DNA of 64,000 bases from Eubacteriales bacterium. GTDB lineage: Bacteria; Bacillota; Clostridia; Acetivibrionales; JANLFN01. The notes under the pieces are model-generated. The model saw only the letters and a program-made list of their open reading frames with translations. It was not told the DNA's origin and made no database searches. The DNA is taken from NCBI GenBank assembly GCA_024655885.1, contig JANLFN010000004.1, positions 62,001 to 126,000 of the forward strand. The letters are read 5' to 3'. How positions within the stretch are numbered: the stretch's first letter is position 1; each line of letters starts with the position of its first letter. The position numbers were made by a program, and so were the translations under genes. Shown here in pieces: positions 1 through 64,000 of this stretch.

Positions 1-68
1 CACCCTGTAAATAAGGCACTTGCCAGGAATATCATAGCTGTCATCAAGGAAATCATTCTTTTTTTCAT
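1..68 (-). CDS. ABC transporter substrate-binding lipoprotein, N-terminus only (cut by window edge)
   Basis: Only the first 22 codons and two bases of the next are present. They read as a lipoprotein signal peptide: basic start (MKKR), hydrophobic core, then LFTG followed by a codon beginning TG, which fits the lipobox cysteine. A G-rich ribosome site lies just upstream. It directly follows the permease and ATPase genes, so by position it is the solute receptor of the same importer. The ligand cannot be told from this fragment. Confidence 0.7.
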   Translation of the reverse strand, partial: MKKRMISLMTAMIFLASALFTG

Positions 69-94
69 TTCTTACCCCCCCACAGAATTTTTTA

Positions 95-847
95 TTATAA
101 AGGAACGACTATTGGAACATGGTCTATCTCATGGATTTTTACCGGAACTGAATACACGCTTTCGATGTTTTCAGGTGTTATTACCTCAAGACCTCCTGCT
201 GCAAATATTGTCCCGTTTTTTACAAGCATGAACTTGTCGGCAAAGCGCAGTGCAAGATTAAGGTCGTGCATTGTCACTATAGCCGACATTTCCTGATTTT
301 TTACTACACTTTTTATGATTCCCGCAACCTCCAGCTGATTTTTCAGGTCGAGGCTGCTTGTAGGCTCGTCAAGCAAAAGTATTTCAGGTTCCTGTGCCAG
401 AGCTCTGGCAATGACAACCTTCTGCTGTTCACCTCCGCTCAGCTCATTGAGATAGCGCAGGGCATAGTCCTCCAATTTAAGGATTTTCATGGCATTCTGA
501 GCAATTTCCATATCTTTTTTTGTGGCTTCCCACTGAATGTACGGTTTTCTGCCAAGCAATACAGCATCAAAGACTGTTGCCCTTGAACTTTCCTGGCGCT
601 GGGCCACATAGCCGATCCTTTTGGCCAGATCTCTCCTGCTGAGCCTGAAAACTTCGTCCTCATTGATAAAAACACTGCCTTTGTGAGGCTTCAGCACTCT
701 GTTAATGCATTTCAGCAGTGTGGATTTGCCTGCCCCGTTGACGCCGAGGATTGCAAGAAATTCGCCTTTTGAGAGTGTGAAATTTATATCGTTAAGCACA
801 TGGCGGCTTGGATATTTGAATGCAAGGCCTTCTACAGTAAGCTTCAT
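95..847 (-). CDS. ABC transporter ATP-binding protein, FecE/BtuD type
   Basis: ATPase of a binding-protein-dependent importer of the iron-siderophore/cobalamin class. The 250-residue protein has Walker [10 protein letters not shown] at about 35-43, signature LSGGE at 136-140, Walker B LLLDEP near 157-162 and the switch histidine in TMHDLN near 194. The ATG is chosen because it overlaps the permease stop by four bases (ATGA), a normal coupled start; a longer upstream frame is the permease read out of frame. It forms an operon with the permease, and the receptor gene follows. Substrate (ferric siderophore, heme, cobalamin or another metal complex) is unresolved. Confidence 0.92.
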
Positions 848-1929
848 TTTTTCTGGTACCCCCTTGCGAGAAGATAAAGAAACAACGGTGCTCCAAAAAA
901 CGAGGTTATGACTCCGACCGGAAGGACTACGGGGGAAATCACGGTTCTGGCAAGAGTATCCGAGACCAGAAGCAGCAAAGCTCCCATCAATGCGGAAGAA
1001 GGAATCAGATAGCGGTGGTCGCTGCCTATCACCCTTCTCATAATCTGAGGACCTACAAGTCCGATAAATCCTATAATGCCAAGGAAGGACACTGCAACCG
1101 CAGTTATAAGGGAAGATATGAACACTCCGCCAAGACGGATATTTTCCACATGCACCCCCAGACTCTTCGCTGTCTCTTCCCCGCAATCCAGTGCATTATA
1201 GTCCCATCTCCTGAACATGAAATATATAAATGAAGCTCCTGTTAAAACAGCCAGTATGATGACTTCGTTCCACGCAGCCCTCCCGAGGTCCCCAAAGGTC
1301 CAGAAAACAACCGCCGCTACCTGAACATCCTGAGCAAAATATTGAATCAGTATGGTTCCTGCCGAGAAAAGCGAGCTTAAGGCTACACCTGCCAAAACCA
1401 TTGCTTCAGGTGAAAAACCCTTGAATCTCGCAAGAAGAAGTATCGCAAATGCAGCAGCCATAGACCATATGAAGGCGGAGAAAGTAACCACATACGGATT
1501 GTTGATGGCTACGGCATCAGCACTGGTACTTTGAATGCTTCCTGCCCCGAATACAATAATAGCCACGTTTGCGCCAAAAGCAGCCGCATTGGATATCCCC
1601 AGCGTTGACGGTGAAGCCAGTGGATTTCTCAGATTGTTCTGCATTACACAGCCCGCCACCGACAGCCCGGCTCCGGCAATGACAGCTGCCAGTATTCTCG
1701 GCAGGCGGATCTGCCATACTACAATGTCGGAAATGTTGCTGCCTTTTCCAAAAATTGTCTGCATCACCTGGGCCGGGTTCAGATTGGTAGAACCTGCATT
1801 GACTGCAAATACCGCCACTATAGCAATCAGTAAACCCAAGAGTATTACTGCTAATTTTTTCTTTGCCGTATATCTCTGATAGATATCTGTCTGTTTTAAA
1901 CCGTCAACGGTAGCTAATCCATCCTTCAA
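844..1929 (-). CDS. FecCD/BtuC-family ABC transporter permease
   Basis: Integral membrane subunit of the importer. The 361-residue protein is hydrophobic throughout, with an N-terminal cytoplasmic stretch of about 25 residues and then roughly nine or ten membrane segments. Family-typical sequence includes RLPRILAAVIAGAGLSVAG near residue 80 and GFIGLVGPQIMRRV in the last third, the loop that docks the ATPase. The start codon is TTG, with an AAGGGG ribosome site about ten bases upstream. It sits between a small unknown gene and the ATPase. Family assignment is firm; substrate is not. Confidence 0.9.
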   Translation of the reverse strand: MKDGLATVDGLKQTDIYQRYTAKKKLAVILLGLLIAIVAVFAVNAGSTNLNPAQVMQTIFGKGSNISDIVVWQIRLPRILAAVIAGAGLSVAGCVMQNNLRNPLASPSTLGISNAAAFGANVAIIVFGAGSIQSTSADAVAINNPYVVTFSAFIWSMAAAFAILLLARFKGFSPEAMVLAGVALSSLFSAGTILIQYFAQDVQVAAVVFWTFGDLGRAAWNEVIILAVLTGASFIYFMFRRWDYNALDCGEETAKSLGVHVENIRLGGVFISSLITAVAVSFLGIIGFIGLVGPQIMRRVIGSDHRYLIPSSALMGALLLLVSDTLARTVISPVVLPVGVITSFFGAPLFLYLLARGYQKK

Positions 1930-1952
1930 ATTCTTTCAATCCCCTTTTTAAG

Positions 1953-2141
1953 CTAAACCTTCCAATACAGCCGGGCGGTTTTTGACCGGATTTCCTCCCT
2001 GACCATTCCCTCCCTTGAGATTTCTTCCAGGTAGCGCCTGACAGAAGCTCTTTGCTCCTTGCTTAATGGATCTTCCGCTTCAAGGCCTGAACAATAAATA
2101 TGCCTCCGCCTCATCATAGGCAATGTCCATAATTCTACCAA
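1953..2141 (-). CDS. Small hypothetical protein between FmdE-type gene and permease
   Basis: I do not recognise this 62-residue frame. It starts with TTG and overlaps the stop of the FmdE-type gene by seven bases, with a CCAGGGG stretch just ahead, so translation could be coupled. The second half is charged and probably helical (SKEQRASVRRYLEEISREGM), like the end of a winged-helix domain. It fills the gap between two operon genes. It may be a real small protein or the remnant of a longer one. Confidence 0.4.
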   Translation of the reverse strand: MVELWTLPMMRRRHIYCSGLEAEDPLSKEQRASVRRYLEEISREGMVREEIRSKTARLYWKV

Positions 2142-2665
2142 CCCCTGGAATAGTCTTTGAAGCAGTCAAGGCAGACTTTTTTCCCTTCTTGCAGTCTCAT
2201 TTTGTGCTCAGGAGCGCCCTCTCCGCAGTTTTCACAAACAACGGTTGTGAAAAGCCTCGCTGTCTCAGGCAGTGCAAAGGACGGTTTCATAAATTCAAAT
2301 ATTTCCTCGGCAGGAGCATTCAAGATGTATTCCTGGCGCTGCTTACGGTCCATTTCCTTTTTGAACGGCTTGACGATCATTCTCAGGCTATCTCCGTTGG
2401 CCCTGTTAAAAAAGCTGAAAGCCATCTTTCCGGTACCTCTGTAAATCAGGTTTCCTTTGCCGAAGGTGCATCCTGTGATGACCTGTATGGCATCTACGCC
2501 GCAGGCATCATTTTCGGTGACGCATACGATTTCTTCATCTGAAGAGAATTTGATACCCATCCTCTCCTTTGCCGCTTCAACCGCTTTATACCCCATCGCC
2601 AGTCCGGGACACTCATGCCCGTGAAATTCCACCGCTTTCTCCCAGTTTGTTTTTTCGCAACACAT
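2135..2665 (-). CDS. FmdE/FwdE-family zinc-ribbon protein
   Basis: Related to subunit E of formylmethanofuran dehydrogenase, but found in an organism type without that pathway. The 176-residue protein has the family signature HGHECPG at 15-21, a conserved block DACGVDAIQVITGC at about 53-66, and a C-terminal zinc ribbon with cysteine pairs at 144/147 and 165/168. The ribosome site is AAAGGAG. It leads the operon with the FecCD-type importer, which suggests a role in handling or sensing the imported metal or cofactor. That role is inference; the family in Clostridia has no settled function. Confidence 0.8.
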   Translation of the reverse strand: MCCEKTNWEKAVEFHGHECPGLAMGYKAVEAAKERMGIKFSSDEEIVCVTENDACGVDAIQVITGCTFGKGNLIYRGTGKMAFSFFNRANGDSLRMIVKPFKKEMDRKQRQEYILNAPAEEIFEFMKPSFALPETARLFTTVVCENCGEGAPEHKMRLQEGKKVCLDCFKDYSRGW

Positions 2666-3184
2666 ACTTTTAATCTCCTTTCATCATATCCGTATTTATT
2701 TTATGGTTTTTGTAAACGGCATTTATCCCGGTGAATTTTTATTGTACCTTTTATTGTACCTTTTAAAATCCACAACGGATGCCACTTTTTATTTTCCCCA
2801 AACAAAAAAGCCACGACATTTATTCGACCTTTTCTAAGGTCAAAAAACCTTCGTGGCTCTCATTAAATATTTATTTTATAAACGACAGCGTCATTCAATG
2901 CAATGAATGTTTTTTAAAAACTGACTTCATTCATACTGCTATTTCACAAAACAACTCTAAGTCTACGTGACTTAATTTAAAAAAATTATATCAGTTATCT
3001 TCAAAAGAATCTATGGCATTTTTATTTTTTTTAGTCATTTTTTTATTTTTTCTAGATTAATTTGTAAACGTCCTGCTTGAATAAAGCTCGAACAGTTTCC
3101 CACATACCTCTTACTTTTTTCATTAATCCTTACTGGAAAAATATCATGGTAAGAATGAGGTATAGCTATGATATGCCGAATCTA
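2666..3184. other. AT-rich spacer between sbcC and the FmdE-type gene
   Basis: No gene was found in this 519-base stretch; a 63-codon plus-strand frame lacks a ribosome site. It holds a weak -10 (TATAAT on the minus strand at 2985-2990), the nested terminator-like hairpin listed separately, and a doubled AAAAGGTACAAT motif just before the FmdE-type gene. Confidence 0.6.
2803..2858 (-). terminator. Nested hairpin with U-run upstream of the FmdE-type gene
   Basis: Read on the minus strand, an outer stem AGCCACGA/TCGTGGCT encloses an inner stem GACCTT/AAGGTC, and the outer stem is followed by TTTTTT. This is intrinsic-terminator geometry, but it lies after the sbcC stop and before the FmdE-type start. 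It may end sbcC transcription, or act in the leader of the importer operon. Confidence 0.65.
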
Positions 3185-6100
3185 TCAAGCCTTCTCGATT
3201 TTTACCCTGCTGCCGTCCCCCTGCGAAGTGGGAGGGTCAATAATCAACCTCCTGCCAATCCTGCTTCTAAGCTCCGGCACATGGCTGATGAGTCCAATAA
3301 CCCTTTCCTTCCTGCTCAGCCGTTCAAGAGAATCAATCACCGAGTCCAGCAGGTTGTTGTCCAGGGTCCCGAAGCCTTCATCCAGGAAGAAAAATTCCAG
3401 CGGGCTCTGGCCCTTCAATTGTATCTGTTCAGACAGCGCCAAAGCCAGAGACAAAGACGTTAAAAAGGTTTCTCCCCCCGAAAGGGAAGTGACCGTGCGG
3501 TGAACTCCTCCATTCGCATTGTCCCGGATGATGAAACCGGCATCGGCGTCCAGCTCCAGCGCATATTTATACCCGGTCATCACCCCAAGGGTTTGGGAGG
3601 CTTTGGCGGCAACATAACGGAGCCGCTCTTCGGCGATGAAATCAATAAAACTGTTGTCTTTCCTGTGTTCCGCTTTCAGCAGCTTCTGGATCTGCTCAAA
3701 AAGCTCCTGTTTATGCTTAAGTTCCTTATAGCTGTTGTTCAGCTCCACCCACCTGTCATGCTTGCTTTTCAGGTTCTCGAATTTGCTCTTGGCAACCTGG
3801 CTGCGGGAAACACATTCCTCTTTGAAAGCGGTCAACTCCAGATAATCACTGCTTGTCCGGTTCCATTCCTCTTCAGTGATGCTGCGGGAGTTTAGCTTCT
3901 TCTGAACCATTTCCTTTTGCGCCTGAATATTCACCCCTGCCTGGTCGTACTCATCGATTTCATCCTTTAGGGCTTTTTGTCTTTCAGGCGAAAGCATGGA
4001 GCTTTCCACTCTGCTGCAGTCTTCAAAGCCTTTCTCCTGAAGGGCGGCCTGAAGCCGTGCCTCCTCGGCTTTCAAGCTTTCGGAATAAATACCCTGCTGG
4101 TTCGCAAGCAGCGACTTCCGTGTTACAAGGTCATTGTGCTGCTTTTCCAGTGCCTGAAGTCTTTCCTGGTACTGCTTTTCAAGCTTTACGTACTCCTCCA
4201 GCCTTTCGTCGATCCGCTTGATTTTATCCTCAATATTATTTGCATCCTGGGCCAGTCCCTTCAGCTTGCTTTCTTTTTCACTTTTCTGTCCGCTTAGATT
4301 ATTGATCTCTGTCTGGACTTTAACATCCTCACTGCTTAATGCCCTGAGTTCTTCCTTCCACTGCTCCAGGAGGCTCCTCTTGCAGGCCATTGATGCCTGG
4401 ATCTGCTCCATTTGCTCCTGCAGCACATTTATTTTGCGGTCGTTTTCGGCAAGCCTTTTCAATTCCGCCGCTGCGCCGTCTATTTTATGCTGCTGCAGAA
4501 ATTCCCGGTACCTTTGCTTTTTTTCAATGAATAACCTCTTTGCTTCGGACAGGGACTTTTCCATCTGTTCCAGGCTTTCTCGGTTCACTTTCAGTTCAGT
4601 AAGAATCTCTTTTTCTGAAAGCCGGTGTTCGGATAGGGTATCATTGAGCTGCTGAAGCCTCTCCTTATATCCCTCCTGCTTTTTCTCCCAGGCTTCCACA
4701 GCCCTGAGCTTTTCCGCACTTGCACCATTCATTCTTTCCAGCTCCAGGCGGATTTGTTCCAGTTCAAGTTCTCTTAATTCTTCAGGAAGCCTTTGCTTTT
4801 CCGCAATATATTCACCGGTTTTCAACGCCAGTTCCTGTACTGCTTGATCTATCTGCCCGGTCAGGGCTTTTACCTGTTCACCGGCAACAAGGGCCGCTCT
4901 TTCCGCTTCTTTAAGCACCTTTTCCGCCTCAGTCAGCTTTTTCCTGGCGTCCTCAACCCCTCTTTCAAGCACCGGCAGCTCGGCTCCTTCCGCCTGGGCC
5001 GCAGGCCTCGGGTGGTGCTCCGACCCACACACAGGGCACGGCTCACCCTCTTTCAGGTTCTTGGACAGCATGCAGGCGGCATTCCTGTCCATTTCCCCTA
5101 TGGCGTTCTCCAGCTCCAGCCTGTATTGCTCAAAGAGCGCACCGGCTTTTTCCCTGTCCTTATCCAGGGCAAGCGCTTTTTGCGCCTGCTGCTTAAGCGC
5201 CAATCTCTGCTTTGCAATTTTGGACTCCATTCCATCCAGTTCATTTTTTCTGAGCCTCAGCACGTCATAAACCGCCTGCAGGGAATGAAGCCTCTCCATG
5301 GATTTCAGGACCGAGTTTTTATCTCCGGGCATAGCCGCCTCGTGCTTTTGCCTTTCTTCCGTCAGTGCCTCCACCGCCTTCCGCGACAGTAAAACACCTT
5401 CCCTTATCATGCCCAGCTTTTGCTCCAGGCGGGCAACAGTGCTGTTCAGGGTCCCCACCTTTTCCTCAAGCTCTTTCACATTTCCATTCAAGTTTCCTAT
5501 CTCACTTTCAAGCCTCGCTCCATCCTGGACCTGCTGACGGTATTCCGGATCGGTTTTCAAGGCTTCCATTTCCAGCTTGAGCCTGCCGAAATTTTGCTCC
5601 AGGGCCTCCAACTCCCCTGTTTCCTTTCGGATCGCCCCGCTTTTCTTTGTAATCTCATCCTTCAGCCGGACCGCGGAAGCCTGCAGCCCTTTGATTTTCT
5701 CATGAATGGCTTGCATTTCCGCCCTGACGCCTAAAGCGTCCACAAGCCTTGTCCTTAAGCCCACCAATTTGGGCTGTTCTATCACCGCTTCACTTTTGAG
5801 CCCTTCATACCTCTGTCGGGTCTCATTCAAGCCGGCAATGACACCCGGAAGGGCAGCCAAGACTTCCTGCAGCTGTTTTTCCGTCTCCCGGAGCTTTTCG
5901 CTCAATTCTCTGTTTTTTCGGATCATCTCCATCAGCCCGCCCGCTTTCACAGCCTTCTCAAGCTGCACTCTTTTTTCGCCAATAGCCTCCCTGGAAGCCA
6001 TATGCTGCTGCTCCTGCTGATGGATAAGCGACAGCTCTTGAACAAGGGCCCACACCTCTTTGGCTTCATTGTACTTAACCTCCAGCAGCTTTAATTCCTT

Positions 6101-6811
6101 TTCAACCCTGTTTCTTTCGGACACAGCAGTATCTAATTCTTTTTGGGCTTCCTCAAGGGCTTCACCGGTGGCATCCCCATATCCCTTTAATTCTCCTGAC
6201 AGAATATCCATCCGGCTTTTAAGCTTTGCCATCTTCCGGTTCAGCTTTTCCTGCAGCTGCTTTCCATACTCTTCAAGATAGAAGATCCTTTCCAGCATCC
6301 CTCTCCTTTCCGAGTTGTTAAGCAGCAGAAATTCCTGGAAGCTGTTCTGGGGCAGCACCACAGCCCGGGTAAAATCTTCATGGCTTAAGCCCAGCAATTC
6401 TTTGATATGGTTGCTGACCTCGGCGGCTTTGTCACACACGGGGATTTCACCGGCACCGGTGATTTCAATGAGGCGCGCTATTTTAGGCTCGCAGGAGTTT
6501 ACGGTACCTCTCTTTCTCTGATACGTCCTTTCCACCCTGAAGGTCTTTCGGACGCCATCTTTTATGAGTTCGAAGGTAAAAGAAACCTTTGCGGTATTCA
6601 GGTTTGTATTAATGATGCCCTGTGTTCCTCCATCCGCCCTCTTTACCCTGCCGTACAGAGCAAAAGTAATGGCGTCAAGAACCGTGGACTTGCCGCTTCC
6701 GGTAGGCCCGAATATGCCGAACAGGCCGGTTTCTCCCAGGGCTTCAAAATCAATCCTCTGGAGTTCACGGAAACTCTGCAGCCCTTCTATTTCAAGAAGC
6801 TTCGGCCTCAT
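3185..6811 (-). CDS. sbcC: Exonuclease SbcC, Rad50-like ATPase
   Basis: SMC-type subunit of the SbcCD nuclease, which opens hairpins and processes double-strand ends at stalled forks. The roughly 1208-residue protein has an N-terminal ATPase half with GPTGSGKST near 35-43, a long heptad-rich coiled coil, a zinc hook CPVC near residue 590, a returning coiled coil, then signature SLSGGETF near 1109 and Walker B FFLDEGFGTLD near 1140. The ATG used here follows GGGGAGG at good spacing and overlaps the end of sbcD by 20 bases; an earlier in-frame ATG has no such site. Confidence 0.95.
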   Translation of the reverse strand: MRPKLLEIEGLQSFRELQRIDFEALGETGLFGIFGPTGSGKSTVLDAITFALYGRVKRADGGTQGIINTNLNTAKVSFTFELIKDGVRKTFRVERTYQRKRGTVNSCEPKIARLIEITGAGEIPVCDKAAEVSNHIKELLGLSHEDFTRAVVLPQNSFQEFLLLNNSERRGMLERIFYLEEYGKQLQEKLNRKMAKLKSRMDILSGELKGYGDATGEALEEAQKELDTAVSERNRVEKELKLLEVKYNEAKEVWALVQELSLIHQQEQQHMASREAIGEKRVQLEKAVKAGGLMEMIRKNRELSEKLRETEKQLQEVLAALPGVIAGLNETRQRYEGLKSEAVIEQPKLVGLRTRLVDALGVRAEMQAIHEKIKGLQASAVRLKDEITKKSGAIRKETGELEALEQNFGRLKLEMEALKTDPEYRQQVQDGARLESEIGNLNGNVKELEEKVGTLNSTVARLEQKLGMIREGVLLSRKAVEALTEERQKHEAAMPGDKNSVLKSMERLHSLQAVYDVLRLRKNELDGMESKIAKQRLALKQQAQKALALDKDREKAGALFEQYRLELENAIGEMDRNAACMLSKNLKEGEPCPVCGSEHHPRPAAQAEGAELPVLERGVEDARKKLTEAEKVLKEAERAALVAGEQVKALTGQIDQAVQELALKTGEYIAEKQRLPEELRELELEQIRLELERMNGASAEKLRAVEAWEKKQEGYKERLQQLNDTLSEHRLSEKEILTELKVNRESLEQMEKSLSEAKRLFIEKKQRYREFLQQHKIDGAAAELKRLAENDRKINVLQEQMEQIQASMACKRSLLEQWKEELRALSSEDVKVQTEINNLSGQKSEKESKLKGLAQDANNIEDKIKRIDERLEEYVKLEKQYQERLQALEKQHNDLVTRKSLLANQQGIYSESLKAEEARLQAALQEKGFEDCSRVESSMLSPERQKALKDEIDEYDQAGVNIQAQKEMVQKKLNSRSITEEEWNRTSSDYLELTAFKEECVSRSQVAKSKFENLKSKHDRWVELNNSYKELKHKQELFEQIQKLLKAEHRKDNSFIDFIAEERLRYVAAKASQTLGVMTGYKYALELDADAGFIIRDNANGGVHRTVTSLSGGETFLTSLSLALALSEQIQLKGQSPLEFFFLDEGFGTLDNNLLDSVIDSLERLSRKERVIGLISHVPELRSRIGRRLIIDPPTSQGDGSRVKIEKA

Positions 6812-8042
6812 CCGCCTCAACCTCCCCATCCTCATCATTTAAAACCTCAATGAAGGCTCCCATCAGCTCCTCTGAAATTTCTGCCCCCATCCTGTATTTG
6901 AAATAGTCTTTGAAAAGCTCGTCGATTTTTCTGCCTTCCCTGCTTCCAGGGCTTGTGACCTCCACAGCTTCGGATTTCAATCTGGGACGGATGTTAATGA
7001 TCCCCGGGTGCAGGGTTCTTAAAGCTTTCTGCTCCTCCGCCGTCAAAACCCTGTCGGTCACGATTTCAAGATCGATCCAGGCATTCAGGTCCCTGCCCTC
7101 TTCGCACCACCGGATGGCCTGTCCGATCCCCTCTTCGGCAATCCATCGCCTTAAGGGTTTCCCGCAGTTGAGGTAGAGAGGCCTGACCTCCGCTTTTTCT
7201 CCCGGAACTGCGTCAATGATATATACAGCTTTACTGTGCTCTGCTTCCGAAAAGCTGTACGCCAGCGGAGAACCGGAATAAAAGGCCGGGCACGGCGCAT
7301 TCCGGATTTCCTGCGGACGGTGCAGGTGTCCCAGGGCAACAAAATGGGCATTAGAAGGCAAAAGCCCTGGGTCCACCGTCAGTGCTCCGCCTACCTGCAG
7401 CGTCCTTTCAGACTCCGACTCCTTACCTCCCCTGAGGAAAAGATGCCCCACGGCCAGGTTTACCGTGTCATCCCTGAAATTCTGACTGAGTGTTGAAAAT
7501 ATGCTGCCGATTTTTTCGGAATACGCTTTCTGGAGAATTTCTTCGTCCGCCTGCCGGGAAAGCATCTCTTCCAGGCGGGATTCGGAAGGATACGGAAGGG
7601 CGATGATTACGGCATGGTATTCGCAGCCCGGAACACAAAGCTCCAGCCAGCCCGGTCCGGAATGGGCAATTTTTATGTTACCGCCGCTGATTTTGTACAT
7701 GCCTGCATCACTGCCGGGGTAGCCCAGCAGAATGATGCCGTTTTTGTATGCCAGGGGGCTGGCGGCACAAAGACGCTCGGGATTGTCGTGGTTGCCGGCA
7801 ATCACCACAACGGCCCTCTTTCCTTTGCCATTCAGCCGGTCCATTGCGTCATAAAAAAGTTCCTCTGCCGCAGCAGAGGGGTTGTATGTATCGTATATAT
7901 CTCCGGCAACCAGGATAAGATCGATCTTCTGCTCTTCCACCGTTTCGCACAGGCAGTCGATGAATTCCCGCTGTTCTTCAATGCGGCTGATTTGTTCAAG
8001 ATTCTTTCCCAGGTGCCAGTCCGACGTATGTAGAATCCGCAT
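6792..8042 (-). CDS. sbcD: Exonuclease SbcD, Mre11-like phosphoesterase
   Basis: Nuclease subunit that pairs with SbcC. The 416-residue protein carries the metallophosphoesterase motifs in order: DWHLG at 8-12, GDIYD at 47-51, GNHD at 83-86, a histidine in VGHLF near 200 and GHLH at 238-241, all the expected metal ligands. The ATG has GGAGG eight bases upstream. It is the first gene of the sbcDC pair and overlaps sbcC, the usual arrangement. Length and motifs are complete. Confidence 0.95.
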   Translation of the reverse strand: MRILHTSDWHLGKNLEQISRIEEQREFIDCLCETVEEQKIDLILVAGDIYDTYNPSAAAEELFYDAMDRLNGKGKRAVVVIAGNHDNPERLCAASPLAYKNGIILLGYPGSDAGMYKISGGNIKIAHSGPGWLELCVPGCEYHAVIIALPYPSESRLEEMLSRQADEEILQKAYSEKIGSIFSTLSQNFRDDTVNLAVGHLFLRGGKESESERTLQVGGALTVDPGLLPSNAHFVALGHLHRPQEIRNAPCPAFYSGSPLAYSFSEAEHSKAVYIIDAVPGEKAEVRPLYLNCGKPLRRWIAEEGIGQAIRWCEEGRDLNAWIDLEIVTDRVLTAEEQKALRTLHPGIINIRPRLKSEAVEVTSPGSREGRKIDELFKDYFKYRMGAEISEELMGAFIEVLNDEDGEVEADEAEAS

Positions 8043-8156
8043 GATTCATGCCTCCAAAGGTTTAATTTCTGAATCGTATTTTTATATTAGCATACTTTGC
8101 CAACAAAATTATATCGCTTTTGATGGAATTCTACAATACATTACACGGAAAATATG

Positions 8157-8185
8157 TAAAAAAATAGAACGGCCTGAGCCGTTCC
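8157..8185 (-). terminator. Terminator of nfnAB
   Basis: On the minus strand GGAACGGC, a TCAG loop and GCCGTTCT are followed by a seven-T run. It lies about 25 bases behind the nfnB stop and ahead of sbcD. Confidence 0.85.
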
Positions 8186-8208
8186 ATATATTACCGGTGT
8201 ATCCTGTT

Positions 8209-9606
8209 TTAATCCTTCTTAGACTTCAAGTATTGATCAATGGCCTTGGCCGCCTTTTTCCCAGCCCCCATGGCCAGTATAACCGTGGCAGCCCCTGTAA
8301 CCGCATCGCCTCCGGCATAAACTCCCTTTTTGCTGGTAGCGCCGGTTTCTTCCTCCACGATGATTCCTCCCCACTTTTGAGTCGCCAGTCCGGGAGTGGT
8401 GGATTTGATCAGAGGATTGGGGGTCTGGCCGATGGCAATGATCACCGTTTCAACATCAATCACATGCTCGGAGCCTTCCTTGGGCACAGGCCTTCTCCTG
8501 CCCGAGCTGTCCGGTTCTCCAAGCTCCATTTCCAGGCATTCTATTCCCTTTACCCATCCGTCTTCCGTTCCAATAATCTGCTTCGGATTGTTCAGCAGCT
8601 TGAATATGATGCCTTCCTCCTTGGCATGGTGGACTTCTTCCAGTCTTGCAGGCAGCTCAGCTTCGGACCTCCTGTAGATTATATATACATTCTCCGCGCC
8701 AAGCCTTTTTGCACTTCTGGCGGCGTCCATGGCCACATTGCCTCCGCCTACCACCGCCACATTTTTCCCCACCTTTATGGGCGTGTCATACTCGGGGAAT
8801 TTATAAGCCTTCATCAGGTTTACCCTTGTCAAGAATTCATTGGCGGAATACACCCCGTTGAGATTTTCTCCCGGTATTCCCAAAAAGCTGGGCAGACCGG
8901 CGCCGCTGCCTACAAAAACGGCTTCGTAGCCTTCCTCCATAAGCTCATCCAGGGATAATACCTTTCCTATGACCATATTGGTTTTTATCTCCACTCCCAA
9001 AGCCTTTACATTTTCAATTTCCTTCTGTACCAAGGTCTTGGGCAACCTGAATTCAGGTATACCATACATCAAAACCCCGCCGGGCACATGAAAGGCTTCA
9101 AAAATGGTCACATCATATCCCAGTTTGGCAAGGTCTCCCGCACAGGTCAGACCAGCAGGTCCGGAGCCCACAACAGCCACTTTTTTGTTTACTTTTGCGG
9201 GTCTATCCACTTTCGGCTTGCCATTGGCCATGAACCAATCGGCCACATACCTCTCCAGTCTCCCTATACCGACAGATTCACCCTTCTTTCCCCGGACACA
9301 TAAGCTCTCACACTGGGATTCCTGGGGACAAACCCTGCCGCAAATGGCAGGAAGGCTGTTGGTTTCCCTTATCTTATCATAGGCCTCCTCAAATTTGCCC
9401 TCTGCCACAAGGGCTATAAAATCTGGAATCTTGACATTCACCGGACAGCCGGACACACAGGGCCTGTTTTTGCAATTGAGGCACCTCGTGGCCTCTTCCC
9501 TGGCCATCTCCTCCGTATATCCCAAAGCTACTTCAAGAAAGTTTTTATTCCTCGTATTCGGCTCCTGCTCAGGCATTTTAACTTTATTTAAAGACATATT
9601 AGCCAT
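8209..9606 (-). CDS. nfnB: NfnB: NADPH-binding subunit of NADH-dependent ferredoxin:NADP+ oxidoreductase (GltD-like)
   Basis: Large subunit of the electron-bifurcating transhydrogenase that couples reduced ferredoxin, NADH and NADP+. The 465-residue protein begins with two iron-sulfur binding groups (C42, C45, C50, C54 and C89, C93, C99, C103), then an FAD site VAVVGSGPAG and an NADPH site VAVVGGGNVAMDAA, and ends with the GGDAVTGAATV segment of the GltD family. Alone it could be called a glutamate synthase small subunit, but the partner immediately upstream is NfnA-like, which favours Nfn. The two genes overlap by eight bases. A terminator follows. Confidence 0.85.
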   Translation of the reverse strand: MANMSLNKVKMPEQEPNTRNKNFLEVALGYTEEMAREEATRCLNCKNRPCVSGCPVNVKIPDFIALVAEGKFEEAYDKIRETNSLPAICGRVCPQESQCESLCVRGKKGESVGIGRLERYVADWFMANGKPKVDRPAKVNKKVAVVGSGPAGLTCAGDLAKLGYDVTIFEAFHVPGGVLMYGIPEFRLPKTLVQKEIENVKALGVEIKTNMVIGKVLSLDELMEEGYEAVFVGSGAGLPSFLGIPGENLNGVYSANEFLTRVNLMKAYKFPEYDTPIKVGKNVAVVGGGNVAMDAARSAKRLGAENVYIIYRRSEAELPARLEEVHHAKEEGIIFKLLNNPKQIIGTEDGWVKGIECLEMELGEPDSSGRRRPVPKEGSEHVIDVETVIIAIGQTPNPLIKSTTPGLATQKWGGIIVEEETGATSKKGVYAGGDAVTGAATVILAMGAGKKAAKAIDQYLKSKKD

Positions 9607-10444
9607 TTACGGTACCCCCCAACCTGCACTCATGTTTTTCCATAGCTCTTTTCTCTTCCTGCTTATACATCTGCTGCCTTCTTATAGCTTCATCAAAATC
9701 TACCTCATGTCCGTCGAAGTCCGGTCCGTCCACACAGGCAAATTTAGTCTTTCCTCCTACGGTGACACGGCACCCGCCGCACATCCCCGTGCCGTCGATC
9801 ATCACAGGGTTCATGCTTACTACAGTTTTAATACCGTACTGTTTGGTAAGGTTGCTTACCACCTTCATCATGATCAACGGACCTATGGCGACGACCATGT
9901 CATATTTGTTGCCCTGCTCAATAAGGTTCTTCAAAACATCGGTCACAAACCCCTTGTTGCCGTTTGAACCGTCGTCCGTCGCAACAAAGAGCCTGTCGCT
10001 CACAGCAGCCATTTCCTTTTCCAGTATAATAAGGTCCTTGTTTCTAAAGCCAATAATTGAATCCACCTCTACACCAAGGCTGTGCAGCTTCTTTGCCTGG
10101 GGGTAAGCGATGGCGGTGCCCAGGCCTCCCCCGATGACAGCCACCTTTTTAAGTCCGTCAAAGTGGGATGCAACCCCCAGAGGACCCACAAAATCCATAA
10201 GTTCCTGCCCCTCTTCCATCTCTCCAAGGATCTTTGTAGTATAACCGACCTCCTGGAATATTATAGTTACGGTTCCCTTGCTGCGGTCGTAGTCAGCAAT
10301 GGTCAAAGGGATTCTTTCTCCTTCCTCGTTTACCCTGAGTATTATAAACTGCCCGGGTTCGGCTTTTCTCGCCACGTGTGGAGCTTCGATCTCCAGCAGC
10401 TTGACTGATGGATTTAAGACTTCTTTCCTCACAATTTTAAACAT
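9599..10444 (-). CDS. nfnA: NfnA: FAD/NAD-binding [2Fe-2S] subunit
   Basis: Small subunit of NfnAB, related to dihydroorotate dehydrogenase electron-transfer subunits. The 281-residue protein has an N-terminal FAD-binding barrel (PGQFIILRVNEEGERIPLTI), an NAD fold (VAVIGGGLGTAIAYPQAK) and a C-terminal [2Fe-2S] region (GTGMCGGCRV, then FACVDGPDF). The chosen ATG has AGAGGTGAA just upstream; the frame continues further 5' but without a ribosome site. I saw no clear promoter or Rex-type operator upstream. Confidence 0.87.
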   Translation of the reverse strand: MFKIVRKEVLNPSVKLLEIEAPHVARKAEPGQFIILRVNEEGERIPLTIADYDRSKGTVTIIFQEVGYTTKILGEMEEGQELMDFVGPLGVASHFDGLKKVAVIGGGLGTAIAYPQAKKLHSLGVEVDSIIGFRNKDLIILEKEMAAVSDRLFVATDDGSNGNKGFVTDVLKNLIEQGNKYDMVVAIGPLIMMKVVSNLTKQYGIKTVVSMNPVMIDGTGMCGGCRVTVGGKTKFACVDGPDFDGHEVDFDEAIRRQQMYKQEEKRAMEKHECRLGGTVNG

Positions 10445-11027
10445 TCGACCTTCACCTCTTTTATAAAATGCGTAGCTAAAATAATACATTTTACCATTTC
10501 TAAGAAAACTTACTTTACCCCATGGCTTTACAGGCAAATGTGGAAATTTAAAACAGCCGCAGTTTGCCCGCGTCATTTCGGTCTGATACCCTTCCCTGGA
10601 TTTTTCCGGTTCCAGCCGCTTGAAGTCTAATTGGGAGATAAAAATGAGCCGGAGTACTCCTTTTCACTCTCTTTTATCAGAAAAAACCCCAAATCAGCGA
10701 GGTTGTATCAGTTCATCCGCTTTCATACAGGCAGCTTGTACATTTTTCCGAACATAGTTAATCTTAATAAGAAACTTGATAACATGTTTTTTAGGTGTTA
10801 ACTTAAGTTTATATCTCATTGGAATGAAAGTCAACCTTCTAATGCTTAAATAGTAATTATGTTATAATAATCAAAATTTTGTACAATTATTTAAACAATA
10901 TGAAAAATGCCCCCTGCTGCGCCCTTATGGGAAAAACAACGGGGTATGGAATGAACCATACCCCGGCTTAATGCCCATACATAGAGCGCCCGCACCAAAC
11001 CCGCGCAAAGGCGGAAGGGGTACGCCT
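10445..11027. other. Long AT-rich spacer between pdaA and nfnA
   Basis: A 583-base stretch without a credible gene. It contains the pdaA terminator at its right end and must contain the nfnAB promoter, but no clean -35/-10 pair with 16-18 base spacing was found on the minus strand. Confidence 0.6.
10930..10965 (-). terminator. Terminator of pdaA
   Basis: Perfect ten-base arms CGGGGTATGG/CCATACCCCG with a six-base loop, followed on the minus strand by TTGTTTTT. Confidence 0.85.
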
Positions 11028-12005
11028 TTACAGGTCAAAAGGCCTTATTTCGTAGCCCTCATCCCTTATGCCCTTTATGATCCTGTCAAGGGCTTCCGCG
11101 TTGTCCTTGGACACCGCGTGCAAAAGTATAACGGCCCCGTTGTGAAGGTTTTTCATAACCATATTATAGGCATGGTCCGCTCCTTTCTGGTTTTTGACGT
11201 CATAGTCCAGATAGGCAAAGCTCCAGAATATGGTTTTATAGCCAAGCTGCTTTGCCGCCGCCAATACCCTCTCGCTGTATTCTCCCATGGGAGGCCGCAT
11301 GTACTTAAACCCTTTTCCGAAGGCGGCGCTGAACTCTTTTTCCAGGCCGTACAGTTCTTTTTCCAAAGACGCGTCGCTGACCTGGGGAAGACTGGGATGG
11401 TTTATGGTGTGATTGCCTACCAGATGGCCTTCATCCAGCATTCTTTTCACAAGCTGGGGGTTTTCCCTGACATATGGCCCTGTAACAAAGAATATGGACT
11501 TGACGTCGTTCTCTTTAAGGGTGTCAAGGATCTTCGGGGTGTAACCGTTTTCATATCCCTCGTCAAAGGTCAGGTATATGATTTTTTTCGAGGTATCCCC
11601 CACATAAAACCCGTCATACTTGGAAAGAAGCTTCTTCGCCTGGGAGGATACCCCCGGGGTTGTATGCTGATTGTTCAGGGTAAGACCCCAGCCGTATTTG
11701 GTGTTATCCAGCTTGTCAAGGACTGTAAAATCCAGCTTCTCTCCTTTGGATTCCCTGGGTTCCGGCTGTATGGGGTCACTGAAGACAACAGAGGGCTTGT
11801 CCTCTTTTTTCACATCCTCTTCCTTTTTCACGCTTCCCGCCCCGTTATCCGCACCGGAGATTTTTTCGTTACTGTCGTCCGACGCACTTAAAACAGCTTT
11901 CCCCGCATCTTCCCCGGCTGCACTTGCGGGAGCGGAGCTGCTGCCGGCACAGCCCGACAGTAAAACCAGAATAAGCACCGTGAAAACGGCCTTCCATTTT
12001 GACAT
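11028..12005 (-). CDS. pdaA: Polysaccharide deacetylase, PdaA type (muramic delta-lactam formation)
   Basis: Probable N-acetylmuramic acid deacetylase for spore-cortex delta-lactam. The 325-residue protein has a lipoprotein signal (LLSGC, cysteine at 19), then a low-complexity linker rich in Ser, Ala, Glu and Lys to about residue 90, then the NodB fold. The catalytic block reads LTFDEGYENGY, with E where many family members have DDG; this is the form I know from PdaA. Zinc histidines follow in GNHTINHPSLP, then RPPMGEY and LLHAVS. A strong promoter lies just upstream. Lipid anchoring is less usual for PdaA and is worth noting. Confidence 0.85.
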   Translation of the reverse strand: MSKWKAVFTVLILVLLSGCAGSSSAPASAAGEDAGKAVLSASDDSNEKISGADNGAGSVKKEEDVKKEDKPSVVFSDPIQPEPRESKGEKLDFTVLDKLDNTKYGWGLTLNNQHTTPGVSSQAKKLLSKYDGFYVGDTSKKIIYLTFDEGYENGYTPKILDTLKENDVKSIFFVTGPYVRENPQLVKRMLDEGHLVGNHTINHPSLPQVSDASLEKELYGLEKEFSAAFGKGFKYMRPPMGEYSERVLAAAKQLGYKTIFWSFAYLDYDVKNQKGADHAYNMVMKNLHNGAVILLHAVSKDNAEALDRIIKGIRDEGYEIRPFDL

Positions 12006-12035
12006 AAATTTCCATCCTCGTTCATTATTGAATAC

Positions 12036-12064
12036 ATAATAAAATTATAATCGATTTATGTCAA
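12036..12064 (-). promoter_or_regulatory. sigA-type promoter of pdaA
   Basis: TTGACA, 17 bases, TATTAT on the minus strand, starting where the terminator T-run of the gene ahead ends. The vegetative consensus is unexpected if pdaA is sporulation-specific. Confidence 0.7.
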
Positions 12065-12121
12065 AAAAGCAAAAAAACAGAGGACAGCAGGCACTCACCT
12101 TTCACACTGCCTGCCGTCCTC
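12065..12121 (-). terminator. Terminator of spoIVFB-like gene
   Basis: Fourteen-base arms (GAGGACGGCAGGCA and its near-perfect complement) followed by long T-runs on the minus strand. Confidence 0.88.
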
Positions 12122-12125
12122 TTAT

Positions 12126-13025
12126 CTAGAGGCCTTTTTTCATAAACTCCTCAAAGGTAAGTTCGGTATTATACTTCAGCATACCGTCTACAACCTCCTG
12201 CTCGGTGAATATTTTAACAAGCTTCAATTCCTCGTCCAGCACATATATAAAGTGAAACCTGTCAAAGTCCAGGTTTCTGATGACCTCACCCAAGCGCACC
12301 GTTTTTATTACCACCAGATCCCTTGCCGGATAAATACCCCTTTTCAATAATCTGGACCGTCTATAGACAATATTTTTTACATTCATTAAAGCTACCAACC
12401 TTTCCTCAGATTTTAGTGAAAGCAAAATATATACTCCAATGGCAAGCAAGCTGAAATTCGAAGTATTTTTTATAAATTGGACTATCCCTGCGATAACCAG
12501 CAGGATTACAAGAATAAGGGACAATCTTTTGATATAGGAACTCGCCGAGAACAAGCCTACCCGGCTGGACAGCGCATCACTTAATATCCTGCCCCCGTCC
12601 AGCGGTTTCACGGGTATCAGGTTAAAAACGGCAAGGCCGATATTAACCGAGATAAAAAAACGCATATTATCTGTTCCATACAAATAATATGGGCTTAATA
12701 TTGAAAGCAGGACAGCTAAAAGTATATTAATCAAGGGGCCGCTCAGGTAAATTAAAATTCTTTTCCACACTTCCGCGGGTCCGTCCTCTATAACCGCCGT
12801 TACCCCGATGGGAAGCACATTGAAAGAGTTAATCCTTCTGCCGAATATTAAGGCCGATAATACATGCCCCAATTCATGCAGTAAAATTGACAAATAGATT
12901 ACCAGAAACTTAGTGCCGAATCCGGATAGAATCACAACCGGAGGTATCAGCAGGAAAAGAGGGTCCAGGGTAATCTGAAAGCTGTTCTTCCTGAATATCA
13001 GTAAATTAAATTCTCTCACCTCCAA
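12126..13025 (-). CDS. spoIVFB: M50 site-2 metalloprotease, SpoIVFB-like
   Basis: Intramembrane zinc protease; in Bacillus SpoIVFB cleaves pro-sigma-K in the mother cell. The 299-residue protein has HELGH at 50-54, the third ligand in PVKPLDGGRI (Asp 143), about six hydrophobic segments to about residue 200, and a C-terminal soluble part with the length and look of a single CBS-like domain (RDLVVIKTVRLGEVIRN). The start is a TTG twelve bases after GGAGG, so the exact N-terminus is uncertain. It lies 240 bases behind the SpoIVFA-like gene, the usual order. Confidence 0.85.
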   Translation of the reverse strand: MEVREFNLLIFRKNSFQITLDPLFLLIPPVVILSGFGTKFLVIYLSILLHELGHVLSALIFGRRINSFNVLPIGVTAVIEDGPAEVWKRILIYLSGPLINILLAVLLSILSPYYLYGTDNMRFFISVNIGLAVFNLIPVKPLDGGRILSDALSSRVGLFSASSYIKRLSLILVILLVIAGIVQFIKNTSNFSLLAIGVYILLSLKSEERLVALMNVKNIVYRRSRLLKRGIYPARDLVVIKTVRLGEVIRNLDFDRFHFIYVLDEELKLVKIFTEQEVVDGMLKYNTELTFEEFMKKGL

Positions 13026-13265
13026 CCTTATGCCGATCCTCCAAATAAGGCCAAAGCCTGGAAGCGCCTTTCCGCCTAGTACTACGATAACCTATTGGTA
13101 AGGGAAAACATATCTGAAGGAAGATTTTCACTTGACCCGTGAGGAATCCATCTGAGGAAAGGGCATTTGTGTTCATACTCCTATGTTCATCCCCTTCAAA
13201 TGGCCTTTTCGATGCTATTGAAAATCATTCCGAAAGACATCGTTTTCCAACGAAACAAGCTAGTA

Positions 13266-14225
13266 TTAACCGGTTGTATCCTTTACGGGTATTTTGATAA
13301 GGCTCGCGGGGTCTATCGCCTCCCCATCCTTCCAGATTTCAAAGTGGAGATGAGCTCCTACGGCCGCTCCCGTATCCCCCACTTTTGCAATCTCAGCTCC
13401 CTTCTGTACCTTTTGCCCTTTTTTCACAAGCAGCTGCGAGCAGTGGGCATATACGGTCACTATGCCGTCACCGTGCTGTATCTTAATATATTTACCATAG
13501 GTCGGGCTTGTTGAGGCCTCCACCACTTCTCCCCCCAGTGCCGCTTTAATGGCAGCGCCTTTATTGGCTTCTATATCCACTCCCTTGTGAAATTTCTCCA
13601 CTTTTTCTAAAGGGTCCACCCGCATCCCGTAGGCAGACCCCAAATATCCGCTTACAGGGACTATAAATGAGTATTTTTTTCTTATCTCATCTGCAATGCT
13701 GCTGTCCTGGCTTGTTGTCTCACTGTTCACATCCGTTTTAGCCGCATCCTCCTGTACTTTCTGGCCATCGCTTTTCGGATCGTCCTGCGCCTGCTGTTCT
13801 TCTCCGCTTACTGCGGCGTCCTGCCGGGTAGCGCCTCCCGAAGCTTGACTAGCCTCTCCCGTGCCGGCTTCTTGCGTCTGAGGTTGGTCTGCCCCGGCAC
13901 TGGCCGGAATGGAAGCCGGCTCCTCTCCGCTTCTACTGCTTGCACCCTTTCCCATCAGCAGATCTAAAACCCCGTTCAGGCTGTCGTACATGCTTTTTAG
14001 CTCAACGTTCTCCACCAAAATATTCCTTATACTGTCAGATATAAAATTGGTTAAAGGGATATTCACATTTTTTACCAAAACGATGGCGGCAAGGATTATG
14101 GCAGTCGCAAATACCTGCCGGACCACGTTTCCCTGAAGTGAATTTCTGTACCAGGCGTTTCTCCTTCTTTTCCTGCTCATCGTATTGCTGCGCGGATATT
14201 TGGACCTAATTATTATATCGTCCAT
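13266..14225 (-). CDS. spoIVFA: Membrane-anchored M23 (LytM) protein, SpoIVFA-like
   Basis: Probable partner or inhibitor of SpoIVFB. The 319-residue protein has a basic N-terminus, one membrane segment at about 37-52, a low-complexity Ser/Ala/Glu/Gln linker at about 92-180 and a C-terminal LytM fold. Its M23 metal residues look intact: H213 and D217 in FHKGVDIEA, and H292/H294 in AHLHFEIW. A GAGGATG ribosome site precedes the ATG. Position next to spoIVFB supports the name; a free-standing peptidoglycan endopeptidase is the alternative. Confidence 0.75.
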   Translation of the reverse strand: MDDIIIRSKYPRSNTMSRKRRRNAWYRNSLQGNVVRQVFATAIILAAIVLVKNVNIPLTNFISDSIRNILVENVELKSMYDSLNGVLDLLMGKGASSRSGEEPASIPASAGADQPQTQEAGTGEASQASGGATRQDAAVSGEEQQAQDDPKSDGQKVQEDAAKTDVNSETTSQDSSIADEIRKKYSFIVPVSGYLGSAYGMRVDPLEKVEKFHKGVDIEANKGAAIKAALGGEVVEASTSPTYGKYIKIQHGDGIVTVYAHCSQLLVKKGQKVQKGAEIAKVGDTGAAVGAHLHFEIWKDGEAIDPASLIKIPVKDTTG

Positions 14226-14395
14226 ATACTCACATCCTCTTCTGTACAGTCTGCATACCCTGAGGGATATGCATTTTTTTGAGTTATTAAATTATATTTT
14301 ACTCATGGAAATTTTATTACAGAATAGATTGCTTTAAACGGCAGATAATATATCCTGTTACAGTTTTGTTTTATCTCAGGAGGTGAATTTCAAGG

Positions 14396-14653
14396 ATGCA
14401 CAGTATTGCCATTGAGCCCAACCTCACGCCTATAAAAGACTATCTGAGCAGTAAGGGCTATCATGTGGAAAGCATGAGTTTTGATAGAAGTGCCTCATCC
14501 TGGCAGGCAAAAAATTTTGACGCAATTATAGTGACCGGATTAAACGACAATCTGGCGGGCATTAACGACACCAATACCAAAGCGGTAGTGATTGAAGCAA
14601 AGGGGCTGACTCCTGAACAGATTCTTCATGAACTGCAGCTGAGGCTTGACTAA
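14396..14653 (+). CDS. YkuS/UPF0180 family protein
   Basis: Small 85-residue protein of unknown function. It has the shape of the UPF0180 family: a nearly fixed N-terminal helix (LTPIKDYLSSKGYHVE), then hydrophobic strands around FDAIIVTGLNDN and AVVIEAKGLTPEQI. An excellent AGGAGGTGAA ribosome site precedes the ATG. It is one of very few plus-strand genes here, divergent from spoIVFA and convergent with minE. No clear promoter was seen. Confidence 0.75.
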   Translation: MHSIAIEPNLTPIKDYLSSKGYHVESMSFDRSASSWQAKNFDAIIVTGLNDNLAGINDTNTKAVVIEAKGLTPEQILHELQLRLD

Positions 14654-14702
14654 AAAATCCAGGGCTGGAGAAACCCTTCAACCCTGGATGCCGGATTTTT
14701 TA
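14651..14702. terminator. Bidirectional terminator between ykuS-like gene and minE
   Basis: ATCCAGGG/CCCTGGAT stem with T-runs on both sides: TTTTTT on the plus strand and TTTTTT on the minus strand. It serves two convergent genes. Confidence 0.88.
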
Positions 14703-14987
14703 TTACCTTCCGCTGCTTTTAACGTTTTTTATGGGGATGTTGGCAACCAGTGCGGGCACAACCCTATCTCCCTCTTCACTTCTGGTTTTGGTAAGCTGGA
14801 TATCCAGCGCGCTTTCATCGATATCCATATAATTAGATATGACTTTTATGATCTCACTCTTAACCATTTCCAGAAACTGGGGGGAAACATTTGCCCTGTC
14901 ATGGATCAGCACAAGCTTTAGTCTTTCTTTGGCAACATCTTTCGATGTTTTTGACCTTCCAAATAATTTTGACAAATCAAGAATCAT
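14703..14987 (-). CDS. minE: Cell division topological specificity factor MinE
   Basis: Regulator that stimulates MinD ATPase and drives Min positioning. The 94-residue protein has the N-terminal MinD-interacting region (DLSKLFGRSKTSKDVAKERL) and the C-terminal dimerisation domain. The ATG follows GGAGGG at normal spacing and sits 13 bases behind minD; the longer frame overlapping minD is rejected. The presence of MinE suggests an oscillating Min system rather than only DivIVA targeting. Confidence 0.93.
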   Translation of the reverse strand: MILDLSKLFGRSKTSKDVAKERLKLVLIHDRANVSPQFLEMVKSEIIKVISNYMDIDESALDIQLTKTRSEEGDRVVPALVANIPIKNVKSSGR

Positions 14988-15000
14988 ATGAATCCCTCCA

Positions 15001-15801
15001 TCAGGTGGTTCTAAGCCCAAAAAGTCTTTTGAGCTTAACCAAAAACCCGTCATCCGTTTCAAGGTCCAACATCGGCACCTCTTCTCCCAGCAATCTCCTT
15101 GTAATGTTCCTGTATGCCTGTCCGGCCAGCGACTTGCTGTCCGTGACGGCAGGTTCTCCCTTGTTGGTTGAAACCACTATTTTTTCATCGTCGGGAACCA
15201 CCCCGATGAGGTCGATAGCCAGTATGTCAATAATATCGTCAATGGTCATCATGTCGCCGCGCTTCACCATGTCTACCCTTATCCTGTTGACAAGGAGCTT
15301 CGGGTTGCGGAGCTCATTGGCTTCCAGTAAGCCGATAATCCTGTCCGCATCCCTGACGGCGGAAACTTCAGGGGTTGTAACAACTACCGCCCTGTCGGCA
15401 CCGGCGATGGCATTCTTAAATCCCTGCTCGATCCCTGCCGGGCAGTCAACAAGTATAAAATCGAATTCGTTACGGAGTTCATCACAGAGCTTGATCATCT
15501 GTTCGGGACTTACAGCACTTTTGTCCCTTGTCTGTGCGGCCGGTAAAAGGAAAAGGCCTTCATACCTCTTGTCCTTTATTAAGGCCTGTTTAATCCTGCA
15601 GGTGCCCTCAACCACATCAACCAGGTCGTATACGATCCTGTTTTCCAGACCCATGACTACATCCAGGTTCCTTAAACCTATATCGGTATCGATTAAAACA
15701 ACTTTTTTTCCCTGCAGTGCAAGTCCGGTGCCAATATTAGCCGTCGTAGTGGTTTTACCCACCCCGCCTTTCCCGGAAGTGATTACGATGACTTCTCCCA
15801 T
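15001..15801 (-). CDS. minD: Septum site-determining ATPase MinD
   Basis: Membrane-associated ParA-family ATPase that recruits MinC. The 266-residue protein has the deviant Walker A GKGGVGKTT at 10-18, a conserved IDTDIGLRNLD and DCPAGIE, and an amphipathic C-terminal membrane helix (LVKLKRLFGLRTT). A G-rich ribosome site precedes it. A strong internal promoter lies between minC and minD, so minDE can be made apart from minC. Confidence 0.96.
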   Translation of the reverse strand: MGEVIVITSGKGGVGKTTTTANIGTGLALQGKKVVLIDTDIGLRNLDVVMGLENRIVYDLVDVVEGTCRIKQALIKDKRYEGLFLLPAAQTRDKSAVSPEQMIKLCDELRNEFDFILVDCPAGIEQGFKNAIAGADRAVVVTTPEVSAVRDADRIIGLLEANELRNPKLLVNRIRVDMVKRGDMMTIDDIIDILAIDLIGVVPDDEKIVVSTNKGEPAVTDSKSLAGQAYRNITRRLLGEEVPMLDLETDDGFLVKLKRLFGLRTT

Positions 15802-15878
15802 TTTTCCACTTACCCCCCGCGTATATCAATTGACCCTTATCCGTATGCTCTCTTTAATGTTTTCTACCCCATAACTAA

Positions 15879-15907
15879 AATATATATTTCTTTTCCATTC
15901 TTGTCAA
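15879..15907 (-). promoter_or_regulatory. Promoter of minDE
   Basis: TTGACA, 17 bases, TATATT on the minus strand in the minC-minD gap. Confidence 0.7.
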
Positions 15908-15970
15908 TCAGTTTATATAATCGCTTCTGCAGCCGTTCCAGAACATTCATGCCCTGTTACGGACAGTTTA

Positions 15971-16654
15971 TTACCTCTGGGGCAGGAATCTTTCTATATA
16001 CACCATATTGTCCTTCACATAAGCCAGTTCGGGAACCAAAAAGTTTCTAGAATCCTTTTCGTCGTCCGGCGAGCGGGTAATGACATCGGCAATCCTCAGC
16101 TGCGTAGGCTGCAGATTGAGCGCGACGACAATAGCGTCCTTGTTTCCGTCCGCACCTGCGTGGACAATACCGCGAAGGGATCCCACCACGATTACGTTGC
16201 CCGAAGCAATTAATTCTCCCCCGGGGTTCACGTCCCCGATCACAACAAGATTACCCTTAAAATCAACAAGCTGCCCTGAACGGACGGTACCCCTGTAAAA
16301 TTTAGTAACGCCCTCGTTTATCCCGTTGAAGTAATAGTCTTTCATTCTTATTCTGGGGCTTGTTTGCCCGGAAATGTTGTTTTGGGCTTCGGGAGGTTCC
16401 TCCGTATCTTCCGTCAGGCTTTTTATCCGAGCACCACTTTTTGAGGCCAACAGATTGAAAACCCTGTCTTCCTGGTCCTTGGACAGCTTTTTTCCCCGGT
16501 ACTTCACGTGGAGAGAGGCCCCTTTAAAAAATTTCCCGGCGGAAACCACTTTTCTCTCAATCTGTTCCAAAATGGACTCAAACCCATCCTCTTCCTTTAA
16601 AATAATGGTCAAACCGTGCAGCGATCCTTTAAAAGTTACATTGGCTTCATCCAT
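15971..16654 (-). CDS. minC: Septum formation inhibitor MinC
   Basis: Inhibitor of FtsZ assembly. The 227-residue protein has an N-terminal alpha/beta domain to about residue 75, a variable linker, and a C-terminal beta-helix with glycine-rich turns (GDVNPGGELIASGNVIVVGS, RGIVHAGADGN) that binds MinD. The ATG follows GGGGGT. In many Clostridia mrdA (PBP2) sits between mreD and minC; here the gap is only 156 bases and holds no gene. Confidence 0.92.
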   Translation of the reverse strand: MDEANVTFKGSLHGLTIILKEEDGFESILEQIERKVVSAGKFFKGASLHVKYRGKKLSKDQEDRVFNLLASKSGARIKSLTEDTEEPPEAQNNISGQTSPRIRMKDYYFNGINEGVTKFYRGTVRSGQLVDFKGNLVVIGDVNPGGELIASGNVIVVGSLRGIVHAGADGNKDAIVVALNLQPTQLRIADVITRSPDDEKDSRNFLVPELAYVKDNMVYIERFLPQR

Positions 16655-16810
16655 TTTTTACCCCCTAGTGCTCATACTCGTTATCCTTAAAATCAATGAA
16701 ATACAGTAAATATTGAAGTTAAGCATAAGATGTGCAAAGCTTTTCCGCGCCATAAAACAGCCCTATCCTTCATGGCAAAACTATTTTACCACAAAAAAAC
16801 AGTCTTAGCA

Positions 16811-17350
16811 CTAATACTTTCTTGCGGCTTTATCAAGGTATTCCAGCTTTTGGAACAACTTCATCACCAGCATGTACATAAAAACAGAAATCCCGCTGTT
16901 ATAAACGGCTTCAGGCAAAACAATATGCTTTAGCACAAACAACACATTAAACTGGATTCCGGCCGTAGGAGCCACAATGTACTCCCCTCCCTTGTACATC
17001 AGGTATACCGCCAGTTCATAGGCAATGGTGGAAAAAAACGTAAAGAAAATGGCCACCAAAAAATTTTCACGGTATAGCCTCTTGTTCAGCGAACCCACCA
17101 CCAGCCCGAGATAAAGCCCCAACAGCGCATAAAAGCCCACTACCTTGCCTGCAATGATGTCCTGGGACAGGCCTGCAAAGAAGCCTATCACCGCCCCCTC
17201 CGTATTACCCCTCAGCAATGCGGACAATATGATAAAAACAACCAACAGGTTGGGCTTTACATTATAGACTTCAAAGTAATTCAATATTGTGGACTGTATC
17301 ACACCGATTAAAAAAATGAAAATTCCTATGATGAATACTTTAAACCTCAT
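16811..17350 (-). CDS. mreD: Rod shape-determining protein MreD
   Basis: Membrane component of the elongasome. The 179-residue protein is hydrophobic, with about five membrane segments, the usual size and pattern. Its ATG overlaps the mreC stop by four bases, so translation is coupled. Sequence conservation in this family is low; the call rests strongly on position after mreC. Confidence 0.9.
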   Translation of the reverse strand: MRFKVFIIGIFIFLIGVIQSTILNYFEVYNVKPNLLVVFIILSALLRGNTEGAVIGFFAGLSQDIIAGKVVGFYALLGLYLGLVVGSLNKRLYRENFLVAIFFTFFSTIAYELAVYLMYKGGEYIVAPTAGIQFNVLFVLKHIVLPEAVYNSGISVFMYMLVMKLFQKLEYLDKAARKY

Positions 17351-18204
17351 TTTGCCGTATTGTCCACCCCAGTGTTTCCTGTCTTGCTTTTTAGCACAAA
17401 CACTTCTTCCAGTCTTTTAAAATCAACGGCCGGTTCAATAACAGCATACCTGTTCAACTCATTATTGGTCTGCCTTATTTCCTTGACCTTTCCGATGATG
17501 ATTCCCTTGGGGAAAATTCCCCCCAGGCCTGAAGTCTCGATGGTGTCTCCCACCTCCACATCCACCTCGGGTGAAATGTAATCCATCCGGCACAATCCCT
17601 GCTCCTTCAAGGTGATATCCCCTTTTACCCTTACTACTTCCCTGGATTTGGAGATTCTGGCGCTTACGGTACTGTCAATGTCAATGATGGAGACAACCTT
17701 AGATGAAATCAGCCCTGTGGAATAGACACTGCCTACCAATCCCTTGCCTGTGACCACAGGGAAGTTGTTGCCAATGCCGTTGTTTTTTCCGATGTCTATT
17801 GTAAACACATTGAACCAGTTTCCGGGGTCTTTGGCGATGATATTGGCGCCCACAAAATCATATTCATTAAACTGGTCCTTAAGGTTCAGCGCGCTTTTGA
17901 GTTCCTCGTTCTTCACCTTGTACTCCTGCAGCTGCGCGTTTTCCTTCTCCAGCTGGTCTATTCTGGCCTTTAATTCTTCATTTTCCTTTTGTACGGCCTT
18001 TACATCTTTAAAAAAGGATAAACTGCCGCTTACCTTTTGTCCTGAAAAGGAAAATATTTTCTGCAGAGGAGAAACAGTCGCATTAATAATGTGGCTGACC
18101 CAGTTTGCATTGCTGTCCGGTTTTGCGGAGAGCCCAATGGTAAAAAATATAGCAATGGTAACCAATACCAATATAAAATACTTGTTTTTTAAGATGCGTA
18201 GCAA
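17347..18204 (-). CDS. mreC: Rod shape-determining protein MreC
   Basis: Periplasm-side scaffold linking MreB filaments to wall synthases. The 285-residue protein has one N-terminal membrane segment at about 8-25, a coiled coil at about 68-105, and the paired beta-barrel region with family-typical runs (DPGNWFNVFTIDIGKNNGI, SGLGGIFPKGIIIGKV). The start is TTG with GGGAG nine bases upstream. Confidence 0.93.
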   Translation of the reverse strand: MLRILKNKYFILVLVTIAIFFTIGLSAKPDSNANWVSHIINATVSPLQKIFSFSGQKVSGSLSFFKDVKAVQKENEELKARIDQLEKENAQLQEYKVKNEELKSALNLKDQFNEYDFVGANIIAKDPGNWFNVFTIDIGKNNGIGNNFPVVTGKGLVGSVYSTGLISSKVVSIIDIDSTVSARISKSREVVRVKGDITLKEQGLCRMDYISPEVDVEVGDTIETSGLGGIFPKGIIIGKVKEIRQTNNELNRYAVIEPAVDFKRLEEVFVLKSKTGNTGVDNTAK

Positions 18205-18220
18205 AGGACTGAACTCCCTT

Positions 18221-19243
18221 CTACCTCAGCTTCTTAGGAGAAATTAACACCTTTTTTAAAGTTTCTATCTCATCCAACACCTTGCCCGCACCCATAACCA
18301 CACAGTCCAAAGGCCTTTCAGCAATGGAAACAGGCATTCCCGTCTCTTCCTTTATAAGCCTGTCCAGGCCGCTCAAAAGTGCACCTCCGCCCGTAAGCAT
18401 AATCCCTCTGTCCATAATATCGGAGGCCAGTTCAGGAGGGGTTTTCTCAAGGGTGTATTTTATTGAATCTACAATAGAATTGACAGGTTCCTTTAAAGCC
18501 TCTGCTATTTCAGACGACGTAACCGTCAGGTTCTTTGGAAGGCCTGTTATCAGATCCCTGCCCCGTACTTCTAAAGATTCCTCTTTAGGCTTTGGATATG
18601 CGGCACCGATTGTAACCTTAATTTCCTCAGCAGTTCTTTCTCCTATCATTAAATTATATTCTTTTTTCACATAATGTACAATAGCTTCGTCCAGTTCATC
18701 GCCCGCAATCCTGAGGGACTTGCTTGTGACAATGCCTCCCAGGGAAATGACCGCAACCTCGCTTGTCCCTCCCCCTATGTCGACCACCATGCTGCCCGAC
18801 GGTTCTTCCACAGGCAAATTGGCACCTATCGCCGCGGCCATAGGCTCCTCTATAAGATAGGCCTCCTTGGCCCCCGCCTGCAGTGTCGCTTCTTCCACCG
18901 CCCTCTTTTCTACTTCCGTGACCCCCGACGGGACACAGATTACAACCCTTGGTTTGCTGAACACACCGGCGGGTATGCCTTTTCTTATAAAATATTTAAG
19001 CATGCTCTGGGTTATGTCGAAATCGGCAATAACCCCATCTTTCATAGGCCTTATTGCCACTATATTCCCCGGAGTCCTGCCTATCATGCTTTTGGCGTCT
19101 TCACCCACAGCCAATATCTCACCCGTTTTATTATTTATAGCAACAACCGATGGCTCTCTAACAACAATACCCTTTCCTTTTACTTGCACCAGCGTGTTGG
19201 CGGTTCCCAAATCAATCCCTATGTCCCTTGCAAAAAAGCTCAT
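18221..19243 (-). CDS. mreB: Rod shape-determining actin MreB
   Basis: Bacterial actin that organises lateral wall synthesis. The 340-residue protein has the actin-fold phosphate loops ([13 protein letters not shown] and [13 protein letters not shown]) and [11 protein letters not shown] near the C-terminus. Of two ATGs six bases apart, the second is better spaced from AAGGAG and is used. The C-terminal tail after [10 protein letters not shown] is a few residues longer than in classic MreB. Confidence 0.95.
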
Positions 19244-19302
19244 TTTCATTTCTCCTTTGTAAATTTATATTCCATACCTGTTCAGTCGTAATTGTCCCTT
19301 TT

Positions 19303-20010
19303 TTATATGAGGCCCCTTTCCTTAAAACTCATGTATGTTCCATTGCCAATGATAATATGGTCCAGGACCTTGATTCCCAAAATATTGCCCCCGCTAACCA
19401 GCCTTTCCGTCGTCTCCAGGTCCTCCAAACTGGGCTCAGGGTCGCCGCTGGGATGGTTGTGGACAAAGATCAATCCTGAACATCCCACCTTCACGGCTTC
19501 GCTGAAGACCTCTCTCGGATGTACCACAGAAGCGTTCAGACTGCCCATGGAAATATTTATATGCTTGATCAAATGGCTCTTCGTATTTAATAAAATTACT
19601 TTAAATACCTCCTTCTTTAAGTGCCTCATCTCTTCCATCACCAATTTTTTCACATCGTCGGGGGACTTGATGACAACCCTGTTTCCCATGCCGTAAGTTG
19701 AAGCAATCCTCTTTGCAAGCTCCATCAACGCCTTTACTTGTACCGACTTGACCCTTCCTATCCCCTTTATGCTCCTGAGCTGTTCCAGTGAAATATTATA
19801 TAAAAAGTCAAAGCCGCTGTCGCTTTCATCCTGTTTGAGAATTCTCTGTGCAAGGGAGACCGAGGTTTCATCCTTGCTTCCTGTCTTTATGATTATTGCC
19901 AAAAGTTCGGCATTTGATAGCATTTCTGCTCCAAGCTTTTCCAACTTTTCATAAGGCCTCTCGCTTAGAGGCAAATCCTTTATGGTAAACTTTTCTTGTT
20001 TTTCCCCCAT
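19303..20010 (-). CDS. radC: RadC/JAB-domain DNA repair protein
   Basis: Member of the RadC family; biochemical role still debated. The 235-residue protein has an N-terminal UPF0758 region, a helix-hairpin-helix (IKGIGRVKSVQV near 81-92), and a JAB/MPN metalloprotease-like fold with HNHPSGDP at 184-191. Position between maf and mreB is a well-known conserved neighbourhood in Firmicutes. Confidence 0.93.
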   Translation of the reverse strand: MGEKQEKFTIKDLPLSERPYEKLEKLGAEMLSNAELLAIIIKTGSKDETSVSLAQRILKQDESDSGFDFLYNISLEQLRSIKGIGRVKSVQVKALMELAKRIASTYGMGNRVVIKSPDDVKKLVMEEMRHLKKEVFKVILLNTKSHLIKHINISMGSLNASVVHPREVFSEAVKVGCSGLIFVHNHPSGDPEPSLEDLETTERLVSGGNILGIKVLDHIIIGNGTYMSFKERGLI

Positions 20011-20063
20011 TTTTTCACCAACCTCACACCCCTCAGCTTCCCAACACCCCGTCTTTCAGCCCT

Positions 20064-20639
20064 CTAAAGCACATGCACCCCGAACTCTGCAAGCATCTTG
20101 CTGAGTCTCATAAGGGGAAGGCCAACAACGTTAAAATAGCAGCCCTCTATCCTTTCCACAAGAACGGCTCCCAGCCCCTGGATGCCGTATGCCCCCGCCT
20201 TATCCATAGGTTCACCAGTCCTTATATAGGATTTTATTATCTCATCAGACAAATTTCTCATCTTTACCCGGGTTTTTTCAAAAGCCTTGGCGGCCTTTAG
20301 GGTTAAGCCTTCCATCACCGTGATGCCGGTGATCACCTCATGCCACCCTCCCTCAAGGGACTTGAGCATCTCATAGGCCTCCTTCTCATCCCTGGGTTTC
20401 CCGAGAATGCCTTCTTTAACAACCACGGTATCCGCGCCTATGACCAATACATCCCGGGCCAGCTGTTCTGCCACATGCCGGGCCTTTTCAAAGGAAATAT
20501 TAGCGACACATTCCCCCACATCAAGGCTGGTGTCCATTTCCTCCTTTATATCCGAAGGGATTGTTTTAAAAACCAGGCCTATCTGTTTTAAAAGCTCGGA
20601 GCGCCGTGGAGACGATGATGCCAAAATAATTTCCCTCAT
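20064..20639 (-). CDS. maf: Maf nucleotide pyrophosphatase
   Basis: House-cleaning phosphatase acting on dTTP/UTP and modified nucleotides; linked to septum control in Bacillus. The 191-residue protein has the N-terminal ASSSPRRSELL motif at 7-17 and the conserved VIGADTVV and GKPRDEKEAYEML segments. GAGGAAAAA precedes the ATG. It lies between DUF4321 and radC in the shape operon. Confidence 0.94.
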   Translation of the reverse strand: MREIILASSSPRRSELLKQIGLVFKTIPSDIKEEMDTSLDVGECVANISFEKARHVAEQLARDVLVIGADTVVVKEGILGKPRDEKEAYEMLKSLEGGWHEVITGITVMEGLTLKAAKAFEKTRVKMRNLSDEIIKSYIRTGEPMDKAGAYGIQGLGAVLVERIEGCYFNVVGLPLMRLSKMLAEFGVHVL

Positions 20640-20648
20640 TCTTTTTCC

Positions 20649-20921
20649 TCACGATTTAATAAACAGAATTATGCCTAAAATAATTCCTATGAGGCTGCCT
20701 GCATTCACTCTCAGAGCAAAATTCAATCCCAGCCTTAAAACCCTGACATCGATTAAAGGGTCCAGGGTAAATGCAAACAGGTCCCTATATCCGTTTACAC
20801 CTCCAAAACCCATCCAGCCCATGTAGGGAAGGCGTGACAGGTATTCACCCGCAATACCTCCTATTAAGGCTCCGGACAGCAGCAGCAAGCACAAAATCCA
20901 TGGGCTTCTTTTGCTTCTCAT
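20649..20921 (-). CDS. DUF4321 membrane protein
   Basis: Ninety-residue protein with two hydrophobic segments, one near the N-terminus (WILCLLLLSGALIGGIAG) and one at the C-terminus (GSLIGIILGIILF), plus a Gly/Tyr-rich middle. This matches the DUF4321 pattern found ahead of maf in Clostridia. The ATG after GGGAGAG is chosen over an earlier in-frame one. Function is unknown; it is the first gene of the maf-radC-mre operon. Confidence 0.78.
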   Translation of the reverse strand: MRSKRSPWILCLLLLSGALIGGIAGEYLSRLPYMGWMGFGGVNGYRDLFAFTLDPLIDVRVLRLGLNFALRVNAGSLIGIILGIILFIKS

Positions 20922-21019
20922 AAAACTCTCCCGCAAACTACAGCATTGATTCGGTTTCAATGAGTTGAGATCGATTCCTTAATTTATCTCATCTCTTTCA
21001 ACACATTTTAAAATCTTTG

Positions 21020-21035
21020 TCTGACTATAGTCAGA
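21020..21035. promoter_or_regulatory. Perfect 16-bp palindrome, operator candidate
   Basis: TCTGACTATAGTCAGA is a perfect inverted repeat with no loop. Its edge lies 16 bases beyond the -10 box of the operon promoter, so it covers the first transcribed bases, a place where a dimeric repressor would block transcription. I do not recognise the cognate regulator. Confidence 0.5.
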
Positions 21036-21051
21036 AGTATTACTAATCCTA

Positions 21052-21080
21052 ATTATAACCATATAAATTCCTCATTTCAA
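21052..21080 (-). promoter_or_regulatory. Promoter of DUF4321-maf-radC-mre operon
   Basis: TTGAAA, 17 bases, TATAAT on the minus strand; leader of about 120 bases to the first ATG. Confidence 0.8.
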
Positions 21081-21141
21081 CAAAATATGGATATTTTTAC
21101 GTTTTACCATCCAAGTCTGGAAAATCCAGGCTTTTGAAAAT

Positions 21142-21180
21142 GTGAAGCCGCCACAAGCATTGTAACTGGCGGTAATTCAC
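21142..21180 (-). terminator. Terminator-like hairpin behind the 312-residue gene
   Basis: Two stacked stems, GTGAA/TTCAC and CCGCCA/TGGCGG, followed on the minus strand by ATTTTC. The U-run is short, and it lies about 100 bases behind the stop. Confidence 0.5.
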
Positions 21181-21280
21181 CGCTTTATCCTGAAGAATCT
21201 CTATTTTCATTGCATTATACTCTTGCAAAAAATCCGGAAAAATAGTAATTTAGTCCTATAAAAATAGGAATGCAGGCCCA

Positions 21281-22219
21281 TCATTGCTTGACTTGTCTTT
21301 CGACATCTTTCGCATCACTTTTGCCGGGAACCTCCGGATAGCCATGTCCTTTTAATGCTTCCCTCACTTTTGGCGCAAGGCTTCCAAAAGAATCAATGAT
21401 CCGGCTCATTTCCCCTGTGCTCAAATCCTTTACATCTGCGGTATCAAACCCGGCTTGCCTTATAAACTCTCCAATCACCGCATGGTCTTCCGGGTCCAGG
21501 CCGGAGTTCTTGATCTTTGCCTTAAAATAGCTAATTTGCCTGTCAGTGGCCTTTTTCCGCATGTATAGAGGATCTTGAAGCCTAGATTCGCTTTCCTTAA
21601 TGATCCTCTCCTGGACGTCATTAAACTCCTCGTCAAGCTGCCTGGCCTCATCAGGATAAAGCCAGTCGTTTTCACCCATCAGCTTCCTTATGATCCTGTC
21701 GCAAGCCCCTGTGATGGTTTTCTCCAGGCCAAATTCCTTATCAGTTACCAGACTCTTTCCGATCTCAAAAAGTTCCCAGTCGCTCAAAGTAAATTCAATC
21801 TCCTTCTTTAACTTGGGCTTATTATTCTCCATTATAATTTTTCCCTTTTCATCCCTGAGAAAATTCTTTTTTTCGATTTTCTCCGCCAGATAACTCTGAA
21901 ACATATTGTAGTAATCAATTTGTTTTCCGTCGGTAATGGTCTGCCCGCTTTGAATATGACGCCCCTTTACTTTAACTATATAAGCCGGCAGCCTCATAAT
22001 GCCCAGCCCGGGAAATTCGGCTTCAGCTTCCTTTAGCGGAGTAATGGTTATCTCTTCTATTGAAATGCCCTTTTCCTTGGCTTTTTTAAAAAGCCCTTCC
22101 GCTTTATACCTCCATTCTCCGCCCATGCCTTTATAAAAATCCTTGTCGGGATTATAGACAACCTTCGAAGCTCTTTCTGTATTTTCCTCCATATTAAGTG
22201 TATCCACTGTTTCATCCAT
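21281..22219 (-). CDS. Unrecognised 312-residue protein with recombinase-like C-terminal motif
   Basis: I cannot name this gene with confidence. The N-terminal 190 residues are a mixed alpha/beta region (ITPLKEAEAEFPGLG, LPAYIVKVKG) ending in LEKTITGACDRIIRKLMG, which recalls the helix of Rad52/ERF-type single-strand annealing proteins. After a charged helical stretch, the C-terminus has ATDRQISYFKAKIKNSGL, the 'ATxxQ' small domain often found on phage recombination proteins. It stands alone, with an AGAAGGTG ribosome site. A role in DNA repair or annealing is inference. No phage genes lie nearby. Confidence 0.7.
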   Translation of the reverse strand: MDETVDTLNMEENTERASKVVYNPDKDFYKGMGGEWRYKAEGLFKKAKEKGISIEEITITPLKEAEAEFPGLGIMRLPAYIVKVKGRHIQSGQTITDGKQIDYYNMFQSYLAEKIEKKNFLRDEKGKIIMENNKPKLKKEIEFTLSDWELFEIGKSLVTDKEFGLEKTITGACDRIIRKLMGENDWLYPDEARQLDEEFNDVQERIIKESESRLQDPLYMRKKATDRQISYFKAKIKNSGLDPEDHAVIGEFIRQAGFDTADVKDLSTGEMSRIIDSFGSLAPKVREALKGHGYPEVPGKSDAKDVERQVKQ

Positions 22220-22547
22220 TATTTTACACCTTCTTTATGCCGTATTCTTATGTATATTATTTGTATAAGTCTCGCAATCTACAATAACTAATATTTCTTG
22301 AACTTGAAATTCGAGCCTCTATGGCGGGGTAGCATTGAAAATGTCACGGTATTTATTTCCGCATATTGATAAATTGAAAATTGAATGATAAAATGCATTA
22401 AGCAGGAAAGTTTCGGAGCAATGCAAGAACGGACAAGGCAGGTTGGAATTTTACGGATGTTAAAATATTATACTTCTCTTTTTTTACAATACGAAGTATA
22501 ATATAAGTGAGTAATAATCTGAAAGTAAATTATTTTATGGTGATAAT
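22220..22547. other. Divergent spacer between the 312-residue gene and mecA
   Basis: No gene in this 328-base stretch. Its right part holds the inverted repeat and -10 region ahead of mecA; the rest shows nothing I recognise. Confidence 0.6.
22465..22504. promoter_or_regulatory. 12-bp inverted repeat overlapping the mecA -10 region
   Basis: ATATTATACTTC and its exact complement GAAGTATAATAT are separated by 16 bases. The right arm contains TATAAT, the likely -10 of mecA, with no good -35. It could be an operator or a promoter-proximal hairpin. Confidence 0.5.
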
Positions 22548-23186
22548 ATGAAAATAGAAAAAATAAGTGAAAATAAAATAAAGGTTACCATTTCGTTAAA
22601 CGACCTTGAGGAAAGAAACATCGATTTGAATTCCTTAAATTATAATTCTCCTGCCACCCAGGAGCTATTCTGGGATATGATGGAACAGGCGGAAGTTCAG
22701 TACGGCTTCAATGCCGCGGATTCGCAGATATGTGTCGAAGCTATTCCTGATTCGGAAGACGGGTTTATAATTACCATAACCAAGATAGACGAAGACGGGG
22801 ACTTTGAGTCCATACAAAAATATATAAAAAATAAATACAGGAACACGGATGTGCGTGTAAAAAGGAAAAGCCGCAGGCTGTATTCCACCATTATGATCTA
22901 TTCCTTCAGCAAATTTGAAGACCTGTGCATGTTAACGGAGAATATCCGTCTTTTATACAAAGGGGATAGTTCGCTTTACAAATACAAAAACACTTATTAC
23001 CTGATTTTAACCAGGAACAGCCTGAATACCGTCAATACGAAAGCATTTGAGCTGATGTTGAGCGAATACGGTAAAAAGGTATCCAATACCAGCTTCTACG
23101 AAGGATTTTTAAGTGAACACGGCACCCAAATCATTGAATATGATGCTCTTGAAATTATAAACAGCTACTTTAACTGTCACGCATAA
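22548..23186 (+). CDS. mecA: Adaptor protein MecA
   Basis: Adaptor that delivers substrates to the ClpC protease. The 212-residue protein shows the family pattern: N-terminal recognition domain (MKIEKISENKIKVTISLNDL, LFWDMMEQAEVQYGF), an acidic linker and a C-terminal ClpC-binding fold (FSKFEDLCMLTENI). GTGATAA precedes the ATG. It is transcribed on its own, opposite to most of the window, and followed by a short terminator. Confidence 0.88.
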   Translation: MKIEKISENKIKVTISLNDLEERNIDLNSLNYNSPATQELFWDMMEQAEVQYGFNAADSQICVEAIPDSEDGFIITITKIDEDGDFESIQKYIKNKYRNTDVRVKRKSRRLYSTIMIYSFSKFEDLCMLTENIRLLYKGDSSLYKYKNTYYLILTRNSLNTVNTKAFELMLSEYGKKVSNTSFYEGFLSEHGTQIIEYDALEIINSYFNCHA

Positions 23187-23206
23187 ACCGGCATAAAAGG
23201 ATTCCA

Positions 23207-23236
23207 ACGCCCCTTGACAGGGGCATTTGTTTTCTC
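23207..23236 (+). terminator. Terminator of mecA
   Basis: GCCCC/GGGGC stem with a six-base loop followed by ATTTGTTTTCT. Short stem, so moderate confidence. Confidence 0.6.
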
Positions 23237-23316
23237 TATAAATTTATTTACGGGTTTTCAGGGGGTAAGCTTCCTGGGCACGGGTAAACACCCTTAAAAT
23301 CAAGAGGAGGTTTTCC

Positions 23317-23892
23317 ATGATCGTTGCAGTATACGGAAGTCCAAGAAAGGGCGGCAATACGGATATCCTGCTGGATTCCTTTTTACAACCCATAAGCCGC
23401 CATGAGAGTATCGACAGGTTTTATCTGCGGGATTTGACATTGAAGCCTTGCATAGCCTGCGGTAAATGCGATAAGACAGGGATTTGCATATTTAATGATG
23501 ACTTATGGGGCATATATGAAAAAATAGAATCCGCCAGTGCCGTAGTGCTTTCCTCTCCCATTCACTTTGCGAGTGTTACGTCCATCATGAAAATTTTCGT
23601 GGACAGGGCCCAGCCCTTTTGGGCGCGGAAATACCTGCTGGGCAGAAAAAATCCCCATCCGGAGAGAAAAGGCTTTTTTATCTGTTCCGGCGCAATCAAC
23701 ACGGACAAGCATTTCCTCAATTCCAAGCTGGTCATACAGACCCTTTTTAAGAACCTAGACATAGAGTACTCGGGAGACCTGTTTTTCTCCGGCGTCGACG
23801 GGAAGGGAGAAATAAGGAACAAAGCCGGAGCCATCCATTCGGCTTCCTGTTCGGGAACGGATTTCCTGAAGCGGCTGGAATCAGGTACATGA
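23317..23892 (+). CDS. NADPH-dependent FMN reductase / flavodoxin-fold protein
   Basis: Flavodoxin-like oxidoreductase of 191 residues. It begins with the phosphate-binding loop VAVYGSPRKGGNTD, followed by a four-cysteine segment LKPCIACGKCDKTGIC at about 47-62 that resembles iron-sulfur flavoproteins, and the FMN contact SSPIHFASVTSIMK. AGAGGAGG precedes the ATG. Electron partner and substrate are unknown. The cysteines may bind a metal or simply be family-conserved. Confidence 0.82.
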   Translation: MIVAVYGSPRKGGNTDILLDSFLQPISRHESIDRFYLRDLTLKPCIACGKCDKTGICIFNDDLWGIYEKIESASAVVLSSPIHFASVTSIMKIFVDRAQPFWARKYLLGRKNPHPERKGFFICSGAINTDKHFLNSKLVIQTLFKNLDIEYSGDLFFSGVDGKGEIRNKAGAIHSASCSGTDFLKRLESGT

Positions 23893-23921
23893 TTCAATGT
23901 TGCGCCCCTATGCCAAGCTTA

Positions 23922-23957
23922 TCAAAAAGGAACAGCCAGTTCATTTTACGGCTGGCT
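23922..23957 (-). terminator. Terminator overlapping the end of the VanW-family gene
   Basis: AGCCAG/CTGGCT arms around the stop codon, followed on the minus strand by TTCCTTTTTG. Confidence 0.6.
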
Positions 23958-25053
23958 TATCTTTCTTACCTACAAGGCTGACAGTGATTTTATTGCCTTT
24001 TACTTCACAAAAAATCACCAATGGGCTGTCCAGAGTATTTTTAAACTTGAAATCAATGGTGTCTCCCAGCACCACCACATCCAGTCCCGGATCAATATAA
24101 TCCACCGGTGCCGCATGGGGGGTTCTGGTTATGGCATCCTTTGGGATACCCGCATTTAAAACAGCAGCATATAGGGTAGACGCAACCTGGTTATAGCCCT
24201 CATTGTTTTGCCGCATAATGCCTTTTTCTGCCGAAAGGTATTTAATAAAGGAGAAAACGCCCGCATCCTCACCTGTCTTCAGGTCAGCAGGCAGTATGAG
24301 CACTTTATTGATGGCGGATGCAGCCAGGCGTATGAAGGCCTCGTCCTCTTGGGACTTTATCTCAGTACTGAACCTGGAAACCACTTCCTCCACACCTTCC
24401 AGGTCTTTTGCCGTTATAAGGGGATAAACCGTTTCCACTTCATAATTGTCCGAGGGCTTAAATTCCAGCGGAAGCCCGAAGTTCAAGGTCCAATCCGATT
24501 TTACCTTGTTTACTGCATTATCAATGTTCAGCCTTATTCCTTTCTGTTCGGGCACCTTGGTTATTTTACCGTCCTTAAGATAAATATTTGCATCTACCGG
24601 GTCTTTGTCAATTAAGGCGGCCAGTTCGCCGAATTTTTTCCTTAGCTTTTCCTCGTTGAACATGACCGCGGGGCGAATCCACTGGTCCTGAGAAACGAGA
24701 TACCCCTGGATCAAGCTTATATATCTGTCTTGCCCTTTTCCGTAGGCCATCCGCACAGAAGCGTCATAGTCCATAGAGGCATCAATATCGCTGTATTTAA
24801 TTTTAAATTCTTCCCCTTCTAAATATTTAACCGTTAGGAAACCATTTTTTACCATATCCTCAAAGTACTCTCTGGTTTTTTGCACCGCACTCTCCACGGT
24901 CAGATTTCCTACATTGATTCCGCCAACATAGACACGGGGCGCAATTTTATTTTTAGTGAAAAGGTTGAGTGTAAATAATCCACCCAGTACCGACACTATG
25001 AATTGCAAAAACAGGAAAGAAAAAATAAAAGCATTTCTCTGCGTTTTGGTCAC
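23941..25053 (-). CDS. VanW-family membrane-anchored protein
   Basis: Envelope protein of unknown biochemical role. The 370-residue form has one membrane segment at about 8-30, a central region resembling the peptidoglycan-binding repeat that usually precedes VanW (VYVGGINVGNLTVESAV), and a C-terminal VanW domain (NEGYNQVASTLYAAVLNAGI, then DYIDPGLDVVV). The GTG start nine bases after GGAG is preferred over a GTG further upstream that lacks spacing. It is the last gene of a three-gene envelope cluster. Confidence 0.85.
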   Translation of the reverse strand: MTKTQRNAFIFSFLFLQFIVSVLGGLFTLNLFTKNKIAPRVYVGGINVGNLTVESAVQKTREYFEDMVKNGFLTVKYLEGEEFKIKYSDIDASMDYDASVRMAYGKGQDRYISLIQGYLVSQDQWIRPAVMFNEEKLRKKFGELAALIDKDPVDANIYLKDGKITKVPEQKGIRLNIDNAVNKVKSDWTLNFGLPLEFKPSDNYEVETVYPLITAKDLEGVEEVVSRFSTEIKSQEDEAFIRLAASAINKVLILPADLKTGEDAGVFSFIKYLSAEKGIMRQNNEGYNQVASTLYAAVLNAGIPKDAITRTPHAAPVDYIDPGLDVVVLGDTIDFKFKNTLDSPLVIFCEVKGNKITVSLVGKKDKPAVK

Positions 25054-25097
25054 CCAAGTCACTCCAAATTCACGGTTAATTATTTAGTCCGAAAATC

Positions 25098-25138
25098 TAT
25101 AAAGTATAAAGCACTCCCCCGGCGCTTTATACTTTATA
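25098..25138. repeat. Perfect 15-bp inverted repeat between the PRC-barrel and VanW genes
   Basis: Arms TATAAAGTATAAAGC and its exact complement surround an 11-base C-rich loop. There is no proper U-run on the minus side, so it is a poor terminator; an mRNA stability or processing hairpin is possible. Confidence 0.7.
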
Positions 25139-25161
25139 ACAGATCACCGCTCCGCATCCTA

Positions 25162-26103
25162 TTATCCTTTATTGTTCATAACCAGTTCAATCAGTTTTCC
25201 GCTGTTTTTTGCCGCATCAATGGCTTCGTTGCTTATAACCTCTCCCTCACCGATGATCACGTTCCCCATACTGTCGGTTATGGTTTTTGTGACTTTTCTC
25301 CCAACCAAATACTGCCTTTGCTTTTGTTCAAAAAGACTTGACGCGCTGCTTTGGGCCGGGGCGGCGGCAGTGTCCTGTGGTACCGCAGTTGCTTCTTCTT
25401 TTTTACCAATGGCTATGGCTTCATCCGGTGTTTCTTCAATTTCCCCTTCTTCCGCATATTCCGGAAAGCGCTGCCCAAGGGATGGGCCTTCACTTCCCTC
25501 CATTTTCGTTGGGAGGACGGGGTTTATTGTCCCGGCAGTTTCGGTGGGGGTATGGGCAAGGTTTTCTTTTTCTTCAGTTGCGCAGGTCTCAGAACCATGC
25601 TGCGGTAGGCTATCCATCAGAGTGCTTTCGACATTATCCGAAACTACGATCAACGTCTTTCCAAAAGTTATGACGCTTTTTCTGGGGATAATGCGGACTT
25701 TATCCTTTGCCGGAAAGGCAATCAATTCAAGACCGGCTATCTGGCAAGACTCCTCTTCATCCACATAAAAATCCCCTGTCTCACCGATTAATCTGCCCTT
25801 CCGGGTCATCACCCTGGTGTTTTTGACTTGGATATCTTTCTGAATAAGCTCCACCGCCTGGGGCACTTTGCCGACGTCAATTATATTTTCTTCATTTTCT
25901 ATGGTCAAGGCATACTCCCCGATACCCAGTATGCTTCCGGCAGGGATAACCCATGTCCCCAGCACCCGGGCCGCACTCTCCACCACAATATAGTCAACGG
26001 CGCCTTCCCCGGCGTTCACGACAACCGCCTTGACTTTTCCGACTTCCATTCCGTCGGATATGCTGATTATGGGCAAACCTATTATTTCCTGAGTCTTTTT
26101 CAT
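25162..26103 (-). CDS. PRC-barrel domain protein
   Basis: The 313-residue protein has two consecutive PRC-barrel-like domains (about 1-80, starting IGLPIISISDGMEVGKVK, and about 85-160, with RKGRLIGETGDFYVDEE), a long acidic low-complexity linker (about 165-260), and a C-terminal module (QYLVGRKVTKTITDSMGN) that looks like a further PRC-type or PilZ-like strand set. PRC barrels bind protein or RNA partners; nothing here gives the partner. It lies 64 bases behind the membrane-TPR gene and before VanW, apparently one operon. Confidence 0.8.
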   Translation of the reverse strand: MKKTQEIIGLPIISISDGMEVGKVKAVVVNAGEGAVDYIVVESAARVLGTWVIPAGSILGIGEYALTIENEENIIDVGKVPQAVELIQKDIQVKNTRVMTRKGRLIGETGDFYVDEEESCQIAGLELIAFPAKDKVRIIPRKSVITFGKTLIVVSDNVESTLMDSLPQHGSETCATEEKENLAHTPTETAGTINPVLPTKMEGSEGPSLGQRFPEYAEEGEIEETPDEAIAIGKKEEATAVPQDTAAAPAQSSASSLFEQKQRQYLVGRKVTKTITDSMGNVIIGEGEVISNEAIDAAKNSGKLIELVMNNKG

Positions 26104-26167
26104 TGCCTTTTACCCCCCTACACTCCAAATGAAATTTCCACTTTTTTCAGCACTTATTTATATTAGT

Positions 26168-27382
26168 CTACAATAAATTCTTTTCAATTTCAACCTTTAT
26201 AGTTTCATCCATCATGTTGCTGTAAACGTTCCTGTAACTTTCCAGAATATCCTTTGCAAGTTCAACCTGTCCCAGGTTTTTATAAAGGACGCACAAATCC
26301 AGCACAATCCAGAATGCCAGTCCGTCCTCGGGTTTCATATCGAGAGCATACATGTAGTACAGTATGGCTCCTTCAAAATCTCCTTCCTGTTTCAGCCTGA
26401 ACGCTTCATCAATATAACCCTCAATATCCATTTCACCCACAACTCCGCATGCTTCCATGTCATCCCCGGAGCTGTCTTCCGTGTCCCCATCCTCCATAAA
26501 AGCGGTGCCGGGTTCTTCGTTTACCTCTTCCACCTCATCCGCAGCTTCCTCCTCGTCCGCTGTCGGCGGTGCTGCCTCTGTCGGGGAGCTGTCTTCCTTT
26601 TCGCGCAGCCCAAATGGGATATCCTCCTGTATATCGTCAGTTTCAAATTCATCTGTAAAGGTTTCTTTCTGACTCATCAGTTCAAAGTCTTCCCCGTTTT
26701 TGCCTTCGGATTCGGCCCTATTGCCTTCTTCGCCGCTCTCCGTCTCTTTATCCTCGTCCATGTCTTCATTTTCGTCCATCCCCGGTCTCTCAGGCAATAC
26801 TTCTCCGGCGTTTTCCTCTTTCTCGCCTTCCTGTATGGCTCCGCCATACCGTTGTCCATCCGCCGTATCTTCACCGGTACATCCCCCTGTGCCTTCCGCC
26901 TGCCGCTCATCGGGGATATTTTTATTTTCAGGCTCATCCTCATCACTTATTTTGGCGGTGCTATTCCCGTCCATATATACAATTTCCAGGTCTGCCGGTT
27001 CCTCGTAAACAGGCGTCCCCTGAGCCTCTTCCGCCTCACAGGCAGGCTGCAGCAAATTGTCCGCTATGTCCCCGCCTTTTTTTGAAGCCTCCCCCATCCC
27101 CCTGTCCGTTACAAGGGTAGATACAAAAGTGGTGACCAGCAATAGGAATATGATATAAATCAGAATGGTAACCGTCACAATAAAAGGAACCCCGATATGA
27201 AGGGAAAGGGACAGCCCTAGAAAGAAAGGATAGGTCAAGCCGGCAGCAGCAACAGCCGCAGCACCGATCATCACTGCCAGCAGCACATTAATACTCAAAA
27301 CAGCTTTTTTATGCAGCATGAAGGCCAGTACAGCCGAAGTTAAAACCACAATAGTAATTACTGCGACGGTATATGTCAGCAT
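26168..27382 (-). CDS. Membrane protein with acidic linker and TPR-like C-terminus
   Basis: Unrecognised as a named family. The 404-residue protein has three N-terminal membrane segments (about 4-22, 28-50, 64-90), a very acidic low-complexity stretch of about 230 residues dominated by Glu and Asp, and a C-terminal TPR-like pair of helices (EAFRLKQEGDFEGAILYYMY). The ATG after GGAGG is used rather than a longer frame. A protein-interaction platform at the membrane is the likely role. Two envelope genes follow. Confidence 0.78.
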   Translation of the reverse strand: MLTYTVAVITIVVLTSAVLAFMLHKKAVLSINVLLAVMIGAAAVAAAGLTYPFFLGLSLSLHIGVPFIVTVTILIYIIFLLLVTTFVSTLVTDRGMGEASKKGGDIADNLLQPACEAEEAQGTPVYEEPADLEIVYMDGNSTAKISDEDEPENKNIPDERQAEGTGGCTGEDTADGQRYGGAIQEGEKEENAGEVLPERPGMDENEDMDEDKETESGEEGNRAESEGKNGEDFELMSQKETFTDEFETDDIQEDIPFGLREKEDSSPTEAAPPTADEEEAADEVEEVNEEPGTAFMEDGDTEDSSGDDMEACGVVGEMDIEGYIDEAFRLKQEGDFEGAILYYMYALDMKPEDGLAFWIVLDLCVLYKNLGQVELAKDILESYRNVYSNMMDETIKVEIEKNLL

Positions 27383-27478
27383 AAAATCCTCCAATAACAC
27401 GGTAACGCAAAACTCCCTTTGACTTTTATCAAGGGAATGCTGCTCCAATCCTCTGCAGCAATATAGATAATTCGATAA

Positions 27479-27507
27479 TATTTACCATAATTCCTGCAAT
27501 GATTCAA
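27479..27507 (-). promoter_or_regulatory. Promoter of the membrane-TPR/PRC/VanW cluster
   Basis: TTGAAT, 17 bases, TAAATA on the minus strand. Confidence 0.55.
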
Positions 27508-27557
27508 AAAAATATGGCATATTTTATTTATCGGTTGAAAAGCTATTTAAGTAAAGC

Positions 27558-27586
27558 TTGACTGCGGTTTTTATTAAAGATATGAT
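27558..27586 (+). promoter_or_regulatory. Promoter of DUF6648-type gene
   Basis: TTGACT, 17 bases, TATGAT on the plus strand, about 50 bases ahead of the ATG. Confidence 0.65.
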
Positions 27587-27637
27587 ATCACTGAGCTTTT
27601 ACTATTTATTTATTAAAGCAGATAGGTAGGACAGTCC

Positions 27638-28168
27638 ATGGTATTGAACAAATTTGACCGTTTTTTAAAAAACAGGCAAAGCCTTATTGACCAGTATAAA
27701 AAAGGAGACCTGACAAAAGAAGAGTTCATAGAGGAAAATTTCAAGTGTGTGAATGCTCTTGGTATCAAGCCTTTTCAAAAAATCGACAACGTAAAAAAGG
27801 CGGTGTATAACTACCAGTATTACAATGTGCTCGCCAAATATTACCAAAGGCGTGCTCACAGTTTGTCCAGGCACCATGAGTCAAGGGAAGACTTTCTCCA
27901 ACTGGCCAATCATTATTATTCGAAAAAAGACCTGGTTACCGAAAAACTTTTGAAGCTTTTGGATTTCAGGGGCGTCGAATCGTATTATGTCAAGGTTAAA
28001 TCTCCCGCCCTCAAAAATAAATTGTTTGAAATAGTGCTAAAAGATTATGACAGTATAATACTCCACTCAAAAAGCGAAGCCATATTAAACATGTTGAAAA
28101 GAGAGAACGTATTCTCCCATGAAGAGAGAAAATCGCTGGTAGACAGCTATATCAACAACAAATACTAA
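27638..28168 (+). CDS. DUF6648-type conserved clostridial protein
   Basis: A 176-residue, highly charged and mostly helical protein (LNKFDRFLKNRQSLIDQYKK, VYNYQYYNVLAKYYQRRA). It resembles a small conserved clostridial family of unknown function, DUF6648 as far as I can recall. There are no membrane segments or catalytic motifs. It has its own promoter and runs opposite to its neighbours. Confidence 0.65.
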   Translation: MVLNKFDRFLKNRQSLIDQYKKGDLTKEEFIEENFKCVNALGIKPFQKIDNVKKAVYNYQYYNVLAKYYQRRAHSLSRHHESREDFLQLANHYYSKKDLVTEKLLKLLDFRGVESYYVKVKSPALKNKLFEIVLKDYDSIILHSKSEAILNMLKRENVFSHEERKSLVDSYINNKY

Positions 28169-28191
28169 ATCCGGCCCCCATAGAAGCAGTA

Positions 28192-28231
28192 AAGGAACTG
28201 CATTATTCGGTTTAGCATAATGCAGTTCCTT
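28192..28231. terminator. Hairpin between the DUF6648-type gene and lon
   Basis: Perfect 15-base arms AAGGAACTGCATTAT and complement with a ten-base loop between convergent genes. U-runs are weak on both sides. Confidence 0.65.
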
Positions 28232-28254
28232 CATTAAGCCTGATAGGCGTCAAA

Positions 28255-30696
28255 CTATTGCTTCACCGCCGTCGCGCCGTGTTCCATATTCTGATTTTCC
28301 GGCAACAACAGCTTGTTCTTCTCGTTCTCATGGTGCGCGTCCTGTACCAGGTGCCTGATTTTTGTTTTTGCCAGTGCGGCGCCGAGCACCGTATCCATAT
28401 CCTGGGCAAGGATGAACCGGATTTTTTTCCTCACATTTTCAGGGATATCATCAATATCCTTTTTGTTGTCCACAGGCACAACCACCGTATCAATGCCCGC
28501 CCTATTGGCAGCCAGGACCTTTTCCTTCAAGCCTCCTATGGGAAGCACCCGGCCTCTCAGCGTAATCTCACCCGTCATAGCCACATTCTTTCTCACGGGT
28601 ATTCCCGTCAGGGCGGAAATCATGGCCGTGGCCAGCGTTATTCCCGCTGAAGGTCCGTCCTTCGGAATGGCGCCTTCAGGAACATGGATGTGAATATCAT
28701 ATTTGTTATGGAAATCCGGCTCTATGCCCAGCTGCTCCACCCTCGAGCGTATAAAGCTCATGGCTGTCTTGGCGGACTCCTTCATTACGTCTCCCAGCTG
28801 TCCGGTCAGTTCCAGCTTTCCATTCCCATTCATTAATGTAACTTCAATAGAAAGGGTATCGCCTCCCACCGGCGTCCAGGCCATCCCTGTTGCAACTCCC
28901 ACCTCATCCTTTTCATTTGCCTTGTCATACCGGTATTTCCTGGTGCCGAGGTACTTTTCCAGGTTGTTTTGGGTGATGCTTACGGATTTCCTGTTTGTAG
29001 AAACTATGTGCCTTGCCGCTTTCCTGCAAACGGCCGCAAGCTCCCTCTCAAGGTTTCGGACACCGGCTTCTCTTGTATAATAGTTGATTATATCCCTTAC
29101 AGTCTGCTCACTCATTTTAATGCTGCCTTTCTTCAGGCCGTGAGCTTCGATCTGTTTGGGCAAAAGATATTTCATGGCAATATTCAGTTTTTCCTCTTCG
29201 GTATAGCCGGTTAAATAAATAACTTCCATCCTGTCCAGCAGCGGCCTGGGTATGGTATCATAATTATTCGCCGTTGTCAAAAACATTACGTCGGACAGGT
29301 CGAACGGCAGTTCCAGGTAATGGTCCCGGAAAGCAAAATTCTGCTCGCTGTCAAGTACTTCCAGCATTGCAGAAGCGGGGTCTCCTCTGAAATCATTGCC
29401 CATCTTGTCTATTTCGTCAAGAAGAATGAGGGGATTCCTTGAACCTGCCTGCTTTATGGCTGAAATGATCCTGCCGGGCATGGCACCCACATAAGTCCTC
29501 CTGTGTCCCCGGATTTCCGCTTCATCTTTAATACCGCCCAGGGACATTCTCACATAATTCCTGTTAAGAGCCCTGGCAATGGATTTGGCAATGGAGGTTT
29601 TTCCCACACCCGGAGGCCCTATTAGGCACAAAATAGACCCTTTGAGGCTGTTCTTAAGCTTTTTGATGGCCAGATACTCTATAATCCTTTCCTTTACCTT
29701 CTCCAGCCCGTAATGATCTTCATCCAGTATTTCCTGGGCTCTTTTCAAGTCCACCACTTCTTTTGTGGCATTGTTCCAAGGAAGGTCGAAAATCCAGTCC
29801 AGATAAGTCCTTATTACCGACCCCTCGGCGGACCCTGAAGGCATTTTCAGCAGCCTGTCCAGCTCCTTAAGCACTTTTTTCTCCACTTCTTCGGGGAAAT
29901 TAGCCTTGCTCAGCTTTTCCTTGTACTCATCCACCTCGCCGGCCACACCTTCTTTATCCCCTAATTCACTCTGTATAGCCTTAATCTGTTCTCTCAAGTA
30001 GTATTCCTTCTGGAGTTTATCCATCTGCTTCCGGACTTTTGTGTTGATATTCCTCTCGATTTCCAGGATCTCAACTTCCTTTAAAAGGATTTCAAGCAGC
30101 TTCTCCAGCCTTGCCGAAGGGTCGAACTCATTTAATACTTCCTGCTTCTGCTCCACCTTTAAAACAATATTGGAGGTTATCACATCAGCTAACTGTCCCG
30201 CATCCTCAATGGATAAAACCGACAATACGGTTTCGGGAGAAACCTTGTTGCTCAGCTTGACATAGTCGTCAAAGGCAGCGAGCACTCTCCTCTTGAGAGC
30301 TTCCATGGCGGCGCTGCCGTCATCCTCGGTGGTATATATTTTTTCCATTACCTCTGCTATAAAGAAAGGCTCCACCTGGGTAAACTCACAAATTTCGGCC
30401 CTGCTTATTCCTTCCACAAGGACCCTTATGGTATCGCCCGGGAGCTTCAAAAGCTGTTTAACCTTTGATATGGTACCGACACTGTAAATATCCTCTTCAT
30501 TGGGAGCATCATTTTTTGCGTCCTTTTGGGCCACAAGAAATATCAACTGATTCTCTATCATTGCCTCTTCAAGGGCCTTAATTGACTTGGCTCTGCCCAC
30601 ATCGAAGTGTAAAATCATATATGGGAAAACCGTCAGGCCTCTTAAGGGTAAAAGCGGCAGCAGCTGTTTTTTAATCGTTTTTCTTGATTCGGACAT
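28255..30696 (-). CDS. lon: ATP-dependent protease Lon
   Basis: Cytoplasmic AAA+ serine protease for damaged and regulatory proteins. The 813-residue protein has the N-terminal substrate domain ([15 protein letters not shown]), a coiled-coil linker, AAA+ module with GPPGVGKTS and LLDEIDKM, and the protease domain with Ser683 in KDGPSAG and Lys726 in GGLKEK. GAGGGGATGG precedes the ATG. The C-terminal tail after the conserved domain is about 25 residues and hydrophilic. Single gene with its own promoter. Confidence 0.97.
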
Positions 30697-30811
30697 TTGA
30701 CCATCCCCTCATTAAATTAAACACAAAATCAGCCTGTTTTACCTTGCTTATAGATATCTAAAGCTGACACACTTAAAAAATTATATTAAATATATGTGGT
30801 AAATCCTCATC

Positions 30812-30840
30812 ATTATAACCTCTAGGTCCCTTAATTTCAA
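30812..30840 (-). promoter_or_regulatory. Promoter of lon
   Basis: TTGAAA, 17 bases, TATAAT on the minus strand, starting six bases behind the aldolase stop. The leader is about 110 bases. No CIRCE or CtsR-type site was seen. Confidence 0.75.
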
Positions 30841-30845
30841 TTGTT

Positions 30846-31493
30846 TTATCTGGAATCAAAGGGAACACCTGCTCTCCCTTTCAATTTATACAGCTCCTCC
30901 AGCTTTTCCGGCTCCAGTTCTTTCGCCCCCCCCAGCCGCTCTGCGAGAAGGAGTGTCTTGGCAATACTTTCAGCACTCTCCACTTTAAAAAACGCATCGT
31001 ACGGGTCCGCCCCCACGCCCATAATGCCATGATTTGCAAGCAGTACAACATCATAGTCCTTTATGTACTCCTCTGCCTTTAAAAAAACCTCATCCGTTGA
31101 CGGCGTACCATACGGAGCAAGGGGTATCTTTTCAAAAAATGTGATCATTTCAGGGTACGCCCTGGTCTCAATAGGCCGGTTGGCCAAGGCATAAGCGGTG
31201 GCATAGGGCGAATGGGTATGGATCACCGAACGGACATCGGGGCGCACTTTATAGCTGCCAAGGTGAAGCTTTATCTCGGATGAAACCTTGAACCTGCCTT
31301 CCGTGGTGTTCCCCTCCATGTCTGTCACCACAATCATGTCCTCGGTTAAAAAGCCTTTGCAAATCCTGCTGGGAGTAATATAAATCCTTTCCCCGTCCCT
31401 GACGGACAGATTGCCCTCAAAGGCGTTCACCAATCCCTTACCGTACATCAGCCTTGATACTTCCACCATCTGTTTTTTTATGGAAACCGTCAT
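30846..31493 (-). CDS. Class II aldolase/adducin family protein, L-fuculose-phosphate aldolase-like
   Basis: Zinc-dependent sugar-phosphate aldolase of 215 residues, the size of FucA. Metal-binding histidines are in VIHTHSPYA and LLANHGIMG; the phosphate loop region reads NAFEGNLSVRDGERIYITPS. Substrate could be fuculose-1-phosphate, or a by-product sugar such as 5-deoxyribulose-1-phosphate, since no sugar-pathway genes surround it. The ATG after AAAGGGGA is used. An elaborate hairpin leader precedes it, so expression is probably regulated. Confidence 0.82.
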   Translation of the reverse strand: MTVSIKKQMVEVSRLMYGKGLVNAFEGNLSVRDGERIYITPSRICKGFLTEDMIVVTDMEGNTTEGRFKVSSEIKLHLGSYKVRPDVRSVIHTHSPYATAYALANRPIETRAYPEMITFFEKIPLAPYGTPSTDEVFLKAEEYIKDYDVVLLANHGIMGVGADPYDAFFKVESAESIAKTLLLAERLGGAKELEPEKLEELYKLKGRAGVPFDSR

Positions 31494-31507
31494 AAAAATC
31501 CCCTTTA

Positions 31508-31560
31508 AGTGGTTTTTAACATAGCAAATTTTTAACGTATTCAAAATGTTAAAAACCACT
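31508..31560 (-). promoter_or_regulatory. 15-bp stem leader hairpin adjoining the aldolase ribosome site
   Basis: Perfect arms AGTGGTTTTTAACAT/ATGTTAAAAACCACT flank a 23-base loop that itself contains GTTAAAAA, able to pair with the same 5' arm. The 3' arm ends three bases before AAAGGGGA. It could be an RNA switch or, as DNA, an operator. Confidence 0.55.
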
Positions 31561-31572
31561 AGCATGGTTGTT

Positions 31573-31610
31573 GCGCCCCGCTTCTAAAACCGAACCCTGT
31601 TACGGGGCGC
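31573..31610 (-). promoter_or_regulatory. Upstream leader hairpin of the aldolase gene
   Basis: GCGCCCCG/CGGGGCGC stem with a 22-base loop near the 5' end of the predicted leader. Confidence 0.55.
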
Positions 31611-31631
31611 CTGTATTATTTGTTACTAAGA

Positions 31632-31660
31632 ATTATACTTTACCGTTCCGGACAAGTCAA
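31632..31660 (-). promoter_or_regulatory. Promoter of the aldolase gene
   Basis: TTGACT, 17 bases, TATAAT on the minus strand; predicts a leader of about 130 bases. Confidence 0.75.
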
Positions 31661-31773
31661 TGTACATTCCTATGGACTTCAACAATACCAATGAAAGATT
31701 TTTTGTTACTCCGCGGTTTATTTGGATATATATAAATTAATCCTGTACTTTAAGTATCCCCCAATGTTTTCGT

Positions 31774-31819
31774 ACAGGAATAAAAATATCATCTGTACAG
31801 ATGATATTTTTATTCCTGT
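31774..31819. terminator. 46-bp perfect palindrome, probable terminator of the flavo-diiron gene
   Basis: Two 23-base arms with no spacer, centred on TGTACA and including AAAAATATCATC and its complement. It begins in the last base of the flavo-diiron stop codon. The T-rich 3' arm could release polymerase, but the lack of a loop and of a trailing U-run is atypical. Confidence 0.6.
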
Positions 31820-33000
31820 TATCTCATTTTTTCGGCGAAACCACTGCCAAACTCCTCACATCTTCCCAAATCCTCGGCCGTAGGCCGGTATTTCACCTTT
31901 ATGGGGTCCATGACAATTGTTAATCCCGCCTCTTCAAGCTTCCGGCTTATTAAGGCTGGGGCCTCTCCGCTCCAGCCATAGCTTCCGAATCCGGCAGCCA
32001 CCTTGTTCTTAAACCGAAGCCCTTTCATGCGTTCCACAAGTCCCCCTACCGAATGCAGCATGGTGTTGTTTACGGTGCAGCTTCCGAGGATGATTCCCTT
32101 TGCTTTGAACAATTCGGTAATCAGGTCGCTGTCATCGGTTTTCCCACAATTAAACAGCTTATACTTTACATTCTTCTTCTCCAATCCTCTCCCTATGGCC
32201 TGGGCCATACTCTTTGTGGCCTCATACATGGTGTCGTAGACGATCACCGCATTTCCCTCATGATAATCCTGGGACCATTCATAATACCGGTCAACAATTT
32301 GCATGGGGTTGTCTCTCCATATCACCCCGTGACTGGGCGCAATCATTTCAATGGGGAGGCTGAGCCCCTTTATCTGCTCAATTTTCTTTTTAACCAGGGC
32401 GCTAAAGGGTGTTAATATATTGGCATAATATTTTTCGGCCTCCTGGTACAATTCACAGGCGTCAACCTCGTCATTAAACAAGGATTGTGCGGAATAATGC
32501 TGCCCGAAAGCATCGTTGGAAAGCACTACATTCGCACCTTTTACATAGGTCAGCAAGCTGTCCGGCCAGTGGATCATCTGCATTTCCACAAATACAAGGT
32601 CATAGCTCCCGATGTTTACACAATCCCCTGTTTTTACTATATTGAAGTTCCAGTCCCGGTGGAAGTGACCCCTGATGGTTTCCATTCCGTTTTTAGTGCA
32701 ATATATGGGCGTTTCCGGGATTTTAGACAGGATATGCCCCAGGCTTCCTCCGTGGTCAGGCTCCATATGGTTTATGACAATCATGTCGATATGCCCGAGT
32801 CCCACCTCTTTTTCTAGCATTTCTGCAAATTCTTCCTGGTAAGGATCCCAGACCGTGTCCACAAGAACTGTTTTTTTGTCCTTGATCAAATAGGAATTGT
32901 AGGACGAACCCCTGTGCGTGGACAGCTCATGTCCGTGGAACCTGCGCAGCTCCCAGTCCTTGATTCCAACCCAAAATATGTTGTCCTTTATCTCCAGCAT
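31819..33000 (-). CDS. Flavo-diiron protein (FprA type), O2/NO reductase
   Basis: Cytoplasmic scavenger that reduces O2 to water or NO to N2O in anaerobes. The 393-residue protein has a metallo-beta-lactamase-like domain with the diiron ligands H78, E80, D82 and H83 (NHMEPDHGGS), a further ligand in SNDAFGQHYS and SHGVIWR, then a flavodoxin domain from about 255 (VIVYDTMYEATKSMAQ). There is no C-terminal rubredoxin. AAGGAG precedes the ATG. A weak TATAAT lies upstream. Fits an oxygen-sensitive lifestyle. Confidence 0.93.
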   Translation of the reverse strand: MLEIKDNIFWVGIKDWELRRFHGHELSTHRGSSYNSYLIKDKKTVLVDTVWDPYQEEFAEMLEKEVGLGHIDMIVINHMEPDHGGSLGHILSKIPETPIYCTKNGMETIRGHFHRDWNFNIVKTGDCVNIGSYDLVFVEMQMIHWPDSLLTYVKGANVVLSNDAFGQHYSAQSLFNDEVDACELYQEAEKYYANILTPFSALVKKKIEQIKGLSLPIEMIAPSHGVIWRDNPMQIVDRYYEWSQDYHEGNAVIVYDTMYEATKSMAQAIGRGLEKKNVKYKLFNCGKTDDSDLITELFKAKGIILGSCTVNNTMLHSVGGLVERMKGLRFKNKVAAGFGSYGWSGEAPALISRKLEEAGLTIVMDPIKVKYRPTAEDLGRCEEFGSGFAEKMR

Positions 33001-33069
33001 ATATCCGCTCCTTCCCGCACGTTAAGCCGGTGTTATTTAATTATATTCCCAGATAGAAAAGAAATTAAA

Positions 33070-33134
33070 CGTGAAGATAAAAAGGGCCTTCCCGCTTCTT
33101 TGAAAACGGTAAGAACCCTCTTTGCATCTTCACG
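33070..33134 (-). terminator. Terminator of the chemoreceptor gene
   Basis: CGTGAAGAT/ATCTTCACG outer stem with an inner GGG/CCC-containing stem, followed by TTTAATTTCTTTTC on the minus strand. Confidence 0.65.
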
Positions 33135-33145
33135 GCAGTTGCAGT

Positions 33146-34891
33146 TTAAACCGTTTTATCAAATTTCTCAATCCCTCCGCCAAACCGTTTTATTGAATTT
33201 CTCAATCTCTCCGCCATTTCGGTCAGCTGAGTTGCCGATGTGAAAATTTCCTGCATTCCTGCCGTCTGCTCTTCTATCGCAGCCGCAATATCTTGGGTTT
33301 CACCGGAGGACTCTCTGGCGATATTGGCAATATCTTTGCTCATTTCCTCCACCTTTTTGATCTCGTCCACCATTTTTTCTATCTCACCGTTGATTTCCTT
33401 AACCTGGGCGTCCACGTCTTCACTGTTTTTAACAATCTGCTGGAAGGAAGCACGGGCCTGCTGTGCCATCTGTGTGCCTTCCAAAACCTCCTTAACGCCG
33501 GCGGCCATACTGGCCGAAACCTGCTGCGCTTGAGTCTGAATCTCTTTCAGTATGCTTGTGATCTCCTTTGCCGCACTGGCGGTGCTCTCCGCAAGCTTGC
33601 GTATTTCTTCTGCCACAACCGCAAAGCCTTTGCCGTGCTCACCTGCTCTTGCCGCCTCTATGGCCGCATTCAATGCCAGGAGGTTGGTCTGGGAAGCAAC
33701 TTGGGTAATGGTTTCAAGAATCCGCCTGATTTCACCTGAGCGCCTGTTCAATTCCTCGGACACCGATTGGGCGGCGGTTATTTTTTCTGAAATAACTCCG
33801 ATCTGATTCAAAAAGCTCCTCATTTTTTCATAGCCTAAAACTGCAGCCTGAGTGGCTTTTCCCGATGTGGACAGCACCTTGTTTACGTTTCCATATATCT
33901 TTTTATTCCCCTCATATAACTCATTCACCAATTCGACGGTTTTTTCGGATTGTTTTGTCTGGTTTGCAGCCCCGTCCGAAACCTGCTGCACCGAAGCGGC
34001 AATCTGCTCAATAGCCTTTGTGTTCTGCTCCACCCCTGCTTTCAGGTGCTGGGCATAATCGGCAACCCCCATGCTGCTTTCGGTGATGCTTTCTATAAGC
34101 GAACGGAGATTGTCGCGCATCTGGTTAAAAACGTGAGACAGGCCGTGCATATCGTCATAGGCGCCGGCTTCTGCAGTTTCACCGCTCAATTCTCCTTCCG
34201 TAATGCTCTGAGCATAAAGTGCCACTTTTCTTATCATGCCTCCGATACGCCCTGAAAGAGTAAACGCAGCAAACATACCGAGAGCGGCTACAGCAACTGT
34301 GATTGCCAGCACAATACCGCCGGTCCAGTTCGCTTTCCTGTCAAGCTCTCCCTTCACCTTCTCTTGAAGGGCCAGCTGGCCGGAAATCAATGCATCTGCC
34401 GAACTCCTTACGGCCTCTTGCATCTGCTCTGCCTTCCCGCTTTCCTCCGCTGCCGTTTCGAAATTATTACTCTGGACAGCCTTCAGGGATTTGTCTACCG
34501 CTTCAAGATATGAATCACACAGCCTCTGGAGAGCGCTAAAATCCGCATTTTCCTTTCCGTTGGAGAGTCCGGCATTCTTCTTTAATAATGTCAGGCTATT
34601 TTTAATCTTATCCATCCCTGCTTGAATGGATTTCTGATTTTCCGCTTTTTTTTCCCCGATGGCTTTCTTCAGGTCAGCATTTACCTGCTGAGCCGTATTT
34701 GCTATGGAATTAGTCAAGACGGCAGCTTCAACCGCACTGTCGTATTTTGATATATAAGACTTCAGCGCAAAAAATGCATACAGGCCTGCACATAAAATTA
34801 AAGCGATGGTAACCGAAAATGCTAGAATTATTTGTCTTTTTAACGACGCAACTGTTTTTTCATCTTTGAATAACTTACGGAAGAATATCAT
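33146..34891 (-). CDS. Methyl-accepting chemotaxis protein
   Basis: Transmembrane chemoreceptor of about 581 residues. An N-terminal membrane helix (about 17-40) and a second near 190-210 bracket a helical extracytoplasmic four-helix-bundle-like sensor; a HAMP region follows, then a long signalling hairpin with the conserved tip [20 protein letters not shown]. The ATG nine bases after GAGGAG is preferred over one that abuts it. No other chemotaxis gene is nearby, so it is an orphan receptor; ligand unknown. Confidence 0.92.
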
Positions 34892-35215
34892 AATCCCCAT
34901 CTCCTCTGTAAATGTTTTGATATATAAGTTGCATAATCATATTTTGGGAAACCGGTGAATTTTTCGGAAAACTATAAATTTTTTATACTGTACCCTTTTC
35001 AATACAAATATCAAAAAAGCCTTTACCTGTATAAACTACAAACATGAATCCGGCCATATACAATCCTATTAACATACCAAAATCATATTAACATACCAAA
35101 TCTTGATGTACAAGCATAAAAGCATGGTTTAATACATCTCATTACTTATTTCGTCATTTAATACAAAAAACTGAAGGGTAAATTTGAGGAATATTGTTCA
35201 AACCGAGAAATTTTA

Positions 35216-35244
35216 TTGACAATTAAACCAACATCGTTTATTCT
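35216..35244 (+). promoter_or_regulatory. Promoter of bioY
   Basis: TTGACA, 17 bases, TATTCT on the plus strand. Confidence 0.75.
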
Positions 35245-35249
35245 TTATA

Positions 35250-35281
35250 TTGTCAACTTAATATTCCAAATAAGTTAACAA
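35250..35281 (+). promoter_or_regulatory. BirA operator ahead of bioY
   Basis: TTGTCAAC, 16 bases, GTTAACAA matches the biotin-repressor pattern TGTWAAC-N14-16-GTTWACA with one deviation. It covers the predicted start of transcription, so biotin-loaded BirA would block initiation. Confidence 0.8.
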
Positions 35282-35295
35282 TTAAGGAGGCTGCC

Positions 35296-35844
35296 ATGAA
35301 ATTATCGACCAAGCAGATGATAGTGATTGGATTATTTACAGCAATAACCGCCATATTTTCTCAGATATCCCTTAAAATTCCTCTTTCACCTGTACCGGTT
35401 ACCCTTCAAACCCTGGCCGTATTTCTGTCCGCCATTATCCTGGGCAGTAAATGCGGAATGCTTTCTCAAATTGTCTATATCCTCATTGGGGCTGCCGGTG
35501 TTCCTGTTTTTTCCAATTTTGAGTCGGGGATAGGGGTCCTTTTCGGATACAAGGGAGGTTTTCTCATAAGCTTTCCAATCATGGCCTATGTAATGGGGCT
35601 TATCCTGGAAAAAAGAAAGCGTTTTACCCCCTTCGCCATTGTGCCGGCGCTCACGGCAGGTATGGCCGTATGCTATACCATCGGCGCCTTCTGGCTGGCA
35701 TTGGTGCTTAAAACAAGCGCCGTTAAAGCTGTAACGGCCGCGGTCATTCCATTTATTCCCTTTGATCTGGTGAAAATTATCATTGCCGCAATTCTGGGGT
35801 ATCAGGTAAGGAATTCGCTGATTAAAACAAACCTTTTGGCGTAA
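35296..35844 (+). CDS. bioY: Biotin transporter BioY (ECF S component)
   Basis: Membrane biotin-binding subunit of an ECF transporter. The 182-residue protein has about six membrane segments and family-typical runs (PLSPVPVTLQTLAVFLSAII, IYILIGAAGVPVF, IPFIPFDLVKIIIAAIL). AAGGAGG precedes the ATG. No bioMN/ECF module is adjacent, so it probably uses the shared energising module encoded elsewhere. The BirA box supports biotin as substrate. Confidence 0.94.
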   Translation: MKLSTKQMIVIGLFTAITAIFSQISLKIPLSPVPVTLQTLAVFLSAIILGSKCGMLSQIVYILIGAAGVPVFSNFESGIGVLFGYKGGFLISFPIMAYVMGLILEKRKRFTPFAIVPALTAGMAVCYTIGAFWLALVLKTSAVKAVTAAVIPFIPFDLVKIIIAAILGYQVRNSLIKTNLLA

Positions 35845-35874
35845 ACCCTGTAAAAGCAGCACTCTTTACAGGGT
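35845..35874 (+). terminator. First hairpin behind bioY
   Basis: ACCCTGTAAA/TTTACAGGGT immediately after the stop codon, followed by the larger bidirectional terminator; no U-run of its own. Confidence 0.5.
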
Positions 35875-35876
35875 AT

Positions 35877-35918
35877 ATAGAACAAAGCCGGTATCCAAGG
35901 ATACCGGCTTTGTTCTAT
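35877..35918. terminator. Bidirectional terminator between bioY and tuf
   Basis: Perfect 20-base arms with a two-base loop (ATAGAACAAAGCCGGTATCC and complement) between convergent genes. Confidence 0.8.
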
Positions 35919-35931
35919 GCTTTACTCTTTA

Positions 35932-37134
35932 TTATTCAATAATTTCTGTAACAGTGCCTGCGCCCACAGTCCTTCCGCCTTCACGGATAGCGAACCTTAA
36001 GCCTTCTTCCATGGCTATGGGAGTAATCAGTTTGATCGTCATATTTATATGGTCGCCGGGCATGCACATTTCAACGCCCTGGGGCAGTTCAGTCACGCCG
36101 GTAACGTCCGTCGTCCTGAAGTAGAACTGGGGTCTGTAGCCGTTAAAGAACGGAGTATGCCTTCCGCCCTCTTCTTTGGTCAGAACATAAACCTGTCCTT
36201 TAAAATGGGTGTGAGGCTTGATTGAACCGGGTTTGGCCAGAACTTGTCCTCTCTCCACTTCATTTCTCTGAATGCCTCTTAACAGAACACCGATATTGTC
36301 TCCGGCCACAGCCTGGTCAAGGAGTTTCCTGAACATTTCAACACCCGTGACGACGGTCTTTCTCGGAGCATCCATCAAACCAACGATTTCAACTTCTTCT
36401 CCGACCTTGATGGTTCCTCTTTCAACCCTGCCGGTTGCAACGGTACCACGGCCCGTGATTGAGAAAACGTCTTCCACAGGGAGAATAAACGGTTTGTCTA
36501 TCGCTCTTTCAGGAGTGGGTATATAATTGTCCACGGCGTCCATTAAGTCCAGTATGGGCTTGTACTCAGGCGCGTTGGGGTCCTTTGACGTGCTTTCCAG
36601 CGCCTGCAGGGCGGAACCCCTGATGATGGGGATGTCGTCGCCGGGGAATTCATACTTGCTCAACAGTTCTCTTAATTCCATTTCAACCAATTCTATAAGC
36701 TCTTCATCGTCAACCATATCACACTTGTTCAAGAAAACAACGATATACGGCACGTTAACCTGATGCGCCAACAAAATGTGTTCTCTTGTCTGGGGCATCG
36801 GACCGTCGGCAGCGGACACAACAAGTATTGCGCCGTCCATCTGAGCGGCACCGGTGATCATGTTCTTAACATAGTCGGCATGACCTGGGCAGTCAACGTG
36901 AGCATAATGTCTTTTTTCAGTCTGATACTCAACATGGGCGGTATTGATAGTGATACCTCTTTCTCTTTCTTCAGGAGCCTTGTCGATTTGGTCATAAGCC
37001 GTATATTCGGCTTTTCCTTGGAAACCTAAAACCTTTGTGATAGCAGCGGTCAAAGAAGTTTTCCCATGGTCAACGTGACCTATCGTACCGATGTTGACGT
37101 GGGGTTTGGTTCTTTCAAATTTAGCCTTTGCCAT
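35932..37134 (-). CDS. tuf: Translation elongation factor EF-Tu
   Basis: GTPase delivering aminoacyl-tRNA to the ribosome. The 400-residue protein is complete, with GHVDHGKT at 19-26, [19 protein letters not shown] and the conserved C-terminal barrels. GGAGAGGAG precedes the ATG. It is last in the rpsL-rpsG-fusA-tuf series but also has its own promoter behind fusA. Confidence 0.98.
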
Positions 37135-37279
37135 TATTTAATCTCCTCTCCTTCTTTTTCAGTACACAATACTGATATAATCCTTTTCTATTTATAAAAA
37201 TTAGATTTAACTTGAGAAATTATATCCCGTGAATGATAATTTCCATCTCCATTAATGTAATTTTAGCACATATAGAAAT

Positions 37280-37308
37280 ATTTTATACTTATATTTGCCA
37301 TATTTCAA
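37280..37308 (-). promoter_or_regulatory. Internal promoter of tuf
   Basis: TTGAAA, 17 bases, TAAAAT on the minus strand, just behind the fusA stop. Confidence 0.65.
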
Positions 37309-37318
37309 TATGTTCCTT

Positions 37319-39394
37319 TTAAGTAACCTTCAGATTGATAATAGATTCCTGGATGCTTTTGGGTACTTCCTCATAGTGATGGAACTGCATGGTATATACT
37401 CCCCTGCCCTGGGTTCTGGAACGCAGGTCAGTAGCATACCCGAACATTTCAGCCAGAGGTACGTAGGAAGTAATCACCTGGGCTCCGGCCCTTGCCTCCA
37501 TTCCCTCAATCCTTCCTCTCCTGGAGTTTAGGTCACCCATGACGTCGCCCATGTACTCCTCGGGGACAACCACATCCACTCTCATGATGGGTTCCAGCAG
37601 TACCGGGTCCGCTTTACGGCAACCTTCCTTGAAAGCCATGGAGCCGGCAATTTTGAACGCCATCTCCGATGAGTCCACCTCATGGTATGAGCCATCCACC
37701 AGGGTCACTTTTACATCCAGCACCTGGTATCCCCCGAGAACGCCATTGTTCATGGCATCTTGAATACCGGCATCAATGGCGGGTATATATTCCTTGGGTA
37801 TCGCTCCTCCCACGATTTTATTTACAAATGTATAGCCGCTTCCCGGTTCCTGGGGCTCCAGTTCGATCCAGCAGTGGCCGTACTGGCCCCTACCGCCGGA
37901 CTGCCTCACAAATTTACCTTCCGCTTTAACCGCCTTCCGGATGGTCTCCTTATATGAAACCTGGGGTTTGCCCACGTTGGCTTCCACCTTGAATTCCCTC
38001 ATCAAACGGTCAACGATGATTTCCAGGTGCAGTTCACCCATACCTGCGATAATCGTTTGCCCTGTTTCGGAGTTCGTATAGGTTTTAAAGGTGGGATCCT
38101 CTTCCGCCAGCTTCTGTAAAGCCAGGGTCATTTTGTCCTGTCCCGCTTTGGTTTTTGGCTCTATAGCCACGTGAATGACCGGTTCGGGGAATTCCATGGA
38201 TTCCAGTATAATGGGGTTGTCTTCGTCACACAGCGTATCTCCGGTGGTGGTATCCTTCAATCCCACTGCGGCCGCGATATCCCCCGAATAAACCATGTCG
38301 ATTTCTTCTCTGTGGTTGGCATGCATTTGCAGGAGTCTTCCGATTCTTTCCCTTTTGCCTTTGGTGGAATTCAAGACATAGGAGCCGGAGCTCAATTTTC
38401 CCGAATAAACCCTGAAAAAGCAAAGCTTCCCCACATAAGGATCCGCCATGATTTTAAATGCCAGCGCGGAAAACGGACCGTCATCGCTTGCCGGCCTTTC
38501 CGCCTCTTCCTCACTGTCGGGCAATACTCCCTTTATCGCAGATATATCGAGGGGTGACGGCAAATAATCCACTACTGCATCAAGCAACTGCTGGACACCT
38601 TTGTTCCTATACGATGAACCGCACGTAACAGGCACCATCTTCACGCTGATGGTAGCCTTCCTTATACATGCACGTATCTCTTCCTCGGTGAGTTCCTCTC
38701 CTTCAAGATATTTCATCATCGTTTCCTCGTCTTGTTCAGCAACAGCTTCCAGTAAAATGTCACGATATTTTTGTACAACATCTTTCATGTCATCTGGGAT
38801 AGGACCTTCTTCTATGACTTTACCCAAGTCATCTCTGTAAAAGTATGCCTTAAGTGTTACAAGATCCACAATACCTTGGAAATTATCTTCCTTTCCTATC
38901 GGTAACTGAATAGGGATGGCGTTTGCTTTAAGCCTATCCTTCATCATTTGAATGCAGTTATAAAAATCTGCTCCCATAATATCCATTTTATTCACATATG
39001 CAAGACGGGGTACGTTATAGTTGTCGGCTTGTCTCCAAACTGTTTCGGATTGAGGCTCAACCCCCCCTTTTGCACAGAAAAGTGTTACTGAACCATCGAG
39101 TACACGAAGAGATCTTTCAACCTCGACCGTGAAGTCAACGTGCCCCGGCGTATCAATAATGTTGATCCTATTTCCTTTCCACTCGGCCGTAGTAGCAGCA
39201 GATGTAATGGTAATACCCCTCTCCTGCTCCTGCTCCATCCAGTCCATGGTGGCGGCGCCTTCGTGCACTTCACCCATCTTGTGGAGCTTTCCCGTATAAA
39301 ACAGGATACGCTCGGTGGTGGTAGTCTTTCCTGCGTCAATGTGTGCCATGATTCCTATATTTCTTGTGTTTTCTAAACTATACTGCCTGGGCAT
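37319..39394 (-). CDS. fusA: Translation elongation factor EF-G
   Basis: GTPase that drives translocation. The 691-residue protein has AHIDAGKTT at 17-25, the conserved [20 protein letters not shown] switch region, [10 protein letters not shown], and the C-terminal domains IV-V ending [10 protein letters not shown]. Length is typical for the main fusA. GGAGGGAATAAG precedes the ATG. An unusual repeat element lies between it and rpsG. Confidence 0.98.
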
Positions 39395-39439
39395 CTTATT
39401 CCCTCCTTTCGTTTACACGATAGCCCTAAATATTTTTCA

Positions 39440-39515
39440 GCTGAGATATTCGCTCTGCGAATGCCGAGCTTCTTGCTCTTCAAGGCCGAGATATTCATTT
39501 CACAAATGCTGAGAA
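39440..39515 (-). repeat. Mini-hairpin array, second copy (rpsG-fusA spacer)
   Basis: Three hairpin units at 39448, 39471 and 39493 (spacing 23 and 22), with GCTGAG or GCCGAG linkers on the plus strand. The first unit is identical to one in the ilvD-ilvB array (ATTCGCTCTGCGAAT). In the third, the minus-strand RNA still pairs through two G-U wobbles (ATTTG/TGAAT). Confidence 0.75.
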
Positions 39516-39537
39516 TCCTAATTGCCTATAAATTTTT

Positions 39538-39553
39538 TCTCAGCCCTCAGCCT
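39538..39553 (-). repeat. GGCTGAG heptamers behind the rpsG stop
   Basis: Minus strand reads AAAGGCTGAGGGCTGAG directly after the rpsG stop codon. This is the same heptamer repeated many times behind ilvD. Confidence 0.65.
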
Positions 39554-39558
39554 TTCTA

Positions 39559-40029
39559 TTACCATCTGTAATGTGCGAAAGCCTTGTTGGCTTCTGCCAT
39601 CTTGTGGGTGTCTTCCTTCTTTTTATATGCTCCGCCCAAGTTGTTTACCGCGTCGAGAATTTCACCGGCCAGCTTTTCCTTCATGGTCCTCTCTCCTCTT
39701 GTGCGGGCATAGCTAACCAGCCACCTTAAGCCCAGCGCTTGCCTTCTCTCGGGCCTAACCTCCATAGGAACCTGATAGGTCGCACCGCCCACTCTTCTTG
39801 CCTTTACCTCAAGAACCGGCATAACGTTGTTCAAAGCCTGTTCAAATACTTCCAGCGGGTCTTTTCCGGTTTTGCTTTTGATGATGTCAAAAGCACCGTA
39901 GCAAATTTTCTGGGCAATACCTTTCTTACCGTCAAGCATGATATTGTTGATCAGCTTGGTAACGGTCTTATCGTTGTATATGGGGTCGGGCAAAACATCT
40001 CTCTTTGGAACATGACCTTTTCTTGGCAC
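39559..40029 (-). CDS. rpsG: 30S ribosomal protein S7
   Basis: Primary 16S rRNA head-assembly protein. The 156-residue protein is full length with family-typical runs ([34 protein letters not shown]). It starts with GTG, 10 bases after GGAGGG. Part of the rpsL-rpsG-fusA-tuf series. Confidence 0.97.
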
Positions 40030-40267
40030 TTTACTTCCCTCCTTTTTTGCAGAATAAAGGAATATAACCCTTTTGGCTATATCATCGGTACTCGCGGCTG
40101 TTAGCCGTCGTCAGTGCTCTGTACATGCTATCAATATAATTTTTTACAGTAGAATGCTTATAGTTTTACCCGGGAGAAACACCTGCTCCCAAGTATAAAC
40201 GCCAAACATTAAACGTTAAACAGAATTTATATGAAACAACGTACTCAGCACTATTGAATTTTACCTC

Positions 40268-40295
40268 TCATACTTCGTGCAAGCACGCCGTATGA
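40268..40295 (-). promoter_or_regulatory. Hairpin directly behind rpsL
   Basis: TCATAC/GTATGA and GTGC/GCAC stems separated by a symmetric three-base internal loop, with a two-base apical loop. No U-run. It begins right at the rpsL stop and might time or protect the S12-S7 message. Confidence 0.45.
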
Positions 40296-40296
40296 A

Positions 40297-40725
40297 TTAC
40301 TTCTTTGCAGCTCCGGCCTTCGGCCTCTTGGCTCCGTATTTGGAACGTCCCTGCATCCTCTTTGCCACACCAACGGTATCAAGAGTCCCCCTGATGATGT
40401 GGTATCTGACACCAGGCAGATCCTTGACCCTGCCGCCTCTTATCAGTACAACACTGTGCTCCTGCAGGTTATGTCCTATACCGGGAATGTATGCGGTTAC
40501 TTCCGTTTGATTGGACAAACGCACCCTTGCAACTTTTCTAAGGGCTGAATTAGGCTTTTTAGGCGTGGTCGTTTTTACAACGGTACACACCCCGCGTTTT
40601 TGAGGGCTGTTTATATCGATAGGCCTTTTTTTCAATGAGTTAAAACCCTTTTGCAAAGCTGGCGCCGTCGATTTCTTTTGAAGTACCTCTCTTCCCTTTC
40701 TAACCAACTGGTTAAACGTCGGCAT
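40297..40725 (-). CDS. rpsL: 30S ribosomal protein S12
   Basis: Decoding-centre protein. The 142-residue protein has the two streptomycin-site segments, [11 protein letters not shown] and [13 protein letters not shown], both with the wild-type lysines, so no ribosomal streptomycin resistance is indicated. TAAGGAGGTG precedes the ATG. Confidence 0.97.
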
Positions 40726-40817
40726 TCTTTATCTCACCTCCTTACAGGTAGACTTACAAGCAAGACTTTTGCCCTATAATAAACATTGACGGTAATGGTC
40801 AATTGTTTATTCCTCAA

Positions 40818-41060
40818 TTATTTGAGCAGGCATGCAGCCGCAGCTCCTACATCGATTCCGCATGCTTTCCCCAACTGTTTCATCGAATCCACATAGACCA
40901 CTTCAATAGAATTGCCTGCGCACAGTTCTTTAAGCCTGCTCACTACCTTTTCCTCTGCGTCCTTTGCAATAAATACGGTCATAGCAGCACCGTTTTCCAA
41001 TGCCTTCAAACACTGTTTGACCCCAACGGCCCTATTGCCGTTTTTTAAATTTTCCAGCAC
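40818..41060 (-). CDS. L7Ae-family ribosomal protein (YbxF-like)
   Basis: Small kink-turn RNA-binding protein of 80 residues. Conserved segments are GVKQCLKALENGAAMTVFIA and LGKACGIDVGAAAACLL. GTG start after GGAGGG. It sits between rpoC and rpsL, where YbxF lies in Bacillus, and is here the first gene behind a strong promoter. Confidence 0.9.
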   Translation of the reverse strand: MLENLKNGNRAVGVKQCLKALENGAAMTVFIAKDAEEKVVSRLKELCAGNSIEVVYVDSMKQLGKACGIDVGAAAACLLK

Positions 41061-41109
41061 AGCTTACCCTCCAATAAAGTAGCGCATTGCTCAAATAGCA
41101 CACTGGACT

Positions 41110-41139
41110 ATTTTATCACCGTAAAACGCTATTTGTCAA
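41110..41139 (-). promoter_or_regulatory. Promoter of the L7Ae-rpsL-rpsG-fusA operon
   Basis: TTGACA, 18 bases, TAAAAT on the minus strand. Confidence 0.78.
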
Positions 41140-41194
41140 GTCACGCACCGTTTTAACACAATTAACCTGCATTTAGCAAACCTTATTGTAGACA

Positions 41195-41210
41195 GGGAGG
41201 GTATCCTCCC
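41195..41210 (-). terminator. Hairpin behind rpoC
   Basis: GGGAGG/CCTCCC with a four-base loop, 9 bases behind the rpoC stop but without a U-run; partial termination at best. Confidence 0.4.
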
Positions 41211-41218
41211 ACATCCCT

Positions 41219-44200
41219 TTATTCAGTTACCGTGCTGATGCTGATATCCTTGTACCGGCTCATTCCGGTGCCTGCCGGAATAAGCTTGCCGATAATCACG
41301 TTTTCCTTCAAGCCTACAAGGGGATCTATCTTGCCCTTTATGGCCGCCTCCGTCAATACCCTGGTGGTTTCCTGGAAGGAAGCCGCCGAAAGGAAGGATT
41401 CGGTGGCCAGAGACGCTTTAGTTATACCAAGGAGCGTCCTTTTTCCTGTGGCAGGTCTTAACCCCTCTGCCACCGCTTTTGCGTTCTCTTCATCAAAGTC
41501 GAATACATCTACAAGTCCTCCGGGCAGCAGGTTGGTGTCCCCCGCATCCTCAACCTTCACCTTGCGCAGCATCTGCCTTACAATAACCTCAATATGCTTG
41601 TCGTTGATATCCACGCCCTGCATCCTGTAAACCCTCTGCACTTCCTGCAGCAGGTACGCCTGAACTCCGTTGATGCCTTTGATCTTCAATATATCATGAG
41701 GATTCACCGAGCCTTCCGTCAGTTCGTCTCCGGCCTCAACCACATCGTCGTCGGACACTTTTATCCTGGACCCGTATGGGATCAAGTAAGTCCTTGCATC
41801 CCCGTCCTCGGAAGTTACTACAACCTCTCTCTTCTTCTTGGACTCATTGATTCTCACGGTACCGCTAATTTCGGAGATAATGGCAAGCCCCTTTGGCTTC
41901 CTGGCTTCAAATAACTCCTCCACACGGGGAAGACCCTGGGTTATATCGTCACCGGCCACGCCACCCGTATGGAAGGTCCTCATGGTAAGCTGGGTCCCCG
42001 GCTCGCCTATGGATTGAGCCGCAATAATGCCCACCGCTTCTCCGATATTTACCTCCTCACCTGTGGCGAGATTCGCCCCATAGCACTTGGCGCACACCCC
42101 GTATTCAGAATGGCAGGTGAGGACAGACCTGATCTTGACCTTTTTAATTCCTGCCTTCACAACCCTCTCCGCGTCCTTGTCCTTGATCATCTGATCGGGG
42201 GCCAGCAATACTTCGCCGGTATTCGGGTCAAGCACGGGTTCGGAGGCATATCTTCCGATAAGCCTTTCCGCAAGGCCTTCAATGACCTCCGTACCGTCCT
42301 TTATGTCCGAAATTTCAATTCCCTTTTTGGTACCGCAGTCCATTTCCCTTACGATGACATCCTGGCTTACGTCAACCAATCGCCTGGTAAGGTATCCTGA
42401 GTCCGCCGTTCTCAGGGCAGTATCCGCAAGACCCTTTCTTGCGCCGTGGGTGGAAATAAAGTACTCCAGCACGTTCAAGCCTTCACGGAAATTAGCCTTT
42501 ATAGGGATCTCAATAGTCTTGCCGGAGGTATCCGCCATAAGGCCCCTCATTCCTGCCAGCTGCTTTATCTGGTTAACACTGCCTCTGGCTCCCGACTGGG
42601 ACATCATGTAAAGGGGGTTAAACCTGTCCAGATTGTTCATGAGGGCGTTTGTGACATTTTCCACGGTTTCGTTCCAAGCACTGACTACAGAGTTCCTTCT
42701 TTCTTCTTCAGAAATAAGTCCTCTCTTATACTGCTTTATAATATTTTCAATTTTCTCTTCCGTCTCCCTAATATACCGCTGTTTAACTTCGGGAATGACC
42801 ATATCCGAAACACTGATGGTGATAGCTCCCTTTGTAGAATACTTGAAGCCCAGCGCCTTTATCTTGTCAAGCACCACAGCCGTTTCCGCAGTTCCGTGAA
42901 CCTTAATGCACCGGTCGATGATTTTCTGGAGGGCTTTTTTATCCACTAAAAAGGTTACCTCCTGTTCAAACAGGTTGTCGGGATTGGACCTGTCAACGAA
43001 GCCCAGATCCTGCGGAATCGCCTCATTGAATATCAATCTGCCCGGCGTGGTCTCGATTATCTTATATAAGACTTTATCGTCCACAACTTTTTTCACTCTG
43101 GTTTTTATCCGGGCATGCAGTCCCACATACCCATTGTCGTAGGCCATGATCACTTCTTCAGGAGAAGAATATACATTCCCCTCCCCCGGTTCACCCTGGC
43201 GCTCGATGGTGAGGTAATAGCTCCCCAGGATCATGTCCTGGGTGGGGACGGTCACAGGCTTTCCATCCTGGGGCTTCAACAGGTTGTTGGCGGAAAGCAT
43301 GAGAAACCTGGCCTCGGCCTGGGCTTCTGCAGACAGAGGGACATGGACGGCCATCTGGTCTCCGTCGAAATCGGCGTTATATGCGGTGCACACCAGAGGA
43401 TGCAGCTTCAGCGCTCTCCCTTCCACCAGCACCGGTTCGAAGGCCTGGATACCCAACCTGTGCAGCGTAGGTGCGCGGTTTAAAAGAACAGGATGCTCTT
43501 TGATGACCTCTTCCAGCACGTCCCACACTTCATTTCTGACCCTTTCCACCATTCTCTTCGCACTTTTAATATTATGGGCCAGTCCGTCATTCACAAGCTT
43601 TTTCATCACAAAGGGCTTGAACAACTCAAGGGCCATTTCCTTGGGCAATCCGCACTGGTAGATTTTAAGCTCCGGGCCTACAACAATAACCGAGCGTCCT
43701 GAATAGTCAACGCGCTTGCCCAGCAGGTTCTGCCTGAAACGTCCCTGCTTGCCTTTAAGCATATCGGACAGCGATTTTAACGGCCTGTTGCCGGGGCCGG
43801 TCACCGGCCTCCCCCTTCTCCCGTTGTCGATCAATGCGTCTACCGCTTCCTGCAGCATTCTCTTCTCATTCCTTACGATGATATCGGGCGCTCCAAGGTC
43901 CAACAGCCTCTTTAAGCGGTTATTCCTGTTGATTACCCTTCTATATAAATCATTCAGGTCAGAAGTGGCGAACCTGCCGCCGTCCAGCTGCACCATAGGC
44001 CTCAGCTCGGGAGGTATGACAGGGATGACATCCAGTATCATCCATTCCGGCCTATTCCCCGACAGCCTGAAAGCTTCAACCACCTCAAGCCTTTTGATGG
44101 TCCTGATCTTCTTCTGCCCCGTGGAATCATTGGCCTCGGCTCTAAGCTCCTTTGAAAGCTTATCCAGGTCAATTTCCATGAGCAGCTCCTTGATGGCCTC

Positions 44201-44716
44201 AGCGCCCATAGCCGCCTTAAACTTGTATCCGAACTTCTCCACGCTGTCCCTGTATTCCTTCTCGGAGAGAAGCTGTTTTTTGGACAGAGGAGTCTGTCCC
44301 GGGTCAATGACCACATAGGAGGCAAAATACAATATCTTCTCCAGGTTTCTGGGAGACATGTCCAGGATGAGCCCCATCCTGCTGGGAATCCCTTTAAAAT
44401 ACCATATATGGGATACAGGGGCCGCCAACTCTATGTGCCCCATTCTTTCCCTCCGCACCTTGGAGCGGGTCACTTCAACGCCGCACCGGTCGCAGACAAT
44501 GCCTTTATATCGGATTCTTTTATATTTACCGCAGTGGCACTCCCAGTCCTTTTGCGGTCCGAATATCCTTTCACAAAAAAGTCCGTCCCTTTCGGGTTTT
44601 AAGGTTCTATAGTTAATGGTCTCAGGCTTTTTGACCTCGCCCCTCGACCACTCTCGTATTTTTTCCGGAGAAGCTAGACCGATTCTAATGGAATCAAAGT
44701 TATTCAGCTCAAACAT
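41219..44716 (-). CDS. rpoC: RNA polymerase beta' subunit
   Basis: Catalytic subunit of RNA polymerase. The 1165-residue protein has the N-terminal zinc site ([20 protein letters not shown]), the catalytic magnesium loop [15 protein letters not shown], the bridge/trigger region with [20 protein letters not shown], and the second zinc site ([13 protein letters not shown]). AAAGGAG precedes the ATG, 17 bases behind rpoB. Confidence 0.98.
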
Positions 44717-44733
44717 AGCTTGATCTCCTTTCG

Positions 44734-47700
44734 TTAAACATCTTCGTCCTCGTCAAAATCATCGTCAAAGTCATCTTCATCCTCGGCAAACAGATCGTCC
44801 ACCAGCCCCTCGTCCAGGTTTTCAGCCGTACTCAGGTCACCCAGCTCGAATTCGTCGATATCCAGGTCATCTTCAAGGGGTTCATCGCCCAAATCGTCAT
44901 AATCGGTGAGCGGCGCCTCATCTTCCCTTCCCTCTATGTTGACATTCAACTCTTCAAGCTCGTCTTCAACAGACTCCTTGATGGCAATCTCCTCTTTTTC
45001 TTCAGAATAAACCTTGACATCCAGGGCAAGGCTCTGAAGCTCCTTTATGAGGACCTTGAAAGACTCGGGAATACCCGGCTCCGGCACATTTTCACCTTTT
45101 ACAATGGCCTCATACGTCTTAACCCTGCCTACCACGTCGTCAGATTTTACCGTAAGGATTTCCTGCAGCGTATAGGCCGCACCATAGGCTTCAAGAGCCC
45201 AAACTTCCATTTCACCGAACCTCTGGCCTCCAAACTGCGCCTTACCTCCCAGGGGCTGCTGTGTCACCAGGGAGTACGGCCCTGTGGAACGGGCATGGAT
45301 CTTGTCGTCCACAAGATGTGCCAGCTTCAATATATACATATATCCCACCGTCACCCTGTTGTCGAAGGGTTCTCCTGTTCTTCCGTCATACAGTATGGAC
45401 TTGCCGTCTTCGGCCAATCCTGCCAGCTTCAGGGTTTCAATGATGTCGTCCTCGGTGGCGCCGTCGAAAACAGGAGTCGCAATCTCCCATCCCAGCGCTT
45501 TTGCGGCATAGCCCAGGTGTACCTCCAGAACCTGCCCGATATTCATACGGGAAGGAACGCCCAGAGGATTGAGCACAATCTCCAGGGGAGTGCCGTCCGG
45601 GAGAAAAGGCATATCCTCCTCGGGGAGTATCCTGGAAATAACCCCCTTGTTGCCGTGCCGGCCGGCCATTTTATCCCCTACCGAAATCTTTCTTTTCTGG
45701 GCGATATATACTCTTACCAGCTGGTTTACCCCCGGGGGAAGCTCATCCCCGTTTTCCCGGGTAAACACTTTCACATCCACAATAATGCCTGATTCACCGT
45801 GGGGAACCCTCAGGGACGTATCCCGGACCTCCCTGGCCTTTTCACCGAATATGGCCCTTAAAAGCCTCTCCTCGGCCGTAAGTTCGGTTTCTCCCTTGGG
45901 GGTCACCTTTCCTACCAGGATGTCCCCTGAGCGGACCTCGGCGCCAATCCGGATAATGCCTCTGTCATCCAAGTCTTTCAGCGCTTCCTCGCTCACATTG
46001 GGGATATCCCTGGTGATTTCCTCGGGTCCCAGCTTTGTATCCCTGGACTCCGCTTCATATTCCTCTATATGGATGGATGTAAACACATCATCCTTCACCA
46101 GCTTCTCGCTGATTAAAATAGCATCCTCATAATTATAGCCTTCCCAGGTCATAAAACCGATAAGCACATTCCTGCCCAAAGCGATTTCCCCCTGGTCGGT
46201 AGAGGGGCCGTCGGCTATGACGTCTCCTTTCTCCACCACATCGCCTTTTCTGACGATGGGCCTCTGGTTGATGCACGTTCCCTGGTTGGACCTCAGATAC
46301 TTCAAGAGCTTGTAGGTGTCCTTGCGCCCGTCCTTCTTCCGGATAATGATCTCATTGGCGGAAACCTTTTCAACGGTGCCCGGATTCTTGGCAATCACCA
46401 CAACGCCGGAATCCCTTGCCGCCTTGTACTCGATGCCCGTACCGATGATGGGGGCTTCCGCCTTAATCAAAGGAACCGCCTGCCGCTGCATGTTTGAACC
46501 CATCAGGGCGCGGTTTGCATCATCGTTTTCAAGGAAGGGGATCATCGCCGTGGCCACTGAAACCAGCTGCTTCGGGGATACATCCATAAAGTCGATGCGG
46601 GAGGATTCCACCTCCAGTATTTCTTCCTTGTACCTTGCCGCCACCTTTTTGTCCACGAACCGTCCATTCTCATCCAGAGGCTCATTGGCCTGGGCCACAA
46701 TATATTCGTCCTCCTCATCCGCCGTCAGATACACGATTTCATCGGTAACAATCCCCTTCTCCTTATCAACCTTCCTGTAGGGAGCTTCTATAAAACCGTA
46801 TTCATTGATCCTCGCATAGGTGCTGAGTGAACCTATAAGGCCTATATTCGGGCCTTCAGGAGTCTCTATGGGGCACATGCGCCCGTAATGGGAGTGGTGA
46901 ACGTCGCGGACCTCGTAGCCTGCCCTTTCCCTGCTCAACCCTCCAGGGCCCAAAGCGCTCAATCTCCTCTTGTGGGTGAGCTCCGCCAGGGGATTGGTCT
47001 GGTCCATAAACTGGGACAGCTGGCTGCTTCCGAAGAACTCCTTGATGGCCGCAGCCACAGGCCTTATATTGATCAACGCCTGGGGAGTGACAATATCGAT
47101 GTCCTGGATGGTCATCCTTTCCCTAACCACTCTTTCCATCCTTGCAAGACCTATCCTGAACTGGTTCTGCAGCAGCTCTCCCACAGAGCGGAGCCTTCTG
47201 TTGCCCAGATGGTCGATGTCGTCAACGGTTCCTACGCCATAGCCCAAATTTATAATGTAACTGATGGAAGCAATGATATCATCCACTGTGATATACTTGG
47301 GTATCAATTCGTCTATATTTTCTTTCAGCGCCTTTTTGATATCCTCTTCGGATTTGTTCTCCTTAAGGATATTGGAAAGGACATCAAACTTTACCTTTTC
47401 GGTAATACCGATGTCTGTCACGTCAAAATCCACATGGGACCGGATATCCACCATATTGTTGCCGATTACCTTTACTGTTTTTCCTTCCACCGACAGGTTC
47501 ACAACGTTAATTCCCAGGTTTTGAATGGTTTCGGCCTTTTCCCTGCTGATGGTTTCACCTTCGGCCACAATAATTTCACCGGTTTCCGGGTCCACAATGT
47601 TTTCTCCCGCTCTAAAGCCGTTGATGCGGGCCGCAATGGACAATTTTTTACTGAACTTGAATCTTCCCACCTTCGCCAGGTCATATCTCTTGGGGTCGAA

Positions 47701-48474
47701 GAACAGGCCGTTCAAAAGGGAACGGGCGCTCTCCACCGTAGGAGGTTCTCCCGGCCTCAGCCTTTTATAGATTTCCAGCAGTCCCTCATCCACCGTTTTG
47801 GCGTTATCCTTCTGGATTGTTGCAAGGATTCTTTCATCTTCGCCCAGAAGCTGTGTGATCTCAATATCCGTCCCATACCCTAAAGCCCTGAGCAAAACCG
47901 TAATAGGAAGCTTCCTGGTCCTGTCGATCCTCACCGACAATATGTCGTTTGAGTCGGTTTCATACTCCAGCCAGGCTCCCCTGTTGGGTATAACGGTGGT
48001 TGAAAAAAGCTTCTTGCCCGTCCTGTCGAATTTCATGGAATAATAAATACCCGGAGACCTCACCAGCTGGCTTACAATAACTCTTTCAGCGCCGTTGATA
48101 ATAAATGTGCCGTTATCCGTCATCAAGGGGAAATCTCCCATAAAAATTTCCTGCTCTTTGACCTCACCTGTCTCCTTGTTGATTAAACGGACCTTAACCT
48201 TAAGGGGTGCTGAGTATGTGGTGTCTCTTTCCTTGCATTCTTCGACGCTGTACTTAGGATTGTCGTCCAGCGAATAGTCGATGAAATCCAATATCAGGTT
48301 GCCTGTATAATCGGTAATCGGAGAAACGTCCCTGAATACTTCCCTCAGCCCCTCTTCAAGAAACCACTTGTAGGAGTTTTTTTGAACCTCGATAAGGTTT
48401 GGCATATCCAAGACCTCATCAATCTTTGAATAGCTCATTCTTGTATTTCTTCCCATTCGAACGGGATGTACCAT
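44734..48474 (-). CDS. rpoB: RNA polymerase beta subunit
   Basis: Second-largest subunit of RNA polymerase. The 1246-residue protein carries the rifampicin region ([20 protein letters not shown] followed by [15 protein letters not shown]) with wild-type-looking residues, and conserved C-terminal clamp sequences ([20 protein letters not shown]). The ATG six bases after GAGGTG is used instead of a GTG slightly upstream. The C-terminus has an extra, strongly acidic tail of about 80 residues rich in Asp and Glu; such tails occur in some Clostridia. Confidence 0.97.
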
Positions 48475-49081
48475 TAAAATCACCTCATAAGTAAAACTTT
48501 TACCTGAACTTGAAACTTAATGAAACCATTGCCCTGCTTAAAAAACACCCACTTGAATTATTTCATCAAAAGTCCCTTAGGTGCTTTTGTCAAATAAGGA
48601 TAAGATTTAAACAAAAGTTTTTGTATGCACCTTTCATTTAGCACATGGGTGAAAATTGAAAAAACAAAGAAAAATACAATTTCCTATGCAAAAAACCCTC
48701 CTACCCTGTCCGCTTTGGAAAATCAGAAGCTTGAAACGGCTTTTGGGCACTGTTTTTTCCATCTCATAAAATATGTAAAAGAGTATCGAAAACCGTATAG
48801 TCTTTGTTTCAATTCATAGCCAAATTTCTGAAGGCACTTTGTTATCACTCTTCTTGAATATTTTCTTTTTAGATACATATAATAAATATTATAAGTTTTT
48901 TGTAACTTTTAAAATATTATTAACAATTATTGTCTTATTTATTCTCCTGTGATATAATCATTCTTGGTAAAAAATTTTTATGCTTTATGTAACAGTTGGT
49001 GTCTATGCCCCAAATTATAACGCAGTTTATTATTTTACCATACAATGGTCAACTTGTCAATAATAATTATTTATTAGAATA
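48475..49081. other. Long leader between rplL and rpoB
   Basis: No gene in this stretch of about 600 bases. A strong minus-strand promoter near its right end predicts an rpoB leader of about 550 bases. An AGGTGC/GCACCT pair lies about 100 bases ahead of the gene; no known leader RNA was recognised. Confidence 0.6.
49032..49060 (-). promoter_or_regulatory. Promoter of rpoBC
   Basis: TTGACA, 17 bases, TAAAAT on the minus strand, just behind the rplL terminator. Confidence 0.78.
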
Positions 49082-49132
49082 AACAGCGGCAAAAAGGCTT
49101 CTAAATTCATTAGAAGCCTTTTTGCCGCTGTT
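49082..49132 (-). terminator. Terminator of rplJL
   Basis: Long perfect arms (AACAGCGGCAAAAAGGC followed by TTCTAA, and complement) with a five-base loop and TTTATTCT after the stem on the minus strand. It separates rplJL from rpoBC. Confidence 0.85.
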
Positions 49133-49148
49133 ATGGCGTATTGAATTA

Positions 49149-49535
49149 TTATTTAATCTCGACGGTTGCTCCAACTTCTTTGAATTTTGCTTCCATGGCT
49201 GCCGCCTCGTCTTTGGGAACATTTTCCTTAATGGTGCTGGGTGCGCCGTCAACCAGGTCTTTGGCTTCCTTAAGCCCCAGTCCGGTAACTTCTCTTACAA
49301 CCTTGATAACTTTGATCTTCTCCGCTCCCACATCCTTCAATACAACGGTGAATTCCGTCTTTTCTTCCACGGGAGCCGCTGCAGCCGCGCCTGCTGCCGG
49401 AGCTGCCGCAACTGCTACAGGAGCTGCTGCGGATACGCCGAACTCCTCTTCCAGAGCTTTTACCAGCTCAGATAATTCCAATACGGTTAATGCCTTAACA
49501 TCCTCAATTAATTTAGCAACTTTTTCACTAGCCAT
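49149..49535 (-). CDS. rplL: 50S ribosomal protein L7/L12
   Basis: Stalk protein recruiting translational GTPases. The 128-residue protein has the N-terminal dimer domain, an Ala/Pro-rich hinge and the factor-binding C-terminus ([20 protein letters not shown] in part: [14 protein letters not shown]). GGAGG precedes the chosen ATG; an upstream extension is rejected. Confidence 0.96.
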
Positions 49536-49607
49536 TTTAAATACCTCCGTTAATAATTTTAAAATTTTCAATCTCACCTGCAGGGATATTTATCGCTGTT
49601 CCCGGGT

Positions 49608-50147
49608 CTACGCCTGTGCTTTTTGCTCCGCAATGGCATTCAATGCAACCACCAGACCCCGGATATTGCCGTTCAATACATTTACCAGACCGGCTAAAGG
49701 AGCGTTGAATCCTCCCAGAACCTTTGCTATGAGAACTTCTCTCGGAGGCAGGTCGGCAAGGCTCTTGATGCCGTTGATATCAATAATCCTGCCTTCAACA
49801 ACACCCGCTTTCAACTCCAGTTTTTCATACTTCTTGGCATACTCGGACAACACTTTGGCAGGAGCTACCGGATCGGTGTCGCTGATGGCTATGGCGGTGG
49901 GACCGTTCAGATAAGGATCCAGACCCTCCAGGCCATTTTCCTTGATTGCAAACCTGGTTAAGGTATTCTTCACCACCCTGTATTCCACGCCCGCTTTTCT
50001 CAAGGCAGTCCTCAATTCGGTGTCCTGTTCTACGGTTAATCCTCTGTAATCCGTTAATACCATGGCCTTTGACTCTTTTATTTTTTGTGTCAATTCTTTT
50101 ACAATTTTCTTTTTTTCTTGAAGCACTTTTTCACTTGGCACTGTCAT
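49608..50147 (-). CDS. rplJ: 50S ribosomal protein L10
   Basis: Base of the ribosomal stalk and autoregulator of rplJL. The 179-residue protein has the conserved SKAMVLTDYRGLTVEQDTEL and the C-terminal helix that binds L12. GGGAGGTGG precedes the chosen ATG. A matching L10 leader lies upstream. Confidence 0.96.
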   Translation of the reverse strand: MTVPSEKVLQEKKKIVKELTQKIKESKAMVLTDYRGLTVEQDTELRTALRKAGVEYRVVKNTLTRFAIKENGLEGLDPYLNGPTAIAISDTDPVAPAKVLSEYAKKYEKLELKAGVVEGRIIDINGIKSLADLPPREVLIAKVLGGFNAPLAGLVNVLNGNIRGLVVALNAIAEQKAQA

Positions 50148-50185
50148 TCCACCTCCCTCTTTTATCAGTCTTTCCACTCAAAACC

Positions 50186-50320
50186 AGAATAAAACCCTTC
50201 ATATGCACATAGACACATGAAGGGTATTGTTTCGCAAACCGCACCACAACGTTTCACCTCGGTAGGAGGATGCATCTCATCCGTTACGCGTTCAGCACCT
50301 ACTGTCTATGGCAAATACCA
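50186..50320 (-). ncRNA. L10 leader (rplJ autoregulatory leader) with attenuator
   Basis: The minus strand carries the leader landmarks GACAGTAGGTGC and TCCTACCGAGGTGAAAC, as in known firmicute L10 leaders, then a terminator stem ACCCTTCAT/ATGAAGGGT with TTTTATTCTGGTTTT. Excess L10 or L10-L12 is expected to favour termination. Confidence 0.82.
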
Positions 50321-50339
50321 TATTCAATTTACATTTCCT

Positions 50340-50368
50340 ATCATACAATATGTTTTACGGTTTGTAAA
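50340..50368 (-). promoter_or_regulatory. Promoter of rplJL
   Basis: TTTACA, 17 bases, TATGAT on the minus strand, directly ahead of the L10 leader. Confidence 0.72.
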
Positions 50369-50371
50369 GCC

Positions 50372-51067
50372 TTAATCCGTCACTCTTGCCGGGTTGACCT
50401 TGATCCCCGGTCCCATGGTTGAGGATACAACCACGCTCTTTAAATACTGTCCCTTGGCAGCGGCGGGTTTGGCCTTTATAATGGCATCCATCAGCGTACG
50501 GAAATTGTCGTTGAGCTTTTCGGTGCCGAAGGAAACCTTTCCTATGGGGCAGTGGATAATATTTGTCTTGTCCAGCCTGTACTCGATCTTACCGGCCTTG
50601 ATATCGGCAATTGCCTTGGCGACTTCGGTAGTGACCGTTCCCGCCTTGGGGTTGGGCATTAAGCCCTTGGGGCCGAGGATCTTACCCAGCCGGCCTACCA
50701 CGCCCATCATGTCGGGTGTGGCAACCACCACGTCATAATCAAACCAGTTCTCATTCTGAATTTTAGTCACCAGTTCCTCTGCACCTACATAGTCGGCTCC
50801 ACCCTGTTCCGCTTCCTTGGCCTTGTCGCCTTTGGCGAAAACAAGCACCCTTACCTTCTTGCCGGTCCCGTGGGGAAGCACTACGGCGCCCCTGACCTGC
50901 TGGTCCGCATGCCTTGAGTCTACGCCCAGCTTAATGTGGGCTTCAACGGTTTCGTCAAACTTCGCCTTCGCTGTTTTCTGGGTAAGGTCCAGTGCCTCGG
51001 AAGGGTCGTAAAGTTTGAATCTATCAACAAGTTTAGCGCTTTCGCTATACTTTTTTCCTCTTTTCAT
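50372..51067 (-). CDS. rplA: 50S ribosomal protein L1
   Basis: L1-stalk protein and usual repressor of its own operon. The 231-residue protein has the family signature [12 protein letters not shown] and the start [23 protein letters not shown] precedes the chosen ATG; a 23-residue upstream extension is rejected. Confidence 0.96.
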
Positions 51068-51243
51068 ATGATTCCCTCTCCTTCGTGGTATAATTTTTCG
51101 AGAACCCTGTTCTCTCCCACATTTATCGATAACCAACTTTAGAATTTAAAATAAATCAAGGTAGTTATCGATGAAATTCGCGCAGTTTGGCTTATGAAAA
51201 TTTTGAATTTTAAACTGCGCTCATTATAAAACCAGTTTAAGGT
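51068..51243 (-). promoter_or_regulatory. Structured spacer between rplK and rplA
   Basis: On the minus strand three hairpins follow one another: GCGCAGTTT/AAACTGCGC, ATCGATAAC/GTTATCGAT and GAGAAC/GTTCTC, the last about 30 bases before rplA. None has a terminator U-run. They may belong to L1 feedback control or message stability. Confidence 0.5.
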
Positions 51244-51669
51244 CTAATCTTCAACAACGATGCCCATGCTTCTGGCTGTGCCCGCAATCATGCTGATTGC
51301 GGCCTCCACACTTGCCGCATTCAAATCCGGCATTTTAAGTTCCGCTATTTTCCTGACTTCCTCCCTGGATATTTTAGCCACTTTCTCCTTGTTCGGCTTG
51401 CCGGATCCGCTTTCAATTTTGCACGCCTTCTTTAATAAGACAGAAGCAGGCGGAGTTTTGGTAATAAATGAAAAGGACCTGTCCGCATAAACGGTTATTA
51501 CAACAGGAATTATCATACCCGCGTCTTTGGCAGTCCTCTCGTTAAACTCCTTGCAAAATCCCATTATGTTAACGCCATGCTGTCCTAGAGCTGGTCCAAC
51601 CGGTGGAGCAGGAGTCGCTTTCCCCGCAGGAATTTGAAGTTTTACATAGCCCGCAATTTTCTTTGCCAT
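51244..51669 (-). CDS. rplK: 50S ribosomal protein L11
   Basis: GTPase-centre protein. The 141-residue protein has the standard [20 protein letters not shown] start and [10 protein letters not shown] end. GGGAGGTGG precedes the ATG. No promoter was found between it and nusG, so it depends on read-through. Confidence 0.97.
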
Positions 51670-51723
51670 AGCTTAATCCACCTCCCAAATTTAATAAACA
51701 AATTTAACAACTGCGTAATCTAT

Positions 51724-51835
51724 AAAAAATGCGCAATAGACACAAGGAGTGCACGGTCAGCCGAGCTTTTCAGCTCTCAGCCGGATTGTCCCCGCCGCCT
51801 TTCTGCCCCAGCATGCAAAGTGCCTACGGCGCATT
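51724..51835 (-). terminator. Large structured terminator-like element between nusG and rplK
   Basis: On the minus strand, AATGCGC near the nusG stop pairs with GCGCATT about 95 bases later, extended by TAG/CTA and CAC/GTG, then TTTTTT follows. The enclosed part holds a GAGCT-GAAA-AGCTC hairpin flanked by GGCTGAG-like sequence. Since rplK lacks its own promoter, this is better seen as an attenuator than a full stop. Confidence 0.55.
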
Positions 51836-51836
51836 A

Positions 51837-52370
51837 TTATATCTTCTGTATCTGTACCAGTTCCAACTCTACAGGGGTTTCCCTTCCAAACATGGATACG
51901 GCAACACGCACCTTTTTCTTTTCCATGTTGATTTCTTCCACAATTCCAATAAAATTTTCAAGAGGGCCGGAAACCACCCGTACATTATCTCCTACCTCAT
52001 AATCCACCACAGGGGCGAACTCTTCCACGCCCATGGTCTTAACCTCTTCATCGGTCAACGGCACCGGTTTCGACCCGGGTCCCACAAACCCCGTCACTCC
52101 TCTTGTATTCCTGACAACGTACCATGATTCATCGGTCATGATCATCTTCACCAGAACATATCCGGGGAAAACCTTTCTTAAGGTAGCCTTCTTTTTTCCG
52201 TCCTTAATTTCTATTTGCTCTTCCATGGGAACAACAATGTCCAGGATATAATCCTGCATATTCCTGTTTTCAACAATTTTTTCCAGGTTGGCCTTGACCT
52301 TATTCTCATAACCGGAGTAGGTATGCACTACATACCATTTTGCATTCTCAGACACATCATTAAGAAGCAT
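51837..52370 (-). CDS. nusG: Transcription termination/antitermination factor NusG
   Basis: Elongation factor that binds the polymerase clamp. The 177-residue protein has the N-terminal NGN domain (AKWYVVHTYSGYENKVKANL) and a C-terminal KOW domain (VGDNVRVVSGPLENFIG). GGAGG lies 12 bases before the ATG. Confidence 0.97.
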   Translation of the reverse strand: MLLNDVSENAKWYVVHTYSGYENKVKANLEKIVENRNMQDYILDIVVPMEEQIEIKDGKKKATLRKVFPGYVLVKMIMTDESWYVVRNTRGVTGFVGPGSKPVPLTDEEVKTMGVEEFAPVVDYEVGDNVRVVSGPLENFIGIVEEINMEKKKVRVAVSMFGRETPVELELVQIQKI

Positions 52371-52391
52371 TCTGCCCTACGTCCTCCTTTG

Positions 52392-52616
52392 TTACCTTAT
52401 GAAGACCAGTTCGGACAATTTTGTTAGAGCAAAGTCGGATATCCAAATGACGGCACCTATCAGCAGGCATACCATCAAAACAGTAACGGTATTGTTGATT
52501 AGCTGATTCCTGTCCGGCCAGATAACCTTTTTCAATTCGCTTTTTATTTCTTTAAAAAACCTGGTGGTATTTTTTACAAAGTTGTTGAACTTTGAAGTCT
52601 TTGCAACATCCGCCAT
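52392..52616 (-). CDS. secE: Preprotein translocase subunit SecE
   Basis: Essential clamp of the SecYEG channel. The 74-residue protein has the amphipathic FFKEIKSELKKVIWPDRNQL segment and one C-terminal membrane helix. GGAGATG precedes the ATG. Position between rpmG and nusG is standard. Confidence 0.95.
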   Translation of the reverse strand: MADVAKTSKFNNFVKNTTRFFKEIKSELKKVIWPDRNQLINNTVTVLMVCLLIGAVIWISDFALTKLSELVFIR

Positions 52617-52678
52617 ATCTTCACATCTCCGTATTTCTATATTATCTTTGTATCTTCCACTTTTATAATTTTTACAGA

Positions 52679-52828
52679 TTATTTCGTTTCCTTATGAATT
52701 GTGTGCTTACGGCAGAACTTGCAGTACTTCCTCATTTCAAGCCTGTCAGGGTCGTTCTTCTTGTTCTTCATATTGTCGTAATTCCTCTGCTTGCAATCTG
52801 TACACGCCAATGTAATTTTCACTCTCAT
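52679..52828 (-). CDS. rpmG: 50S ribosomal protein L33
   Basis: Zinc-binding ribosomal protein of 49 residues with both cysteine pairs (CTDC and CKFC), the zinc-containing form. GGAGGTG precedes the chosen ATG; the longer frame is rejected. It opens the secE-nusG-rplK-rplA operon. No tRNA-Trp lies beside it. Confidence 0.95.
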
Positions 52829-52872
52829 TTTTTTACACCTCCAGCCCCTGGGCATTGTTAAAAAGAATTTGA

Positions 52873-52899
52873 CATAAAAAAAAGGCCTTCGTAACGAAG
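52873..52899 (-). terminator. Short hairpin with U-run ahead of rpmG
   Basis: CTTCG/CGAAG five-base stem then GCC and nine Ts on the minus strand. It lies just downstream of the rpmG promoter, so it either ends ilvB messages or acts as a weak early stop for the operon. Confidence 0.5.
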
Positions 52900-52907
52900 C
52901 AATAAAT

Positions 52908-52936
52908 AATTTATCATAATTTTGCAACTGTGTCAA
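52908..52936 (-). promoter_or_regulatory. Promoter of rpmG-secE-nusG operon
   Basis: TTGACA, 17 bases, TAAATT on the minus strand. Confidence 0.72.
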
Positions 52937-52965
52937 GGTTCAATTGCCGGAAGAAAATAAATTGT

Positions 52966-54633
52966 CTATTCCTCTATCAATTCACTAATAGGCGCACCCG
53001 GGGGTACAATAGGAAATACCTTGTCGTCCCTGTCAATCTCAAAATTGATCAAGACCGGCGTGTCCTCCGACTCCAGGGCCTTAATAATGGCGGCGTCCAC
53101 CTCTTCAGGCCTTGTCACGTTTATGCCCTTTGCGCCGAAGGCTTCCGCCAGGGCTACAAAATCCGTGCCCCTGTCTATGGTTGTGGCGGAGTACCTGCCG
53201 TCATAGAACAGCTCCTGCCACTGTCTCACCATTCCCAGCACGTGGTTGTTCAGCAGGGCAATGACAATGGGCAGCTTGTATTCCACTGCCGTGGCAAGCT
53301 CGGTGCAGTTCATCCTAAAGCTTCCGTCCCCCGCGATATTGATCACCTTCTTGTCCGGCCTCCCTATACGGGCGCCGATGCATGCCCCCAGCCCGTACCC
53401 CATGGTGCCCAGTCCTCCTGATGAAATAAACTGCCTGGGAGAAGTGTACTTGTAAAACTGTGCCGCCCAAAGCTGGTTCTGGCCGACTTCGGTAGTGATC
53501 AGCGCATCGCCTTTTGTGAGCTCGTAAATCCGCTCTACAACATAATGAGGCTTCAGAGTGCCGTCCTGCGGATACTTGAGAGGGTAGGCCTCCTTCCACC
53601 GGTCAATGGTCTTATTCCATTCGGAGTATTCCCTCTTTTTAACCCTCCCATTCAGCAGCTTGAGTATTTTCTTGATATTCCCCACCAGGGGATAGTGCAC
53701 CACAATATTCTTGCCCACTTCCGCAGGGTCTATGTCTATGTGCATGACCTTTGCATTGGGAGCAAACCTCTTCACATCGCTGATGACCCTGTCGCTGAAC
53801 CTTGCTCCTACCGCTATGAACAGGTCGGACTCGGACACAGCCAGGTTGGAGGTCTTGGTCCCGTGCATTCCCAGCAGCCCCGTAAACAGCCCGTGGGTCC
53901 CGGGAAAGGAACCAAGTCCCATCAGAGTGGTGGTGACGGGAATTTTTGCTTTTTCCGCAAGCTCCATGACTTCCTCGGTGGCCCCTGCGATGGATACGCC
54001 TCCGCCCGACAGCAGGATGGGCCTTTGAGAGCTGTTTATAGCTTCCGCAGCCTCTTCTATCAGGCCTTCGGCAATGCTGGTATGGACCTTGCGGGGTTTT
54101 CTTGGAGGTTTGGGTTCAAAATCCGTTACTGCAGCCGTTACGTCCTTGCATATATCGATAAGGACCGGACCCGGCCTCCCTTCCTGCGCAATGGCAAAAG
54201 CCTTGCGCACAACATCCGCCAGTTGGGTTACATCCTTTACAATATAGTTGTGCTTGGTTATGGGCATGGTGATGCCCGTAATGTCAACCTCCTGGAAGGA
54301 ATCCTTTCCCAGCAGGTTTGTGGCCACCTGCCCCGTAATTGCCACCATAGGCACCGAATCCATATAAGCCGTGGCGATGCCCGTCACCAGGTTGGTAGCC
54401 CCCGGGCCCGATGTGGCGATGCACACTCCCACCTTTCCCGTAGCCCTGGCATAGCCGTCAGCCGCGTGGGAGGCCCCCTGTTCGTGGGACGTGAGAATAT
54501 GCCTTATTTCGTTCCTGGCCTTGTAAAGGGCGTCATAGATGTTTAAAACAGCGCCTCCCGGAAACCCGAAAACCGTATCCACTCCCTGTTCCTTCAAACA
54601 TTCCACCAATATTTCTGAACCGTTCAGCCTCAT
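52966..54633 (-). CDS. ilvB: Acetolactate synthase, large (catalytic) subunit
   Basis: Thiamine-diphosphate enzyme of valine, leucine and isoleucine synthesis. The 555-residue protein has the catalytic-glutamate region (FGFPGGAVLNIYDALY and LTSHEQGASHAADGYARATG), an FAD-type middle domain, and the cofactor motif starting GDGSFRMN and ending NN near residue 460. GGGGAGATG precedes the ATG. It follows ilvD; no ilvN regulatory subunit is next to it, which is unusual for the anabolic enzyme. A repeat element lies between ilvD and ilvB. Confidence 0.95.
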   Translation of the reverse strand: MRLNGSEILVECLKEQGVDTVFGFPGGAVLNIYDALYKARNEIRHILTSHEQGASHAADGYARATGKVGVCIATSGPGATNLVTGIATAYMDSVPMVAITGQVATNLLGKDSFQEVDITGITMPITKHNYIVKDVTQLADVVRKAFAIAQEGRPGPVLIDICKDVTAAVTDFEPKPPRKPRKVHTSIAEGLIEEAAEAINSSQRPILLSGGGVSIAGATEEVMELAEKAKIPVTTTLMGLGSFPGTHGLFTGLLGMHGTKTSNLAVSESDLFIAVGARFSDRVISDVKRFAPNAKVMHIDIDPAEVGKNIVVHYPLVGNIKKILKLLNGRVKKREYSEWNKTIDRWKEAYPLKYPQDGTLKPHYVVERIYELTKGDALITTEVGQNQLWAAQFYKYTSPRQFISSGGLGTMGYGLGACIGARIGRPDKKVINIAGDGSFRMNCTELATAVEYKLPIVIALLNNHVLGMVRQWQELFYDGRYSATTIDRGTDFVALAEAFGAKGINVTRPEEVDAAIIKALESEDTPVLINFEIDRDDKVFPIVPPGAPISELIEE

Positions 54634-54658
54634 ATTATCATCTCCCCATGGTTTTCAT

Positions 54659-54856
54659 CACGCTTGCCCCGCAAAGCGAAGCAGTATGCTCCGCGAGGTT
54701 GAAGATTCGCTCTGCGAATGCTGAGCCTCTTGCTCCGCAAAGCTGAGATATTCGTTTCGCGAATGCTGAGATGTTTGTTTCACAAACGCAGAGATATTTA
54801 CTGCTTAAATGCTGAATTCCTGGCCCTGCCAGGCTGAGCCTATTTACTGCATAACC
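54659..54856 (-). repeat. Tandem mini-hairpin array, 22-23 bp period
   Basis: About nine units. The best start at 54705, 54728, 54750, 54773, 54796, 54819 and 54842. Plus-strand units are ATTCGCTCTGCGAAT, a CTTGCTCCGCAAAG form, ATTCGTTTCGCGAAT, GTTTGTTTCACAAAC, ATTTACTGCTTAAAT and CCTGGCCCTGCCAGG, each followed by a GCTGAGAT-like linker. Stems differ between units but most keep self-complementarity; linkers stay constant. Two eroded units extend to the ilvB side. Confidence 0.85.
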
Positions 54857-54861
54857 GGTTT

Positions 54862-54951
54862 CTCTCAGCCCCTCAGCGCTCAGCCCCTCATCTTCCTCAG
54901 CCTCTCAGCCTTTTTCAGCTCCTCAGCCCCTCAGCCTTCTCAGCCTTTTCA
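54862..54951 (-). repeat. GGCTGAG heptamer tract behind ilvD
   Basis: Plus strand shows eight exact CTCAGC cores and two degenerate ones within 90 bases, spaced 7-16 bases apart by pyrimidine-rich sequence. On the minus strand it starts a few bases after the ilvD stop. It lies on the 5' side of the hairpin array. Confidence 0.85.
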
Positions 54952-54955
54952 ACTC

Positions 54956-56620
54956 TCAACTATTTTTCATCACCGCTCCCGTACTGGCCGAGGACACCAG
55001 CCGGGCATACCTTCCCAGGTAACCTTTGGCAATCCTGGGCTCAGGAGCCCTCCACTCCGCCATTCTTCTCCTGATCTCATCCTCGGGCACCTCCACATCC
55101 AGCCTTCCGTTGGGGATATCAATGCTCAGCATATCCCCTTCCCGGACGGCGGCAATAGGTCCGCCTTCCATGGCCTCAGGGGAAACATGCCCTATGGAAG
55201 CGCCCCTGGACGCACCTGAAAAGCGGCCGTCGGTGATGAGAGCCACATCCTTGTCCAGTCCCATGCCCGCAATGGCGGAGGTGGGACCCAGCATTTCCCT
55301 CATGCCGGGCCCTCCACGGGGTCCCTCGTAGCGGATGATGACAATGTCCCCCTTGTGGATTTGACCGCCGTAGATGGCTTCAATGGCGGTGTCCTCCGAA
55401 TCAAAAACCCTTGCCGGCCCCCTGTGCACCAGCATTTCCGGCGCCACGGCGGAGCGCTTCACCACGGCGCCGTCCGGGGCGATATTCCCCCTTAATATGG
55501 CAATGCCTCCCGTCGCGCTGTAGGGGGCGTCTATGCTCCGTATGACCTCACGGTCCAGCACTTCCGCCTTTTCTATGTTTTCACCCACCGTTCTTCCCGT
55601 AACGGTCATCAAATTGAGGTGCAGCAAGTCCTTCCGCGCAAGTTCCTTCATCACCGCCTGCACTCCCCCCGCGGCATACAGGTCCTGTATGTGGTGAGGC
55701 CCTGCCGGTGCCAGCCTGCAGAGGTTTGGAACCCTGGCGCTGATTTCGTTTACGATATCCAGGTTTATTTCAACCCCCACCTCATTGGCGATGGCAGGCA
55801 GATGCAGCACCGAATTGGTGGAGCAGCCCAGGGCCATATCCACGGTAAGGGCGTTTTCAAACACCTCAGGCACCAGGATATCCGATGGCTTTATGTCTTT
55901 TTCCACCAGCTCCATGATTTTCATGCCGGCGGTTTTGGCCAGCCGGATCCTCTCCGCATAAACCGCGGGAATGGTCCCGTTGCCGGGCAGTCCCAGTCCC
56001 AGCACCTCCGTCAGGCAGTTCATGGAATTTGCCGTAAACATGCCCGAGCATGAACCACACCCCGGACAGGCATGGTCCTCATATTCATGCACCTCTTCCT
56101 CGGTCATCTTCCCCGCCTTGTACGCCCCGACGGCTTCAAAAAGGCTGTTCAGGTCCAGCTGCTTTCCTTTATGCCTGACCGACAGCATGGGACCTCCGCT
56201 GACCACAATGGAAGGCACATTGATCCTGGCCGCAGCCATCAGCATGCCCGGCACAATCTTATCGCAGTTGGGGATGAACACCATGCCGTCAAACCCATGG
56301 GCTATGCCCATGGCCTCACAGGAGTCCGCGATCAGCTCCCGCGTGGCCAGGGAATACTTCATGCCCACATGTCCCATGGCAATCCCGTCGCACACCCCTA
56401 TACACCCGAATTCCACGGGAGTGCCTCCCGCCGTCCGGATGCCCGCTTTTACCGCTTCCGCTATTTTGTCCAGGTGGATGTGCCCGGGTATAATCTCACT
56501 CTTGGAATTCACCACACCGATAAGGGGCCTTCGGATCTCCTCGTCGGTATAGCCCATAGCCTTGAACAGCGACCTGTGGGGCGCCTTTTCAATTCCTTTT
56601 TTTACAATATCGCTTTTCAT
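54956..56620 (-). CDS. ilvD: Dihydroxy-acid dehydratase
   Basis: Iron-sulfur dehydratase of branched-chain amino acid synthesis. The 554-residue protein has the cluster cysteines in [12 protein letters not shown] and [20 protein letters not shown], plus [19 protein letters not shown] near the C-terminus. GTGAGG precedes the ATG. It is the first gene of the ilvD-ilvB pair. No T-box was seen upstream. Confidence 0.96.
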
Positions 56621-56649
56621 CGTCTATAGCCTCACTTTTCAATATCCTT

Positions 56650-56691
56650 TTTATTCAAAAAATATAAAATAATAGCCGGGAAGTCCCGGCT
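56650..56691 (-). terminator. Terminator or attenuator ahead of ilvD
   Basis: AGCCGGGA/TCCCGGCT with a two-base loop, then ATTATTTTATATTTTTT on the minus strand, about 30 bases before the ilvD ATG. A possible promoter (TGGACA, 18 bases, TAAAAT) lies upstream, so it may sit within the ilvD leader and attenuate. Confidence 0.7.
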
Positions 56692-56800
56692 GCCTGATAC
56701 CTATATTATAGCTATTTTACTACTTTTAAAAGGAAAATGTCCAGAGGTTTAATAAAAAAGTTTAATTCGTGAAGATTCGGGTCTGCCGCAGCAATTTTCA

Positions 56801-57352
56801 TTAAAATACCACCATACCTATCACTGCAAAGGCGATAATAAAAATAATGGGATTTGCTTTTATGCGCATCATGGCCAGGAAGCCCAGGAGAATCAGGACA
56901 ACCGTCTTCAAGACAGGCAGGGGATGGCTGAGGAACGCCTCCCACGTTTTCACCACCGGTTTTAATCCGATAATATACACAGCGCTCACAAGAAGTCCGA
57001 TAACCACCGGCCTTACACCTGCGAGGAGCATCTGAATATACCTGTTGTCCTTAAATTTTACATAAGACCTGGTAATGAAGACCAGGGCCACAAAGGACGG
57101 AAGGGAAAGGGCGGCGGAAGCAACCACGGCCCCCGGCAGTCCTGCCACCTTAAACCCGATATAGGCGGATGAATCTATGGCAAAGGGTCCGGGGAATATC
57201 TGGGCTATGGCCACCATCTTGGCGTAATCCCCCGCGGCGGTCCAGCCGTGGAGGGCGATCTCCTTTTCGAAAAAGGGGATCATGGCATAGCCTCCGCCGA
57301 AGCTGAAAGCGCCTATTTTTAAAAAGGAAACCAGCAGCTGCACAAGGGTCAT
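56801..57352 (-). CDS. Chromate transporter family protein, half 1 (ChrA-like)
   Basis: Membrane protein of 183 residues with about five or six hydrophobic segments and the family start FLKIGAFSFGGGYAMIPFFE, plus IFPGPFAIDSSAYIG. One of a pair of short ChrA-type proteins that together correspond to a full-length two-domain transporter. Its ATG overlaps the stop of the partner by four bases. Real substrate in such pairs is often unproven. Confidence 0.85.
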   Translation of the reverse strand: MTLVQLLVSFLKIGAFSFGGGYAMIPFFEKEIALHGWTAAGDYAKMVAIAQIFPGPFAIDSSAYIGFKVAGLPGAVVASAALSLPSFVALVFITRSYVKFKDNRYIQMLLAGVRPVVIGLLVSAVYIIGLKPVVKTWEAFLSHPLPVLKTVVLILLGFLAMMRIKANPIIFIIAFAVIGMVVF

Positions 57353-57909
57353 GCTTTTTCCCTCCTGGAACGGTAGACCGTCAGATTGCGGGAAAATCCC
57401 AAAGCAGCGATGCCCAGGATCACATAAACCGCATTGATTTTAAAAAGCAGCAGGCCTGCGGAGGAAAGCGCCACCAAAAGGATGTCGAACCTTTTTGTCA
57501 CCGCAGATTTCCACATCTTTGTTATGGAATGGAGGATTAAGGCCGCAACTCCCACCAGCACACCGGCGAACGCTTTTTTCACAATGGGATTGTCGGTGTA
57601 ATCCCAGAAAAATACGGTTACCAGAATGGTTATGATAAAAGTGGGCAAAACCGAAGAAGTGGTGGCAACCAGCGCCCCAAAGAAGCCTGACACCCTATAG
57701 CCGATCATGGTGGCCGAATTGGTAAAGATAGCTCCCGGCAAAGTTTGCGCTATGGCCATAATATCCGTCAGTTCCTCATTCGTTATCCACTCCCTGCTTT
57801 CCACCGCCTCCTTTTGCAGCAGGGGAGCTACGGCATAGCCTCCGCCGAAGGCGATCATTCCTATTTTTAAGAAAGATACAAACAACTGGATCAACCGTTT
57901 TATTTTCAT
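57349..57909 (-). CDS. Chromate transporter family protein, half 2 (ChrA-like)
   Basis: Membrane protein of 186 residues with the same family pattern as its neighbour: FLKIGMIAFGGGYAVAPLLQ near the N-terminus and AQTLPGAIFTNSATMIGY. The ATG five bases after GGGTGA is preferred over one four codons earlier. Both halves are needed for the dimeric form of this family. Confidence 0.85.
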   Translation of the reverse strand: MKIKRLIQLFVSFLKIGMIAFGGGYAVAPLLQKEAVESREWITNEELTDIMAIAQTLPGAIFTNSATMIGYRVSGFFGALVATTSSVLPTFIITILVTVFFWDYTDNPIVKKAFAGVLVGVAALILHSITKMWKSAVTKRFDILLVALSSAGLLLFKINAVYVILGIAALGFSRNLTVYRSRREKA

Positions 57910-57940
57910 TTTTTCACCCATTTAAAAAAATCGCACAACT

Positions 57941-58639
57941 TTAGATCAATTTATCCTTTGGAAGAGCCAATTCTATAATAAAGTTGTTCTGGTAAAAATA
58001 CTTGGCTATGACAGAGCCGTCGATAGCCTCAAATACCGGCTTTGACTGGGGTGCCGCATTAAACAGCATAATTACCGCACACAGGATATAGACGGTCAGC
58101 AGTCCCTCAACGGCTCCCAGGGCAAGTCCTCCCAGTTTGTCCATCTGCTTGAATAGAGGCAACTTTGCCAGTCCCTGGAAGATAAACCTCAGGAAAGTCA
58201 GGCCAATCCTGATCAGCAGGTACAGGAGTATGAGGCTTATCACATCGATAACCATTCTGGCCAGCTCGCCGCTGACCACATCCAGTATCCCTCTAAAATC
58301 CACCAGCGCCGAAGGGTCGGGGATCCGTTCCAGGAGCACGTTCTTCAGCGCCTCCGGCATATGCAGGCTTTGAATGACCGAAGCGGCAGCCGCCTGTTTG
58401 GCCTGCCTGTTGATATCCGGCACCTGTTTTAGAAGCCCGCTCAGAATATACATTTTCAGATCGGTGTACACCGCCGTTTTCAAAAGAAAATCAGCCGCAG
58501 CAGGATAAAACTTGATAGAGGCGGCAATGGATACAAAAAAGGAGGCAAGCCTAAAAATGGAAAAAATGAAGCCGTTGATGAGGCCTATGGCCGCAAAACA
58601 CAAAATGATAGCCAGAACCACGTAATCCGCCCAGTTCAT
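57941..58639 (-). CDS. CvpA-family membrane protein
   Basis: Colicin-V-production family protein of 232 residues with about four or five membrane segments (MNWADYVVLAIILCFAAIG, then VIDVISLILLYLLIRIGL, and LGGLALGAVEGLLTVYILC, the family hallmark). In other bacteria CvpA affects envelope integrity; the function here is unknown. GAGGTG precedes the chosen ATG. It lies 22 bases behind the DUF5711-type gene, so the two probably form an operon. Confidence 0.85.
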   Translation of the reverse strand: MNWADYVVLAIILCFAAIGLINGFIFSIFRLASFFVSIAASIKFYPAAADFLLKTAVYTDLKMYILSGLLKQVPDINRQAKQAAAASVIQSLHMPEALKNVLLERIPDPSALVDFRGILDVVSGELARMVIDVISLILLYLLIRIGLTFLRFIFQGLAKLPLFKQMDKLGGLALGAVEGLLTVYILCAVIMLFNAAPQSKPVFEAIDGSVIAKYFYQNNFIIELALPKDKLI

Positions 58640-58661
58640 TTTACACCTCTGCAAATTTGAT

Positions 58662-59873
58662 TCAGTTTATTTTTATAACCTCTACACTGCTTTTGGTAAT
58701 TACGGCTGCTTCCTGGCCGTTGAAAAAGCAGACCCTGTCTATGTCCGATTTGGAAGTATACTTTTTAACAAGGTTTCCTCCCGTATTGATAAAATATACC
58801 TCTTTTCCCGCATTAACGGCAATGGTTCCGCCGTTTGTCTCCATGTTCCTCACATCGCCGTCCAGGCGGTAGGATGCGGCCTGTTTTCCGGTCCTGCTTA
58901 TGATTTTTATTTCCGCCGGAGAGGTACCCGCCGCTCCCTGTTGGCTGTCGCCGCTGCAGGCCACAATCAGATACTTGTCCAAGGCGGAGCCGACACAGTA
59001 GATTCTGCCGTTTTTATAGTCCTGGAACCATTTCTCATTCCGGTCCTTGTCCAGGTAAACCAGGTAATTATCCCCTGCCGCCGCCAGTGCGCCGTCCTTG
59101 AAGTATATCATGGACGGCAGGATCATATCTTGCTTCAGCCTATTGGCCGTCACATTTCCCTGCATATCGGTGAAATCCAGGCTGGTATTCGCCGATACGC
59201 CCGATATATCTATGCTGTTTATGACCACCGCCTTGCCGCCGGGAGAAATCTTTGCGTCCAGCGGCACATTGGCCCCGATATACCTGGTGAAAAACGGGTT
59301 TCCCTGGAGGTTCAGCACCGTTACGGCACCCTTATAGCCCTTGGCTTCATGGAGCACCGACACATACCCCGAGGGGCTTATGTCCGCAGTCAAAATGTTG
59401 TTTTCCAGCTTTTTGTCCCACTTGATTTCTCTCCCGTCGATGAGGCAGATTTCTTTACCGCCTTTATCCGCCACCAGCAGGTCTGAACCGTTGGTCCTCA
59501 GCATGGGGTTGTTCATCGAATACTGTATGGACCACTGCTCTTCGCCTTTTTTATCCAACCCCTTGATGTATTCACCGGTGCACTTGATGATGAGGTCTCT
59601 GTATACGGTAAACTGCGGGTGCTCCTTCAGGTCGTAGCGGATTTCGGTTACGCTGCCGGCATCCACTTCAAGGCTTTTTGGGTGGAGGACCCTGTTTGCC
59701 AGGTCCTTTAAATTAATGCTCCTGTAGTCGATATTCTGATTTTTCATGTATACGGTAAAGGCCAGCCCGAGGATGATGAAAACGAGCAGGAAGAATAAAA
59801 AGATGTTCATTTTACCGACGGACTGCGGGCGTACGGATTTTTTTTCCTCTGGAAGGTCCACAGGCAGCTTCAC
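58662..59873 (-). CDS. DUF5711-type membrane-anchored beta-propeller-like protein
   Basis: The 403-residue protein has a cytoplasmic basic start, one membrane segment at about 23-42 and an extracytoplasmic domain made of repeated short strands with WD/PQQ-like rhythm (EEQWSIQYS, EIKWDKKLENNIL, NEKWFQDYKNGRIY). This matches the clostridial DUF5711 pattern. Start is GTG with a weak ribosome site. Function unknown; operon partner of the CvpA-type gene. Confidence 0.75.
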   Translation of the reverse strand: MKLPVDLPEEKKSVRPQSVGKMNIFLFFLLVFIILGLAFTVYMKNQNIDYRSINLKDLANRVLHPKSLEVDAGSVTEIRYDLKEHPQFTVYRDLIIKCTGEYIKGLDKKGEEQWSIQYSMNNPMLRTNGSDLLVADKGGKEICLIDGREIKWDKKLENNILTADISPSGYVSVLHEAKGYKGAVTVLNLQGNPFFTRYIGANVPLDAKISPGGKAVVINSIDISGVSANTSLDFTDMQGNVTANRLKQDMILPSMIYFKDGALAAAGDNYLVYLDKDRNEKWFQDYKNGRIYCVGSALDKYLIVACSGDSQQGAAGTSPAEIKIISRTGKQAASYRLDGDVRNMETNGGTIAVNAGKEVYFINTGGNLVKKYTSKSDIDRVCFFNGQEAAVITKSSVEVIKIN

Positions 59874-60083
59874 CTCAAATTCCGTGTTTTTCTTATGTAA
59901 AAAATATTTCCTCTTCTGATTCCTGTTGCCAATTTCATTTTAACATATTGGAAGAAAATTTACATCATTTAATTGGGAAGCAGGAGAGGAAGCTTAAAAG
60001 TATGGGGGAGAAATTAGCAGAATTAAAAAGGCAGTATAGAGGTTTTTTTAAACTATTTCAATTTAGTATACCTGGATAAAATA

Positions 60084-60419
60084 CTATTTAATCTTTTTTA
60101 GCTTTTGCTCGGTATCCGTCTTGAATTCCATCAAATCAGCCACAGCGTCAGACAAAATATCAAGTTTTTTATCCACTTGATTGAACCTGTTATTTACCTG
60201 GATTTCAAAAGACTGCAGCTTATCGCTAAGACTTAATTGCCCCATCTCCAGGTTGTGCTGGCCTTCTTCAAGATTTTGCAAACGGGATTCCATGCTTTGC
60301 TGCCCTTTTTCAAGGTTCTGCAAACGGGATTCCATGCCTTGCTGCCCTTTTTCAAGGTTTTGCTGGCCTTGCTTCAAATCTTTCAGTTCGGTAAGAATCT
60401 GCTTTAATATTTCCTCCAT
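60084..60419 (-). CDS. Coiled-coil protein with 14-residue tandem repeat
   Basis: A 111-residue, almost wholly helical protein. After an N-terminal helix (MEEILKQILTELKDLKQGQQ) come two near-identical copies of LQNLEKGQQxMESR and a third diverged copy, then a second coiled-coil stretch (VNNRFNQVDKKLDILSDAVA). GGAGGG precedes the chosen ATG; the upstream extension is rejected. Function unknown; the repeats suggest recent expansion. Confidence 0.75.
   Translation of the reverse strand: MEEILKQILTELKDLKQGQQNLEKGQQGMESRLQNLEKGQQSMESRLQNLEEGQHNLEMGQLSLSDKLQSFEIQVNNRFNQVDKKLDILSDAVADLMEFKTDTEQKLKKIK
60277..60360 (-). repeat. 42-bp tandem duplication inside the coiled-coil gene
   Basis: Two copies starting TGCAAACGGGATTCCATGC exactly 42 bases apart with few differences, encoding the 14-residue protein repeat in frame. 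Slippage here would change coil length without breaking the frame. Confidence 0.85.
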
Positions 60420-60542
60420 AGGATTGTCCCTCCAAAAATATATTACCATTAAATACAAATAAAATAAAGACAAAGCATTCGACATGTGCGGAAAAGGGGT
60501 TATCTGCACGTTATTATTCCATGATCGCAGTTATCTGTACCA

Positions 60543-61637
60543 TTAAAATTTAAAATTATGGTGTGAGGCGAAATGTTTTTTAAGCCGCCGGGGAGAAATG
60601 GATTTTATGCCCTGGAACAGGACCACAAATACCATAAACAGTCCGATGTATCCGAACACGGGGTATATACCGGCAATAAGGTTGGAAAACCCGAAGCTGG
60701 ACAGGGGTAATACCAGTGCGCAGATGATTACCGCCAATAATTTGGGATTCACCGACACCTTGCTTCCCACCCTGTCAACAACACAGTACCCGGAGGTAAC
60801 TGCCGACAGGAACATGGCGAGCCACAAGAGGAAGGTGTATATATTGGAGGCGGCATTGCCGTATTTCTGGACAATGAAAAGCACAGGAAGCTCTTTAAGC
60901 AAGGACCCGGGCGCAAAAATCAAAATTGCGGTATTCAGTATCAATGCAATGAGGCAGAGAAGGCCTCCTCCCAGCAGGCCTCCCACAATCCCTGTCCTTT
61001 TGGTTTTGAGATAAGGCAGGAGAGTGCAAAGCACCACCACCGACATGATGCTGTTGTAGCTTACGTAAATAAGGGCGGAGAAGAGCCAGTTGTCCGTGGT
61101 CTTATACAGCAGCCCTACGGGGTTGAAGGCCAGGGTGTCATTGAAAAGAACGATGTACAATCCTATGGCGGTGATTCCCAGAGTAAGCAGGGGGGTTACA
61201 AATGCGCTGACGGAAACAATCCCCTTCATATCGGTGAGAATGACTGCCATACACAGGAGGGCCATGGCTACGATCCCGTACTGAAATGGCAGGTTGAACT
61301 TTTCAAGAAGAATATTGCCCATCCCGGCGATCATAACACAAAACAGCGAAATCATAAACAGCGTGACGGTGATCTCCATAATCCAGCCCAAAAACCATCC
61401 TACCGTAGGGAACAAGAATTCATCGTAATTTCTTATCCTCTCACAGTACACCTTGTTCAGCACAATGCACCCCATCACCGCAAACAGGATGCCGGCCACC
61501 AGGATGCCGTAAAATCCGCCTTTATAGTAGTGAGTAAAGAACCTGACAATTTCCTGGCCCGATGCAAAGCCTGCCCCTATGATGGTGGCCATATACACCG
61601 AGGCCACCTTTACAATATTCCTGAATTCCTCTTTCAA
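60543..61637 (-). CDS. YkvI-type membrane transporter (APC-like fold)
   Basis: Membrane protein of about 364 residues with some ten segments. The N-terminal SVYMATIIGAGFASGQEIVR motif is typical of YkvI proteins and other sodium/amino-acid transporter relatives. I use a TTG start nine bases after TGGGG; the ATG 16 codons upstream lacks a ribosome site. Substrate unknown. Confidence 0.8.
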   Translation of the reverse strand: MKEEFRNIVKVASVYMATIIGAGFASGQEIVRFFTHYYKGGFYGILVAGILFAVMGCIVLNKVYCERIRNYDEFLFPTVGWFLGWIMEITVTLFMISLFCVMIAGMGNILLEKFNLPFQYGIVAMALLCMAVILTDMKGIVSVSAFVTPLLTLGITAIGLYIVLFNDTLAFNPVGLLYKTTDNWLFSALIYVSYNSIMSVVVLCTLLPYLKTKRTGIVGGLLGGGLLCLIALILNTAILIFAPGSLLKELPVLFIVQKYGNAASNIYTFLLWLAMFLSAVTSGYCVVDRVGSKVSVNPKLLAVIICALVLPLSSFGFSNLIAGIYPVFGYIGLFMVFVVLFQGIKSISPRRLKKHFASHHNFKF

Positions 61638-61738
61638 GCAAAACAACCCCAAACATGGAATGATAAATACTTGCCGCTTTATCATTCTATGCTGGAGTTG
61701 TTCAGGTCATTACAGCATATTGGACGTATTTCCCGCCC

Positions 61739-63124
61739 TCAGCCTTTCTTGTTCATGGCATCGGTCAAGGCCTTGTAGGTCTCCCTTACTCCGCCTTCCT
61801 TGTCGAACTGTTTCTTGGATACGGTCAAACCGCTGTATTTGCCGTTCCTCATGACATAGTAGTAGTTGCTGTCCTTTGAAATATACTGGATCTTCATGGT
61901 GTCAGGTGAGGTTTTCAGGGTATAGGTTATGGTTATTTCAGGGTTTCCCCTGGGGACGGCCCCAGTCTCTATGTCATCCATCACAATACCCGTTAAGGCC
62001 TGGTAATATTTCCTGAAGTAAGACTCGCCGTTGCTGCTCTTCATCGAAGCATCCTTTCCGTCTACCTTGAAGCTGTCCTTGCTGGTGTCCTCTTTATCCG
62101 CCTGCACCTCACATTGAACCGTCTTGCCGTCCATCTCCACTTCAATACGGCTTACATTGCTGATGTCGGTGGTAAACGGGAAGACATCCATCATTTCCTT
62201 CAAAGGTTTATCCACATATTTGATGGTTTCCTCGCCAATGGTAAAGACCTCGCTGCTGTCTGCAAATTTGGCAAACACCTCCGCGCCTTTTTCCTTTTCA
62301 GAACCGATCAATAGCTTGGCATTGCCCTTCGCCGTTTGAACTTCCACACTATAGGCAGGGTTCTTCAATCCGTATTTGTCAAGATCTGAAGGGTTGTCCT
62401 CCACGAATTCCTTAATCTGCTGGTCTGCAGCGGTGGAAAACAGTTGTCTGAGGGAATCGGAGCTGACACTTGCCTCTATGGGCGACACCAGGTCCCAGCT
62501 GTCCCCCGTAGTCTTCAGGGCGGAGAATACCGTTTTTCCGCTCTTTTCTACCAAAAACCTGCTGACATCCTCAAACTGATTGGTGGGGAGCAGCGATTTA
62601 GACTTCAGGTCGCTTTTGCTTGCCCCCAGGGTCTGGCCTGCAGAGGTATCAATGGTGTACACCCTGCCGACGTCCTTTTCCTTCAGGTAGTATGCGTCAC
62701 CGGTGGGCGTCTTATTGCCCAGCTCCACCGTTTTTTCCTTCCCGTCGGAGGTTTTCACCGTGACGGTCCGGGGCTGGTCAAGCCCGAACTGGGCAAGGTC
62801 GGACCCATCCTCACTTACCACCTTCTGGGCCTCAAGGCTGGCCAAGGTGGAGGCTATCTCCTCAATTTTAGAGGTATCAATTTTAAACGACGGCACCGAA
62901 CTCAGAACCCAATTGCCATCTTTTTTCGTAAATACAAATTTGCCGTCCGGGTTTTCCACCGTGATCTCATTGATCTTTTCCTTATCCAGCTCCAAAAGCT
63001 TTATGGCATTGCCGGCAGCCTTGCCGTTGTCCACTTTTTCCCCTTTTTTCACCACAAAGGCATAGGCGCCGCCCAGGACTGCAAGCACCACCAGCAGGAC
63101 CACCGTGCTTCTAAGATGCTTCAT
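61739..63124 (-). CDS. DUF4340 domain protein, ABC-export accessory
   Basis: The 461-residue protein has one N-terminal membrane anchor (TVVLLVVLAVLGGAYAFVVK) and then repeated DUF4340-like blocks (LAQFGLDQPRTVTVKTSDGK, LDKYGLKNPAYSVEVQTAKG). Such proteins travel with GldG-type subunits and ABC-2 exporters. It overlaps the GldG-type gene by four bases. The transported substance is unknown. Confidence 0.85.
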   Translation of the reverse strand: MKHLRSTVVLLVVLAVLGGAYAFVVKKGEKVDNGKAAGNAIKLLELDKEKINEITVENPDGKFVFTKKDGNWVLSSVPSFKIDTSKIEEIASTLASLEAQKVVSEDGSDLAQFGLDQPRTVTVKTSDGKEKTVELGNKTPTGDAYYLKEKDVGRVYTIDTSAGQTLGASKSDLKSKSLLPTNQFEDVSRFLVEKSGKTVFSALKTTGDSWDLVSPIEASVSSDSLRQLFSTAADQQIKEFVEDNPSDLDKYGLKNPAYSVEVQTAKGNAKLLIGSEKEKGAEVFAKFADSSEVFTIGEETIKYVDKPLKEMMDVFPFTTDISNVSRIEVEMDGKTVQCEVQADKEDTSKDSFKVDGKDASMKSSNGESYFRKYYQALTGIVMDDIETGAVPRGNPEITITYTLKTSPDTMKIQYISKDSNYYYVMRNGKYSGLTVSKKQFDKEGGVRETYKALTDAMNKKG

Positions 63125-64000
63125 AGATGCCGCCTCCTCATCCAGATAAAGGTACCGAATCCGAGAATAATCAGAGGCACAAGGACCACCACCACCAGGG
63201 ACATGGTTCCCGCCTGGGCCTCACTGATACTGATGGTGGACGTGTCATAGCTCTTTGGAGGAATCAGGGTGGCCTCCTTTCTGTCCTGCAGCCAGCTTAG
63301 GCTGTTTAAAAAGAAATACAGCCCGTTGATGGAAAGGGTCTGGTATTTGTTTATGGCACTATCGGTCATAAAGGAGCCGTTGCCCAGGACAAGTATTTTT
63401 TGGGATTTTCCGCCCTCGTTATATTCGGATGCCACGGCAAGGTCCAGAGGACCCGGTATGTCTTTCCCGTTTGTTTTATCTATCTGCTCTCCCACAGCCT
63501 TGTCGCTTGACTGCATCAGCTGGGTTACCGTAACGGCGCTTTTTTCATTATTGAGGATGTTCAAGCTCCTTGATGCCGGCATAATCATGGCAAAGTTTTG
63601 AGGGTCCAGGGCGGAGTTGATTTCGTTGGACTGCACATCGGGCAGAATGTCATAGTTGTTCTTCGGAATATGCCTGTTGTCGTCATTTTCCTTTACCCTG
63701 TCGTAGTTCAATGAAACATTGAATTTTTTCAGCACCTCTTCAAACCGGATAAGTTTTGTATTGGTATCCAGGGGGTCGAACATGAATACCGCCCTTGCAC
63801 CCCTCTCCAGGAATTCATTGAGCCTGGCCTCCTCATCCGACGTCAAATCGCTTTTAGGAGCAGCTACAATTAAAATTTCCGCATCCTGGGGCACCTTTTC
63901 CACTGTGGTCAGATTCAGCGACTTCACCTCATAATTGTTTCTTTCAAGGTAGTCCTTTACCGTATTGAAATCGGTGTCCACCTTGTGTTCTCCGTGTCCC
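63121..64000 (-). CDS. GldG-type ABC transporter auxiliary protein, C-terminal part (cut by window edge)
   Basis: The open frame runs off the right edge. Visible are a GHGEHKVD segment typical of the GldG/DUF4350-like family, an alpha/beta domain (ILIVAAPKSDLTSDEEARLN, RAVFMFDPLDTN), then a C-terminal membrane helix followed by basic residues (WMRRRHL). In relatives this domain sits outside the membrane beside an ABC-2 permease, expected further right. Confidence 0.82.
   Translation of the reverse strand, partial: GHGEHKVDTDFNTVKDYLERNNYEVKSLNLTTVEKVPQDAEILIVAAPKSDLTSDEEARLNEFLERGARAVFMFDPLDTNTKLIRFEEVLKKFNVSLNYDRVKENDDNRHIPKNNYDILPDVQSNEINSALDPQNFAMIMPASRSLNILNNEKSAVTVTQLMQSSDKAVGEQIDKTNGKDIPGPLDLAVASEYNEGGKSQKILVLGNGSFMTDSAINKYQTLSINGLYFFLNSLSWLQDRKEATLIPPKSYDTSTISISEAQAGTMSLVVVVLVPLIILGFGTFIWMRRRHL

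Follow-up and report, generated by a model that had tools for sequence, protein, structure and literature searches.

The spacer between rpsG and fusA raises the question of what kind of element fills it: a structure that works in the operon mRNA, or an array whose form is made and kept at the level of DNA. We examined it within a window of 64,000 nucleotides, by which we mean the whole stretch of DNA analysed (Table 1). The spacer is 164 nt long. In transcript order, its 5′ part consists of the rpsG stop codon, 7 nt, the sequence GCTGAGGGCTGAG and a 25-nt A/T-rich stretch. The start-proximal arm that follows has the order CTCAGC-hairpin-CTCGGC-hairpin-CTCGGC-hairpin-CTCAGC, give or take a base at the edges, and the last 45 nt, with the Shine-Dalgarno sequence, reach the fusA start. 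The CTATCG and GGAGG of this last part are shared with a relative of a sister genus, G001 (L060), and partly with G012 (L058) and G009 (L081). The minimum-energy RNA structure predicted for the element lacks the hairpin of unit 3, as the CUC(A/G)GC copies are taken up in pairing with GGCUGAG. Folding energy is -35.5 kcal/mol on both strands, with z-scores of -2.1 on the minus and -3.7 on the plus strand; with DNA parameters the z-scores are -2.5 and -2.2, respectively. No Rfam family matched the element, and the only match in the window to reach its gathering score was an ordinary ribosomal protein L10 leader at 50180-50329. The window also holds tandem 42-nt or 21-nt direct repeats (family D2) within an open reading frame at 60247-60393, and a perfect 23-nt inverted repeat, its arms without a spacer, at 31774-31819.

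A second, longer element lies between ilvD and ilvB, genes named by NCBIfam models. The initial annotation had proposed that the three rpsG-fusA units align with units of the ilv element, the first of them identically, and that GGCTGAG copies directly follow the upstream stop in both; all of this was borne out. Positions 39448-39514 and 54705-54771 form a 67-nt ungapped block in which 58 of 67 positions match (87%), and unit 1 reads ATTCGCTCTGCGAAT at both 39448-39462 and 54705-54719. The GGCTGAG copies begin 7 nt past the rpsG stop and 11 nt past that of ilvD. Unit 3 reads ATTCATTTCACAAAT at 39493-39507 and ATTCGTTTCGCGAAT at its ilv counterpart, 54750-54764, the two differing by three G-to-A changes on the plus strand. 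Read on the minus strand, the altered pairs are of G-U type or Watson-Crick, as had been claimed, and for this one unit the observation is correct. A further spacer of the window contains a probable remnant of the family; this spacer opens with a TAATGCGC stretch, resembling the flank of a second array subtype described below, and is followed by a gene that we take to be rplK-like.

Table 1. Positions in the window of the rpsG-fusA element, its flanking genes and the related elements
Feature	Position	Strand	Description
fusA, elongation factor G	37319..39394	-	NCBIfam TIGR00484
Remaining spacer ahead of fusA	39395..39439	-	CTATCG and Shine-Dalgarno sequence GGAGG
Whole element, rpsG-fusA spacer	39440..39553	-	
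Start-proximal arm	39440..39514	-	Hairpin units separated by CTCAGC or CTCGGC copies
Hairpin unit 1	39448..39462	-	Transcript ATTCGCAGAGCGAAT; same as a unit of the ilv element
Hairpin unit 2	39469..39484	-	CTTCTTGCTCTTCAAG on the window's plus strand
Hairpin unit 3	39493..39507	-	Transcript ATTTGTGAAATGAAT; two G-U type pairs
Stop-proximal arm	39539..39551	-	Two GCTGAG copies; transcript GCTGAGGGCTGAG
rpsG, ribosomal protein S7	39559..40029	-	NCBIfam TIGR01029
Probable family remnant	51757..51782	-	GGCTGAGAGCTGAAAAGCTCGGCTGA on the minus strand; decayed, in another spacer
Second, longer family element, ilvD-ilvB	54700..54955	-	Eight GCTGAG copies, then CTCAGC copies and six hairpin units

The likeness of the two elements is not a matter of chance, because across the genome (3.44 Mb) the array pattern CTCAGCN{0,4}CTCAGC gave 95 matches (45 forward, 50 reverse) against 0 for the reversed control pattern, and the hairpin-unit pattern gave 15 against 0 for its control. 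Clustering of the pattern matches in the fetched stretches yielded 36 GCTGAG/CTCAGC array sites, a count that misses lone or strongly decayed copies. The family is thus dispersed, as the initial annotation had supposed, and its sites lie at operon junctions, among them mnmE-mnmG, purH-purD, argC-argB, hemC-cobA, cobA-hemB, hemB-hemL, leuC-leuD, ddl-murI and the spacer after cbiT, all with NCBIfam assignments. Gene directions at the sites were taken from long open frames, and 20 flanking proteins were checked by NCBIfam. Neighbouring copies (n = 95) are spaced by 7 nt in 31 cases, 8 nt in 49, 9 nt in 14 and 10 nt in one; copies with a hairpin unit between them mostly stand 21-23 nt from each other. 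By eye, the arrays showed no regular runs of three G. A second array subtype (L169, L170, L166 and L030, on contigs C62, C36 and C32) is bounded by TATAATGCGC-type palindromes that lie beyond both arms. Another repeat, GTTGnAGAAGGGCTCTGGAGAAGGGCAAGGTTAAG, some 35 nt long, occurs between the arms at L023, L021, L160, L161 and other sites, at some of which it is joined by a CTTAACCTTGAA-type partner.

The arrays have a regular layout, which we counted from copies within 30 nt of another copy. At 14 of the 15 two-armed sites, GCTGAG copies strictly precede CTCAGC copies, and the sole exception, C7:83002, has one additional terminal GCTGAG. Gene direction is uncertain at three of these 15 sites, which is immaterial, since the order reads alike on both strands. 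Ahead of the next start, 15-nt palindromic units often accompany the CTCAGC copies. Where an array is of one type and gene direction is known (n = 18), the transcript carries GCTGAG in 16 cases and CTCAGC in 2. At 22 of the 28 oriented sites with a GCTGAG array, the upstream stop codon is either at most 20 nt from the first copy or located in the array itself; at the remaining six it is 37 to 105 nt off, or no long frame ends nearby. At 6 of the 28 the stop falls inside the array, and in four of these cases the first GCTGAG provides it, as TGA. Arrays therefore sometimes end the gene, and at C7:49932 the array encodes the final residues of a sugar-epimerase-like protein. The TGA within GCTGAG can be a simple reason for the polarity, one that leaves the start-proximal arm unexplained.

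Array polarity appears to follow the genes. At most sites the genes run with the GC skew, so that transcription and replication are inseparable there. At argC-argB (C9:14126), the genes run against the local GC skew, which is weak (0.07), and the hairpin arm still lies ahead of the downstream gene; C7:5690, with less certain flanking genes, agrees with a gene-following polarity. An orientation set by the replication strand was rejected, as C9:14126, and probably C7:5690, follow the gene rather than the fork.

From the wobble pairs of unit 3 the initial annotation had concluded that RNA is the functional form. We delimited 39 hairpin units by eye from the array sites; in transcript sense, 192 of their 222 pairs are Watson-Crick, 14 G-U, 12 A-C and 4 other. 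The 25 units of standard length have 131 Watson-Crick pairs out of 150, against 98 expected and a maximum of 115 in 10,000 shuffles of the right halves, while G-U pairs (8 against 24 expected) and A-C pairs (7 against 22) both lie about threefold below the shuffled expectation. Were G-U tolerated at three times the rate of A-C, the probability of finding 14 or fewer among 26 would be 0.015, a value to be read with the shared descent of the units in mind, by which 14 against 12 does not equal 26 independent events. Loops in the transcript are mostly of the GNA type (25 of 39 units). Folding was compared for 17 two-armed elements among the 36 sites, which on both strands fold better than the average of their dinucleotide shuffles: the mean z-score is -3.1 in sense and -3.5 in antisense (Wilcoxon P 0.33). 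In 15 of the 17 the sense strand has the lower raw folding energy, a gap that the shuffles attribute to composition. With no G-U excess and both strands folding alike, the conclusion drawn from unit 3 does not extend to the family, and we rejected RNA selection read from wobble pairs as a general rule. Spacer compaction, in which folding would keep stop and start close, was also rejected, the exterior path falling below that of shuffles (P < 0.05) for only 2 of the 17 elements. The conserved palindromy is strand-symmetric, pointing to a process at the level of DNA.

Within the order, the family is restricted to this genome: CTCAGC array triples occur in 1 of 58 genomes, the window's own. A class sample of 391 genomes contains triples in eight, with 44 hits in the window's genome and 1, 1, 1, 1, 1, 1 and 6 in the others. 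Scanning a contig database for the palindromic unit with both CTCAGC flanks, with records of the genome itself possibly excluded, gave one match, in Leptolyngbya, which was taken as chance. Of 60 genomes, counting that of the window, 53 matched the rpsG-fusA query; the relatives' matches cover the rpsG end, the fusA start and the last bases before fusA, and do not extend over the arrays.

Spacers in three distant relatives, G012, G006 and G045, are short and plain at the junctions readable in each. In G012 the gaps between aligned coding ends measure 77 nt at hemC-cobA, 25 nt at cobA-hemB and 58 nt at hemB-hemL, against 147, 101 and 284 nt here; at mnmE-mnmG, G012 has a gap of 31 nt and G045 one of 13 nt, against about 180 nt, and the ilvD-ilvB gap is about 115 nt in G006 and G045 against 335-370 nt. 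To this extent the arrays look like the clean insertions that had been proposed; the description fails in G001, where the same spacers hold a different inverted array. G001 is the nearest relative compared, and the only other member of the same taxonomic family among those compared. Its spacers are long and hold inverted arrays built on other motifs, namely AATTGAG/C at rpsG-fusA, GATTATA at ilvD-ilvB, GGTAGAATAGG at mnmE-mnmG and a GTTCAGA-like motif at purH-purD. Across 40 orthologous junctions, with two arrays called by eye, G001 has an array at 4 of the 5 with a GCTGAG array here, C9:37774 being the one without, and at 7 of the 35 others (P 0.015); this comparison includes mnmE-mnmG and rplK-rplA, counted by eye in G001 at a tandem score of 14, and its base rate is raised by some G001 stretches having been picked for AATTGAG arrays. 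With a strict tandem score of at least 16, the counts are 3 of 5 and 6 of 35 (P 0.065). The sharing of array junctions between the two genomes is suggestive, in a small sample in which longer spacers may simply hold more arrays.

At the 19 G001 sites drawn by AATTGAG (rows merged by hand), the two-type sites run forward then reverse in 5 of 6 cases, and in 8 of 10 one-type sites flanked by co-directional genes the transcript has the forward motif. A generic inverted-repeat scan of spacers was set aside as too unspecific, because terminators and attenuators score too. Several further intergenic inverted arrays of GAGTTAA, GTTCGGA, GTACAGT, ATTATAG and AATAGGT types occur in G001 (L254 4232-4387, L261, L262 and L264) with, by eye, the same stop/start polarity as here, and at G001:C35 25083-25496 (L254) an inverted array separates the counterpart of the L10 leader from the ribosomal-protein gene that follows.

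On balance, we lean towards the view that this lineage-specific, dispersed family of non-coding fold-back arrays is multiplied and remodelled as DNA and tolerated behind stop codons. Its layout comprises a stop-side arm of GCTGAG copies, one every 7-9 nt directly past a stop, and a start-side arm of complementary CTCAGC copies, often with 15-nt palindromes, directly ahead of the next start. Arrays would be copied between sites, slippage would alter their copy number, and copying between inverted arms may keep the palindromes perfect on both strands. Template switching of this kind between imperfect inverted repeats, which makes the arms alike, is a mutational process described in the available parts of two reports (PMC7202029, PMC8604942). 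The arrays would survive mainly at operon junctions, where the GCTGAG orientation should be harmless behind a gene and could, by the TGA in the repeat, supply its stop codon. Once transcribed, an array would be an intercistronic hairpin, presumably lacking a specific RNA function, although a role of the arrays in the mRNA is possible.

Some observations speak against an account in terms of DNA alone. No source of mobility came to light, the arrays standing apart from the six Y1 transposase genes. Polarity follows transcription even at argC-argB, which an RNA function would fit too, and the sister genus has the same layout with other repeats in 4 of 5 spacers, so that the layout itself may be selected. 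The polarity and the shared layout would suit an RNA element of operon mRNAs, whose arms and hairpins protect the transcript, keep stop near start or tune downstream translation, as would the many sites flanked by co-directional genes in operons for biosynthesis and translation and the negative z-score of all 17 tested elements. We nonetheless think it unlikely: the G-U excess is absent in both sets of units (14 against 12; 8 against 7), the antisense strand folds as well as the sense once composition is allowed for, the bringing together of stop and start is unsupported, and the rpsG-fusA element lacks an Rfam match. A transposon-like element of MITE or REP/REPIN type, mobilized by a Y1 or other transposase and with the arrays as terminal inverted repeats, seems to us more doubtful still. 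Its attractions are the dispersed, intergenic sites with inverted arms and palindromic units, the six Y1_Tnp genes in the genome, and the outer palindromes of the second subtype. Yet the six Y1 loci, searched over about 1.5 kb on each side, hold isolated single motifs and no arrays, for which reason Y1/RAYT mobility was rejected. The hairpin units also scarcely occur alone, a loose 15-nt pattern giving 28 matches against 10 for the control with the good palindromes mostly within arrays, so that free-standing hairpin elements were not clearly seen; and, inverted arms notwithstanding, fixed ends were not seen, and length and composition vary. Least credible, to the point of being highly improbable, is a separate origin of each array by slippage of a simple motif without a common source. 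The loose unit spacing and the several unrelated motifs of G001 would agree with it, but unrelated loci share the GCTGAG motif and have hairpin units that are nearly identical, so that copying between sites is needed, and the shared 67-nt block likewise disfavours it. We raise a wider proposal tentatively, as possible rather than probable: intercistronic fold-back arrays could be a class of element defined by layout and not by sequence. Two sister genera would retain an inverted array at shared gene junctions, with one arm past the stop, often containing it, and the complementary arm ahead of the start, and the motif would have been wholly replaced between them. Either the folded layout would then be under selection, or a process would rebuild arrays at fixed sites.

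In cyanobacteria, small dispersed repeats and short tandemly repeated repetitive sequences are familiar as tiny units, hairpin-forming or heptameric, that spread within one genome. Intergenic heptamer repeats, GGGAATC in Xanthomonas and GGGGA(T/C)T in Nostoc, lie on the coding strand near stops, overlap with the stop codon included, and on the non-coding strand near starts; tandemly inverted repeats occur among them, and the accessible part of that account reports no link to transposable elements (PMC4692102). As far as that part goes, the present arrays share with them short tandem units in many intergenic places (36 sites here) and the stop/start strand polarity; they differ in lacking a strict 7-nt period (31 of 95 spacings) and in having the GCTGAG motif and palindromic hairpin units, whereas the heptamers were studied for G-quadruplex formation (PMC4692102). 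TAACTGA direct repeats of marine Beggiatoaceae, cyanobacteria and Bacteroidetes are likewise intergenic, contain stop codons within the unit, by which their limited overlap with coding ends was explained, and occur in some ribosomal-protein operons, one set being upstream of fusA; by the portion of the report available, they lie mostly just upstream of starts, are almost only direct (one indirect set) and go without mention of palindromic units (PMC4679880). REP and REPIN sequences, in the available parts of their descriptions, are also extragenic palindromes in many copies with inverted pairs forming hairpins; REPs adjoin a RAYT gene, whereas no arrays lie near the six Y1 genes here, and the present units are shorter and chained by CTCAGC (PMC3116915, PMC3733652).

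No publication on the GCTGAG array motif was found in the open-licence literature searched. The kind of element is already known, in that stop/start polarity is published, in the part of the source available, for the Xanthomonas and Nostoc heptamers; as far as our searches reach, the GCTGAG family, the palindromic units within it that covary symmetrically on the two strands, and the exchange of motifs at shared junctions are new. Heptamer-like arrays of the same polarity in proteobacteria and cyanobacteria lack an agreed function. Against this background, palindromic units that are symmetric between the strands help in telling explanations at the level of DNA from those at the level of RNA, and two clostridia-like genomes with different motifs in the same spacers offer a direct way to ask whether it is layout or sequence that persists.

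Follow-up and report, generated by a model that had tools for sequence, protein, structure and literature searches.

The array of small hairpins located between ilvD and ilvB is best read, with a probability of about 0.55, as one copy of a lineage-specific structured composite repeat that is dispersed, and propagated by copying, in the spacers between co-directional genes. It lies in a window of 64,000 nt (the whole stretch of DNA analysed here), where no other chain of four perfect hairpins spaced at 20-25 nt occurs. The frame of this repeat consists of two inverted arms of short directly repeated words, with GCTGAG following the stop codon of the upstream gene and CTCAGC preceding the ribosome-binding site of the downstream one, and in many copies mini-hairpins of 13-15 nt lie between successive words of the 3' arm, giving the 22-23-nt period. 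Whole composite blocks were copied into the spacers of unrelated genes, and the units would multiply in tandem within the arrays. The hairpin may be retained for its usefulness as a structure, or it may be something that the copying process requires or generates in single-stranded DNA or RNA. In the predicted mRNA fold the linkers pair with the 5' arm and the hairpins are displayed as side branches. If operon expression is affected, for instance through protection of the upstream message or spacing of translation, this would be a secondary effect. If this is true, hairpin mini-repeats within arrays of short words are not peculiar to cyanobacteria, having also arisen or been maintained in a second phylum. 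Furthermore, about a dozen loci in known, partly essential operons would make a compact system for asking how repeats shorter than 30 nt are propagated and whether the operons they enter are expressed differently.

Structure of the ilvD-ilvB spacer

Re-reading of the sequence confirmed the array described before at the stated place; it has six units at 22-23-nt spacing and two degenerate hairpins reaching to about 54659. In the minus-strand transcript the order is GCTGAG arm, joining segment, six units, two decayed hairpins and ilvB, as follows:

54634-54955, minus strand: whole ilvD-ilvB spacer (322 nt) with the composite element; the genes on either side were identified as ilvD and ilvB
54864-54944, minus strand: 5' arm, in which GCTGAG occurs eight times, the words separated by a few bases that are mostly purines; it reads as the reverse complement of the linkers further down the transcript
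54839-54863, minus strand: joining segment AGAAACCGGTTATGCAGTAAATAGG, common to the argC-argB (L181) and nuoF-type (L182) spacers
54817-54838, minus strand: unit 1, CTCAGC + CTGGCAGGGCCAG hairpin + GAA
54794-54816, minus strand: unit 2, TTCAGC + ATTTAAGCAGTAAAT + AT
54771-54793, minus strand: unit 3, CTCTGC + GTTTGTGAAACAAAC + AT
54748-54770, minus strand: unit 4, CTCAGC + ATTCGCGAAACGAAT + AT
54726-54747, minus strand: unit 5, CTCAGC + TTTGCGGAGCAAG + AGG
54703-54725, minus strand: unit 6, CTCAGC + ATTCGCAGAGCGAAT + CT
54659-54702, minus strand: two degenerate hairpins with decayed linker, ending near the ilvB ribosome-binding region (by eye and predicted fold)

The units start, in minus-strand reading, at 54838, 54816, 54793, 54770, 54747 and 54725, and each consists of CTCAGC, or a one-base variant of it, followed by a hairpin of 13-15 nt. 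The preliminary description was right in considering the linker conserved, but this is more than a mere linker, being the reverse complement of the GCTGAG octamer array found directly upstream in the transcript, which had been omitted. Actually, the hairpins make up the 3' half of a larger element, whose 5' half is a purine-rich octamer array, (GCTGAGRR)n, located just past the upstream stop codon. In the predicted RNA fold several GCUGAG words pair with the CUCAGC linkers. Hairpins of 15 bases had been described, mostly with a 5-bp stem and a loop of five; for the majority a 6-bp stem with a triloop is the better reading, the triloop being of the GNA type in 13 of the 18 units of the 17-nt class that are true hairpins.

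No intrinsic terminator, with a G+C-rich stem and a T run after it, was found within the array. Rfam matches to the spacer region (54500-55000) were all far below gathering scores, ruling out a known Rfam RNA family for the element, and at the other element loci only tRNAs were matched.

Copies in other operons

The survey of the genome from which this DNA comes (3.44 Mb) was built from searches and from stretches extracted around the matches. It gave 24 matches to the ilvD-ilvB spacer, 45 GCTGAG triples and, with the covariance-model search that had been proposed, about 30 hairpin units at roughly a dozen loci. Nearly all loci fall, like ilvD-ilvB itself, inside co-directional operon pairs, in agreement with the position between operon genes given previously. 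These regions were chosen for holding matches and their gene starts were called mechanically, so the orientation within co-directional spacers can be interpreted while the share of such spacers cannot. The flanking genes are probably co-transcribed. Arrays of the main type were found in 12 co-directional spacers, including rpsG-fusA, argC-argB, mnmE-mnmG and a walR-walK-like pair, as well as spacers before cobA/hemD, in hemB-hemL and ddl-murI, and one upstream of a nuoF-type gene. The rpsG-fusA copy is also in the window:

39440-39513, minus strand: second array, four linkers and three hairpin units between rpsG and fusA (genes identified); a 67-nt part is 87% identical to the array of ilvD-ilvB
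39539-39551, minus strand: 5' arm of the rpsG-fusA element, two GCTGAG words

Long blocks are common to the spacers of unrelated gene pairs, namely 223 nt at 76% identity between two loci (L178 and L180), 167 nt at 77% between argC-argB and ilvD-ilvB, and 118 nt at 85% between argC-argB and the nuoF-type spacer, indicating that the composites have a common ancestry and were copied between spacers. As read from one genome of the genus, these blocks show the composites to have spread within the genome by whole-block copying. The variable number of units suggests, in addition, that units multiplied in tandem within the arrays. CTCAGC words were found both with and without hairpins between them, and other subtypes of 15-nt hairpin share the CTCAGC linker (loci L178, L190, L191, L194 and L196).

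The orientation of the element is consistent. In all 12 array spacers the sense strand has the GCTGAG arm first and the hairpins after it, and the GCTGAG triple is in sense in 18 of the 20 co-directional spacers having one, starting at a median of 13 nt past the stop codon. This consistency exceeds the needs of a purely neutral repeat, a point against the copying reading, although common descent of the blocks could explain it. Together with the operon setting, it argues for some link with transcription.

Short palindromes clustered between genes, in a genome with six Y1-type transposase genes, could also suggest an element of the REP/REPIN type that owes its mobility to a RAYT transposase. We consider this very improbable and reject the link on tag, orientation and transposase flanks: every unit is tagged with CTCAGC or a near variant, not with GTAG or CGTC, all units are head-to-tail, and mini-hairpins are present in the flanks of none of the six transposase genes, several of which have AGAACCGTCCCC-type words instead. 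No enzyme could be linked to the element, the six Y1-type genes having other flanking repeats, and this also speaks against the copying reading.

Some minor features were found during the survey. The AGAACCGTCCCC/GGGGACGGTTCT words present at several of the Y1-type (RAYT-like) genes (flanks L272, L273, L276 and L277) look like their own cognate repeats, and are absent from the 64-kb window. A second intercistronic module, GGTTGYAGAAGGGCTCTGGAGAAGAGCAAGGTTAAGG, with a 5-bp mini-hairpin of its own, follows the GCTGAG arm in many copies (L176, L178, L179, L180, L197 and L198), and in L176 a rough reverse complement of it, CAACCTTAACCTTGAAC, appears downstream. One contig of 113 kb (C7, carrying L176-L180) holds 25 of the 45 GCTGAG triples, around heme biosynthesis and other genes.

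Stem pairing and folding

The stems keep their self-complementarity while their sequence changes, so the hairpin itself is kept. Units for the covariation analysis were picked by the linker alone (CTCAGC on both sides, one mismatch allowed), giving 40 units with 39 distinct inserts from 17 co-directional spacers, with a few evident chance matches left in the set. The mean stem was 4.74, compared with 3.31 after swapping 5' and 3' halves between units (maximum of 3.77 in 500 swaps), and units picked in this way from the antisense strand showed no stem excess. Within the 17-nt class the covariation score was 0.527 versus 0.311 in shuffled units, a value reached by none of 500 shuffles, with 92% of the cells paired and changes on both sides in five of the six pairs. 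These values bear out the stem covariation claimed by the preliminary description, which named as decisive against it a lack of copies elsewhere, or stem changes disrupting pairing as frequently as they preserve it; clearly, copies do exist in the genome and pairing is kept.

The same covariation had also been taken as proof of selection for RNA structure, and this part is not supported. Departures from pairing were about equally G-U (8) and A-C (7), a comparison of low power; RNA-level selection is expected to tolerate G-U more, so this near equality argues against a proven RNA role. Folding of the spacers relative to shuffles gave a mean z of -2.1 in sense and -2.8 in antisense, with -1.4 (sd 2.3) in array-free control spacers, and this lack of any advantage of the sense strand likewise argues against a proven RNA role; folding energy does not discriminate as a test of RNA function. 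Furthermore, the copying of composites as blocks means that neither units nor loci are independent of one another, so that probabilities obtained from counting them carry less weight.

After copying with hairpin retention, the most likely reading, comes a functional intercistronic mRNA structure, which we regard as a tentative alternative. Here a branched GCUGAG/CUCAGC stem with its hairpins would block exonucleases or the movement of ribosomes or Rho, setting the ratio of upstream to downstream product. The position between genes of conserved operons, from close to the stop codon toward the ribosome-binding site and in one orientation, is consistent with it, as are the predicted fold of the ilvD-ilvB spacer, better than 99 of 100 shuffles, and the fact that no terminator-like or promoter-like site was found within the array. 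It is opposed by the antisense strand folding equally well, by array-free spacers being also below their shuffles on average, and by G-U being no commoner than A-C. Besides, some copies have only the 5' word, with no 3' arm to pair with, and the arrays are not conserved in the same operons of relatives. An mRNA role for the element is possible.

The near equality of G-U and A-C departures also fits a decay from perfect hairpins with no strand-specific selection. This is what would be expected from a by-product of replication, in which template switching at imperfect inverted repeats perfects both sides of the stem simultaneously and slippage multiplies the units, with neither selection nor mobility. 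GNA triloops closed by a C-G pair form unusually stable DNA hairpins, another point in its favour. However, a by-product alone leaves unexplained both the blocks of 100-220 nt common to distant unrelated spacers and the consistent orientation, and we rank it third, as an unlikely origin.

Comparable repeats and related genomes

A literature search for the repeat words themselves found nothing. The preliminary description knew of no named repeat class with this layout, which is partly wrong, since short-word arrays and hairpins within heptamer arrays are known, mainly from cyanobacteria. The closest counterpart in kind, likened by description, would be the small dispersed repeats (SDR) in heptamer arrays of Nostoc. 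In Nostoc punctiforme and relatives these are reportedly hairpin-forming units of 21-27 nt whose stems carry compensatory changes; they are said to lie often within runs of tandem heptamers and to be inferred as mobile. The 22-23-nt period found here fits that unit length, the hairpin is likewise supported by compensatory changes, and it is also embedded in tandem short words (CTCAGC). In contrast, the present element belongs to a genome of Clostridia type, its embedded word is an octamer in inverted arms, and its units are in tandem at 22-23 nt, with several hairpin subtypes sharing one common linker. The SDR work of Elhai et al. 2008 (Genome Res. 18:1484) is cited in PMC3116915 and PMC6513891.

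As for plain word arrays, tandem heptamers oriented toward genes have been described as TAACTGA repeats in Beggiatoaceae, with no structure predicted for the repeat on its own (PMC4679880), and heptamer arrays with such an orientation are also described in Xanthomonas (GGGAATC) and Nostoc (PMC4692102). They resemble the element in their intergenic words of 7-8 bp, their consistent orientation toward genes in some species and the post-transcriptional role proposed. The STRR, tandem heptamer arrays of cyanobacteria, share this likeness; all three (STRR, TAACTGA and GGGAATC) are simple direct arrays, whereas here the arms are inverted and there are hairpins between words. REP elements have alternative complementary stem residues (PMC3733652), and with the REP/BIME/REPIN group (PMC3733652, PMC3116915) the element shares this feature, the clustering of short palindromes between genes and a possible stabilisation of mRNA. 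It differs in having no GTAG/CGTC tag or RAYT association and in its head-to-tail units, versus inverted dimers.

In six relatives, all belonging to other genera, the ilvD-ilvB spacer (inspected by eye) has at most about 65 nt and no array. The rpsG-fusA spacer ranges from 52 to 203 nt across the order, so that with 164 nt its length here is not unusual, while its sequence is. The GCTGAG array was absent from 57 other genomes of the order, and a search for hairpin units found none in 290 other genomes of the class. In 667 kb of three relatives (G001, G003 and G004) chains of at least three tandem perfect hairpins showed little or no excess over shuffles. A search of the phylum found GCTGAG triples in 17 further genomes, those listed consisting largely of plain runs of the hexamer or of lone matches. 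A mobile carrier was rejected, with no match to the element in plasmids and phages and none to the unit pattern in viral contigs.

The comparison with a sister genus (G001) covers one other genus of the family and a handful of spacers. Its rpsG-fusA spacer has inverted arms AATTGAC/AATTGAG ... CTCAATT/GTCAATT, and other spacers have GTTGAG/GTTAAG ... CTCAAC/CCGAAC, all without mini-hairpins. Judging from this handful, the inverted-word frame seems to be common to the family with differing words, and since the same layout is built there with other words, the frame seems older than the present ones. One could go further and imagine, as a reading that we find doubtful, a modular intercistronic RNA scaffold, in which inverted word arrays flank the operon junction and the 3' arm shows interchangeable mini-hairpins at a fixed period, words and hairpins drifting fast between genera while the architecture is kept; it would be a general device for tuning or stabilising polycistronic messages in this bacterial family.

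The words of the inverted arms in the G001 spacers (L243, L208 and L214, rpsG-fusA included) are 7-8-mers of the types AATTGAN, GTTGAG/GTTAAG and GGAGTT. Back in the window, two other tandem repeats were detected, one at 33148-33216 with two copies of a 34-nt unit (91% match) and one at 60256-60370 with a 42/21-nt unit (2.6 copies of 42, 90% match).
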